Origin: Ectocarpus siliculosus
Taxonomy: Eukaryota; Sar; Phaeophyceae; Ectocarpales; Ectocarpaceae
Assembly (NCBI GenBank): GCA_000310025.1
Contig: FN649739.1
Coordinates: 1,816,370-1,880,369, forward strand
Direction: 5' to 3'
Length of the DNA: 64,000 nt
The notes under the pieces are model-generated. The model ran no database searches and was not told the DNA's origin. It saw only the letters and a program-made list of their open reading frames with translations. Each line of letters begins with the position of its first letter. Positions within the stretch are counted from its first letter, which is position 1. Both the position numbers and the translations under genes were made by a program. Positions 1 through 64,000 of the stretch are shown here, in pieces.

Positions 1-699
1 GGTGCGTTCATGGCGCACTGGCCACACCAAAGCGTTGGAGTCCTGCCTTATTCGTAAAATTGATGCTTGTGACATGTGGAACGGCCATTGCGGACAGATT
101 ATACAACATGGCTTTTCACCAATACGCTTCACCAGGGGCCCGGTGACTCGACGGGCGTTGAGGAAGACGAAGAGGGATGGATAGACAGCTTCAACACAGC
201 GTACGATGCTCTTTCCGGAAAGAGCCCCATGCTTTTGAAGCAGGGTCTTTCGCTGAGCATGTCTCTCCAGAGAGCTGTGGTTCAGCAAGCAGTAACAATG
301 ATGGAGAAGAGGAGCTTGACACTGTTCAAGCACTTTCGATACGCGTTCATCCGGAGTAGCGAAACGGACGAGCGGCTGTTCACGCAGCCAATGGCCCTGA
401 GGAAGCTCGCAGCCTTCCTCATAGACGTGCACCGAGAGAACGGGAGGTGGGCTGGCGACAAGGCCAGACCCCTTGTCATCATGGCGGAGCGCGTATCGAC
501 GTACCTGGTGGTCGGTGTCACCTGCCCGAAGATTGCCGGAACAGTAATCAAGAACCGATTCGGGGCGTGCTTCCAGCTTGCTGCTCAACAAATCCAAGCC
601 CGAGCAAGGCATGATGGCTTCGAGGCCAGCGTGATGGAGATCAGCAAAGAGGATGTGCACGACTTCATACAAGCTTTACATGATACCATGAGTGCGTAG
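1..699 (+). CDS. 3' end of an unrecognised protein gene
   Basis: An open frame runs to a TAG at 697-699. An in-frame ATG lies at 76, but a good acceptor (cttcaccag before GGG) near 136 suggests that only about 138-699 is the terminal exon of a gene starting left of the window. The product (about 187-207 residues) begins with an acidic stretch (VEEDEEGW), then is mostly helical and soluble with evenly spaced Arg/Lys, and ends in DTMSA. There is no signal peptide, membrane segment or motif I recognise. The coding-like composition and absence of stops over 620 bases support a real exon. The function is unknown. Confidence 0.5.
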
Positions 700-3248
700 G
701 TGTCCACGTTTCTCTTGGTTTTCAGAAAAATTAGGGATGAACGTTAGAGCGTCCGTGTAAATCAGGTTCGCGTAAGGAGTCGAGGTTTGCACATGATTTA
801 GCAGTTGGTGTAGGTGTCTCGCGAAGGATAGCGTCTCTTGTATGTAGTCCCTCCAATATAGGTTTTAGTTGGTCACCCCCTTGATCCGTACCCTCGTAAT
901 CATCAGACGTTGGGCACGAATTCGATTCTCGGCGCAGTCACACGACCTTGAAAGTTCCTGGATGGTGATCAGTTCGTGTGCACTCAAGGTTCGACTTCAC
1001 GGTTGAAGGAAGGAGCGGCTGAACCCTCCTCGCAATAAATATATTGAAGCCAAGCACCGCACAGAAGGTAGAGAAGAAAAAGCAACCGCGTGGAACCCCG
1101 TCAGCTGTGTGTGTTTATTTATCTACCGTCGACCGCGCTACCTGGCTGACCCAGCAAAAGACGTCTAGACTAGTCTTATATCCAGAACCCGGAACACGTT
1201 CTTCTATTCATCGGAATTCCCCGGCAATGGGGGCGCGGAGGTTGGACGACAGGATCCGGTCAGTCTCTGGATACTTGCAAACGGAGCATTTCTTCTGCAT
1301 TGTTTCTCCGTGCAGGCATCAGTATTGTACTGCTGTCTATTCGACTTCTCTTCGCTCTATTCGACTTGTATTGGCTCCATTAGGCTTGCCACTGCTGTAA
1401 TTCGTTGATCTCGAACACCATTGCTCTGAAGTTATGCATATATATATGTATTGCCTGCATGTGGTCGTATCGACGAAAACTGATCAAAGCTCTTCTTCTA
1501 CACTTGTCTCTATCCTCTCGCGTCCCTCATACAACTGTACCTCTACTCCTCTGAAGGCGTCGCCATCATTGAGTTCAAGTTCACACTCATCATTTTCAAG
1601 ACTTTCATGGCGATCTCCCTCAGCGGTTGGAGTCTCGTTCCCTGCGCCATTCCCTCTTGCACGGGGTTCTCTTCGGAACGCTTGCTGCGTCAACAGTACC
1701 TTTTCGTCCTCCACCTGGTTCCGGACCTTCTCCACTATTTAACCTCTCAATTCGCTACATAGGCACCCTTTCGACACACGTGGGGCACCGCCCTATCTGT
1801 GCCATGCGAATGGTTTGGTGGGAGATGAGCTTCGATATAAGTGCGAGTGATCGCTCACCCCCTACGTAGGCTTTCAGAGTTTCATTGCTCCACAACCAAG
1901 AGGGTACGAAAACCGACCGGCGTGTAAGGAACGCCCGTGACATCTTTGGCGACACGATTTGGGTGTTGACAAGCCTCTTGGTTGTAAAGCAATCGAGCTG
2001 AGAAAGTCGGTCTGGGGGGGGGGGGCGATCGCTCGCACGTATGCATACTTGTGGTATTCTCACCCAGCCACTCTCTGAAGAAAGCACAACTACAATATTG
2101 TATGAAGTCGGTCTGAACAACCGAGAGAGATGGAAACAAATATGGCGATGTCTTCGAACCTTGTTTGAAGGAGGAGGCGTGAAAGGCTCCTACGCTGCAT
2201 GCGACATGGGCGAGACGTTTTGAAGCAGCTTCCATAAATCGCATAAATTAGTTCCACAACGCCGAAGCCACAACGTGGAGAGAGCAGGGTGGTGCAAGAC
2301 GGGTCAAACGTACACCCGCGTAGTTGATGCTCTGTCAGCGAGGGCGCATCTCGTTTTTGTTGGGGGGATTTATCAATTCATGTATCTGCAGCAGGCTTCA
2401 AAACAAAGAGAGATCGACTTGATGAGGAGTTCTTTCTTCACCCGAGTACAGCTCGAGCACGTGTGACCAAATTCGTCTTGTACAAGTGGTATAATCGGTC
2501 AGTGCCTTGTAGAACTGGTGGGAGGAATATTCGACCGCAAGGTCGATCGATGCTCACGAACGAAAAATGCACTGCCGAGGAGTCCGCCTAGGTAGAAAAG
2601 CTTCTCTGATTCGTTGTAGTCAAACGAAAGCGTGCCGTGCTCAGTTGATGGCAGACAACGTCATTTGACCACTGATCATGCACCATTTCCTACTTCTGCT
2701 GGGGGGGGTCCAAAGTTGGGCGCTCGTGGCGTTTCTGCAGCCAAAGCTGGTTACCTACATATCATCGCAATAAAAAAATACGTTATACTCCGGCTGGCAT
2801 CACCAAATCTTCAGTCAAGACTGTGACAGACTCGAAGTTGTCCGGTCCTCCGCAGATGCTACGCAAACCTTCACTGCGCAGATTCAACTTGGATCTTTGA
2901 ACGAATCTCGAGAAAGCGGTCATTTTGTCATGTGTACAATTAAAACGTGGAAATCCCTTCATCGAGCATCAGGAAACTGCTCCATCGCACTCTCAACTCA
3001 CCAACCCTGTCCAAGTACCTACTGCGTCAACGGAAATAGAAACATGGATGGGTGCAGAAGAACGAAACGGCAAAAAGTAAAGAGGCTGTCCGGTCCATAA
3101 CCCGACTTGCGTCCGATTTCCGACTCCTCCTATTTTCGTCCCGTGCTCCATGTTGGCGCAACACATTCAGGACTTCCGTCACTCCAAAGCAAGACAGCAC
3201 GACGATCCCCTCGCCTGCACCCCATAAAATCTACTAGGACGCTTGGCT
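700..3248. other. Spacer without a confident gene
   Basis: I see no well-supported gene here. A minus-strand open frame at 1484-1735 is preceded by an acceptor-like ccag and encodes an acidic, coding-looking peptide (EDEKVLLTQQ, then many Glu/Asp) ending in TGA. It could be a terminal exon or a decayed element, but no partner exon was found. Short G runs (2016, 2701) and a SINE-like repeat at 850-1045 also lie here. Confidence 0.4.
850..1045 (+). repeat. Dispersed repeat, copy 1 (possibly SINE-like)
   Basis: The 3' part (about 1003-1040) resembles 19010-19042 inside the RGS-LOV gene: both have a purine-rich gaaggaa/gaggaaa block, then ctgaaccct, then a C/T-rich block and taaa. A sequence resembling a tRNA B box (gaattcgattctc) lies about 90 bases upstream. 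Two related copies suggest a dispersed element. A tRNA-derived origin is only a guess. Confidence 0.3.
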
Positions 3249-3810
3249 CTATTCCGCTGCTTTCGCTGCCGCCTCTTCCGCCTCCTTGGCGGCCCTGGCT
3301 GCGTCTCTTTTTGCTTGTTCAATAGCATCCAGTGCATTCTGGGCATCAATCAGCTGTTGGTTCTTCTCGATTTCCTCCGGCGTTGCTTTTCTCACCTCCC
3401 CAAACTCCAAGTGCGCTTTGAACTTTTTCGGGTGCTGCGGGTCCAGACAGAAAAACATGGTTGAGGCAAAGATGTTGCAGTATAAGATGAAGACGTCCAC
3501 TAAGTACCCGAGTATCTTGTTATACGAATTCGTGCGCATCAAGGACCCCATATACCGAGTGCCTCCTCGTGGTCCAAGGTATTTTGCATAACGTGCCTGA
3601 TCCTTGGCTGTTTGCAACGCTAACCACAGTAATTACCGTCGGTGTTGATTATCTGGGTCCTCTGAAATATCTTTGATATTTCGCAGGTATGTGTCACCCT
3701 TGGTTGGGTAACTTTTGCCCGCGACCACATAAGGCATCCGCGTCAGTTGGACCAGGTTAGACGATGAGCAGCGATCGGAACGGTTCTTAAATGTGAAGAC
3801 GACGGCGATG

Positions 3811-3844
<34 letters not shown>

Positions 3845-5810
3845 ACTAGCGCTGTATCAAGACCGTGAAGACATTGACATATTACTTCCACATGAGGGTG
3901 ACAATCTTCAAAGTCAGTTCCCGGCACAACATGTCTCTCCATCTCGTCATGTTGCACATACCAGCTGCTTGATAACAAGGTTCTCGCTACGCTTACGGTA
4001 AACGAGGTAAGACCAGTCACCATCTAGAGACGCATTCGTGATATTCTAAGCGCGATTGGGCAGGAAACGCACAACTTCGCCGGTTCTTGGGGCAGAACAC
4101 GAGATCATACGAGACCATCCTCAGTTGTGCACGCCCAGCAACACCTGCCGTGCAGAGACCATCAGTACTTGGGAGAGGTTTATTTTCGACATATAACACC
4201 GACTAGAATCACAAAAAAACATTCCCGCGTGGAGGTTTATGCGCTTTTCGGTGAGTTGAGGTAGCGGTCAAAAGCGTCGCGTGGACGTTATCCGTTTTTG
4301 GTCGATCGCAATGCTTACCGTAAAGGTGCACACCACGGGTCGGTGTGCAGTGGAAAACTCTCCCTCGTACTTCTTACTCATGATGTATAAGCTCGAGATC
4401 TGCCCGACGCATCCCTCCGGGTCAAACCCGTCCTGCGACGAGTGGAAAGCAGGGTTTCATGGTTTCGAGATGAATATATGCCTCGCGCAGCATGGAGCAC
4501 GCGTTCAAAAACAGGCGAAAGGTGCAATAGGATCAAGAGTTTTTCGGGGGGTCGTGAAAGGTGCAAATTTCTCGCTTGGTGTGATCACTGCACATGAAAC
4601 CTTGAGAACGAACTGTTAACCAACATCGTGTAGAGGGCAAGAAAGATTGCTAAATATTGAAGAAACATGAACCTCCGACCGAACATCTGTTGTTCCAGGA
4701 CACCACCTGACCTCGCTGGTAGCGGTCTTGTAGCAACTACTATGCTACGTTACGGCCAAAACTATCAACGGGGACCGCATCGCCACCCAAGGCCTTTTAC
4801 CGCCAACAGCCACTGCCAAGCAAACGTTTTGTCAGTGTCATGCACATCCCGTTTGGGTCGTCGAGAACAACACTTTCTATCTTTTTTCATCTTGCTGCAA
4901 CTATCACGTTAGAAATGCACTCAGGTGCACACTTCAGCAAGAAGATACGGGTGTCAAGCGTGTCAACGGATGGGGACCTCCCCGGTAAGCTACATTGTAT
5001 CTACTAGGACATGTAATGACTTTCTCACCTTGTGACCTCGGACGTGGTAGAACGTGAGACCTTTGGCGATTACTGTAATCGGATCCCCCTCCTTCAACCC
5101 GTCCGGATTCTTCTGGTAATCGTCCAACTGGTCATCGTTGATTTCTCCGTTTTCGTCATAAATGGGAATTCCAAACTCGTCCATCAGCACTCCATCCTGG
5201 TTCGATACCATTAGAACCCTCGATCTTGGTGCTCCTGCCAACAAGTGGCGAGATCAGAGGAGTTGCAGTTGAGGTGTCGGCATTCCACTGGCTCCATTGC
5301 TGCACCGAAAACATGCAACTTCACATATGGCACACGCTGGCGCGCGTGCGTCTCCCTTTTGTGCATGATCATTGAGCTTTCCTTCAATACCCTTGCTCAT
5401 AAGGCGCGGGGTCGGGCAGAGGGTGTTCCTTCGTTCTCTCTCTGACTCTCTCTGAGGACCCCGCGCCTTTCCTCGGCGGTGCGCGGTCTTCAACTTTCGA
5501 ACAAAGAACATGTCCTGCAGCCACCTACCTGCCTGCAGCACTGCTGTTGTAGACTGACTACTCAAGCCTCCACAACCGAAGAGTGAACCATCGCATGACG
5601 GATTTCAACGACAACTACTGCTGTAGTAGCGGTCAACAACTGACACCACACGCCGGAATTGGACTGATAACCTACCCATCCACCAGGGATCAACTGCGCA
5701 TGTTTACTAAGCGGAGAGCTTACTTGGTACAGGCGTTGCTGCTCGGCCGTGCAGTCGATAGCAAGCTTGCACCAACGGGGCCCGTCCGTTTGTGATAAAC
5801 GCTTCAGCAT
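3249..5810 (-). CDS. Unrecognised multi-exon protein with a membrane segment and Ala/Glu-rich tail
   Basis: Several minus-strand segments look coding. Segment 5810-5716 opens with ATG and ends at a gtaagc donor. Exon 5234-5029 ends in FYHVRGHK before gtgaga. Segment about 3785-3637 includes MPYVVAGKSY. Terminal exon about 3607-3249 carries a hydrophobic stretch (LGYLVDVFILYCNIFAS), then KKFKAHLEF, and ends in an Ala/Glu/Lys helix before TAA. GDPITVIAKGLTFYHV faintly recalls the SH3-like fold of the ferredoxin-thioredoxin reductase variable chain, and KFKAH occurs in that family too, but the rest does not fit. Junction phases between the last two segments do not reconcile in my reading, so an exon or boundary is wrong; an alternative acceptor at 3434 exists. 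This may be two genes. A CAA microsatellite lies near 3808-3842. Confidence 0.35.
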
Positions 5811-6129
5811 GGCTGGAGAAGAACACTAGGGTAGCCCTGTACACGAGGGTAGCCCCCGAGAGGGGGTATGAGCGAGGACGAGGGACGAAGGGGAGCAAGG
5901 GGAAGGGGAGCGGGAAGGGAAGCGAGGATCACAACGACACACCGAACTTAGCGCCCTCTGTCACGTACATGCTGTACCCCAAACAAACCTAGCCTTGCCA
6001 TGTGATGCATCAACTCCTCACCCTACAAATGAAGCTGGTAGAATCATCCCTGAGCACAAATGGGAGCGGGCCGAGGAAAGAGGGTGACCAAGGCCAGTTT
6101 GAGTGCCGCTGCGCTGCGTTTATACGATC

Positions 6130-6290
6130 AGATCACGATTGCCAGTGATGGAGATCGCGCCACATTCGATACCGATTTATCGGCGATACTCAGTACATCG
6201 AAATCGCTGAATTATATGTCGATACTGCTGTATCGAGATCGAATATCGAATATCGACGATACCGATACCACCGATATTTTCAGACACGGG
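6130..6290 (+). repeat. CGATA-rich repeat, left arm of an inverted pair
   Basis: The segment begins with agtgatggagatcgc and continues as short, variably spaced cgata/tatcg units. The same beginning and style recur in opposite orientation at 8510-8660. The pair lies about 2.4 kb apart and could be the ends of one element or two independent insertions. Confidence 0.4.
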
Positions 6291-6332
6291 GCCCCAAAAC
6301 TTTACTGTGGTGATTTAATCGGGTTGTCATAC

Positions 6333-6541
6333 AGATGGCGCCCGCACTTAAGAACATCTTAATTTGCGTGAGGCTGGGGTTCTTAGTTGCCTGTTGAGGC
6401 TGCGAATGGCCATTATATAGGTTTTAGTGTAAGGTTCTTAACGGGGACCACTAAAATACGCTCATGTTCATGAGTTTTGGATTTTTTTAGCCTCATGTTC
6501 TTAGCAGGTAGGTAGTAGGTTCTTAAGTGCGGGCGCCATCT
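6333..6541. mobile_element. MITE-like element with terminal inverted repeats
   Basis: About 23 bases at the left end (agatggcgcccgcacttaag, continuing with aac) recur inverted at the right end (gttcttaagtgcgggcgcca, then tct). The 209-base element has no coding capacity, and its interior carries further gttctta motifs. This is the structure of a short non-autonomous DNA transposon. No target-site duplication can be defined with confidence. Confidence 0.6.
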
Positions 6542-7548
6542 ATCTGTAGTCTTTGCCTAGCTTTAGTTGCATGGTTGATATCACGCACGGGCTGTGTTGC
6601 ATGGTTGCCAGGTGCACAGCACACACCACACCCACCCTCTGCCCTCTGCGTACCACGCCCGGTCCCGCATACCACACACACCAGGACATGAGCCTTTCAA
6701 CTTTCGGATTGGATGCAGGCGGATATATATATATGTATACAAGGGCTTCGCGGCGGCCCGCCCGCCGCTTCGCAAAGGCCCAATGCGATGCCAAGCGGGC
6801 GATGTTCGAGGAAAGATGATATGAATAGGAAGACGTTGCCGCTACTGGCAGTCTCCTGAGCGGGCCTTTGCTTCTTGGCAGGGGACTTGTCGAAAAACTT
6901 AGACATGGATGCGCTCTCAGACGTAGAGTGCGTAGGTGCAGCGAGTGGAGTGGACGGGTGCTGCGATGCCGCCCGCGGGGATTTTCTGAGAGAAATGTCC
7001 CACTTTTCTCCGTTTCTCCGCTGGTCGTGCCCTACTGTTGGAGCTACTCTGCAGTTGTGTTGGGCGCCGCTCATAAATCACCTTGACCCCCTTCTTTTTT
7101 TGCCGCTGCGGCCAGCCATTCATCTAGCGAAATAGAGATCGCGAATTGGCGTCAAGACCGCGAAAATCGTATATATATGCAAGCCACTGGCAAAAAATCC
7201 AGAAAATGTCGCCGAACAAATTCCCCGACGAAGCAAACAAAATTGCTATTCACCACTGGGCAGTTTGCTCGACTGCGGTGGCGAATCGATTCAGACTCTG
7301 ACAGCTGTTGAGTGTACCATGGAGTAAGATCGACAACCATTGCGTTCAGCGTTGTTTGGGACACTTGAGGCTGTGCCTCCAGTACTGGTGTGTGCCTTCC
7401 ATGAACAAAACGTACACGCCAGACACGCACACCTCACAGCAGCGAATTTGACGCGCGGGCTGCACCGGAGGAACATTTGACCGCAACAGGGATATATATT
7501 TCCGCCCGGCGGGGAATTACAGTCGATACATACGCTCCAAAACACACG

Positions 7549-7757
7549 GGCAATCTCAGGAAGCACTCCACTCCAAAACCGAAACTCGAATGATGCGACT
7601 GAAACACATACATATACCTACCTCTGCAGGACATGTGGGCGGGCGGGACTGTACGTTAGGGCAATCTCAGGAAGCACTCCACTCCAAAACCGAAACTCGA
7701 ATGATGCGCCTGAAACACCTACCTCTGCAGGACATGTGGGCGGGCGGGACTGTACGT
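7549..7757 (+). repeat. Tandem duplication, about 105-base unit, two copies
   Basis: 7549-7655 and 7659-7757 are nearly identical, from gggcaatctcaggaagcac to ggcgggactgtacgtt. The main differences are a gap in the second copy (an acatacatat stretch is missing) and a few substitutions. It is a recent local duplication without a coding role. Confidence 0.75.
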
Positions 7758-8509
7758 TTTTAAGAATCGCGGCTGTGATTGGGGGGGCGACCGGAGAACT
7801 CGTAGACGCGACTTTGCGACCTTGCCACCACGACGCCACGGCCGTACCGATGGCGAGCCGCACGCGGGCACGCCCCTCGCGACTCGAGGCTACCGACACG
7901 CGCAAGTCCGGCGGCGCAACGAGGTCCACAGGCGGAGAAATCGCAAAAAAACAGCTCTAGGGCGCCGAGAGCGCAGGAAGGCCAAATGGCGGCCTCTCAC
8001 GGCTCGAGTATGAAGGTCTATAGGTCTATAGGTCTATATATATATATGATGTTGTTGTAGTGTGTAGCATGTATTATATATATATGTAGCTCTGACTTGT
8101 TTGTCCTTCGTTCTTCTTGTGGCGTTTTTTCTGCATGTATGTCCTGTGTCGTCCTACCTGGGTCAGTCAGTCAGTGCAGGTATAAGACTACAGGCTTCCA
8201 GTCTAAGGATCCTCGTCCATTTGTTAGACAGGAAAATGAATACTCATCATCATATTGTTTCGATTGACGGAAAGTTCAATTCCATCTATTATCTACTGAT
8301 TGATGATTATGGTACTTCCACACACACACACACACAAACAAACGCACGCGTCGTCGCCGAATACACTACTACTACCTCAGCAGTGTGTCATTGTACGTAT
8401 GTATGTATATCGTCGTGCCTGCAGTTGACCATGATCAATCAATCGTGATTTATTTGAAGAAAGACAGGAAGATCGTGTACGGGTCATCATGTTGTTGTAA
8501 CCGCTCGAT

Positions 8510-8660
8510 CGAGTTTTTCTGGGCAATATCGATATCGAAATATCGATAATCGGAGTATCGGTAACTGAGTATCGGGAAAAAATCGATTATCGGAAATTTT
8601 TTGTCGAGATTTTCAAATATCGTATCGGCACCCATTTCTCCGGCGATCTCCATCACTGAT
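8510..8660 (-). repeat. CGATA-rich repeat, right arm of an inverted pair
   Basis: Reverse-complement partner of 6130-6290, sharing cagtgatggagatcgc followed by dense atcgata units. On the minus strand it lies in a stop-free stretch (8450-8806) whose peptide is dominated by the repeat, so I do not call it a gene. Confidence 0.4.
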
Positions 8661-9348
8661 TGTATTCTTCTATGGGAGATGACAATATAGAGCCTTCGCT
8701 CTATATTTGTCATCTTCCATAGATTGTATTCAGGGGATGGATGTATTATTATTATAAAATGTAAGTTCCCTATACATACACAGATGTTTTTGTACTTTAG
8801 CACCACCAGCTGGCATCACTGGTGGTTGGTATAAATCATCAGTCAGTGTAGACTTAAAAATACTCGAAATAAGTCCAGTACCCAGCCGGTTTCCCTCCAC
8901 TCACTGAAAATACTCCACCACATCCCGTTCGACTGTGGGTATATCTCGAATGGGTGTTCTTTCTGTGTGTGTTATTCCTTAATCAATAGATTGTATTCTA
9001 CGAGTAGGTGGCCCCGTGGATGTACGGATGTCATGGGTTTCCACGAAGTATGACGGCGCGCGCTCTATGTGACGGTTCGAGCCTGAAGTCCGTTGATCGA
9101 AACGACACATGAATGGTTGTTTTCTAGTGGTGTGGACGAGACACGAGACACAGGGAAAGGGAAAGGAGGGTAGCGACCACAATATCGCCGCCGGGACCAT
9201 CGGCAGCGAGTACCCTGCAGAAAAATCAAGGACGGGTCGGTGTGATCACCACACAGACCCGTGATAGGCGACGTACTACGACCTACTACGGCTGTAGCTT
9301 GGAAGGCTCACTTTCACGTGAATCGAGAAGAATCGTCAACGTCTAGGG

Positions 9349-12300
9349 ATGGTAAGGAGTGAGGAGTGTACATAGTGCCGAGGGATTGCATGGTAGTGTA
9401 GTACAGCAGTGAGCCACCAGCGTCGATCACACTTTCGAAGTGCAGCTCCGCGTATGTGGATGTGAAATAAGTGGACCGCGTAGACTACTACCTGCACGCA
9501 AATCATTCAGTACAGCTCAAAAAAGGTTATGAATCGTCCACCCGCGACAGGCGCCCAAGAAGAAAGGAAACAAGCACCATCCGGACGGCGATGTACAAAC
9601 CGGCGGTGGCAAAGGGCGTGACCAGTATGGTCGGAAATTCGGCAAGAAGCATGCATCCGCGATGATGGAGTTCACCAAAACGCTGTGGATGCAGGATGCG
9701 ACAACATCTCTGCGCAACATCCTCAAGAACGAAGTTGCTCAGGTAACGTCAAACGCGTGACTCTTCTAGATGGAGAAGACATGCTCTTAGATGACTTGTG
9801 AGCGCTGTCTGAAATGATCCAACCCTCAACACGCAGTCAATACCAAGACTGATGTTTTCAACCCCCACCGTGATGCTGAATTTGTTGAAGATGCGACTCA
9901 TGTACACCATTCATTGTTAGCATCCATTGTGATGTAACTCTCGTTTCACCGGCGTGACCAAAGAACCCCTCGCTGGATATAGACATATTCTAAGCCCAGT
10001 ATTCATTGTTACGTTTCATCGCGTGTACCAGCAGCATGCCAACAAACTTAGGTGTGTGCGGACATGTCGAGCATTGTTTTCGCCGAGCCGTAACTGTGTT
10101 GGAGCCCGTTCTGTCGCGAGGCTGGCTAGCACTACTGTTACGCCCCTGGAGTGGACAATCTTCGGCTGTACGGAGAGTCAAGGCACATTCTTCGCAGCTT
10201 TTCAACCGCTTGCCCTAGCAAAATGGAAGAGGATAACCTTTCCTGTGGTAATCTCTAGACAATCTGAACGATTATGATCCATCACAGTTAGACTACTACT
10301 GCTGTAAGCGGCACCGAGACTAAAACTTTTCGCGCCTAGTAACCACAACGTTTCAACGCTGTCGCTTACCCGCAGGTTAAATTTCGCGAGTTCCTGTCCA
10401 CTGAGTATGGTGAAGCGCAACTAGACTTTCTGCTCGAGGCCATGAAGCTTGAGAAGCTCGATGCCGGCGAGCAAGACCAGGCAGCAACCAAGGCAAGTTC
10501 TTTGACGGTTTACCTGCCTGCTCTCAAGGGCTGGTATGTACATGTAGTGGAAGAAGGAAACGCAAGTTGGAATCTTGTCGCATCGCCTTTGTCCTTTGCG
10601 AATGTTAATGACCGCGAACCCTATCCCAAATGCCCTTTAGGTGTACAAGGAGTTCGTGGCAGCGCAGGGCGCGGGAATCGGGCAGCAAGACCGGACAAAA
10701 GGAACGCAGCAGCTATGGGACTTTGCCAACTCGTCGCAGGTAGGCACGTTCGTGCTTGCTTAGTGGCCCTGTACACCCCACAGCACCACCTCAATAGTTC
10801 CCCGCGAGCAAAAGCCCGCTGGCTTCGTAGTAGCGTCACAGGCCTCTCTCTGTGGTTATTCCTACATATTTAAACACGAAGCGTGCGATGCCATGAAGAC
10901 CGTGCGCCCACGCAGCTTTCACGCAAGTGGACACCAGCGTCTTAGGAGAAAGGGAAGCACGTTATTTGGCTTTTGGTGGTGTTCTCTGGAATAACATAAG
11001 TTTCGCGCCGTAGATTCGTCAGTTGTTTGCTTGAATGTGTGGTTGAGCAATATGTTCCCTCTTAAGTAACTGTTCTGCGTACATGATACTCCAAGGTCCT
11101 GCTCATCTTTGACCTAGCTATCCCTCGCATAATCGTTCGTTTTGCGTTTTGAATGGGAGTTTTTTTGACATGAAGTGAACCAACGAAAGGATATGCTGAA
11201 TTGCACCACTTTTTCCCGTGACATTTCCCCTCCTCACCCGCGGCGATATAGGTAAGTAGAAACAAACCCACTTTAAACAATCGCTGCCTCAACGAAATGA
11301 CTAACCATGTCAAACTACTCTCATCGGTTTCCTGTGGGGGCTGTCACAGGGTGAAACCCTTGAGCCTGGCGTGGCGATGCAGAAGGTTCAGGAAGAAGCT
11401 GAAACTACCCTCGGCATGCTGGCATTTGACGCATTTCCGCGATTTCTGAAGTCAAAATACAGCAAGGCCGTCATGGAAGACCTCAAGACAGGGTCGAACC
11501 CCAACGAGGTGAACTGTTCAAAGATATTCATTAGAGGTGACCGACGCTCGCGTGGTTGGTCGGGAATGCGACCCCTCTTTTGTTCCGTACATGGTGATAT
11601 TCGTGAAAGAAGCGGACAGCAGGTCCTTCTTGCTCTTGGTGTTTTCGTTCTTCGTTGCCCAACACTCTCCGAAGAGGGTGGTGGAAGACTGTGGAGCACG
11701 TACAAAGGCCAGTCCCTCGGTTGGCCACACCTACTGTGGTCGTTGGATAGTCGGTCATTGCGCTACGTGTCGTTGTCTCGGTCAATTCCACAGGTGGCTG
11801 CTCTCGAAGGAGCTATCAACACTTCTGAATCGAAGCAACCTGGCGACGCTGACGAATGGCTAAACATGTTCGTGTCCACCGCTGAGTTCTTCCCGGCGTG
11901 CATCGTCATCTCCGACATGACCATCCCTGGTGCCCCCATGGTGTACATCAACGGAGAGTTCACCAAGACCACCGGCTACACCAAGGAGGAGGCGGTCGGA
12001 CGAAACTGCCGTTTCCTCCAGGGTCCAGAGACGGAGCCCGAGTCCATCGCCGTCATCCGCAACACCCTCTCCAAGGGTCAGGACTGCCACGTTAAGCTCA
12101 CCAACTACCGCAAGAATGGCGAGAAGTTCCAGAACCTCCTGTCCATGAAGCCTGTGTTCGACGCAGATGACATTTACCGGTACGTGATCGGCGTGCAGTT
12201 CGAGATCCTCCAGGACGAAGGGTTGAAGAAGCGTCTGGTGCAGCTGGACAAACTCCTGCGCCTGCTTCCTAGCCGACTGAACCTCAAGTCCAAGGCTAAG

Positions 12301-14532
12301 GCTAGAATGAGGGGAAAGATGGCTTCCAAAACGAACGGCGAGGTGTGTCTCGGGCCTTCTACTCCGATGCTTCCACGGCAACCGGCAATGCTCTCGAAAT
12401 TGTTTATGATGGAAAAGGATGTTGTAGCACGTCGGATTAGTGACGAGCTGCAGTCGAAACCCTTGGTGCGTTCATGACCAGGAACGAATGTATTTTTGCG
12501 GACGTGCCCTCCATCTTTGCGCTCATGCCTGGCTACCGCTCCTCGTAGGCAAACTCGGCGTTGCAAGACAAGGAGTCTATTGTCAAAGCTGAAGCTGCTG
12601 AGGGCGACGCAAGTATGTCAGGCCCAAGGGCTATGGTCGAGGATGAGGTGCGTATTGTTCCTTCCTCGGTCCGCAAGTATGCTACCATTGCCACTCTTTG
12701 TTTGTCAACTCTGAAAAGATTTGGTTTTGGTTCGAACTGCCAACAAACGAAATATTCAGTATTGTAACAATTTCACACCAGCTTCTGCCTTCGATTTTAA
12801 CCCCCTGTGCGTGTACCGGCGACAGGTTGACATGGACTGCGCCCACATGAACTTCGACAACACGATATTTTCGTTCACGAGAATCATGTGGCTCAGCAAC
12901 CCGACCAAGTACCTTTCTGCCCTCGTGGCCGACTGGCCATGCCGAGCGGTCCTGTCCGAATTCGTCAAGACGTGTTCCGTGGTGTACGAGGGTCACTTCG
13001 AATTTTTCGTGCAGGTAAAAAACTGTTTTGCAGCCCGGTACACCATTCGACCAGGCTAGCGATGTATCAACAGTACTAAATGGCGCCAACTTTCAAGCTT
13101 TTGTACCATGCCCCTGCATTTTGGCTCGCACGGCACATCCCACCCGGACTTCCAACTTCCAAGAACAATTTACGTTTCCTGCGCAGTCCGAAGTGCTCCG
13201 CAACACGCCAGCTGGGGACAAGGAAAAAGTGTCGAAGGCTATGCACCGAGTCATGGACCACAACCAGCTGTTCTATTGCACCAACAACGAGATCGTGGTT
13301 GGCGACATGCCCAAGACCAACATGGACCCGATCCACGCCGAGGTACGCGTGATTTATGGTGAAATTCCTTCCTCGGCTTGATTTGGGCTCATTTAGACTG
13401 CCTGGAGTTCGCACTCTGTCGTGGTTTGAGCCGGTTGAGTGACGGGGTGACCCACACGCGAACTCACTTGACTTCATTATGAGATGGCCTACATATGGCC
13501 TACATCCCCGATGGCGCGTGACCTCGCAGATTGAGATGAAGGCACAACAGTCTCTGTACTTCTTGGCACAAGACATGTTTCCTCGCTTCCTGAACTCGAG
13601 GTTCGGGCTGTCTCTCATCAAGCAGCTTCGCGCGCGTGAAATTGCTGGGGAGAAGGTGAGGGGTTATTTCGATATTCCTCGTCACAGTAGCAGGGAGGGA
13701 TTGACGGGTTGTAAGCTCGTTTTTTCGCCAGAACGTGAACAACGCCTCAAGACACCCCCTTGTGCCACTCTTTTCGTGCCAGCCGCCAATCAACACCGTC
13801 GCTCTAGACAAGAGCTCGAGTTCTTCGCAGTTCTGGCTGGAAATGTTCAAGACCATGTCTGAGACGGTATCCGTCGGGATGGTGGTGGCCGATATGAACG
13901 TCCCTGGGTGTCCCCTCGCCTACATAAACGAGGGATTCAAAACTGTCACCGGTGAGAAAAAACATACGAATCCAGACTGCCACATGGTGGTTCCACAATT
14001 CCCAGGAATGAAATGCGACCGAGGGCTGGTCCGTTCATTAGCACTTGTTTTAGGTATCTTTGTGCCTCTTGCGCACAACATCAGACGTGATCTCCATCAT
14101 AGTCGTGTCATTCCTCGCCCTCGTTGTCACCGTCGTGTCACCTGTGATTTCGTTTCGAATCCTCTTTTTGATATTTTCGTGAAATACCAAGGCTACGGCA
14201 AGGAGAACATTGGACGCAACTCCAAGTTCTTGCAGGGGGAAGAAACCGAGGGGTACATGGTGGAGGAGATCATGCACGCTCTGCAGCAACACGAGCCCCT
14301 GTGCTGCAAGCTTCACAACCACAAGGCTGACGGCCGGAAGTTCCAAAACCTCCTCTGCCTCCACCCTGTCTTGGGCAAAGAAGGGGAGTACCTGTACCAA
14401 GTGAGTAAACCTCTCAAGTACGTTCGTCGGTTATTGCTTCAGAAATTCGTCTCGTACAAAACTGCAAGTCCCTTAGTGCCACTTTCATTCCTTCGCTCCT
14501 CTTGACAACGTTCGTGCCCTTGCACCCTCTAT

Positions 14533-14574
<42 letters not shown>

Positions 14575-17500
14575 CCATCTTCTTTCATCCACCGGCGGTA
14601 ATAGATCGGCATGCAGGTGGAGCTGCATTCGCACCCCGGCATGATGGCACAGATCATGGAGATGGAACGAGTCCTGCGTCTCTTACCAAGCTGTGTCACC
14701 GGAGACAGCGGTGATGTGAGCCCAAGATACGCAACAGGAAGCAGTCAAATACCATCGTTAGAAAACACATACCGGTATCCTCGTACAAGCACTTCTTTCG
14801 GGAAAACGATGTTTGTGTTAAAATTGTTTGTGTTCCGGCGCTTGTCGGCCCTCCCTTTCATCTGCCAGGACATCCAACGCATAATCCCGGTGGATTACAC
14901 CGGCGACGGAAACTTGCCTCCCCGTGTGTTGGACATGTCGGCTATTCCATCGGCCGGGTCTGGAGCGGGGGGGGGTATGGCGGGGGGTATGATGGGTATG
15001 CCTGGTATGGGTATGCCTCCGTCCGCGGCCGGAGGTGCGGCAAAGGCTGCTGACCAAGAGGTTGGGGATCAGATCAAGTCCGAAATCACCGTGGGTGGCA
15101 AGAAGAATAAGACTCACTATGGGAAGAAATTCGGGAAGAAGCACAAGTCTGCCATGCTCGACTTCACCAAGTCACTGTGGATGCAGGATGCTGCTGCATC
15201 TCTCAAAAATGTTCTCAAGAGCGAGGTAAGCTCCCTGTTCGACCAAACACCAGCCATATGCAACTTCAGCAACGTGATGGTAATACTGTACATTGTTGTT
15301 GTACGTCGTCTCTTCGAACCATAGGCCAGGGGAAAACCCAAATGGTGTGTAGTGCGTTCGTATTGATGGCTATGGCGAACGTTGATCAGACTCCTCTGAC
15401 CGTCTGCATCGACCATTTCCCAACAGGTGGCGCAGAAACAGATGCTTGCCTTCTTGGGGACCGAGTACGGCGACGCCCAGCTTGAATTCTTCCTTGAAGC
15501 GCAGAAGATGGCCGACCTCGAAGGACAGGCACAGCAGGACGCTGCCCTGAAAGTTTACACTCAGTTCGTTGCAGCCCAGGGGTCAGGCATAGGGGCCCAA
15601 GACCGCACCAAAGGAACCCAAGAGCTTTGGGACAAGTGCAACAAAGAAGCTGGTGATACGGTAGACGGCCCCGCTGCTGTCGCGATTGTGGCCGACGAGG
15701 CAGAGAAGACCCTCAATATGCTCGCCTTCGATGCTTTCCCCCGGTTCCTGAAGTCCAAATACTGCCAAGCCGTCATGGACGACCTCAAGAAGAAATCCGG
15801 CGGGGACGTGAGTAGTGCGTGGAATGTGTATATGTTTGGCGTCTTGATATTCATTTCGTGCCTCATCCTAGATGTATTCGTTTGGAAGCTCACCCGCCGA
15901 TCAAACGAATAAACGGCATTAACGGCATCCCCGGCTGTTCCCGGTCCCTGATCTTGATACACGTGAAGTCGTCGGCACTGGAGGGTGCACTGTCCTCAGC
16001 TGGGTCCAACATGCCTCAAGACGCGGACGACTGGCTAAACATGTTCATCTCTTCGGCCGAGTCATTCCCGGCGTGCATCGTCATCTCCGACATGACCATC
16101 CCTGGTGCCCCCATGGTGTACATCAACGGAGAGTTCACCAAGACCACCGGCTACACCAAGGAGGAGGCGGTCGGACGAAACTGCCGTTTCCTCCAGGGTC
16201 CAGAGACGGAGCCCGAGTCCATCGCCGTCATCCGCAACACCCTCTCCAAGGGTCAGGACTGCCACGTTAAGCTCACCAACTACCGCAAGAATGGCGAGAA
16301 GTTCCAGAACCTCCTGTCCATGAAGCCTGTGTTCGATGGAGACAACATTTACCGGTACGTGATCGGCGTGCAGTTCGAAATCCTTGAAGACAAGGGGTTG
16401 AAGAAGCGTCTGGTGCAGCTGGACAAGCTCCTGCGCCTGCTTCCTAGCCGACTGAACCTCAAGTCCAAGGCGTCGGCTCAGGCACGTGGCGCTTTGGCAG
16501 CGAAAACAACCGGTGAAGCCAACACTATGATTTCCGCTAAGGAGCAAATCCTGAGTGCTGGCGAGCAACGGGAAGAGAAAGAGGCAACGGCAGGCGGCGC
16601 CCGTCCCAAGCAGAAGTTCAAGAAGAAAAAGAAGGCCGCGGGGTAAGTACAGTCGCTTGCGCCAGCCAGCATATACGTGAAAAAGTGTTTTTAGGTCAGC
16701 ATACCTCAGCAATATGCGTGCAAAGACCACTGGAAGCCCCTCTGAATCGTCGGGCATTTGCATGCTATTTTTCTCCCTTTGCAGTGCGGCCCAGGCCGAC
16801 AACTACGATGGTACAATCTTCGCCTTCACGAAGATCATGTGGCTGCAAGACGCCGCTACCACGCTGCGATCCATGCTTATGGACCAAGCAGGCTTCATGG
16901 CGTTCGATGGCTTCCTCAAGCAATGTGGTTCCCAATTGTCGCAGACGCACCTGCGTTTTTGGGTTGAAGCGCAACAGATTCTGATGTCCCAAGGACCGCA
17001 GCAGGTTGGTGTCAAATGCGTGCAAATATTACACAATACTCGGCAAACGCGTTCACGTTAGTTTCGAGCAACAGAGACGCACACCTAAAAGGTATTCCAG
17101 CACAACCACCCAGCTCGCTGTAGTTGCTACCCTCTGACGACAAGCTCCCGAACCACCCTTATTGGGCTTGGGAGTGTTCCTTTACATAATATCATTTTCG
17201 AGGAATCATTCCAGCAAAGAAGCATGAGTTTCTTGGAACTTCCTTTCTAGAGCACCTGGACTTTTTCATTCACGAAGCTGTCAAAAAAGACTCCTGCCCC
17301 AGGATCTGGGCTCCACTGAACGGTATCCATGTACTCCTTCACGAACTCGAAACATCTGCCAGGTTAAAGCCGCCCGGCAGTTGCACATGCGGATGTGGAA
17401 GAACTCGCTCTTCTACTGCACCACAAACGAGATCGTCATCGGCAATCTCAATCGCACCGGGTGGCCCCCCCTGATCCAGGAGATGGCTAGGTATTGGCCA

Positions 17501-20309
17501 GATTTTAATATCTTAACGGAGGTGTCGACCATGATACCTAGAGAGCGTCGTAAACGTGGCACAATAAAATGATTAAGGACTCGTTCCCCGAAACAATATG
17601 ACCGAATCTGAGCCCATCAGGCAGTTTATGGGGGCGTCCGCCACAGGATGGTGCTTTACCATGGATGGTTGCGTGCACTGTGGTCCATTCGCCCCCGAAT
17701 TCCAGGTGGCAGGAACTGAGCCTGTACTTCCTGGCGCAGGACTGTTTCACCCGCTTTATGGAAGCCCCGCAATCCCGCGAGTTCGTGTATGCTCTTGTGC
17801 AGCGCGAGGTCAACGGAGAACAACTCCCCGTCAAGACTGTCTCCTTCGGGCTGGTCAGTTCTGCTACTCATCGTGCCCTAGTTTTGTTCTGTCCGTGTCT
17901 GCAAGTCACCTGTGGTTGGATCTTGGGCGTTTTTCAGTCACAATGGGCGATTGCTATATTAGTATTGTGTTTTGTGGATTTGCCGCCAACAATGTCAACC
18001 GAGTGGGTGGAAGTCTTGTTACCGCGACGTCGCACTTAAAAGTAGGCAAGGAAAGTATGAATGCATGTGTGTTCCTAGCACTGTTCTTACAGCCTAGAAT
18101 GACATATTTATCTCTTCCAGGATCCGGAGTCCCCGGGATACTGGATGGACATGCTTAAGGCGATGTCAGAAACCCTACGAATCGGGTTGGTGGTCAGCGA
18201 CATGTTCGTCCCGGGTTGCCCGTTGGCATACCTCAACGAGGGCTTTGCTGCCCAAACAGGTACTACTTGCGCGTCCGGCTAAATACGCGATAATTCACCG
18301 TCCGTATCAACGGCGTTCACCATTAAGAGACGACTTGTTGGAACGGTGTTGCCAAATAGGTACCTAAATTTCCCCCGACATTGTGTGTACACTCGGAACT
18401 GTTTTGCTGGTGGCGGACCCTGAGAGACGTAATCCACCTACTTTTTATTTTATTTACCATTTGCAGGATACGGCAAGGAGAACATCGGGCGTAACTCCAA
18501 GTTCCTTCAGGGCCCCATGACGGAGGGTTACATGGTCGAAGAGATCGTCGAATCGCTGCGCCACGCTGACCCGCTTTTCTGCAAGCTGCAGAACCACAAG
18601 CCAGACGGTTCTGTCTACCAGTTGTGTCTGTGCCTGACGCCCGTCTTCAACGTCGACGGTGAGGGTGGAGAAGTCCTCAACCATCGTATTGTTAGGAATT
18701 CGTTGTCGTTCACTTTGCATCAACAATTTTTTTTTGACCAGTATCTGTTTCCGTACTCTTCGGAGGCTTTTTCTTTGACAAAACGTCACCATCAAGAAAT
18801 CTTAAGTGACAATCACAAAAAAGAAGGAACACGAAAGGCCAGACAAAGTCGCACCACCCGCAAACAAACAGTGTGACAGCCAGTAGAACCACAAGCAAGC
18901 CTAGAAAATTAATTCCAAAGGTCTGTAGCGGAGCACAGTAGGCTGGGAAGTTGAATCCTGGCGGTGTTCATGTTCCTTGCCGTACCTAGTACTACGTGTG
19001 GGGAACTTGAGGAAAGGGTAACTGAACCCTTCTCACGTTAAAAAGTGGGGCACCCTAGGTGGGAGCACCTCTGATAGAGGCAAGGCCGAAGGGTTGGTGG
19101 AAACTGCGAAAAACGAAAGTAAAGGAACACAGGCAAGGCAAAGAAAGATGTCGAAATACCAGTAAGCAGAGTCCGGTGGTCCACCCGGAAGCTGAGTCAC
19201 ACACACATGAATACTACGGGGATACCGTTCAATTTTGACAATTAACCAGAAGAAGCACCCTCCCCCACGGAGCCAGGGAGTATTTCTAGTCCGGCTTTGT
19301 TTCCACGACCAGTCCAACCCCACCCCAGCCCCCGAGGTGTTGTTCTATTTGACTTTTGTTCAGCACCTCTCCTTCCCTGTTCTTCAAGGTCCCCATTCCG
19401 ATCCATGTAACCTACGCAAACTTGAAGGCAAAACAAGATTGAACACATCATGCTCTATGTCCTAGACCAAGTGACATCTCCACGCGCCATTGTGCTACAC
19501 AATATGCCCAGATTTTCGACACGGATGTAGGTGGACTTGTATCTGAACGGAACACATTCATTTTCCAAAACATTTATGTTGTGCAGTGAAGCTCCTGTCC
19601 TGATGCCCCCCTATGAAAAGCATGTTTTCCGCCATATTTTGTGCTGTCTGACGTTTGTTTGCGTCAGCCCTACTTTAATTTCTACAAGCAGTCCGTCATC
19701 GCTGTGTGTAAAATGCTTCTTCTTTCATGTCGGTTACCTCCAAACCGATACGTTTTCTCCGTTTTATTGTATGCATAGGAGAGTACAAGTATCAGATTGG
19801 CTGCCAGGTGGACTACGACCCGAACAACCCGGAAACGCCGATGTTCATCATGGAACTCGAGCGGGTCGTCAGGAACTTGCCCCAGACGATCACAGGGGAG
19901 ACCCCAAAGGCCATGCCCACCCGTACCCAGGTATGTGTTGTGGAATTCCATTTCCATTACGTACGTACAAGGTAGTTGTAAATGTGTTCCGGTGAACGTC
20001 CCGTGCCTTTCAATTACAACTAACCCAAGCCCGTCGGTGCTGTAAATAGCGTAGGATATACCCCGGCTCCGGAAATCCGTTTCTATCTACCCTCTGGACG
20101 AAGTCAAACTCACGTCGCTCACGGGGGTTGTTTCTCCGTGCGTTTGCTCGGGTCAACCGCTACTACAGGAGCTAGAGGACTTCCTCGCGTCTATAACCGC
20201 CGGCGGGACGGGTGCTGGTCCAGGAGGGCTGACGGCTACACCACCGTCGGGAAGTGCCCCCTCTGGTGGAGGGCACCCCAGGCCTGGCGCCTCGTGGACG
20301 CCCGCTTAA
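9349..20309 (+). CDS. Giant photoreceptor with four tandem RGS-LOV modules
   Basis: Coding exons: 9349-9351 (ATG only), 9551-9742, 10376-10492, 10641-10739, 11350-11508, 11794-12342, 12549-12647, 12826-13014, 13187-13342, 13530-13655, 13783-13951, 14192-14400, 14605-14715, 14869-15225, 15427-15807, 15969-16642, 16785-17004, 17363-17490, 17706-17853, 18121-18259, 18467-18658, 19779-19930, 20169-20309. They join in one unbroken frame of 1,569 residues. Domain order by rough residue: RGS1 45-185, LOV1 200-320, RGS2 407-563, LOV2 570-705, Gly/Met-rich linker 727-790, RGS3 800-970, LOV3 990-1105, RGS4 1205-1360, LOV4 1363-1500, Gly/Pro tail. RGS signatures are FPRFLKSKY, FLSTEYG and FLGTEYG. LOV1 and LOV3 keep GRNCRFLQG; LOV2 and LOV4 read GRNSKFLQG. 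Known families: RGS domains accelerate GTP hydrolysis by G-alpha; LOV domains bind flavin and sense blue light. The inferred role is light-regulated G-protein signalling. Intron 10493-10640 uses a GC donor. The start is the least certain part. A split into two genes is possible, but exon 14869-15225 bridges modules 2 and 3. Confidence 0.85.
9551..11508 (+). other. RGS domain 1 (module A1)
   Basis: Four exons encode a basic lead-in (GRKFGKKHASA), the first helices (FTKTLWMQDATTSLRN), a FLSTEYGEAQLDFLLEA segment matching the RGS alpha-4/5 region, and the closing FDAFPRFLKSKY helix. The same protein stretch in module A2 is nearly colinear but sits in only two exons. Confidence 0.8.
11794..12342 (+). 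other. LOV domain 1 (module A1), photoactive type, with basic tail helix
   Basis: One exon of 183 codons. The adduct cysteine codon is TGC at 12007-12009 within GRNCRFLQG. The flavin-contacting Asn and Gln positions are present (NYRKNGEKFQN and IGVQFEI). After the core, LKKRLVQLDKLLRLLPSRL and a run of Lys/Arg form a predicted amphipathic, basic helix. Bases 11890-12161 are identical to 16065-16336. Confidence 0.9.
12826..13655 (+). other. RGS domain 2 (module B1)
   Basis: Three exons carry FSFTRIMWL, FVKTCSVVYEGHFEFFVQ, the insert HNQLFYCTNNEIVVGD that typifies the B modules, and the closing FLAQDMFPRFLNSRFG helix. It is divergent from RGS1 and RGS3 but colinear with RGS4. Confidence 0.75.
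13783..14715 (+). other. LOV-like domain 2 (module B1), cysteine replaced by serine
   Basis: Three exons; a phase-1 intron splits the TG-Y motif just before GRNSKFLQG. The codon at the adduct position is TCC (14221-14223), Ser instead of Cys. The Gln of the last strand is kept (IGMQVEL), so flavin could still bind. The acceptor of the first exon is one of three possible in-frame sites (13732, 13783, 13841). A GCTT microsatellite of about nine units (14530-14573) lies in the intron before the last exon. Confidence 0.8.
14869..15807 (+). other. Gly/Met-rich linker and RGS domain 3 (module A2)
   Basis: The first exon joins the end of module B1 (DIQRIIPVDYTG) to a linker of repeated GGM/GMP units and then to the basic lead-in and first helix of RGS3 (YGKKFGKKHKSA, FTKSLWMQDAAAS). 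The second exon (15427-15807) holds the rest of the RGS domain, which in module A1 is split over three exons. The intron before this exon pair (14716-14868) is 153 bases with no stop in frame. Confidence 0.8.
15969..16642 (+). other. LOV domain 3 (module A2), photoactive type, with basic tail
   Basis: One exon of 224 codons. The adduct cysteine is TGC at 16182-16184. The core is identical to LOV1 over 91 residues. The tail repeats LKKRLVQLDKLLRLLPSRL and then becomes very basic (FKKKKKAA) before a gtaagt donor; without splicing the next codon is TAA. Confidence 0.9.
16785..17853 (+). other. RGS domain 4 (module B2)
   Basis: Three exons (16785-17004, 17363-17490, 17706-17853) with FAFTKIMWLQDAATTL, the B-type insert KNSLFYCTTNEIVIGN and the closing LYFLAQDCFTRFMEA helix. 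A stop-free piece around 17250-17360 looks exon-like (DFFIHEAVKK) but is not needed for frame continuity and may be a relic or alternative exon. Confidence 0.75.
18121..19930 (+). other. LOV-like domain 4 (module B2), cysteine replaced by serine
   Basis: Exons 18121-18259, 18467-18658 and 19779-19930. The motif is GRNSKFLQG with TCC at 18496-18498. The phase-1 intron at the TG-Y motif is shared with LOV2. The 1.1-kb intron 18659-19778 contains the second copy of the dispersed repeat. The next exon adds a Gly/Pro/Ser-rich tail and the stop. Confidence 0.8.
18920..19045 (+). repeat. Dispersed repeat, copy 2 (possibly SINE-like)
   Basis: Lies in an intron of the RGS-LOV gene. It has a B-box-like agttgaatcctgg and the same purine block, ctgaaccct and taaa ending as 850-1045. 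Confidence 0.3.
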
Positions 20310-21195
20310 AAGATGGCACAGCTTGTACCACTAAAAATTACAGGGTACACACAGTGCAATAAACGCGCGTACACACCGCCACCCCGCCCCTGGATAACCT
20401 CATCTCTACGCACTGCTTCATATACTTTTAAGAATGACACTTCTAACAGTGTCTGGTACTGTACCTCCGTGGGGTGGTGGATGGTGGTAAATGCGCTGTC
20501 GTGCGGACCTTCGTCCAAGTGGGCGAAGGTGGAATTATTATGCTTGTCAAGTTTGGGGGGATGGGTAGATTGTAAAGCCGACGAAGCCCGGGTACTACTG
20601 CGGCCCCACAGGGCCACGAATGACAGCATGTAATTCGAGCTGGAAGTTGTTTGGAGCAGAGGTTTAGAGTCCGTAGGGCTCGTTTGCAGAATCCGGTGAA
20701 TTGTAGAGGAGGTTTTCCTATATTTTTTCAGGTAGACTATAGGAGGCATCGAGGATCATGTTCCGCGGCGTACGCTGTTTGTATGGACAGGCGACCATTA
20801 AGTGATAGGATATGACACAACGATGAGCTTGCGTGGGTACGTTCGCCAACGTTGGTGGACCAGGGAAGAACTGTACCGGTGTATGTTCTGATACCGAATC
20901 TTCACTGCCAATATTAGACTGGTCTCGGACGCCATCATGTCCAAAGCCGCACCAACACAAAAGTCAGCACAATATCCACCCGCCCCTTGTAACGTCTGGA
21001 ACGTTCCATTCGCGGACGAAGGTCGGCCTGTGCTGTAACGTCCATTTATTATTTCGGCCGTGAGACAGGAGGTAGCCTTCACATCACGCAACCCTTTGAG
21101 ACCTTGCTGTAGTATCTGTAGGAAAGACATAAATAGATCGACGTATTTATCGCGTTTCGTCACAACCCGAAGAAAGCTACCTTGGGCAACACTCT
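20310..21195. other. Convergent intergenic region
   Basis: The spacer holds the 3' ends of the RGS-LOV gene (+) and EXO1 (-). I see no gene in it; the short open frames on both strands lack coding character. No clear polyadenylation signal was identified. Confidence 0.5.
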
Positions 21196-24100
21196 CTAGC
21201 CCAAGAGGTTGTCCCAAAATTCAACCCCGCGTGTGCGCTTGGGCGACGGCTGTCCTACCCTTGCGCCGCCTATTCGCCGGTCTACACTCCACGATCGCTC
21301 GGGGGCAACCTTCCCCTTTCCATCTAACAAGCGCAATAGCGGGAACCCTTCCCGGTTTACCGGAGGCGCGGTCGAAGGTACAGGTAGTGTCCACCGCCTA
21401 GAGGAAGCCGTCAACACTCGAGCTTCGGGTGACCCTAAACGACTCCCTGCTCGCAGTCTCACAGGCGAAGATACAGGTGCAGGCGGGTTGACGGACGACA
21501 TTCCTCTCGCCTCTTGAGGTTGGACCATCCACAACCCACTATTATCAGCTGGACGATCGACACCAGACTTGCAAGTTGGATTGTCAACCCTGGCCCCGAA
21601 AACTGGCAGGTTGCTTCCGTGCAGCATTCTATCAGCGGCGCCAGGCTGGACCTGGTGTTGCTGTCCTCTGCTTGGTAGCCCCAGGCACTCGGGGTCTTCT
21701 GCTGGGTACAGGCGCCTTTTCCTGCGCTGGAGTGTCTCGAGCCCCTGGCTCACCTGCGGCATCGTGAAGAACATGCAGTACAGAAGGCGAGCACCACGAT
21801 ACGATGAAGGCCGTTTTTTCTCATTCCATCTACGTCTCCACTCATCGCAGTCACACACAAGACTACGGTACTTTCCCTAAAGCCAGGTTTGCGTGTCTTA
21901 GCAATCATTGTCCTCCCCGTCGACGACTCAGATTGAATTTAATTGTGTAAACTCACGAACGAGTGCCTTCTGGATAGCGTCATGTCCTACTTTGTGCCCC
22001 CATCGACCGTGCCGTATTTCGAAGCTTGCCTTCGAACGCCGGGGGTGACCTCACGTATATCGAAATACGCTACTTTTTCACTCAATTTCCCTGAAATGCG
22101 TATGCGTCTGTGGGAATCAATCGTGGTCGGACAAGTAAAAGTAACACTACACTTGTATGTACGATAAACACAAAAAAACAAAGGTACGCGAGTGTGCGCC
22201 ACTCTTGTTAGATCTATGCAAAAGATACTGTACTGAACACAGCCCAAGGAAACGTGTACGTATCTCAGTGACATCTCACCTGTGTGCTTCGAAAGTGCTG
22301 TGCAGAAGCAGGTACGAACTTGGCTTGGTCAGCAACTGGAACCTCGCCGGTCAACGCTAGTAGACCTTGCCGCACGTTCGCCTAGCACGAGCGCGACACG
22401 ATCGAGGGCACCTCAAGTCAAAATCTACGGGAAGAGACCTCGCACGTGTGACACAATCCCGCGAGGCATCGCCGTCTTGTTGACGCGCTTTGGAAAGAGT
22501 CTGCGCGATTGGAATTTAGAACGAAATACTTCGCGTAGCAAACTCCACAACATACACCCGTGCGTGCCGGGGTGTTTCATACTTTAATGTGTGAACTCAC
22601 CTCACGAGCGTGGTCTTGGTTGGTCTCACGGCTATCCGGCTTCCTGTGCGCAGACCCTTCCGCGGCAGGGTACATGCATCCCTCGTTTTTGTGTCCATCG
22701 TGTCTCGCGTCCGCGGTTTCATCACTCTTCACAGAAAGTCGTTGGCCCCAACCCTCGCCGGTGGCCCTCAACCCTATGTCGGGCCCTTGCTGCCAGCCCA
22801 TGGCCTTCCCGTCAGCCATGTGCCCCTTCTCATCCTGCGAATGGGGAGCAAAGGGCCACAACGTCTCCTCTCCTCTCGCACGACATGAAGGTTTATCTCC
22901 ACGAGATGTCCCCGAGGATTCCCGTACAGCCGACCGGACTGTCGGCGAGAAACCTAATGCGGGCTCGGCGGACTGTCCCCCCCCTCGTATCCGCACTAAG
23001 TCGAGACCCTGGCTTTGACGTCTCTCCTCCCGCCCCCCAAGGCGTGTTGGATCACTTCCTGCGGCTCTCCAATCATCGTCGCGCACACACGCTTCTGACA
23101 CACTTGGCTGATGGCGGTTGACGCCAGTTGCCCACCCGGATGCCGTGTCGCTTGATGCTACGCCCCATCCCACCAATGCCTGGGGAGCGGTGACATCATC
23201 GTGCGTCACAAATGGTAGCTCCCTGAGGGCAGATCTACTCGCGCAGAAGGGGCTATCGATGAACGCTCGAGACAAAGGAGACTGCACCGAAGGCATGGGA
23301 CCAACTTGATGTTCACCATCCTCCTCCACACGTTGATCCCAACATGAACCGCCAGCGACCCCTGCTCCGTCCGCACCAGCCGCCGCCGCCGCGGGGGACA
23401 GCGCGGCAGTGGCGTCGACGGGCGGCTTCTTCTGGGCTTCGGGCGACGGCAGTGGGGAGCAGGGCACGCCATGCTCCAGAGGTGCTGCTGTTTCGTACGG
23501 CTGGTGGCTTGTGGGCAGCAAACGCCCCGAGCCCACACCTGATAATACGCGTTGGGCAGAAAAGTGTTACTGTACAGAGTCGAGATTCCACTTTCAAAAC
23601 GCTGAAAGCTCCAAAGCGCACCCAATTTTGCACAGACGTAACCGAAGAGTGTAAGAGATCAACAAAAACAAGTGTTCAGTCTTGAGCTCGGCCTCAGGTA
23701 CATTACATTTGCTTCGTACCACACCTAGCACCGGGCGTTTCACGTCGTGAGCGTGATTTGGGATGATGTATACTGCGGAACCCTTCTCGAGGCGAAAAAG
23801 AAGGTAAGCACTAAAGGGGAGTCCTTGTGTATGACCACTGCGAGTGACTGAAACAAATAGCACAAAAACAGGAACAAAGAAACAAAAAATGAGCGCGACA
23901 AGAACGGTATTTGGTACGGAACCCACGACGGGGCACTGCAGCCAAAACATTCAAACGGATGGTAGCTTGCAGCTCTGTTTCCGAAAACTTGGAATGATGT
24001 GACAAAGAGCGACCACGCCTGAAACTCGAAGCGGTACGTATGTTTACTACCGTCCGTGTAGTCCTATGTCGGTTCACCTTGTGCGATGGGTGGTTGTAGA

Positions 24101-27100
24101 TGTTCACCCAAGAAACGGAGGTTGTCCAACTCCTTGGCCGTGTTCCCGATCGGCATGAGATGCATTGTGGTCTAACAGGTCGGTCAAGGGGAGAAGGGGT
24201 ACTTTCGTCAGCCACTTGATCTTTTCACCTGCATATCGCCTGGCGGGTAGATACCATAGACAAAGTCAAGGTGCTAGATGTGTAGCAGTGTTGGTTCACT
24301 TGAAGCGTCCGCCCTACTTAGTGATGAGAAACACATTTTTTCTCTGCCGAAGCTCAGTTCGCCTGTTGTCGGACCCCTGTCGTTCGAAGACCTCAAAAAA
24401 AGAAGCACAAGCAGTTATTTGACCCGCGGAACTACCGGAAAGGCCAGAAAGTAAAACGGTCGTCCTTTCATTGTTGAAATTTCGAGCAAAACACGATAAT
24501 GCTTGAACACACCCGTTCTGTATGTATTCCAGAGCACTGCACTATTGCCGAAACTAACACTTCATTGGAACAGTCTCGAGGAATATAAACGGCTCCAAAC
24601 CGCTGTCCTAAACACCGAACGAACAATGTCCTACCTCTGTCTCCGGATTGTAGATGATGTGATGTCGAAAAGTCAATCGCGCCCTCTTGTATTGTTCCCA
24701 GTATCCCTCTGGTATGACGAACCTTGAGGAGTTTATAGCGCCGATGATCTGTAGACGAGGGCGAAAGAAGCACATGCATCAAGGAAACGTGCACCTCCGC
24801 CAACTTCTCAAGGGACGGGGCTTTTCAAGACACCACATACGAGCCCACCCTGCAATGCTGACTTGTTAGCTCACCCCTGCTGTGCTCATACTTACAGCGG
24901 TAACTCATACTATCATTTTCCAGCCAGGCTATGCACAGCAGTCTTCCTGCTGCAGGGAATGCAGGAAATGAACTCCCGGAGCGGGTTTCTATTGCGAGCT
25001 GATCGACCTCCCCACAGACAAGCTCAACTTGCTGGAGGGACCCCTGGATCGAAATCAATGCAAACAACTGCTCATTGTCGATGTTCAGATAGGCTCGTCG
25101 TGCCCAACAGTTGTCTCGAAAATCATGTGTTGCGGTAACAAGCCTCAGCCACCAATGGATCCGTTGAACGCGTGATTGCGGCTGCTTACCTTGTCCAGGC
25201 TCCGATGTCTATCGACGAGCTTGTATGCAGTTGCGATGCCCAGTCCTTTCACCGAAGAAGGTATGTAGTCACACCCCACCAGAAGACAGAGATCCAAAAA
25301 CTGTTTGGAGAATATAACGCAAGCATTGCTTGTGAGATGGATGTGATGTATATTTTGGGTACAATATCCATTCTAATTTTTGTCCGGTCCATCTGACGTT
25401 GTCGTGTGCATCTCAGTTACCTAGTACTTCGCGCCAGCTCCCACACACAGTGGAATCATGCACTAGCACCGATCATAGCGCCTTGAAAAACTTGAAACAT
25501 CATCCTCAACGATTATTGGCTCACCATGCTGTTCTTCCAGTTGCTCAACGAAAGCGGTGTGTTTGCAGCGAGATTTCTCAGCTGAATTTCTTGCCCGTGG
25601 CCCTCGTTGTCCATCTTGAACAGCACCTGTGAGGGTCATGCATCTCGACTCACTTTTGTCTGTACCTTAAGCATATCACCTTGCAGCCGGCAGGAAAGAG
25701 CACATTTCGGACCGGAAAAACATGCGCGCAACGCACCAAGCGACACCAGCAATCTAGATAGTCGTGTCCAGAGTCACGTGAACATCCCCATGCCCACGAG
25801 GGTGGACGCGTAGCAGACTCCTACCATCGACATTACCTTCTTGCACCCATAAGGAAGGCAATCGGAATCCTCCGATAGGACAACATCCACAGCACCGGTT
25901 CGGCTGAGAAATGCCAGCTGGGCATCTGCTTCGTACGGCGCCACGACGAGCTCTACCCCCGCTTGTCGCAACGCCTGCATCAAATAATCCATACAGATTG
26001 AATCAATAGCATCAATGAAATCAAGTTGTGCGTTAGTTCGAGGATTGGTGGTCGGGGTCCGGGCAATCCTCGAGAAAGAAGCCTTGGTATGTCTGTTTGA
26101 ACAACAATTACAATATTAGCGAAGGAAAGGACCATGTGTAACGCCACGAAACGTTTGGATCTGAAGTTATGTGCTCTGCTTGTAAGAGTAAGAGTAACTT
26201 CTCGCAAGGGCATATGCAGCAGGAGAGTATAGCGCACGGTAACAAAGCGCGGTGGTGCAACTTGGCCTCCGTAAACATAGCTATCCTGGAACTTCCGTTT
26301 CATTACAGAAAAGCACGTCGATCAGATGGCAACTAACAAATAGCTTAATGATCAATGCACGCGCTCGAACATCGACGCGCTCCTAAAAAGGCACTTAAAC
26401 GAAGGTGTGTTGTCTGATGGATGGACGCTCCGGATACACTGCTCAAACAAAACAAACGGAGCTGTGCACAAGCTCCAGATACAAACGCTTCACAGCGAAA
26501 TCACCTTCATCAAGAGGAAGGCCATGTCGTGCGTCACTCCGACGGCCTTGGAGAAGTGTTGGGCAGCTGCGCCAGCTTCCCCCGCCGCTAGCGCTGCCTC
26601 ACCCTTGCTCCTCGCCGTCTCTCTCTGTCTGGCATCGAAGCATCAACACATGGAAAGAGACAAAAGGTTCGAGCCATGCAGGTTAGCTGCGGCTCTGCCT
26701 ACCGTTGTGATTGCACAAGATGAGCAGCAGTGGCAGGATCCTCTGCCCTTGTGAACCTAGTTGGACATCCATGGTCGTACCGCCCCGCCCCAACATCTCG
26801 GTGTGCACGCGCGGGCTACTATTATATTTTACTTATCACGATCGTAGCGTTGGTGTTGTGAATGAAATAATTTCCTAAGGCAACGTAGATACTCGTTTTA
26901 CTCCCACAATGGCGCAGCCCATGTCGCCTGAGCCACACAAAGGATGCCAACATAAGAATGTACCGACCGCACCTCCGGCGCTCCAGATTAATGCTCCTTT
27001 TTATGGGGAGGCTTGCGCCATCGAATACCATGACGGGCTGGATCCCGTGGTGCAGTAGGAGGTTCACACGCTTCATACAAAAAGCGACGTACCTGAGCGT

Positions 27101-28733
27101 AAGTGAGGACGGAGGATTGAGCGGTTTAGGGGTTAAAAGATGAAGGGTCTGGAGCTGAAGGTAGCGCTCACCATCGTCACCCGAGTCCAACAACAACAAC
27201 AACAGCAGTGATTCAAACTCAAGCGATAGAGGCCTTCATTGCTTCCGCCCCCATCCCATCGCCGGGTGACACCACTGTTCTGTTTATTTGGCCTGAGCAA
27301 TGAATCTGCCGATGGATTCGCTGCTTTCCCCGAAAATCTGTACATTAGGTCTTCACAACGCCCTTCGCATCACAAAACTCTCACTTGTCGGTGGCCACAC
27401 CAGTGCAGAGCTCCATCCCGCAGCTAAAAGCACCACGATGAAGCCTGCTCTTCCAGCCAGCACAAAGTGGACAGAAACGTTTTGTACACCCTCATAGTAC
27501 TCAGTTAGTCATCAGTTAGTTACAGGTTGTGGGTCCAGCAAAATCGCGTCCGCTCATTGGGAGAGGCTGTACAGTCCCGAGGGACGAAGCCTGACTTGGC
27601 TTCAGTACGGAAAGTGTCCCCAAATGTACTGGAGACACTTTCTATACTGAAGCCAAGTCTGCAAATTTTTCCAGGACCAGGCTATATACAGCAGTTTTAT
27701 CACCTAGGGGATGCGGCTTGGGAGATAGGTATATGTACAGCAAGTCAGACGCCGAGGAGAGGCACACAGGCATCACATAAATTAGCAGTATATAACACAA
27801 GCATGCTAGATCAAGGTTTCCCACGCGCGTTTGACGAAGCGGAGCATAGTGACGACTACGGTGCGGTAAACAGACATTTGAGTGCTGTGTCCCCAAAGTG
27901 TTCCCATTTTGGCTTCCAGTACTAGGAGGGTTAGCAGACATGCTCTAAAATACACGACCGCAGCAACAGGCATGTCGCTTCTCTTCAGTATCATGTATCG
28001 CATAGAGGCAGAGAAGGGAAAGCACACCACCGTTTACCAATGCCCGTGCGAAGAGAGAGGAAGAAAGACATTTTACATGCCGATAGCGCGCACATGCAAG
28101 TCAGGGCAAGCAAGTGAATTTTATTTGAGCATTGTGACACGGCAGGCAAGGTACCTAAACAACTCGCTCGGACATGTGCTGTATGCAGCACTACCGCTCT
28201 GTGGATACCACATGATCATAATGCCCATTATAGGTTGCGCATCATACATACATTTGACGTCCCCAAAAATTAAAACTAAAACAAAATACGATTATATGCA
28301 TTGTAAAAAAAGCAAGCACATACTGCTGTATCGGCACACGCCCTTTCTCATCACCGGTACACATTATTAATATAATAGTAACGGGGGAACACTTCCTTCC
28401 AACAACAATGAGGACACGCTACATGTCTGTTCAAAAGTTTAAAAAACGACAAAAATACGGTTGGTGATTTGCTTATGTTCAATATCTTGATTTGACACTC
28501 AGGAACCTGAATGTCTACGCGAGATGCATGGGGCAACCAGTTTGAAACTTGCTGTAGTGTAAGCAACGGGCAATGGACTAGTAGGAGACCTATCTACGCA
28601 GCGCGTCTGCGTGTCCTGTCGTCTGATCTTACCAGCAGTAGGCATCCACCCCCGCTTTGAGACCACGATACTCGCTGATATGGGTTGGGTAGGTGACGCT
28701 CTTCAGAAACGGAAGGAGACCAGTGATCCCCAT
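21196..28733 (-). CDS. EXO1: Exonuclease 1 (XPG/FEN1 family)
   Basis: Exons from the start: 28633-28733, 27385-27444, 26973-27092, 26505-26628, 25837-25974, 25525-25626, 25190-25300, 24635-24748, 24078-24171, 22601-23538, 21196-21753, giving 819 residues in one frame. The XPG N domain opens [10 protein letters not shown], with metal-site Asp in GVDAYCWLHRG and VFDGASLP. The I domain has [14 protein letters not shown] and [13 protein letters not shown]; the helix-hairpin-helix starts at [12 protein letters not shown]1-specific parts follow ([20 protein letters not shown]). The last two exons encode about 500 residues of Ser/Pro/Arg-rich, probably disordered tail. The family is a 5'-3' nuclease in mismatch repair and end resection in the nucleus. 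Intron 1 contains a repeated hairpin element. The catalytic part is secure; the tail is less so. Confidence 0.88.
27593..27930 (+). mobile_element. Hairpin-bearing repeat element, copy A
   Basis: Begins with an imperfect palindrome (27593-27659, arms starting gacttggcttcagta and ending actgaagccaagtc) and ends near tggcttccagtact. The whole stretch is related to copy B at 29648-29984 in the opposite orientation, including a decayed coding-like middle. It lies in EXO1 intron 1. Confidence 0.6.
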
Positions 28734-29039
28734 TTTCGCCGAGCGAACACGGTGGCACACGGGAGAGCTCCCTTGTTCTGCAGTCTTCCTGCTGCTGTGG
28801 CAAACACGCGATCAGCGATGCGTGTGGCACGATCATGATGGTCTCCAATCGGGTTCTGCATTTTCGACACCCCCCCCGTCCTGCGCTCTCATACGCGGGG
28901 CCTCAAATGTCTTACGTCGTGACACACGATGTTGCTGTTGCTGTTGCGCCGCGCACCCAACCGCTTGTCTACTCTGTCTGTGTCTCATCTGGTCTTGCCA
29001 CACGCAGAGGTGCACACACACGAGCTGTTCGCACAAGCC
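28734..29039. promoter_or_regulatory. Shared divergent promoter region of EXO1 and dihydroorotase
   Basis: The EXO1 start (28733, -) and the dihydroorotase start (28929 or 29040, +) are 195 to 306 bases apart and point away from each other, so both promoters must lie here or overlap the transcribed parts. A GTTGCT repeat and a C run (28867-28874) are visible; no TATA box was identified. Confidence 0.5.
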
Positions 29040-32000
29040 ATGTCCGAAAGGGTCGAGATAACTATTCCTCGAGCCGACGATTTCCATCACCACTTTCGCG
29101 ATGGCGAGGTCCTTGCGGATACCGTGAAACACGCCACACGGATGTTTCGACGAGCGGTGAGAGGTTTATGTGTTGATGTACTTGCTGCTTGGCGTGTTTC
29201 ACTTGCTGCTGTTCAGCGGGGCTTGTTTTTTCCGTTTACTGCATGGTTGGGATTTACATTCCCTATCTCGCTCTCTTCGAAGTAACTTTTGTGTGCTACC
29301 TCGGCTGTGCGTTTCTCGCAGATTGCCATGCCGAACCTGAAGCCACCGGTGACAACAACAGACGAGGCATTGGCGTACCGCCAAGTGAGTGCTCATGCTC
29401 CTCACGCATGCTGGTGCAGTGAGAAGCGCGTACAAAGTATTGTTCATTATGTCGCTTTGGACCGCAAGGGCTATTGTACGCTCTGCATCTAGAGAACATG
29501 CACGGATTGAAGTTGAAGTTTTGAATTGTATAAAACACCCGTTGATCGGAGTACACGAACACCTGCTGACTACAATTGTACGGCTGTGGTAAGCACGTCT
29601 TTTGTGATCCATGTACTACGGCGGTGTAGCCTTAACCTTCCTACAGCAGTAGTACTGGAAGCCCAAGTGGGGACACTTTGGTGACACAGCACTCAAATAC
29701 CTATATAAGGCACTGTAGTCACCCTAGGCTCCTCTGTGTGCAACGATCGCGATAACCCTTGGTCTATATCATGCTTGGCTGAGGTGGTACGCTGTGTGAT
29801 ATGCTGTGTAATGCCTCTCCTGGGCCTGGGCCTCTGACTTGCTGTACACGTATCTCCCAACCCGCTTGCCCCCTAGGTCGTAAAGCTGCACATCGCCTGG
29901 TACTGGAGAAAATGCTGACTTGTCTGCAGTATGAAAAATGTCCCGACGTGTATTGGGGACAATTTTCATACTGAAGACAAGTCTTTGGAGGGACTGTAGC
30001 CCCTCGACCAACGAATGGCTTACTAATATTTGGGATTTGTTTTTGCGGGGGGACTAGGTACTGGGAGGGTTGAAGCCGAAAGCTGATCCGAATTCTCCAA
30101 CAAACGTGCTGGCCCATTACTACAGCGCATCCTTGCATGTGTACCGGACGGAGTGGACTTCACGCCTTTGATGACGCTGTATATGACAGACAAGTCTACG
30201 TGAGTATGCGTACGAGTATTGTCGAACTCTCCCAAACGCAAAACGTGTCAATGTGACAGCATTATTTAGTAGCTTGGCTAATCATGCAGCAGTTGAATAG
30301 AGTAACGGGTATAATGTTGTTGGGCATGGACTACCGCTTTTTGTTGTGGATTGCCAACTTTCAGTGCACAAGCTCCCCCAAACAACAAACAACAGATTGA
30401 AAAGCTCCAAAGGCACGACATTTGGTACGATCGGTACGGCAGTGTGTGCGAGTATCTTGGCACTGTAGCAGCTCTTTTCGCGCAACCGGGTCTCGAAACC
30501 GAACTACATGTGGTGAGTGTGTTTGTGCGCACCTCACCCAATCAAATGTGCTGTTGCTTGGGTGAAGGAGAGACGTATTAGATAAATCTCTGTACGAAGG
30601 TTGTCTGGTCGAAAGTATACGTACTATTGTTGGTCTTGTTCTACGCTGCCGCGGCTTGAGTTCGCGCTCTTGTCGTTTTTCTAGCCTGGCTTGAGGGCTC
30701 TCAAAGGCTCATTCCACCAACTGCTGATGTTGCCTCAGGTGTTTCAAGCCTTGTCCTTGTTTCACGTGTTGTCACCTTGATCCCATGGCGGTCCTGATTT
30801 TACGATCTCTTGGCCTGATCCCGTCCTCTTTTAAGGTTGCTTTCAGCCGCATGAAGCCAGTCGCCCGACCGCCCAGAGTATCACCATTGATTACGCAGAA
30901 ATTGATAGTACAGTAGTCAAGCCCACGTACCTACCCCCGCCCGCTCCCTCTAGCAACCTTTAACGGCCCACGCAATGACCATTCATCTGTTCACGGCAGC
31001 CCGGAAGAGATTCTGAAGGCCAAAGCGAGTGGCCACGTGTATGCTGTCAAGCTCTACCCAGCAGGTGAGGATGCTCTATGTGGACACGACATTCGTTTTA
31101 TGCATACGTATGCATCGTGCAGCAGTCTGCTCCCGAGCGAGATTTGTTGATTGCAATTGTTCTACATAGTACTGAGGCTTATCCTACCTTTCCACCGTCG
31201 CTTTTGCTGCCAAAGTCTGTACCAGAAACTCAGTTCCGTCAATATTTTCCACGCAGGAGCAACCACAAACTCCGACTCAGGCGTGACGGATTTGGCCAAC
31301 GTAGCCCCGGCAATGGAGGTGGGTGGGTAAACTGTTGACGGACACGCTCTCGCTGTGGACTTACACGGTATAGGGCAAACTATGCGATTTTAATCAGGCT
31401 CAGTGTGCTCCTGGTGGCAAGCAGGTGCACATGATTGACAGGCACGTACCGCTAGGCGTTTGGCTGCCTACAGAATTTCGAGACTCGAGACCTGCCTCAG
31501 TCAGGATTTGTCATTCCATCACGAACCTATTCCTGTGGCTGTTGGCATGGTCCAAACCCTGAAAGGACGTTCGTCGTGCGTGCCACTCTCGGTCTTGCGG
31601 TTACTCCATTTAGGCCATGGCGGAGGTGGGGATGCCGCTGTTGATCCACGGGGAGGTGACCACGGCAGGAGTGGACATCTTCGATAAAGAAGCCAGATTT
31701 ATCGAGGAAGTGATAAAGGTAACTACCGTATATACTCCCAATTATTGTCTTTGGCAGGGCACCAATCGTGAAATCCTCTCGCGCACGCATGCTCCGGGTC
31801 TTTTTTTCTTGTCGACTGTATGCCTGCGACGATGCCATCAAATGCAACATCGTGATTTTGTTGCTCATGGTGCTTGTTGACCACGGCAAATGTGTTGGTG
31901 AACGCTAGAGCCTGCTGCTCCTGCAATGCATTAAACACATCACCCCCCTCTTCGCTCACTCCGACTGTCCCTCCTTCCTTTTCCAGCCGTTAGTACAGAA

Positions 32001-33515
32001 GATGCCAAACCTGAAAGTGGTTATGGAGCATATCACCACATCGGAGGCCGTTGCTTTCGTCACGGCTGCACCGGCGAACGTAGCAGCTACCATAACGCCG
32101 CAGCACCTACTCTACAACCGCAACGCCATTTTCCAGGCACGTCAGCGTTGAGTGTGACCTCAATTCTGTTGCAGACGAAGGCATGCTTTCGTGCGGTGGG
32201 AGTTGATGATCGCCGTGTCTGGCCATCGCATTCGGAAGGCTTTATCCCGATAATGTGAACGCTCAGGTAGTCAGTTGCCTCCCAAATGTCGAGGCATAAT
32301 CTTATTTATTTTCCAATGAAACATATGGTGCCCCGTGCCCATTCATTCGCTCTACCTTTTCGACAGGGAGGTATCCGACCACACATGTACTGCCTGCCCG
32401 TCCTAAAGCGCGAGACGCACCGGCTTGACCTCGTAAAAGCGGCCACCAGCGGAAACCCCAAGTTCTTTCTTGGGACGGACACGGCGCCGCACGCTCGAGA
32501 AGCCAAAATTTCTCCTTGCGGTGAGTTACGGCACACGACACGCATCTGCTAAGTGCTTTACACATGCTTGTTTACTTCGGGGTGTTGCCCTCTACCCTCT
32601 ACCCCGTGCCCAATTGTGCTACGGGGAAGATTCGAGGATACAGAGTTACACTCCTAATTTGGGATTCCGTTGGTCGATTAACTACTGTAGTGAAAACACG
32701 GAAATCCCCGTTATTTTCTCGGTCGTATCGCAATTTCAGGCTGCGCTGGTATCTTCACGGGCCATGCGGCTCTCGAGCTGTACTGCGAAGTGTTCGAGGG
32801 CGAAGGGGCTCTAGACAGGTTGGTGACTTTGGGGCGAGTCGTTGCAGCAATACGAACAATTTCCTGTGCCCCACGGGCGCACGCGCACGCACACACACCG
32901 TTCTTGGTACATTTGAGACAAGATCGGCAGCAATCAGAAGATTAGGAAGCAAAATCATGTGCTTAGTTTGACCGTTAATGCCACAATGATTTGTTTTTGC
33001 TTGATTTCGCTGCAATCCTACAACAGCAGAACGGGCTGGTACTGCATGCGCATTGTGTCGTACGCTCCGGAAGTGACAATTTGAGTGCTGAAAGCGACTT
33101 GATCACAGCGATCTGTACTTGGACCTCCCTGATTTCGACTGATTCCCGAAGTAGTTTCGGTTTTGTTGTAGCGTTAGCTTGTTCCCGTCGGCCAAAGTGC
33201 CCATTTCTGCCCAAAACAGCACACACCCCCAAATGCACCCAGATCGCTGACCCTCGTCGCGCAATCAACACTTGCACCCTTTCTACGTGTAATCTGCGCC
33301 TACGTCACAGGTTTGCTGGTTTCAGCAGTCACCACGGGGCAGATTTTTACGGCATCCCCCGAAACGAAGGGGCCCTAACCCTCGTCAAAGAGAAATGGAC
33401 GGTTCCGGGATCGTACAAGTTTGGCCAGACGGAAGTGGTACCGCTGAGAGCCGGGGAGGACGTGTGCTGGCAGATGGTCGGAGAGGGCAAGCGTCCCAAA
33501 GCGGCGGTAGTGTGA
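28929..33515 (+). CDS. pyrC: Dihydroorotase, class II (PyrC type)
   Basis: Exons: 28929 (or 29040)-29156, 29322-29384, 30126-30199, 31000-31064, 31257-31318, 31614-31718, 31987-32136, 32367-32520, 32740-32818, 33311-33515. From the ATG at 29040 the protein is 357 residues, close to bacterial PyrC; the ATG at 28929 adds 37 residues ([14 protein letters not shown]) that could be a mitochondrial presequence. Metal-site motifs are all present: [10 protein letters not shown] (HxH), AVKLYPAG (the Lys that is carboxylated), [16 protein letters not shown] and GTDTAPH. The enzyme closes carbamoyl aspartate to dihydroorotate, step three of pyrimidine synthesis. The intron after 32136 starts with GC instead of GT (TTCCAG then gcacgt). 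Introns hold one transposon copy and one orphan exon-like segment. Confidence 0.93.
29648..29984 (-). mobile_element. Hairpin-bearing repeat element, copy B
   Basis: Inverted relative to copy A. The palindrome is at 29917-29984 (gacttgtctgcagtatg ... cactgaagacaagtc type arms) and the far end carries agtactggaagccc. The minus strand keeps a stop-free stretch including [20 protein letters not shown], which is decayed in copy A, so the element may derive from a protein-coding sequence. It sits in a dihydroorotase intron. Confidence 0.6.
30396..30512 (+). other. Orphan exon-like segment inside a dihydroorotase intron
   Basis: 117 bases, stop-free, flanked by a good acceptor (aacaacag) and donor (gtgagt), encoding 39 residues (starts [17 protein letters not shown], ends TELHV). 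Both edges are phase 0, whereas the surrounding dihydroorotase junction is phase 2, so it cannot be inserted without breaking that protein. It may belong to a nested gene or a transposon fragment, or be a chance match. Confidence 0.3.
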
Positions 33516-33967
33516 GGGTGCGCCAGGTTTCCGCGTAGAATCAAGGCGTGTCTACGACAACGGGGCGGTTGAAATGGGTTCTGAGATTGAAGTAAAAATG
33601 CGCGGCAACGCAAGCCCGTGAGCCGGAAAAACACAGCTCCTCTAAAGCTGATTCTATTGCAGAGGTAGCATTGCCCGGATAATTTGTTCCAAGTGTTGAA
33701 ACGAGGGAGGCCAGCAGAAAAAAATCCACTTGCACCATACAGAGCGTAGCCCTACAACAAGTAAACCGCGACGTTCTTCGCGGTGCCCACCGATGTCCAT
33801 CCCGCGCACCTCTAAAAAATATACCGGCTAGCATACTCGGTGATTAAAAACTATCAAGGTTACGTACACCCGTAAAACTACGTATTTAGATTATTTACAC
33901 CTCCCGCTGCCAGACATATTTACAATACCAGTAGGCGCACTTGACGCCATCGTTGAACCGAGATGTG
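33516..33967. other. Convergent intergenic region
   Basis: A 452-base spacer between the stops of dihydroorotase (+) and the CHAT-like/NB-ARC/SH2 gene (-). The minus-strand open frame at 33541-33834 has no coding character that I trust. Confidence 0.5.
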
Positions 33968-36900
33968 CTATCGTACACCAGCGAGAGCCTCGTGCTTGGG
34001 AGTGTCGGGAAACAAGTGGGTCCACTTCGGAATGATTTCGATCAACTGCTTGAGAGGCGCAATCATCGTTTCGCTTCCGTACTCGATTTCGAACTTGCGG
34101 TGGTTGACCGGATCAGCCGATGACTTGATGAGAACATTGCCAAGCTGTCGAGCGGAGTGGCAGAGGCAAAAAATCGAACATACACAAGAAACAATCGTCA
34201 TGTTAGTCACCTGCCAAGCGATCTGATACAAATTGTCATCCAACCCGTCAAAGTTGTCGACGTTGTGTAGGAGAGAAATTCAGTGTCAACACGAAACTCA
34301 CCACCCCTCATGCGCCTACGGATTGTACCTGCAGAACGATTGGTTGACGGGAGTTTCAAAATCGTGGCACGAATATCATCGGCTCCTCTAGTGTCCGACA
34401 ACCCAATACTCTATACTTCCGCCATAAAACGCCCGGCAAACATTGCAAACGATCACTTCTTTGGTCGGCAAACATGCGTGTCTCTACGGCGTCTTGACTT
34501 GCCTCCTGCATGGGCTTCACATACATCGCAGCCAGCGCCCCAGGCTTACTGCTCAAACGCAGCAAGAACGTTCCTGCCGGTCTCCCCTGCAGTAGCTTCA
34601 TGCCGTCGAACCTAGTGGTGCTGAGTCCGCAGATAACTGGGTACTTCTGAAACCCCCAGCACCCAGTACGCTGCGAAAGAGAAACGACATCAAAGGCGAA
34701 GAGGGTCTCGAGGTGTGCAAGGTAGCCAATTTGAAGAAGCATTCGCATAAACAGGTGAGCGTCGGCGATAAAACGTCTTCAAATAACACGCCACGCGAGA
34801 AATGCTCGTCGGACTTGGTAGGTAGCTCGGCTTACTCGGCTTACAAGAACTCGACCATGGAAGGCCTCGTCTTGCGGAAGAAATCAACTCCTGAAAAACG
34901 CACTTCGATAATTATCCAAAACCAGTTTTGTGAAGGAACAATCGATACTTGATAGATTTCTTCGGTAACACGCAGCCGGACTAAATAGTGGTACGCCTAG
35001 AAGCGCCGAAATCGATAAGAAAAAAAATATTTGGCTCCTCCTCATCGGGTCTTCAACCTGGGTGCCACTTTCAAAGAAAAAGCAGCCCGACCGTGCAAAA
35101 AACGTGTTTTGTCAACGAGACGCCTGGAAAGCCTCGGCAGTACAAAACGTAGCAGGCCTGTCTTTCAGAGGTAGGCCAGACAACACAGGCCGTGCCTCCG
35201 CCTGTAAACAATTTAGGTACTACCGTCCCAATCAACACACTTATCCAACGTTCGTATACCTTGAGTAAAAGTGTCGCAGCCTTGAACCACGGCCAAAACG
35301 TCCCCAAGAACTCCTGCCGGCTAGCAATACCTCCCTGGACGCTTCCCGGCGCACGGTACGGATCCCAGAGGGCTGGGTTGTTCCCGAGAGCGTTGAAGTC
35401 ATCATTCTGCGGCAGATCATAAAACCATACGGGGGGAGGGCGGTTGTAGACCAGGCGGCCTTGTGCAAATTCACCTATCAACTACCTCCACCCATCGCCA
35501 CATGGAGCGACGCTACAAACCTTGTCGTTGCGAACAAAGGGCTCAGGCTCGGGGACAAACAAATGCCAACACGTGCGCATGCATCACAGGGTGCTGCGAG
35601 AATCGCGCGAGCCTGAAACGTGTCAGCTTCAGCCTCGGACACCGCCGCGCCGTGCGCTATGCAACACACAAATCGCCGCCCGTGGCTTACCAGAAGCGGT
35701 CTGTCGCGGCCTTCGTCTCCCAAAACCTCCACGAAATAACTCGCCAAGCTATGCCTACAAAGGGCTTCCCATGGGATGGTCTGCGAAATGGCGCCCACTT
35801 CGCCCGTGTGCTTCTCCAAGGCTAGCCTCCACCAGAACTCGCCGTTCGTGGTGCGCAATTCAGTTGTCGCTAGAGCTGGCGGAGGAGATTTAGAAGCATC
35901 TTGTTTCCTTGGAATAGAAGGAACTCTTCGCGGATCATGGTGGGGAGGACATCGGTCTTTGACAAGTGAAGATGACTGGCGAGAAGGGCGTTCTGGTCTT
36001 GACTGGCGGCCCCACTCCCTCTCGATCACAGAGTCTAGAGCGATTTGCGCACCCGGAAGCAACAAGGACAGAGAAAGGACGGAGGGGGAATTTAATATCA
36101 ACACTCATGAATAATACAAAATACCCCAAGCGACAAGCGGGGTGTGTGGAATCCCCCGCCACGCGAGAGAAAGGATGGTGTGTACTTCGCAACACGCCAG
36201 CTAGGCTGAGGCAACCCCTAGTGAACCAGCGCTGAGAGCATCAACCGAATTCACTCACCGCTCTGAGTTTGAGGACATTCCTGCAGCCGTCTCGCAAACT
36301 CTTGCTCCAGCTTCTCGTACCTTGTTTCGCCGCGGCGGTGGGGGTGGAGAAGAGAGGTTGTGCCATCAAGTTTCCGAGAGATGTGTACACAATGTCTTGT
36401 GCTTCCTACAGAGACAGGAACCGCAACAGACCTAACAGCACTTAAATAGAGCCCTGCGAGGCACCTGCACGGTGTACAATACCTCAGGACTTCAGCATGC
36501 AACCAATAACTACCCCTGTACACTCAAAGGAATGCTAGCATTGGCGGACTTCATGTTCCATCTGCCGCAAAGCTAGACAGCTACCACATAAGACAACACA
36601 TTCTGCACAGAGCAAAGCGATACCACCGGAAAAACGCCGAAGCCGGAGGCAGTCGCAACCACTGCCTTCTGCTTGGCGCAAAACATCGCAAAAAAAAGCG
36701 CAACAAAACCGCCTAAACTGGGCCACCGGTGCAAAATACTTCGACCGTCTTGTTGTGGCGACTGATCGTGTTCAATAGGCGAACCGCAACCAAAAGAAAA
36801 AACAAAAAGGTTATGTGTCGGTAGAGGTAGAGGGGGCATGCTTCGTTCCCACCGTTGAAGCTGCACCGCGATATCCTGCAGGTAGTCGTCTTCGTTCGTA

Positions 36901-39900
36901 AGAAGGTGCCATTGTTCCAGCATGCCACTCGAAGCAACGATTGCGCCAGGGTGACGTCCTGCAGGTGCATCGAAAAACAAACAACAATGGGCATGTATTG
37001 AACCATCACCCCCGACCGATTATATGAAAAAGAACACCCCTTCAAGTTCTTCTCTAGAGCACCCTCTTGTAACCGTTTCGAATGGGACGAGCAGCAGCCA
37101 GGACACCGAGAAACAAAAGATCAATACGCAAATACGGGTATTTCACATGCAGGGAGTGATCAACCGTGGAGGATAGTGGAGTGTTGAAATACTTCAATTA
37201 ACCTAGAGGTTAGATAGCGCTCCCTCGACTCATCGTATCACGCATGAAACACGGCGTGCGATAGCGACCCCCCCCTGCCCCCCACAAAATACGTCTTACG
37301 TAGTGCAGACATGATCACACCGCCGGCGAACAAGCGCATGCACTCCGCGAGCTGTACGTGTGGACCGCTGACGACCATGCCCCCCCGCAGCTCTTCCACG
37401 GTAACCTGTTCCATCATCACCAGAACACAAAAAATGTGGGCCAAAACGCCATCGGTACAATATGCATCCGACAAAGTACGCGCACACAGCGTGGACAGTA
37501 GGACATGTATTGGACATCATACAATAAATGGCCGGAGTATTTTCTTAGTCATGCAGCATGCAGCAGCAGGCCCAGGGAGCGCACCTATAAAGCTGCCTGC
37601 CCAGGGACGACAATCCCCGAATCAGGGTAGGGTGTGTAAAAACACCAGCACTTGAAGTCAAAGCCCCCACCCCCAGCCAATGGTATGGAAATTCGTGGCA
37701 TATTACATCAAAAAAAACTATTTACGGCAGGATGAAAAAAAATGAAACACTTTTCAGACGTACCTTCCGAGGAGCGCTAGCGACGAAAAGCTCCGCGGCC
37801 GCGAGTTCGCCCAGCCTTCCAATGTTTACCACCTTTTCCTTGGCAATACCCACCTGCGGGAAACGAATTCACCGGGTTTGTGGGAGGGGGCATAGCCATG
37901 CAGGATCGAAATTGGCAAGAACCTTGCCCATTCACAGACCAGTGCTAATAACTTCAACCACGTGTGACTCAATGACGACCGGTTGGGCGACCCTAAAAAA
38001 CTTGTGAACATGCCCCTTCTGAAGGAATAAGGCCAAATCCCCATCGGGATGGCTTGCTGCGAGATTCATAGCATAGCATACCTGAGTGACGACGGTGACG
38101 ATGTATTGGAGGTTGGACACACGCGGACATAGCTGCTCCACGACCGATGAGAGCTTGATCTTCTCGCTGGTGATACGTGGCAAAGACGAGAGTGCACACA
38201 AAGCATCATACCGAAAAGCTCAAGCAGAAGGTATGATAGCACAGGGCAGGATTCACTCGGAGCAGCCGCGAGATATAGGCACTGACCAGCCGACCGGCAG
38301 GACTGAAGGGTGCGACCCAGAACTGGTGAACAAAAATATTTAGAACAAGCATACCAAAGTGGGGCATACCGTCTTCCTGATTGCATGCGCTGCTTGCAGG
38401 GGCACAGCTATGGACACGCTTGAAATAGGTACAAGGCTTTTCAGACCAAGGTTGGGGCAGCGAGGCGGACGAGACGCGCTCGAACTTACTCTCTCTCGTT
38501 GACGAAGTACGGCGAACACCCGTCCAACACTAGCAAGAGGTCGCCCTTTTGCAACCCGCACTTGTGTTGGATACACCCCAAGAAACCCTCGGTGTGATCT
38601 TGGATCTCCTGCAATGGCAAACAAACACACGAGCGAAAACATCGGAACCGGAGAAACATGAGGAAGAAAATTCGGTGCGAGCGATGTATTGGGCAATCTG
38701 TCCAAAGCGTATGCTTCGCCGGCTTCGAACACCCAATTGATCCTACGACAGCCAGGTGTTGTCCATCCCTCAAGAGCAAAAGTCATGGCCACGACACGCA
38801 CGAACGGATCTCAGCTCTTCCGTTCACACACCTGCTTCGAAATGCCAAAGGCATTCGCGATACGCGCGGCGACTTCCTTGAGCGTTGTGATGGGCGTGCC
38901 TGTGGTCTTGTCCTGGAGTGAAACGAAGAATGTCTCGATGAACAAACAACGCTCCCTAGCGTACTCACACGCCCGGAGAGCCACCTAAACAGCATGTTGA
39001 GATAGGAATAATGGATGTGTGTTTAGCAAAGGCGTTCTTCCTCCGGGTGCAAACCGAGCTGAAGGCACTTAAAGGATGTCCGTCCGCCCGGCCGTGCGCA
39101 ACCCATGCACGCGACGATCCTGGGTGGGGTTCTTGGCATGTTTCATGACCAACCTTTACCTTCAACACAACACCGGTTGTGGTCGTTGCGTCAGCACTAC
39201 TTCTGTGCTGTCTGTTGGCTCGGTCGCTCTATGTAAGACCTAAACGGTAACGTGCGCATGGTGAACAGGATCCAACTACAACATGGCCCTCGTGTTTCGT
39301 TCATGTCTGGTGGAAAACGAGAATGTATGCACATCATGCAACAGGAACAAATGGTGTGCCCTCTCGAAACTTCGGAATCGATACACACAACACCAAAGCG
39401 ATGTATCGTGCTCGATTGACCCAGCCCACCTCCGTTTTCCCGATACCCGGCCTGCCGCTGATGGTGATGACTTTGCTGTGCTGCACCATGTGCATGTATA
39501 CCTCTTGCACTGGGATCTGCAAGGCCGGCAGCATCGTGAAGCAGTGAGTGGATCGATCTGTTTCGAATGGATGCCGTAAAATGATGGGCTTTATCGCGTC
39601 ACCTCAACGTGGACCTTATCCCCGCAAGCCCTCACCCACGGAGCAAGCAAACAACCGTCCAATTGAGTCGCTCATACTGTAGCCGTAAAGAACAAGCTTC
39701 GAATTTCTCTCCCATTGTCAAGAAAATCCACCGAGTCGACGCCAGCTGAATCTCCAAGCTAGGCGCTTGGAAAACAATCTGCACTTGCGTGGGAAACAGC
39801 GCATGAACCGACTCAAGACCGAAAATACCGACAACCTTTCGCATCGTACCTCCCGGCCGCGAAAGCTGGAAATCTTTTTTTTCTTGGACATCTTCATCTT

Positions 39901-42900
39901 GCTCGGCGAGTGTGGGACGCGGTAGGTGAACGTACCACTCTCAGCATCGTCGAAAGGAGACAACCAGTGCTCTCCATTGGCCGGAAGAAGGACGCACCGG
40001 TCCTCCTGGCCGTCTGGGAGACTGCAACATGCAGGCAGGGCAGACGCGTGTGAATCCATCAAGCGCAATCATTTTTCCATTTCAACGACTTGAGACCCAT
40101 GTTTATGGTCGCCAAATCTTTGCGAAAATGTTTATATTTTCAAACATTCGCGGATAAAGATTTTGTTTCACTGTTTATGGGAGAAAATCTTCGGCAAAAT
40201 ATTCTCAAAAATTTTGAAATGGGGCAAAAGTCGCTCGTTTGACAAAATATTCTCAAACATTTTGAAATGGGGCAGGTCGCGAAAATGTTTCCCAAGAGCG
40301 GCGAGATTAGTAGCCGACCGCCCCTTCCGTCCTAACCACCAACCACTGCGCAGCGCACACTCAACGTAGCAAGCTCATAGAGGGATCCGGACAACCCTAG
40401 AGTCACCGTGTCAATGTTTTGCCGGCTGATACATGGCGGGAGCTCGTCAAGCGTGCACAAAAAAACGAACAGACAGGGGTGGTTTGGAGGGCACGAAAGC
40501 GTGGTTTGTGTCTCCGAACGGCAAAAAGTCGGCTGCTTGAGAGGAGAGGTGAGTACAAAACTATCCAGCTCTCGTCCTCTAGACCATCGATTCATGTTTT
40601 GTCTTCTTGGGTGCCTTCTCCATCAACGACTCTCATCCGGTTGTGCGTGGGTTGGCAGTGGCCGCGCTCAGCCGGCAGGGAGATACATCGTTGTGCGCGC
40701 AAAGTTGTGGACACAACGTTCTTTTCGGTCTATTTTTTCACTCGAATATAGAGGGCTTGTTCCTCCGCCCCAAAAAAGACTTTTTCAACACATCGAGTTC
40801 ACAGCGACGCACCTCCCTGCCTGTTGAGTACGTCCACTGCTGAACCACGCACACCCGGATGAGAGCCGTTGATGGAGAAGACACCCAAGAAAACAAAACA
40901 TGAATCGATTGTCTAGAGGACGAGAGCTGGATAGTTTTGTACTCACGTGTCCTCTCAAGCGGCCGACTTTTTTGCCGTTGGGAAGCGCTGACGCACGTTT
41001 TGGTCTCTTTTTGACACCGAGAACATTTTTTCTCGCACGCCCGGAGCGCTATCGCCAAATATTGGTGGGCACAGCATCAGCTCAGTGCATAAAGGGTTGT
41101 GGGGAGCCCTTTGCGAGCTCGTTACATTCAGTTTCCATGACGCATTTGTGGTTCGTCTGTCACAAATCGTTTGGTAGCAGTAGACCACGATTCCGGCCGC
41201 ACGTGCGATGCATTTCGAGAAAACCACACGATAAAGATTTTTGTGCCCATAAAAACGGTACTCAAATGTTCCTCTGGCAGATATTCGCGCGCAAATGTTT
41301 GACAACATTTAAAGATTTTTTTCAAAGATTTGGCGACCATAAACATGGGTCTGAGCCTGATGTTTCAGCGCCACGGTCGCAGCTGTGTGCACAAGCAAGG
41401 TACACCGTGGATATACGAATTCGACACCCCAGATTCGTGTTTGGCCGCATTCTGGCGGTGGCATTTCACGTGTCGTTGAGCTCCATAATCTCGCCCCCTG
41501 CAGTCACGACTGGGTGAAACAAGATCAAACACAACCGTGCAACCAAACAAAGAGCGTACTCTCAGCGACATGCATCTGCCCCCCCCTCCCCATCACCTCT
41601 GGACGCCTGCGTCGAAGGAATCTCTGAGCGTGAACCCTTGTGCAAGGCTGAGGTAGAAGGAACGAACGAAGGACAGGGTGACCGCATCATCACCGCTCGT
41701 GTCCACGGCCACAACGTTCGAGATTCCTGAAATCACCGCATGGTACAGCAGTATCAGTGTACAGAAGTTCACAAGGTCGTGCCACATCATGTGCGAGGGA
41801 AACGCCGAAACGAAACTGGGGACACAAGTCAACGGCTGCCAGGTACACGTACATGTTGCCCAAGCAAGCCAGAAATGCATGTTTTTCGGCCGCGCGGAGA
41901 GGGCGAAAAAGGATTGTCGTTTGCCAACGCGCCTCCTAGCGGCTCACCTGCACGGATGAAAACCCCCGCCACAAGCTTCGCCGATGCGGCGGTGAGCACC
42001 ACCAGCTCCGGAAGTTTGTCCTGTTAAGCACCGTTCACGGCACCGATGGAGAGCAAACACAACGGAAGCTAGAAACGGTGAAAATCGGGGGCAAAAATAT
42101 GGAATGTGTGCCAACGTAATTGCACAGCATTACAGGAATGTGCCATGCACTTTCGAGGAGCGAGAGAGTGCGGCAACAACGTCGTCGCTGACGAGCACCT
42201 CGACGATACGGCGGTTTCCCGGGGAAATAATGGTACACCGCACAGAACTGAACTACGATAGATGATGGTGAAACAACAACTCATGGTATGCGTACCTTCG
42301 TTCGTCATACGGTTCTCCTGGCGGCTTCAAGCCACCAATAATATTTACCGCTGTTTGTCTCAGTGCATGTGTGGGAGAATTGTGTAATTCGCTGACCAAA
42401 ATATTAAGGCAAAAATGGCGCCATGAAACAGCTCTCGCACTAATAACAGATCAGGGGCGATTCTTCAGTGGAGACGAATTGTACTTTTAAGAGGGTGCAC
42501 CCGAAAACAGAGCGTTCAAATGGAATCGTACAGCGGCATACACGGTAGTGGAATCAGTTGTGAACGTCAAGGAAAAATGGTCGCGCAGTTGAATTGAAGT
42601 CCGTGAACGCCATTATTGAATTGTGCTCACGCATGAAACTTACCATGTTACACGAGAATAGTCACGAGGTGGACCACGGGTGTACCATGCTGTTTCAGGG
42701 AGGGAAACGACAACGTTCGGTGCTCACCTTTTGCCCGCCACACGTGTTCTGTAGCCAATCTTCAGTCACGGGCGCCGCTAAGCCGTTCGGCTTCTCGAAT
42801 ATTACCTGCCGACAATCACGTGACACCGGGCAAACAGCAGTTCCGATGAATTACCAAATACCAAGCTTTAGGCGGGTTGCAGTCGCAGATCTATGGCCTT

Positions 42901-43166
42901 CTACAGCTGTGCCCCCCTCCCGTCAGATCCCTCATTTGTTCTTGTTTCGAATGCAAAGCGGTTGTACAACTTGTACTTGACGCAGCCGGTTGACACCGGC
43001 ATGCGCACACAGTGCACACCTTCTCTTGGTCTCCGTCACCGTTCCAAGTGAAGTGAAGGACGCGGCATCCGGTCAAGTTCATCAGGAAGTTGCGCCCGTC
43101 GGCAACCTCCGAAACAAACGCAATTGCCCGGTTTGCGTCTGCCAGCGCCCTGTGTGTGAGATCCAT
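33968..43166 (-). CDS. Pseudo-CHAT, NB-ARC and SH2 domain protein
   Basis: Exons from the start: 43020-43166, 42728-42805, 41948-42020, 41597-41726, 39850-40021, 39430-39516, 38832-38984, 38490-38608, 38082-38166, 37764-37853, 37300-37405, 36853-36958, 36259-36320, 35691-35869 join in one frame of 529 codons. Further exons are 35260-35474, 34845-34870, 34503-34776, about 34211-34260 and 33968-34144; two of these junctions are unresolved. Residues 1-143 follow the caspase-like CHAT fold (VLHF, ELVVLTA, then GISNVVAVDTSGDDAVTLSF), but catalytic His is Asn42 and Cys is Ala87. NB-ARC starts at FRGRE (about 195), with P-loop GRPGIGKT (about 221), LLLVLDG (Asp about 309) and RRHPGAI. C-terminal to this are FWW and FWPWFKAA segments, then an SH2 core (GRPAGTFLLRLSSKPG). 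The likely role is a ligand-triggered, self-associating signalling ATPase that reads phosphotyrosine. The N-terminal start is uncertain. Confidence 0.7.
40095..41350. mobile_element. Foldback transposon-like element in an intron
   Basis: 1,256 bases. The ends are mirror images: acccatgtttatggtcgcc at the left and ggcgaccataaacatgggt at the right, followed inward by long imperfect inverted arms (about 40500-40700 against 40800-41000 are clearly complementary). The only open frames are mirror copies within the arms. It occupies most of the intron between 40021 and 41597 of the CHAT-like gene. The flanks are cttgag and ctgag, so a short target duplication is possible but imperfect. Confidence 0.75.
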
Positions 43167-44272
43167 CGCCCGGCAGAACATAATCATCATCGTCAAAGCA
43201 AGCAAGCATGCCCGTTAGGTAACTGCTGACCAGACGGAACGGGAACTTCGGGGTGCTGGCACACTCGTTTCTGGGTGTTCTTTTCTAGAAAATATACATG
43301 CGATCAAAGAAAGACTATCCGTTCGAGATACAACCACGACAGCAGTAGTCGGAGGGGAGATATAACCACAACAGCAGTACAGTAGTCGGAGGGGATAAGT
43401 TGAGGTCTCCATTCGTGTCAGGGTTGTTGAAGGAGCACCATCACCACATCACGAGTCTCGGTCAGATTTTCGGGTTTTGAAAAATGAACCCGACTGCTGT
43501 ACACTGCTTGTACGTACTGCTTAACAAGGCGCAGACACCTTTATTGGTGCGGGAAAACTGTCCCGTGATTATTCCATTCGTGCAATGCATCTCTCTCTCT
43601 CTCTCACCGTGGTACCCTCACTCTTATTCATCATTGGGTACAACAAAACATGTACTGAGTACGTAGGTTCTCGGTTTCTCCGCATCTACATTATTTCCAA
43701 TCCGATTCAAACTTTAGCGCACCTTCAAGCATAATACACACGCCTACAAGTCACCAGCAGACAGGCAGTCGCCCCGACGCCTACAACGTTTTACAGCAGT
43801 ATGACATTTGGCATCTCGCTTCACAGTTCCTCCACAACACCGTACCTTTAGACTCTACTCTGCCACACCCACCAACAACGTCAATACAACTACTTCTACT
43901 TCTATACATTTACCTGGTGATGACATCTCGCTCTCGCCCATAGTTCTCTTGCTTGATCCCAACGATCCCACCGTCTTCCTTCTCTTCTCCCACCCCAACT
44001 TCTCGCACCAATGGTGCAGCGAATAGGTGGGCGAGCAAGCAACCTGATCGCCGTGTTGTCTTGCCGTAGGGAGAGTACATCCTTGCTTACGTTTACCATC
44101 GAGTGTCGGTGTTGTGTGCGGATGCCAATGCATGCCAAATTGGCCAAATGCCTACGGGGGGCCGGCGAAAGATAGAAAAGGCGTACGGCGCACGCATATA
44201 CCTGTTACGACGCCTGTACGCGAATTAAGAACAGAAATCGATCGCATTGCGCCGCATCATGTCATTTCCGTC
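43167..44272. other. Divergent spacer
   Basis: A 1.1-kb gap between the presumed start of the CHAT-like gene (-) and the plastid-type gene (+). It contains a duplicated motif around 43325-43390 (two aaccacgacagcagta/aaccacaacagcagta units followed by gtcggaggg) and a CT repeat at 43592-43604. Upstream exons of either gene could be hidden here, but none were recognised. Confidence 0.4.
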
Positions 44273-46590
44273 ATGATGCCGTTGGTGTGTCGATCCCTGT
44301 ACATCGGTGGTACTCTCTTGCTGTACACCGCAGGAGGAAATGCGTTCGTGTCCCCAAATGCGGTATCTAGAGGGCGTCGAGTCCCCCAACCAATGGAGAG
44401 CGTCAACGTAGCTCATTCAAGCCCAGACGGCCTCCAGAGGCTTGCGGAAGCTCTCCGTGCCGACCCCAACCTGGCTGACCTACACAATGTGGAGGAGCTG
44501 ATGACGGAGGTGCGTATTGCACACAGCTCTTGTTGACCAAAGTTAGAAAAGACAAAAAATGAGATATAGGACGCTTGCCCACACTATGTTTTGTTGTGTG
44601 CGACGTCGTGAGCTCGAAGAGCACAAAACATCAAGATTATACAAGTATGTGACCTCCAAAAGAGTTGCTGGACTTGCGCAACCTCTCACCTTTACCTGAC
44701 ACTTATCGTATGATCGTACATACGCGTACACAGCAGTTCCTACAACAAACTGCAGATCTGAACGCCGACACACCCCGTCAACCATGCCATCTCACACAGC
44801 AAAGTTCGTATTTTTTCAAAACTATGTATCGACATCTCTTGTGCGTTCGCGACAGCTGCGTTGCCAGCACCAGCCAACAATTACTACTGTACTTCGTACT
44901 TTGTATGCCGCTGTGAGCGTCCATCAAACACATATGGCAGTGACCCGGCACCCTCACTACCCTAAGGTCTCTGTGATCTTTGACAGGTGGACAGTGATGC
45001 TTTCCCGCAGGCTTCGGTTTGGGAGAGAAGTTGGACGTCGATGAGATGTGTCGTTGCTGACACCGCAGAGACGCCACCCTCTCTCAGCACGTGCATTTCC
45101 ATGAGCGTTTTGGTCCTACCACGTGAGTACTGCTGTTTCTCGCAAGCCACAGAAGTATTCGCGAACAACTGTACCTGGTGGAATGGCTACGTTGTGTTGT
45201 CAGTGAGCACGTTTCAAGGCGTCCCATTTCATTCGAGTCTGCATTTCTAGATTTGGGCCCGGGAACTGCCATTGCGAAGGTCTACAAACGGATTCTAGAT
45301 TTAGGCCCGGGAACTGCCATTATTGTAAAGGTCTACAAATGGATTTCTCATTGCTTTTGCCTGTTGGACACTTTCAGGAGGCACCAAGCTCGAGTGGCAC
45401 CGATATCACGAAGCTCGGAGTTTTTCGAGGCAACTTTTCGGGAATTTGAGCATCTGTGATGCAGAGCTCCAAGGATCTGGTGAGGCTCTCATTGCTGTAC
45501 ACCCAACAAGAGAAATGAAACCAACCTGCATGGGATCAATTTCCAGTTGTTCTGAACTTTAACGGTACATTACAAGCAAACTACCCCATGCACGTACCCA
45601 GTACGGGAGTACGGGCCTGATTCCGTTGTTCTCGCAAACTTGGCCTCATCAGACAATGCGCGGAAGCTGGAGCAACAGGAGCTTGAGGCGACGTATGCGG
45701 ATGGCTGGGCAGTGGGAGGCAGCGAGGAGAGCGACTGTGTGTGCAGGGGAGGGAGATGCCCTCGAATGTGGGACTGCCCTTTCTGGGTCGACCGGAGAAG
45801 GGCAGAAGCCAAGGGCAGCAGTGCTCATGTGCGTCCGCAAATAGGGAATACCTACCCCGGGTTGTCTTGACGCCATCGGATCGTGGTACATTGTCCCATG
45901 ACCATCTACGACAGCTGTGTCTACACAAGAGACTAGGCACGCCAGCGACCAGTCATGCATTGTTGCCAACTCAGTAAGATTGGGCCCTGAACCCCTGTGG
46001 TGTGTACTCCGTTGCAGATGCGGAATTCTGTAGGTATGGTGTAGATAGACTACCTCTCTCCGCGGAAAGAGAACGACGAGCGCTCTGTGACTGCCAACCA
46101 ACGGATCGGCTGCATGGAGTCAAGCTGATCAACTCCCCCGTCCCGTACGATCTTCAGGTTGCACTCAGGACCCCAGAAGAATCATCCCGTGAGGCCTGTT
46201 GGAGAGCGGGACCTCAAACCGTCAGGCGAATAGAAGCGCTAGAGCCTTCCGCTCTTCTCGAAGTCCACGTTGGTCCAAGAAATACACGGTACTACAAGGA
46301 GGTGAGAGTGGGAAAAATCTCAAGACACAAACGCAGCTTTGAATGCCGGAAGTATTTTCAGCAACGGGTTGGCCACGACATCAAAGTATGCGGTACCTGA
46401 GCATCGCTCTAAAATGTACCCCAACTCCCTATTCATGTCTCGCTTGTTGTGCGCATTCCACTACACGCGCACCATACAGATTCCGTCACAGACGGAGGAC
46501 GCGGTGGAGCTAATCGAAACCTTGACGCCGCTTGGAGTCAAGCCAGGCGTTTGTCGATACCTCGGACCCTCTGTGGATCTTCGAGGGTAG
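44273..46590 (+). CDS. Unrecognised protein with plastid-type presequence
   Basis: Exons 44273-44509, 44987-45122, 45378-45479, 45602-45736, 46018-46301 and 46480-46590 join in one frame of 334 residues ending LGPSVDLRG. The start MMPLVCRSLYIGG leads into a hydrophobic signal and then AGGNAFVSP, a Phe directly after Ala as in the ASAFAP motif of stramenopile plastid-targeted proteins. The mature part is soluble and includes TKLEWHRYHEARSF and LLEVHVGPRNTRYYKE; I recognise no family. The donor at 45736 is chosen by phase and is the weakest junction. The protein is probably imported into the plastid stroma; the function is unknown. Confidence 0.6.
45240..45345 (+). repeat. 52-base tandem duplication in an intron, with cryptic acceptors
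   Basis: Two copies of a unit running ttctagatttgggcccggga ... gtctacaaacgga lie side by side in the intron 45123-45377, with a four-base insertion in the second. Each carries a ttctag acceptor-like end, so the duplication offers two extra splice sites. Confidence 0.7.
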
Positions 46591-46935
46591 AATTGTCGCG
46601 CTGAAAAGCACCTCGAGCGGGGGATGGAACGTATCGGCCGTAGTGAAACGCAGCTTTTGAAATCTGCAGGTTGACGGCCGTAACCACTGTTACTTTCGCC
46701 AAGGCGGCATGCTACCGGACCCCTTTCGGACTACGCTTGTGTAGCGGACACCGTTTTTGTTTGCACACCATAGATAAACAATCTCCACCTTGGTGGGCCA
46801 GCGAACCCAGGAAAAGTAACGACGTACCCAAATACCAACACACACCATCACCACGCAACTCTAGCACGCCTCACCTTCCAAGATAAACGGGATTAGAACT
46901 TCAATCAACACCTGAAAGCAACTGTCTGTGCTTCT
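46591..46935. other. Convergent intergenic region
   Basis: A 345-base spacer between the stop of the plastid-type gene (+) and the stop of AP-3 beta (-). I see no feature in it. Confidence 0.5.
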
Positions 46936-49900
46936 TTACCGACAATTTTCCTCTACAGCTTTCTTGATGGGTCTCGTTAACTTGGAAGGCAACATGGTGT
47001 TGTCTGAGTACACGTTGACCACAACCTTCCCCGAACCACCGTCGGCGGCGACCTTGATGAAAACACGCTCCGACATGGATCCAGCCAGGCTGCACGCCGA
47101 GAACCACCAACACGACTCCTCGACGGTGTCACTCGCCACCACCGCCGCATTCACTGCCCGGAGAACACGCGATGGAACTCTCGATATGTCGGCGGCTGGG
47201 ATCTGTTTCAAAATAGAAGATAACGAGCACGGCGGGACCAACAGGACACACAAGAATCAAGTGCACGTTTGCTTGAGATCTTCCGGCCTACTGAACCGCC
47301 GTTCAATGGGGTGATGGGCTGCATATACCATCGGCCGGCCGTATTTTCTACTTTTGCTCACCTGGCAATCCACTGAGTCGCGATCAAGTGCACCGAGCGA
47401 ACCCTGAACCCGCCGGAACTCTGCCCTCGAAACTGGCTCTGGGAACAGCAGCTCCTCTGGAGGAGGCTCGAGAGAAACCATGAAGCTGCCTTTGTCTGTC
47501 TTCAACTCGAAACGAACCTGTAAAGCAACGGCATCATTTGGATTCATGCCAGACGAGAGCAGTTAGAGTCATCCTACTCTCCAAGGTCAAGCTCAGTAGC
47601 ATGGCAGCATGGAGTGGTGCCGCGAAAGTACATGTTTGCCTCCACCGTATGCATACAAACCGGAAAAATCAACTGCTCATACTTCCCATCCATCAGGTAC
47701 GGGTGTGTCTGTGGTGCCGCGCTGATGTTTGTTGCCTCCACTCACATCTTTCGCCTTGCCGCCAAAGTCAATGCCCAAGTTCGCGGTCTGCGTGGCCCCT
47801 GCTGGCAACATCTGCATCTCCGGAAATGCCTCCATCGGCGTTCCGTCTCGCGGGGTGACGACGCGGATGCGTCGCACCGGCGTCTCGCCGTGGTTAGTGA
47901 ACGACAGGCGTAGAGTGAGGGTTGTGGACGGCCGAGACAAGGCGCTCGCCCTTCCGCGAGAAAAGCGGTAGTCCACTTGCAGCCCACCGCCGGCCTGATG
48001 GCGCAACAGCGTAGACGGGAACGAAGCGCTTGTGTCCCCCTCCGGATCAGCGCTTAGGACAGAGCTTGTGGATGACGTTCGCCCCAGCGATATGGCTCCG
48101 GCAGCGCCCAGCGCAGGAGCCACCGGTCCTCTGATCCCCGCCGTGCTGAGCGATGCCAACCCCGCCCCTGCTGGCACTCCCAATCGAGGAGAGGCGCTGT
48201 CTTCCCTATCGGCGACGCTCATTCTTTCTACGAGGCCAGTCAGATCTTGAGTATGGGGAGCGGGCGCGCTGGCACCATACGTCGTGGCGGCAGCGCTGCT
48301 GGTCGAAGAGCGTGGCCCCATAATAAGGAGGCCCACCCCCTCCTCCCCCTTGGTCCCACTGCTCTCGCTGTCATCACCCGAAGAGGAGTAACTACTGCTA
48401 CTTCCCACAGACGAGTCCGACTCATCGTCTTCGTCGTCGGACGATTCTTCAGAACCCGATCCCGACTCTTCGGAGTCTGAACTTTCAGACCCAGACTCCT
48501 CCTCTCCTCCCGATGTCGAAGCTGAATCGTACGAGTCCGATTCAGATCCATCTTCCGAGCTGTTCTCGGGACTGCTCCCACTGCCGCTGCCGCTCTCACT
48601 CTCACTCTCGCTCCCGCTGCCACTTCCAGAGTAGAAATCGCTGTTGACCTGACGCCCCTTACCCTTGCCACCGCTACTGCGAGTGGGAGGTGCCAATGCT
48701 CGTGGCTCCTCTTTCGGAGGTTCTCTCGCCGAACCGTCCGGCTGCACGCTACACCAATCAGGAATCGGGAGGTATCCGTTGATGGGGTGGCCGACGATGG
48801 CGGAGAGAGTACCGAGCACGAGGTGGGACCCTGCCTGGGCTGTGGACCTCCCGCTCCCGCCACCGTCTGCTACCGGTGGTGGTCGGCGTTTCAGAAGCAC
48901 CTGATGCAGCAGTAAACGCCCAAACAACAAGCGGGGACGCAGAAATTACGAGTGCGTCACAGAAAGGGTGTAATCCCCGCCCCCATCGCGCCACACAACA
49001 TTGCTCATATCTGAAGCACATGCGATGCACTCTATTATAAGTCCGTACCTGTCCAGCCTTGGCGTGAAGCGCCAACAAGGCCGCCTCGTCGACCCCTTCG
49101 TCAGCAGTAGCTAGCCCAAGCATCGCCGTCATGAAACGAGCCCTGTCCCGGAGGTCGTGCGATAGGTCAAACCTGGCCATCTCGAGCACAAACGACGCCA
49201 GTGACTGCACTCGCGTGTCCTCCGCTTGTCGCAGAGCAAGCTTGACCGAGAAGTTAAGGACCTGCGCATGTGTGTAGACAAGGCAGTGCAGGGCACGCTC
49301 GTTGGTTGGTCGGGCTTTGCTCTCCAAACGGTCCAACGTTATACAATCAAGATGACGAATCAATTCCTGCAGCGAAATGTTATCGAAAAAACAGTGTGTA
49401 ATACTACCTATGTGCAACAAGTAGGCACCACAGTCTGACGTCCAAAACGACAGCCTACGCCCATCCAAAGAACAAAGACGGCCGACACCGCGCACCTGCA
49501 TCTTGACCTCCTCTTCTAGCTCCGGGAAAGCTTTCGCCAGCACCCTCAAAACATCCGGCGCGACTCCCGAAATGTGCTGGTGATACTCACCGAGGGTCCA
49601 GATTATGGATGCTCTGGCGCCGGGTTGTGCGAGGCTGGCCCTGGCTGCACTCGCCACCGCAAGGGCGTTACCGCCGCCCTGGTCGTTTTCGCCTGCTCTG
49701 CCTCCACCCTTTTCTTCTTCAAGCGAAGGGTCAAGGAACGACTGCAGAAGAAGCACCGAGAGCCGTCGCACCACGTCCCCCGAGCCCTCGAAGTTGGGAT
49801 TCTGTTGGAGCAGCTGCCGCAGCACGATTACCGCCTCAGCCACCACCACGCTCGTCTTGCTGCACGTAACGAGCGTCAGAAGCCCCTGAGGAGTATAGTA

Positions 49901-52900
49901 AGAGAGCGGGTGACGGAACGAAACGAAAAAAGGCTGAGGGTAGCTCTTTTCGCCGAACATTGCGATCGATATATGCATACTGTGTCGGAGAAAAAAGTGG
50001 CCGTCTACTGCACCCCGTGTAATAGCAACAAAACTCGAAACAGCATCGATGTGATGATTGCTGTTCAAGGAGAAACTTCATCAACGCCCGGAACAAATGG
50101 AGCTGCATAGTCTTCAACTTTTAGGCTGAGCTCCTAACCAATACTCAGTATGTATAGTCTCACTCACGTGCAAGCATTGATCCGCAGCCTCCGGCCTGGC
50201 GTCCGCGACACGCCCCACCGCGCGCACCGCAGCGCACACGAAACTCTTGTCCCTGTGGAGTACATAGGTCTGCAGCTCTCCTAGAATGGTGGCGCAATTT
50301 TCTTTGGTCACAAGCGCGGTGAGGACGTCCAGCTTCAGGGTGCACGTGAACAACGGGTCTGCCGCCTTCACGAAAAATTCCTGCAGGAAGGGCCGAAAGA
50401 CCGACGGGCTATCTGCCACCATCGTTCTGTGAGCCAATCGCGACAAGATAGTGATGGTGGTAAGAGGGCGGGAAAATGTAGACGGTGAGCAAGAAACGTC
50501 ACCATGGTAACAGGTCGGGCGTGTTTTCGCGTGTTGAATATGGCTTAACATCATGTCATGCAAAGGGTCACACAACAGTGCAGTACACCACCATTCTTGG
50601 CCATGTAAACCGTACTAAATCCCGTGCGAAACACAAACAACCAGGCGTGATCAAGGAACCAACGCACCAAAGCACCCCACAAAAACATAAGAGCCACACC
50701 CCCGCGCGGGGAATGCCTCACCTGATGGCGTCCAACACCACGAACTGGATCTCTCGGCGATTCCGAAGGATGCGCACCATCGCCTTCGCTATTTGATTCA
50801 TGGTGCTGCCAGTTCGTGAGCTGCAGTAGAAATGTGCCGTGCACACCGCTAACACTACACCGCTGTTGCGCGACTTGAGTAGAGGCAGAGAACACCTGCA
50901 CATGGGCGTCGTAAGACAGGCGGATATGAGCGTGCGAGTATTTCCCCGAAGAAAGAACCAACAAGAAGTGACGATTCCATAAAACAGGGCTGCCTGCAAA
51001 TGGACTGCGCATTGGACCAAGGAGTTGCGGCGCATAGCAGAGTAGCACACAGCATCAAGATCAACACGTTCGTCTCGCATGTGTGAATGATGCCATGAGG
51101 AGAGCACAAGAGAATCGCCATGTGCATATCAGTGTCGCAAAGGGTAAGGGTTGTAGACCAACCTGAGGAGCAAGCGATGGTCCGGGTCCAGGTCCGCGCC
51201 AAGATCAGCATCGCTCGTCGTGAACACCGAACCCACCTGCGAATGATAGATGGGCGCGGGAGTTTTCTCTTATATTGTCATAAATAGGGGTTCGCACATT
51301 GACGTGTGGCCTCTCTTCTCGAATCAGAAATGCTCCCAGAGTTAGTGATTCTCCCAGCCCCGCAAATTCCCGTAGGGAAAAGGTTCGCAGAGTTCCAGTT
51401 CACGCTTGTTGCGTAATAGCGTACTGATACTTGCCATGCCACAAGCACCTGCACAAGCAATAGGACTCACCTCAGGTGCAGCGACGGAGTTATTTTTCTC
51501 TTCGAACTCTTCCTCCGTGCTTTCGTCCTCCTCGCTAGAGTAGAAGGCACGTTTCACCACACGTCGCTTCACCTTGGGGCCGTATCGCGCAATGCCATGT
51601 CATGCAATACAATGCAACGCAAGAGGATCGCCGTTGACGGCGAATAGGAAGGTGGACGGGGCATTCGTGTTTCCGCACAGTACGCGTATCCGCCAAAAGT
51701 CGTCAATATGCACCCGTCTGGTCTCAGCATGGCTGGACTATAACCTACGCGTAAGGTGGCGGAGTGGAATCATCGGTAGATGAGTGCTCACCTTTTGGGG
51801 AGGCTGGTTTGAGTTTGAGTCCGCAGGCTTGCTGATACCCCCTGCATCGCTGAAACCGCCCTGGGGGTTAGTGAAGTGGCTGCGCACATACCGCTGGAGA
51901 GCCGCCAGCATAGCCATCTGCCCCCACTCATCTACGTCGGCCAGCAAGTGACACAGCTTTCGGTAGACTGGGTGTAGCAGTTCGAACTTGTTCGGACACA
52001 CCTTTGTTCTCGAGTCAGCAAGTACAAAACAGAAAGCAGAAACGGGGACTTTTTATATGAGAACGAGATTCATCCCTCACGACCAAGCAAGGAGACACCC
52101 GCCCGCACGTTGAGGGAAGAAAGTTGAGAAATTGCCTTGCCTAGGACGGGTTCATTCCAGTCAGCATGACCATACAACGCAATACGAACCTCAGTGAAAG
52201 CTGCGACAGCGCTTCCAAGTACCATCGTGTTGCTGTCCTTGAGCAACTGTTCCACCACCTGCAAGCGAAAAGGGGAAAAATTTCCGGTCAAAAAACGACC
52301 ATCAAGATCAGATGCATCGCCTCACTATGTGCAGCTGGCACAACTTGGGGCATTCGAACCAAGGCGAACCAAAGAGAACCAAAGCAAGAAAGTCGTCTTG
52401 ATGAACGACTACCGAACTTGTCCATCCCCACGCCGGACGATGACGGGGCTACGAGCAAACAACGCGAGTTGAAACACACGAACAAGCTGAGCTCGCTAGC
52501 CCGTCCGTCCATGTGGTCTCACCTGCCAAAGCTGGGGGGCCTGCTCTGGGTCCAGCACGAAAATCTTGGGGACGGCATTCGCCGCGCACTTGCGAACGTA
52601 GGGAGAGCTGTCGGCGGCGCAGTCACGAACTGCCAGCTGCGTTTGGGTGTCAAGGGGGAAAGGCTGAATCTCAGGCGGGACGAAATGTCGCAGTCTTCAT
52701 TAGGGTCAACCGCTACATATTCAACAATGACATATTTATCGAATCTTAAGAATGGTTTTGGAAATTATACTCTAGCCTTCACGCCACAAAGATTGTTCAG
52801 CTTCTATCCACCCTCACCGTGTGGCCCTGACTGCGGGAAAGAAAGCGGCGGAATTCACAAACGTATGCATCGAGTGTGCATCTACGGCAACAAACAATCG

Positions 52901-53844
52901 TGACGACGCCCGAATCTCGGGGCGGGGGCACCAGCGCAAGCAAGTGACATGACTCACCAGCTGTATTTGGATGATATCCGGGACACGGATACTAGTCATC
53001 ACCCGAAGCGCCAGCGCTTTGATGAGCTGCGAAAAAGGTCACAGGCAGGACATGTGCGGCGAAGACAAGGCGGCGTGTGTCGCACACGAAATAGGTAAAA
53101 AAATAAGCCAAGCTCAGTCACTCCCGATTCCGAATCTGTTCCAACGATGGACGGAATGTTGCGCCGGCAGCTCTTCTCTGCTTGTTAAATCGACGCTCGA
53201 GCCCTTCTTCTCGCACACCGATCACAAACACACCTGATTAGATCCCCGAAGATCATTTTGGAAAGAGTTGATGGACAAGAGCGCCAGCTCGCGGCATTGG
53301 GCGTCGTTGTCGGCGTAGTGCACAAGGTAGATGTACACCATCTTCTTCACCTCAACAGAGCGGACCGCCATGTTTTTCACCACGTCCGAAAAGAACTCGC
53401 TCACGTCTCGCCCCTTGCTAACCATCGCTAGCAGCCACTTCATCCCCTTTAGCTTGTCGACATCCTGGTGGTGGAGTTTCGCAGTAAGGAGCAAGCGAGG
53501 ATGTGCACAAACATACATGCGTGTGTCACGGATACACCGCATATATATATTTGCGGGTGAATCGTACACAGGTTGGATGTTCGATGACCGGGGCACGCTT
53601 CGTCACCACTGATAAAAAATGGACTCAATGGTAGGGAGTAGGGATACGGAAAATGTGGTGCGAAATGATCATCGCCAAACCACGATCATCTAAGCTAAGG
53701 ATGGCTCAGGTGCACGGCGTGTACGAACAGAAAAAGCAATTCCGCTGCTGTTGTGCACACCTTCGGTCGTCCAAGGTATTCCTTGACCTTCATTGGGTTC
53801 ATTGACTCCTCGAAGAAGTGCGCTTCTCCTTGCAGAGCAGACAT
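46936..53844 (-). CDS. AP3B: AP-3 adaptor complex, beta subunit
   Basis: Exons from the start: 53761-53844, 53234-53464, 52958-53026, 52523-52636, 52190-52258, 51792-52001, 51471-51572, 51163-51236, 50722-50895, 50168-50426, 49496-49885, 49049-49261, 47746-48900, 47362-47517, 46936-47202, giving 1,188 residues in one frame. The adaptin trunk is clear: AHFFEES, then GRDVSEFFSDVVKNMAV, VEVKKMVYIYLVHYA, LALLSINSFQNDL, RVMTSIRVPDI, SSPYVRKCAANAVPK and VDEWGQMAML. The large exon holds a long Ser/Glu/Asp/Gly hinge (about 130 residues), typical of AP-3 rather than AP-1 or AP-2. The C-terminal ear follows. AP-3 is a cytosolic coat that sorts cargo from Golgi/endosome to vacuole or lysosome-like organelles. 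It is divergent from the copper transporter gene. Confidence 0.92.
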
Positions 53845-54108
53845 CTTGCTTGCCAGTCCGTCGCGGCCGCAGCAATGAGCTGCACCAGACAATACCCTGG
53901 CGGCTGGAGGAGCGAACGAGTATGTTCGCGAAACAGACCTAACTTTGGTTTGACGAGCGCGGAGAGGGTCTGCGGACAGGATATCCTGGGAATCGCACCC
54001 CCCACCCAAAATCAAGTACACCCAGCTCCTGGGTGTGGGAGGTCTCACCACATATCGGGACATTGCACCTCAGACCCTTCCACAGCAGTGCACATACGCT
54101 TCGGGATC
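53845..54108. promoter_or_regulatory. Shared divergent promoter region of AP-3 beta and Ctr
   Basis: The two ATGs (53844 on -, 54109 on +) are separated by 264 bases. The interval must hold both promoters. It stays open on the plus strand in the Ctr frame, so an upstream Ctr start cannot be excluded. No TATA-like box is evident. Confidence 0.5.
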
Positions 54109-57100
54109 ATGGAAATGGATGACGACATGTCCTCAATGAACATGAGCTTCTCCTTTACTTGTGATGTTGGCGAGCTGGTCTTCGGTTGGTGGACGGTCAA
54201 CACGTGTTGGGCATTTTATTTGAGTTGTATTCCCGTGATACTGCTAAGCGTCGCAAGGCATTGGGCGTTCGCGATCGCCACCTCTACCGCGACATCGTCG
54301 AAGAGGGGCTCCGCTTCAAGAAATACAGCCCTCCTCGATGGGAACGGATTCGAGAACTCAAGTGGACGGCCTCCGTGAGTGCAGTATTTTGCTATATGTG
54401 CAGCACAGACGTTATTGCTCCGCTGTTTTTCCTCTGGGGTGTGTGATGATGCGACAACAACTTGTACTGCTGCACTGCTGCACAGCGAGGTGATCGGCTT
54501 GCCAACAACAGCAGCTGTAGTCCAAAAGGCATCGATGGAATAGTGGGGTAACAAACAGGAATGTATGCACGACATCCTGGACGTCCAGTTTTACACCAAC
54601 TGTACCTATTGGGCATATCGTTCAGGACACCGGTCAAGCAGGACAGGAGGATCCATTTACGCAGATATCAAGATATTCTCCAATCCTCTGCAATGCGTGA
54701 TGGTATATACTCCTATGCAACCTAGATAAACTGGATACCACACACCCCCTGGACCGATTTCAACGCTCGAGTACACCACAGTAGAAAGAGTAGCGGTACC
54801 GAAAATGACGGCGTTGGAACCGTCTCGCCGAGAACTTGTACGAAAAAGCATCATTTGATTTTGGCGTCATCTTCGTCGTGGAGTACAAAGGGCTCCAAAC
54901 CAGCTGCTCCAAACCTGTTATTTCGGAATTTTGCCGGAGGGCGCCAAACCTGTTATTTTCAGGGCTGTCCTCGTTAATTTCTCCGCGGTAATTTTACTGC
55001 GGAAAAACACGGTAATTACCGTTTCCCGTGATCCCGTGAAAAATGAGAGTTATCATTAACGCCTAAAAGGTTTACGAACAAATTGAGTTTTCCCATTACT
55101 GTACAAAAAATTACCGCGCAACACTTGCAATTCCCGTTCTTTCGAGTTACCGCGGGTACATTACCGTATAACATTACCACACTCTCTGTTACCCGGACTC
55201 AACGAGTTCAGTTATTATGTTTATGTCGAGTACCTCGGTTGATGCAGCATCGCGTTGCATGCATGCTTATGTTTGGTATTTTTCTCTTGTCTGTTCGTTG
55301 CTCCTTGGTACATGGCTTGATTCACAAATTTTACGAAGAAGGTGTTGCGGTTTTGATATTGTGGCCTGTTGCGTACAGTAGGGGTTGGTTTCTTGTGTTG
55401 TTTGTTGAACCGTTGAGTTCCATCGTTTCTCTGTTGGTGAGGAAGGTGGCGCTTGCTTGTTGCCTGCCCTTTCTGCTGATGGTATAATTACTTGGCGCAG
55501 CGCTGGACTTACGTCGTCGTCTTGAGGCCACGCAAGCCTGCCTAGAATGAAGTGGATTTATGCTGTCTGGCTTTCACCCTTTTTTTTATTCGACTGTTTT
55601 TGTTGACGGACGTGATTCTCGGTGAATGTGTCGCGCACGTTTGTTGTGCGGTGACCACAAGCTTAAGGAACACTTGAAAGTAAGAAAACGAAACTGGGCC
55701 CGACGTGCCATGATGTGGTTAACTGTACAACTTGTACCGCGGTGACCAGTTTCCGTAAAAAAATGCACTTTTTTTTTTTTTTTTCTGAATATGACACAAC
55801 GAATCCATCTCTATCATAGAAGAGAGTCTGAGACAGATTAGCAATGAATTCATAGCGTCAGATAAATCGAAAACCACATTTCGTCTCACAGGGTGCCGGC
55901 GTTAACAAGTTTATCAGTAGAGACCGTCTGGGAAGCAACGATCTGTTCATGGGTTCGTGATACCGAAGACTGCAGTTGGTTTGAAGTACTCCTCGAATCT
56001 GGATCCAAAGACAAACTTTTGACACCGCCTCGCTCGCCGCCACGAGCCCCGGTCTCCTGAACCGCGGGATGTCCAAGGCAAGGAGCTATTAAAATATGCT
56101 GTAGACTCGCAATACATATAGGAGACTGCTCGCGTCTGGGACGGCGAATGCGGCACAAATGGTGCAGCAAAGACGTATGGTCTGAGCTCAGTTTGCTCGA
56201 ACTTTGAACCGCAGCACATACCCCACATGACCTGGGACAGCACGGCAGTCCCGACAGCACGGTGTCCGGTGCTGATTTATCATGTCTGGTCGGGAGTTCG
56301 GTAACACCACGCCCCTTTTGCAGCTCCCGCCGTTTCGACTGTTTGTTTGCCTCGATGGTACTCATGCGTCCGTATCCGACAAGGTTTCGATATTATGGGA
56401 ATGCGATGCTGTGAGATAGCTGAGCATTGAGCCCATGAAAAGGACATGACGCTGAACATTGCTGCATAGATTCAAAGGTAGTTCCCAGTTATTTTTTCAA
56501 CCAGTCCAAATCAAGCTGCTTCTGTGCAAACCCCTTGACTCGTTTCTCACTTTGTTCGCCAAACGTCCATTTGTCGACAAGCTCTTGAAAGACGCAGGGC
56601 GAGATCTCGAATTCGTGCGTCTTGAACGTAGTTGAACGTAGTGAACGGGTAGTCTTTTGTGTGCGTATTTATTTTTCCTAATGAAGTAGAGGTAGTGAGA
56701 GCACTTGTTGCGGGGGCGTTCGACAGGATCACTGACCTGTAGCGTATATCTGCTCTCGTGTAGTCGACTTGATCTCTGAAGCTGGTCGTTTTGGTGTTGA
56801 CAGGATCAACCGATGGACCCGCTTCGTCTGGACGATGGTGTCCACAACGGGCGCCGCGCTCTCCCTTTTATCAATGTTGGTGGTGAGTCTTCACGCAGGA
56901 AAGGAGCGCTTTTATGTGCCACCAGCTTTCCTGAGGAGTCCCCGACTAGGAAATGGCGCCGCCTTTCACATTTATACATATCCCGGCGTCTTGTGTATGT
57001 GGGGGGAATTTGCCGGGCGCTCGGCACAGTTGCGCCGATGTGTTGCCAAGCATACGGTCTGTGTGTAGCAGAGTGCTGATCAGAGACAGGGCATCTGCAC

Positions 57101-57611
57101 GAGAATATGTACGCATCCGGATTGCTGACCGCAACCAGCAAGTCTCTTACTCTCCACACCGCTGTGTCGTCCGGAACGCTTGAAGAGCTCGTGGGGCTCA
57201 GTCGCTCAGTTTAGCGCAGTGGTGGTCGATCGCGAAGCTATGTACGACGGACTCTCGGTGTTCTTTCGGGCACCTAGATATAAGAACGTTCCCTCATGGA
57301 ATCCCGAATGCAGCTACAAGCAAATAGCTGGAGTGCCAGGACCCCAAATCCCGCACTATGTACTACCAGTTTCTGGTAGAAATGCACTGGATAAGGTCAA
57401 TACTGCCCGGCAAGGTCAAAACTACCAGACAATGCTCAAATGAACCCATTGTCATGCTTGGCCGCTGTGATTATGGCTTTGCGTCGTGCGCCAGCATTTT
57501 GTTGCCGTGTCTTGTGTCCATCTGTTGGTAACCTGCCTCAATTTCGTTTCGTGCTCTGTTTTCAGGTGATGACATACAACAGCGGACTGTTCTTGGCGGT
57601 GCTCGTCGGAG
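54109..57611 (+). CDS. Ctr-type copper transporter, frame interrupted
   Basis: The first exon starts MEMDDDMSSMNMSFSF, the Met-rich copper-binding N terminus of Ctr proteins, then GELVFGWWTVNT leading into the first membrane helix. From about 54215 the better reading is one frame over (GILFELYSRDTAKRRKALG to ELKWTAS, donor at 54374), so part of helix 1 seems missing or the frame is broken. Exons 56804-56882 (RFVWTMVSTTGAALSLLSML) and 57566-57611 (VMTYNSGLFLAVLVG) supply helices 2 and 3 with the family MxxxM-like and Gly-rich signatures. The exon joining 54374 to 56804 has a phase mismatch, so one exon is unidentified. A possible last exon lies near 59036-59077. Ctr trimers import Cu(I) across the plasma or vacuolar membrane. 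This may be a pseudogene, a sequencing error or an unrecognised exon. Confidence 0.6.
54890..55560. repeat. AT-rich, transposon-like insert in the Ctr intron
   Basis: Base composition changes abruptly here. The left part repeats ccaaacctgttatttc/ccaaacctgttatttt and many ggtaat/attacc units. The minus strand at 55531-55331 is stop-free and rich in Ser/Thr/Asn/Gln, like a fragment of an element-encoded protein. No terminal repeats were defined. Confidence 0.35.
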
Positions 57612-60068
57612 GTGAGCGAACGAACATCCTTGTACTTGTAGTCACTTTCGGCACTCGTTGCGAAGAGCGGGTTTTCGGTGTGAGGCTGCTGAGAATGTTA
57701 AGACCCTACACCAAGCCCTCGATTGTTCTGAATACTGGAATATTCCCCCATCTGGAGGACCGAGAAACCATTAGAACGTCGAGGCTCGGCTGCTTAAACC
57801 ACGACAGGCACGACAAGACACATCGACGCTTACCTGTACAACGACTATTAGCCATCCCATCGGAATTGACGTGTTCATCTCTTTCTCGACGGGCAGCAAG
57901 TTGATATAGAAGTAGGGTCGTGTTTTTTCATCACTTTCGAATGTGTCGGAAGGGCACGCGCCTTGCACACTTTCCCTTCCCTTGGTACCACACAAGGATG
58001 TAAGCGCGGGCTGACCACCCTTGTGTGACAGAGGACTAACTTGAAAAATACTGTGTGGTGGGCGCCCTTGTCGGTCGATGTTGTATTGAGCGTTTTGAGC
58101 TTTTTTCGTCGATTTTGGCGGTCATGTTCGTGACAACATAAATCAAGTACATGTAGTCGTGGCAGTACATCACAAGGCGTTTGTTAGATCAGACCAACTG
58201 TGCAAGCCCCCGGCCCCCTGTTTTTTACCTCTTTCGACGTGTCCAATATCATGTTAATCGCTCTTCCATCCTCCCCCGTTTCGGTGCACCCATTGACGAA
58301 TGCGGTGGGTCCTGTTTTCCGTGCAACGTTGATGTCGACCTCAACGATCAACGATCAACACATGATGACACAGAGGCGATTGGTTTTGGGGTGTGGGGCA
58401 ACCACTCCCTGCCGGAAGCGATGCGGGGCTGCCATTAACATGAGGCGGCTCACCACCGGTCATCATTGTACACTGCTACAGCGGTCGGGCGGGGCCGACA
58501 CGGCACTGGAGCTCTGAAGGGGGGCCATTGTTATCTTGTCACCAACAGTGTTGGGCTGTCATCATCACTGTGCCTCGTAGGTCGAGAGCCAGGCCTCATG
58601 GGTTGCAGCCGGAAGAATCTCGGGACGATGGATGTTGGGGTGAACATTGAACCTAAAACCCTTCACGGCCAAAGAAAAGGCGAAGAAAACTTCTCCTTGC
58701 GTGTTGACGAGGAATATTCAGCGTTTTTCTAGGTCTTGGTAGTTCCGGGTGAAGTTTCGGTCGCCTCATCGAGACGTGTGTATATGTGGGTCGTTTGTAG
58801 GACCCTCTGGGTCCTCGTTCCTTGTTTAAGTACCATGGTACTTTCCAGCACTGCAGGCTGTCGCGTGTTTCCCTTGGTTGACCGGTCCATATCCGTAAGA
58901 GCGACGGTCCAATCTAGCACAATGCATGAACCTACTTCCACGTGTTTTTTTTTGGTTTTGCATTGTGTCAAGGTTAGAGAGTTCCCAAAGCCAGTCGCCA
59001 AGAGACGGAGCACTCACAGCCAGTTGATATTTATCAGAGGGCTTGGTCAGGATTTCGGACCGCGTGGAAATTTGCTAGCAAGTACGGCAGGTTCTGGTTG
59101 TTTGCCAGATTCATCATGTGGCGGTTGTTGCTACGCAACCGTAAGTGTATTATTTCCGATTGTTGTTTTTTGTGTTTCCGTGTCATTGTTGTTACTGTAT
59201 GTAGTCTTGTATGCCTTAGTTGAGCTGAATGAAGTGTGTAGGTCGTCGAAGTGTATCGGCGTGACCCCATGCACTGTTGATCTGCTTTGTTTTCTTCTCG
59301 TCTCGAGGCCCCAGCACGCTGCGCCAACATCGTTTCTCTAGCACATCCGTCAATCCCTAACGTAGCTTCATCCAAACGGTTCTAGTTCCCGTCTTCTCGC
59401 CGTCTGGTAGTTTTGTGAGTTTGTATCATGTGCCCGTGGTGAGTTTACCGACGTTTGCAATGTTTTCCCGGTCACCGATCCCGTTAGGGACATGCTTGTG
59501 CTCCGACACACAGCAACTCGTACCAGACTTTATGAGCACCTTCAGCCCTATATATTGTGAGCTGGTCCGCTGGTGGTGTATCCCTTGTACCCCGTTGCTG
59601 TGCTAGATTACAGCCTTTTGAAGATTTGCGTGTTTTCTGTTGTCATACACCCGTCTGCATTTCATGTTTCCGGCCCTCTCGTTTCATGCGCATGCGACTT
59701 ACTGACGCGCATGTCCCTTGCTCCCAGCAACACAGTGAGTGTGCACCTTTTTTTGCCGCCAACCCCAACGGCCGCGCAGTTCGCATCTCCATGAGATGAT
59801 CATGGCTTTTTTGCATTTCGCGGAAGGTCTCCACACACACACGCCCGCGTGTCCTGTCTAAATCTTTACCCCCAAGGTGGTTGCAGTCGACAGAACACAG
59901 ATTGTACGTACAAACCGCCCGCACTGATCATTCTTCGGCGTTAGAGGCGCGTTTGGTCCTCTGTATACGAGCGGGAGCGTGCCGCAGCGCCCTAAACCCT
60001 TTGCAAGTGTAGATATTACGTCTCTTGGCGACTTCTTGACTCGAACGTTGTATATTCTCATGCGTGCC
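57612..60068. other. Spacer, mostly without a recognised gene
   Basis: It may contain the last Ctr exon (acceptor tttatcag at about 59036, then a short frame ending in TAG). The other open frames are short and overlapping on both strands, and I do not support any of them. Confidence 0.35.
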
Positions 60069-62067
60069 TCAAGACGAGCCTTCCCCTCGCCGCCCGAAAA
60101 CGCGCAACACCTTAGTGAAGCGGACGGCGGGCACGCAATCGCCGTCGCGTGAAGGTGTTGGTTGTTTTTGCCGCTCTTTCTCCGCCTGATGCTGCTGCTT
60201 CCGCGACTGCCGTGTAGGTGTTGCTCGTTGTGATAGAGACTCGAAGAAATGTTCCGTTTCGTATGCCAGATGCTTGGCACCTTTAAACTTCGTGTGGAGC
60301 GCCACCCTGCCGATCACAGGACCGGTAGTTCCACTCTTCAGGAAGTCGTGCTCCGAACCGCTCCTTATCTCGACAATAACTTTGTCGGTAGGACTCGCGA
60401 GTGTTGCTTCTTGAGGGCGGGCCCCGACGATTGCTGCCAAAGAGAAATGGATATTGTGTTCGCTTGGTGTCGATGACGCATGAAGCTCTTGTTCGGGTGC
60501 CGTTGATTTTTCTTTCTTTTTTCTTGGTCGTACTGCGTTTACCACGCATCCGAGCCGAGAGATTCCTTGGCGGAGAGCGTTGGCGATGCTTCGATCGTGC
60601 TCGAATTCCACGCGGTCTTCGACACATGGCGTAAGCTCTAGTGACGGAAATTCTGCCTCACGTGCATCCAAGCACTCGCGTATAGTCGGCTCCATCGCCA
60701 AAAACTGGTCACCGTGTAGGCGTTCCAGACTCGTGTTCGTAGAGTCTAAAGCAATTTCGTATGCCCTCATAACTTGCCCCAGCTTTGCCAACTGTGCGTT
60801 CAAGTCCTGGGTTTTTTGTGCCCGATCAGCTCGCAAATTCTGGCAACGGTTTGAGACACAATGTTCGTATGCAGGGGAATAAGCACAGAATTGTTTAGGA
60901 AAGTTGTGAGGTGCATGACATGATCACGGCAGGCCACCGTATATCGATAGATGAGCAACACCACTCCAAGACAAGTCTACCTTGAGAATTTCCTTCTCCC
61001 TGGAGTCCACAGCTGCACGAATTGCTGAAAAGGCTTGCACTGTAGCGCTTTCGGCCAACCGCGTGTGCTTCTCCACCCCTGTTTTGACGGCCTCCACCGC
61101 GTCCAACCCACCGCGCACTCTAGCTAATCTGTCAGCAAACACAAATAAGTAAAGATCGACCATAGACTAACGTGTCAGGGCGACCCCACGTTCTTGTGCG
61201 TTAAAACATTTACTCCGAAGAGGGCACGCTACACGTACGAGAGTTCAACTGCTAGACTAGTCCAACAAAGCATATGCTGTGCGCACGGTTTACCTGGTTG
61301 GTGCAGAAAACGCCGTTTGCTGAACAGTTCTCAACTATTGGTACGTACTAGCTGCAGTAGGCGCGAGTGCTCTCACGGGTGCACATACTATACGTGCAAC
61401 TCTTTTTTTGTCGTTCGGGGTCGCACCTGTGACCCAAAGAAACCCCACGACGGGTAAGGCCGGCACGATGTACTTGTTCCACTTCGGCTGAGTCGGAAAA
61501 GAACACGCTGTGGCCCGAGTGCTCAGCGACACTACAATTGTGGCAAATGGTAGTGCCACAAGGCTCTGAGCAGAACAGCTTTGCTTCAACGTCCCTGTGC
61601 CGAGCGCATGTGATCTGAACACGATGGGAGGCCTCGCGGTTTTTCAAGGAAACAACACGGTGCGATTTTGTGCCTCTCGACACGGAGTGGGCAGTCATGT
61701 GGAATGTGCAGAGGAGGCTCGCACACTCATGGCACACATGAGAAGCTTTGGCGACGTCGTCGCAGAAGTCGCAATGACTATTTTTCCTGTGGACATCTTG
61801 CAGAGCCACGATGTTGTCTTGAAGAGCCGAGGTAGAAGTCACGTCGGAGGTCGACACTCCGCACAACGGGCACATGATCGATGAACCATCTTTCGACCGC
61901 TGAAGCCCTTCCTCTGCGCAATTCTGGCAGATCGTATGCAAGCAACCTTTCAGGACCTTGGGAATGTGTGAGAATGTGAGGTCACCCCCGATCGCCATAT
62001 CTCCTCTAACGTGAGTCAAAAGCGCACGACGGAAAAGCAAGAAAATTGTAGATTGCATCGCGATCAT
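60069..62067 (-). CDS. TRIM-like protein: partial RING, two B-boxes, coiled coil
   Basis: Exons 61427-62067, 60981-61128 and 60069-60839 give 519 residues; ATG at 61998 is an alternative start. A RING-like part reads KGCLHTICQNC followed by MCPLCG, but the first Cys-x2-Cys pair is absent from this frame. Two zinc-binding B-boxes follow (CDFCDDVAKASHVCHECAS with CTFH, then CARHRDVEAKLFCSEPC with ICHNC and EHSGH). The second exon is an Ala/Glu/Arg coiled coil; the third is coiled coil, then basic and Gln/Lys-rich, ending GRRGEGSS. TRIM proteins are typically ubiquitin E3 ligases or scaffolds. Missing RING ligands mean either a lost upstream exon or a ligase-dead scaffold. Confidence 0.7.
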
Positions 62068-62480
62068 TGCACACGTCAGGTGGCGGAGAGCAGGAGAATC
62101 GTGTCCTACACGACATCATCACTACATGTGGTGCCCCACATTGTAAACGCCGAGATGCATGAATGAATCAAGTCAAGACCGGTAGATTATGCAAAAAAGT
62201 TTGAGTTGCTGCGTAAGAGTGGTTTTCACGCCGGAAAGAACACAAGTGCACGCACAATTGTAGTTTATTGCATCGCGATCACTGCAAATGTCAGGCTTAC
62301 AGGAGAACGATAATCATGCCCAACAACACCACACTTGTCGGGTAAGATCTATCTAGTAGACAACAGCAGCAGTACCAAGATCGTCACATGTGGTGCACCA
62401 CGTCGTCATCCCCAGATGCCTAAATGCAATCAAGGCCGGCATGTAAATATCCGAGCTGTTGTGTCAAGTGTTGTGTGTAG
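62048..62480 (+). repeat. Divergent tandem duplication, about 215-base unit
   Basis: 62048-62220 and 62262-62480 share gcatcgcgatcattgca/gcatcgcgatcactgca, catgtggtg near the middle, agatgc(at/ct) and a related ending. It spans the presumed 5' region of the TRIM-like gene. An ATTGTTGTTG microsatellite lies just downstream (62602-62626). Confidence 0.45.
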
Positions 62481-63215
62481 GGTTGTGCAAACATACGCAT
62501 AGCATACACTGCAAGAAGAGTAACTTGCCAACAACTTGCCAACAATAACTTGAAGTCTAGACTACATGCTTGTCTTGAACGAAGAGGCAGACATCGTTGT
62601 CTGTTATTGTTGTTGTTGTTGTTGTCTCAACGATAAAAACCATTCTGGCCTCTGCTCACTTAGTACCTTCTAACGTCCGTACTGGTCCAACTGACGCGGA
62701 CGCCTTCCCTCGTCACAGGCTAACGACATCCATTCCCAAAAAGTACCTCGGAGGAGATTGGAACCCATTCTGGCACGATGGACAGTAGACAAATCCTTCG
62801 TCGTCGTCAGGCATCGATCCTACCCCGAGCAGAGCACGCGATAATTGATCAACAGAAGAGGGATAGAGAGAGCACGCGCGAACTGAAAGACAGGAGAGAA
62901 AGAGAGAGGCAACAAGATGTAAGATGAGATGACGAGATTTCGAGATTCGAGATTCGAGATGAAGACATGAAGACCAGGAGCCACGTGATTAAACAACATG
63001 CGGCCTAAATTGTCTCGGTCCACGGTTCGTTCGACGGGAACAATGCGCGAGACTGTCAGGACGAAAACACGGGCCAGCCGGGAACCGGAAAGCCTTTGTG
63101 TCAGAGGCGTAGAGGCGTAGAGTGTAAAGTGTAAAGGGAAAGGGTGAAGGAGTTTGTTGTGCGTGGTCCAGTGTCCGGTATCGGGTTTCCAAGAGCACTC
63201 ATCATCAGCTCTGCA
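62481..63215. other. Spacer upstream of the last gene
   Basis: Contains the TTG microsatellite, purine-rich gagagaaagagagagg (about 62890) and a cgagattcgagattcgaga triplicate (62936-62960). No gene was recognised. Confidence 0.4.
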
Positions 63216-64000
63216 ATGCGCCTCCTCTTACCGCTTTTACTAGTGCCTGGTGTGCCAGGTTTTGTCCCTTTGGCGGGCGAGATCGGACGACGACGTCCCT
63301 GCCATGCAGCTGAGCCCCACCCGCACGAAACCGCCGTGCTGCGCTCCCATCGATCGGAACCTCTTTCAAGTCGGCGCGACACATGCATCCAAGCGTTTCC
63401 CGAGTACGTGCCCCAAGCAGTGTCAGATATTGAAGAACCGGTGAGAGTTATGATCAGGAGAGTTTTTTTTGTTCAAATTTTGAACCCGCGAGCACATGCA
63501 ACCACAGCAACTGCCACGTCATGTTCCGCTCGCGCGTGGAAGAATTGCGACATGAACCCTGCAGCTTCGATGCCGCCGCCAAAGCCGTACAATATTCTAG
63601 GGTGGTTTGCTACTCCGAGGTGGATTGCTCTATCTCTTACGTTGTGTGGAAGGCTCCACCAAGTATGGCTCATTGCTGCTGACTGGGCTCTTGTCCCGTC
63701 GTGCTGTCCAAAAACAGCAGTTCGGCGCGAACATCGGTGTCAGTTTTTTTTGGTACACGTACTATAGGTGGATCGGATCCACAAATCCAAATTCCAAGAA
63801 CTGGATGTAGGTATCTGCCCCGATAGCATGTTGAAATGTGCATGCTGCTGATTATTGTCTTTCTCGCTACCGCGAAAACGCTGGATAGGAACTACTCCTT
63901 ATTTTCTGTTTACGAGACCGCCCCAACCGCCCTGCTGCCTATGTTGAAAAGGCTTGACGCCTCTGGATCATTGCAGACATCTGTGGGACCTCCGACCTCA
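63216..64000 (+). CDS. Start of an unrecognised plastid-type protein (runs off the window)
   Basis: Exon 1 63216-63440, exon 2 63768-63806 and exon 3 from 63977 to the window edge are in one phase. The N terminus MRLLLPLLLVPGVPGFVPL is a signal peptide with a Gly-Phe cleavage site, as in stramenopile plastid presequences, followed by an Arg/His/Ser-rich transit-like region. Exon 2 reads VDRIHKSKFQELD. Too little is present to name a family. Confidence 0.5.

Follow-up and report, generated by a model that had tools for sequence, protein, structure and literature searches.

The swimming cells of brown algae turn towards light, and the green fluorescence of their flagella has more than one candidate protein, among them an Old-Yellow-Enzyme-like flavoprotein described in PMC2781859. 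A locus of Ectocarpus siliculosus in which RGS and LOV domains alternate raises the question of what kind of receptor it encodes: one protein or two, with four equal light-regulated modules or with modules of unlike kinds. The locus lies in a window of 64,000 nucleotides (the whole stretch of DNA that was analysed) on contig C14 of the searched genome, which comprises 189 Mb in 492 contigs.

The coding span was rebuilt by hand and by script, using splice sites and reading frames, with the same outcome, 23 exons on the forward strand giving 1,569 codons (Table 1), and this rebuild yields the same stop-free model as the first-pass annotation. The joined frame ends with a TAA codon at 20307-20309, contains no internal stop over the 23 exons and is in phase at every junction. 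Among the 22 introns, 21 are of the GT-AG type and one, intron 3 (10493-10640, donor GCAAGT), is of the GC-AG type, its donor being the sole GC donor of the set. Exon 1 consists of the ATG alone. Of 14 in-frame pairings of an upstream ATG with a donor, four pass a loose donor filter, and only the ATG at 9349-9351, a plausible but provisional start, is followed by a GTAAG donor. A pseudogene was rejected in view of the absence of stops in all 23 exons together with low dN/dS. Intron 12 includes a short run of a (TTGC)n-like repeat (14530-14575), and an antisense open frame of 246 codons (16065-16802, reverse strand), probably a by-product of codon use, faces the LOV3 exon.

Table 1. Features of the RGS-LOV gene; positions are those of the window.
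Feature	Position	Strand	Details
Whole coding span	9349-20309	+	23 exons, 1,569 aa; joined phases, splice sites
Exons 1-6	9349-9351, 9551-9742, 10376-10492, 10641-10739, 11350-11508, 11794-12342	+	
Exons 7-12	12549-12647, 12826-13014, 13187-13342, 13530-13655, 13783-13951, 14192-14400	+	
Exons 13-18	14605-14715, 14869-15225, 15427-15807, 15969-16642, 16785-17004, 17363-17490	+	
Exons 19-23	17706-17853, 18121-18259, 18467-18658, 19779-19930, 20169-20309	+	
RGS1 (aa 35-184), exons 2-5	9650-11490	+	Pfam RGS 37.5 bits, E 3.4e-9
LOV1 (aa 224-329), one exon	11893-12210	+	PAS_9 65.6 bits; adduct cysteine aa 262 at 12007-12009
Basic tail after LOV1	12211-12342	+	net +9 in 45 aa, running on into exon 7
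RGS2 (aa 415-563), degenerate, exons 8-10	12850-13655	+	similarity to module-4 RGS; hhalign
LOV2 (aa 594-696), exons 11-13	13873-14625	+	PAS_9 29.6 bits; serine aa 630, TCC 14221-14223
Intron 13, between modules 2 and 3	14716-14868	+	153 bp, multiple of three, in-frame stops 0
RGS3 (aa 818-967), exons 14-15	15142-15792	+	Pfam RGS 27.3 bits, E 5.1e-6
LOV3 (aa 1006-1111), one exon	16068-16385	+	PAS_9 64.4 bits; adduct cysteine aa 1044 at 16182-16184
Basic tail after LOV3	16386-16520	+	net +7 in 45 aa
Module-4 RGS (aa 1203-1352), degenerate, exons 17-19	16801-17823	+	Pfam RGS 16.9 bits, E 0.0087
LOV4 (aa 1383-1485), exons 20-22	18181-19816	+	PAS_9 22.0 bits; serine aa 1419, TCC 18496-18498
272-bp tract	11890-12161 = 16065-16336	+	272/272 bases identical

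The first-pass annotation had read the protein as an RGS-LOV order repeated four times and had proposed a profile search of the joined sequence. With Pfam, the curated cut-off of PAS_9 (27 bits) is exceeded in modules 1-3 and that of RGS (23.9 bits) in modules 1 and 3, whereas module 4 stays under both (E 2.1e-4 for PAS_9) and the search of the joined protein reported no RGS match in module 2. The four modules stand, with RGS2 entering the order by the indirect route of hhalign and profile matches. In what follows, RGS1-RGS4 are domains of this gene, as distinct from the reference protein RGS4, whose numbering is taken from the full-length chain 1agr_E. RGS2 and the module-4 RGS are 35% identical to each other, and an hhalign comparison of the RGS1+RGS3 alignment with the RGS2+RGS4 (module-4) alignment gave a probability of 96.8. 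The profile of RGS1+RGS3 matches solved RGS4 protein structures at E 9.8e-8, and that of RGS2 with the module-4 RGS matches the solved RGS18, RGS2 and RGS4 proteins, with a best E of 1e-4. The predicted structure of part of exon 14 (14965-15225) has a mean pLDDT of 60.1 and adds no usable support.

LOV1 matches solved LOV domains with a best E of 4.6e-28, and a chance PAS match was rejected on this value. Both LOV1 and LOV3 carry the motif GRNCRFLQ, in which the adduct cysteine (GxNC) is present, and in LOV2 and LOV4 the motif is GRNSKFLQ, with serine at the cysteine position. The model of the YtvA LOV photoreceptor matches LOV2 (E 1.4e-26) and LOV4 (E 1.4e-18) over its LOV part alone, far under the full-length cut-off; it fits the two domains better than generic PAS, which argues for LOVs with a lost cysteine and not for ordinary PAS domains. 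As judged by motif and profile, LOV2 and LOV4 are LOV relatives, not adduct-forming LOVs.

Modules 1 and 3 (kind A) are 68% identical in protein sequence (276/405 aligned residues); for modules 2 and 4 (kind B) the figure is 46% (146/316). A phase-1 intron at TG/YGKEN is common to LOV2 and LOV4 and absent from the single-exon LOV1 and LOV3. A LOV tree of 30 rows, which include 24 LOVs from prokaryotes and a further two from the same genome, and in which some branches are long and the deeper forks weak, groups LOV1 with LOV3 (97/86) and LOV2 with LOV4 (100/99), with all four together (93/90) in the tree as drawn. This pairing of A with A and B with B in identity, introns and tree argues that an A-B pair was doubled. 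Read from its sequence, the array is ABAB and not four equal modules, an unlike pair having apparently formed before the doubling.

The tails after LOV2 and LOV4 are acidic (net -4 each in 45 aa), as against the basic tails after LOV1 and LOV3. The best 18-residue amphipathic moments of tails 1-4 are 0.44, 0.41, 0.48 and 0.62; an amphipathic 18-mer is present in all four and the moment peaks in tail 4, which leaves charge as the only distinction between the two kinds. The BcLOV4-type feature of a basic amphipathic segment after the LOV domain is present in modules 1 and 3 only. In 45-residue windows from about aa 800, the stretch before RGS3 equals tail 3 in basic charge. The predicted structure of the LOV3 exon with its tail, for which the LOV1 exon was the only partner, has a mean pLDDT of 38.7 and lends no support to a tail helix.

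Searching the genome with modules 1-2 gave 20 matches, 18 within the RGS-LOV gene and two elsewhere. Read by eye, the two other LOV loci encode a bZIP followed by a cysteine-bearing LOV and are aureochrome-like. No second RGS-LOV locus was seen in this search, which by its nature cannot prove absence. RGS matches at E up to 1 number 19 genome-wide, six of them over the cut-off and two of the 19 in the RGS-LOV gene. Two pattern scans of viral contigs matched 75 and 88 stretches, none of which was confirmed as a relative. A scan of prokaryote contigs provided 24 LOV relatives, a sample biased by its choice through patterns including FLQG, in which the cysteine, scored by eye, is present in 17 and absent in seven; these seven have also lost the preceding asparagine, which LOV2 and LOV4 keep. 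In the alignment, LOV2 and LOV4 (aa 594-696 and 1383-1485) share further cysteines that are absent from LOV1 and LOV3, located in PGCPLAY, in PL[CF]CKL and in LCL before a conserved proline. Elsewhere in the window, the reverse strand has two long open frames (47680-50077), probably parts of one AP-3 beta gene, with matches to the C-terminal domain of the AP-3 beta subunit (E 6.8e-13) and to Adaptin_N (E 2e-11). Another reverse-strand frame (61351-62115) points to a TRIM-like gene; it matches the B-box zinc finger (E 1.8e-7) and, weakly, RING.

Two tandem genes that encode two-module RGS-LOV receptors (modules 1-2 and modules 3-4) and are joined only by the gene model would suit an array that is a duplicated pair, and an ATG does lie at 14935, inside exon 14, with which module 3 begins. 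The frame at 14605-15225 is nevertheless free of in-frame stops with intron 13 spliced or retained, and a hypothetical first gene would therefore have no stop in that interval; introns 5 and 11 share this property, having lengths divisible by three and no in-frame stops, so that intron 13 is not a rarity among the 22. Read-through into intron 12, which holds three in-frame stops, would let the first gene end in frame, but exon 13 would then be lost, and with it the final strand of LOV2 and the conserved glutamine in that strand. Exon 14 (14869-15225) joins in phase through standard splice sites, in keeping with the first-pass claim of a single gene. We regard two genes as highly improbable on this evidence, and one gene as much the better reading. 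Within the single gene, dS between LOV1 and LOV3 is 0.058, against a pS of 0.795 between RGS1 and RGS3 (79.5% of synonymous sites differ, a saturated value). Because the LOV cores share an identical tract despite saturated RGS partners, a recent gene conversion between LOV1 and LOV3, which would have copied the photochemical core, is likely. The same identity could be a copy error of the assembly, in which short intragenic repeats can be miscopied; yet the tract borders clearly different sequence, the adjoining stretch (12162-12296) is similar to its module 3 counterpart without being identical, as an older conversion would leave it, and the contig is long, with the window beginning 1.8 Mb into C14. 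Such an error is accordingly considered very unlikely.

Modules 2 and 4 might be decaying leftovers of duplication, without flavin or function, such that only modules 1 and 3 matter. The exchange of cysteine for serine in both LOV2 and LOV4, with the adjoining arginine changed to lysine, would fit decay, as would the exchange of asparagine for leucine in LOV4 and the weakness of RGS2 and the module-4 RGS. However, the dN/dS of LOV2-LOV4 is about 0.17 (at a dS of 1.8, near saturation), which indicates that both cysteine-less domains are held by selection, and the loss of the cysteine is common to both copies and was therefore kept through duplication. By-eye mapping, through YtvA positions, of the nine other LOV residues given by Yee et al. 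2015 (PMC4682037) finds eight kept in LOV2 and seven in LOV4, which again speaks against decay, a reading that we consider unlikely. A different role for all four modules would follow if the RGS domains were true GTPase activators, with light shutting off G-alpha at each of four sites. RGS1 and RGS3 clearly belong to the RGS family, D163 and R167 of the RGS4 protein are matched in all four domains, and G-alpha genes are present in the genome (22 exon matches in at least five clusters). Residues E87/N88 and N128 of the RGS4 protein matter for GAP activity. At E87/N88, however, domains 1-4 carry AQ, GH, AQ and TH, the pair being kept in none of the four, and N128 is replaced by Q in RGS1 and by A in RGS3, at a point where the alignment is uncertain. 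The absence of E87/N88 speaks against strong GAP activity and for a binding or structural role; to judge from these residues, the domains are more probably binders than strong GTPase activators, and silencing of G-alpha at four sites is distinctly improbable. With two of the four LOVs lacking the adduct cysteine and no RGS domain retaining E87/N88, the array does not support a reading as four equal light-regulated G-alpha contacts.

On balance, we consider it probable that the locus is a single helmchrome gene with a doubled A-B pair, whose A modules (1 and 3) switch in light and whose B modules (2 and 4) are cysteine-less partners, and that its product serves as a phototaxis receptor at the posterior flagellum. 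Under blue light, only LOV1 and LOV3 would form a flavin-cysteine adduct. The adduct would free the adjoining basic amphipathic tail and shift the RGS domain, as in fungal BcLOV4, and with the tail freed the protein would grip the acidic flagellar membrane and change its contact with G-alpha or a scaffold. The B modules (RGS2-LOV2, RGS4-LOV4), forming no adduct, could be partners in dimerisation, in redox chemistry or in G-alpha binding, sensors of the flavin redox state, or stable fluorophores.

A bolder reading, to which we give little credence, is that of a mixed receptor in which the two cysteine LOVs switch, gene conversion keeps these switching cores alike, and the two serine LOVs are natural flavin-based fluorescent domains, one source of the posterior flagellum's steady green glow and possibly a light-driven redox reference or antenna serving the two switching domains. 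Normal LOVs bleach on adduct formation; those with serine would be spared this. The glow of phototactic flagella is described as steady, green and flavin-like (PMC2781859), and the presumably non-bleaching LOV2 and LOV4 are candidate sources for that reason. Against these putative flavin binders as the source of the glow, the fluorescent flagellar flavoprotein purified from Scytosiphon is reported in the same source as a relative of Old Yellow Enzyme. Within the open-licence literature searched, including PMC6685483 and PMC9308134, the alternation of cysteine and serine, the difference in tail charge and the conversion tract may be unreported. The alternating array offers precise residues at which signalling and fluorescence can be tested, and a natural multi-module RGS-LOV protein could be a template for light-controlled membrane tools.

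Helmchrome, which probably has several LOV domains, has the same domain content as the gene described here (RGS and LOV in one protein), as compared by description, and this content places the gene most readily among putative helmchrome-type RGS-LOV proteins. Helmchromes are described as RGS-LOV proteins of photosynthetic stramenopiles (PMC10967245), a publication that weakens the novelty that the first-pass annotation had seen in the array when it took RGS-LOV proteins to be known with one module. In PMC5795050, helmchrome is presented as a putative photosensor associated with the swelling on the posterior flagellum of brown algae, with CBJ26132.1 named, and is stated to be absent from Hyphochytrium. 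Aureochromes are described as confined to photosynthetic stramenopiles (PMC12558739), and the two aureochrome-like loci of this genome, read by eye, fit such an origin. As bZIP-LOV proteins, aureochromes are likewise LOV photoreceptors of photosynthetic stramenopiles, but are transcription factors with a single LOV and without RGS.

BcLOV4 has one module and one photoactive LOV, whereas the gene here has four modules, two of them without the adduct cysteine. Fungal RGS-LOV proteins such as BcLOV4 have RGS, then LOV, then a basic amphipathic segment, as do modules 1 and 3. As reviewed in PMC8993538, the RGS domain of BcLOV4 inhibits in the dark, and a polybasic amphipathic helix after the LOV domain is thought to be freed by light and to bind acidic lipid. 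For the B modules, the nearest comparisons are with LOVs deprived of their cysteine: flavin-based fluorescent proteins have been made from LOVs by cysteine removal, Cys to Ala (PMC3669411), and, according to Yee et al. 2015 (PMC4682037), photoreduction of the flavin can allow signalling by cysteine-less LOV-like proteins. The latter keep the LOV core and have the adduct cysteine replaced, as in LOV2 and LOV4. Ala, His and Pro are among the substitutes named there; in the gene here the residue is Ser, and the domains that carry it alternate with normal LOVs along a single chain.
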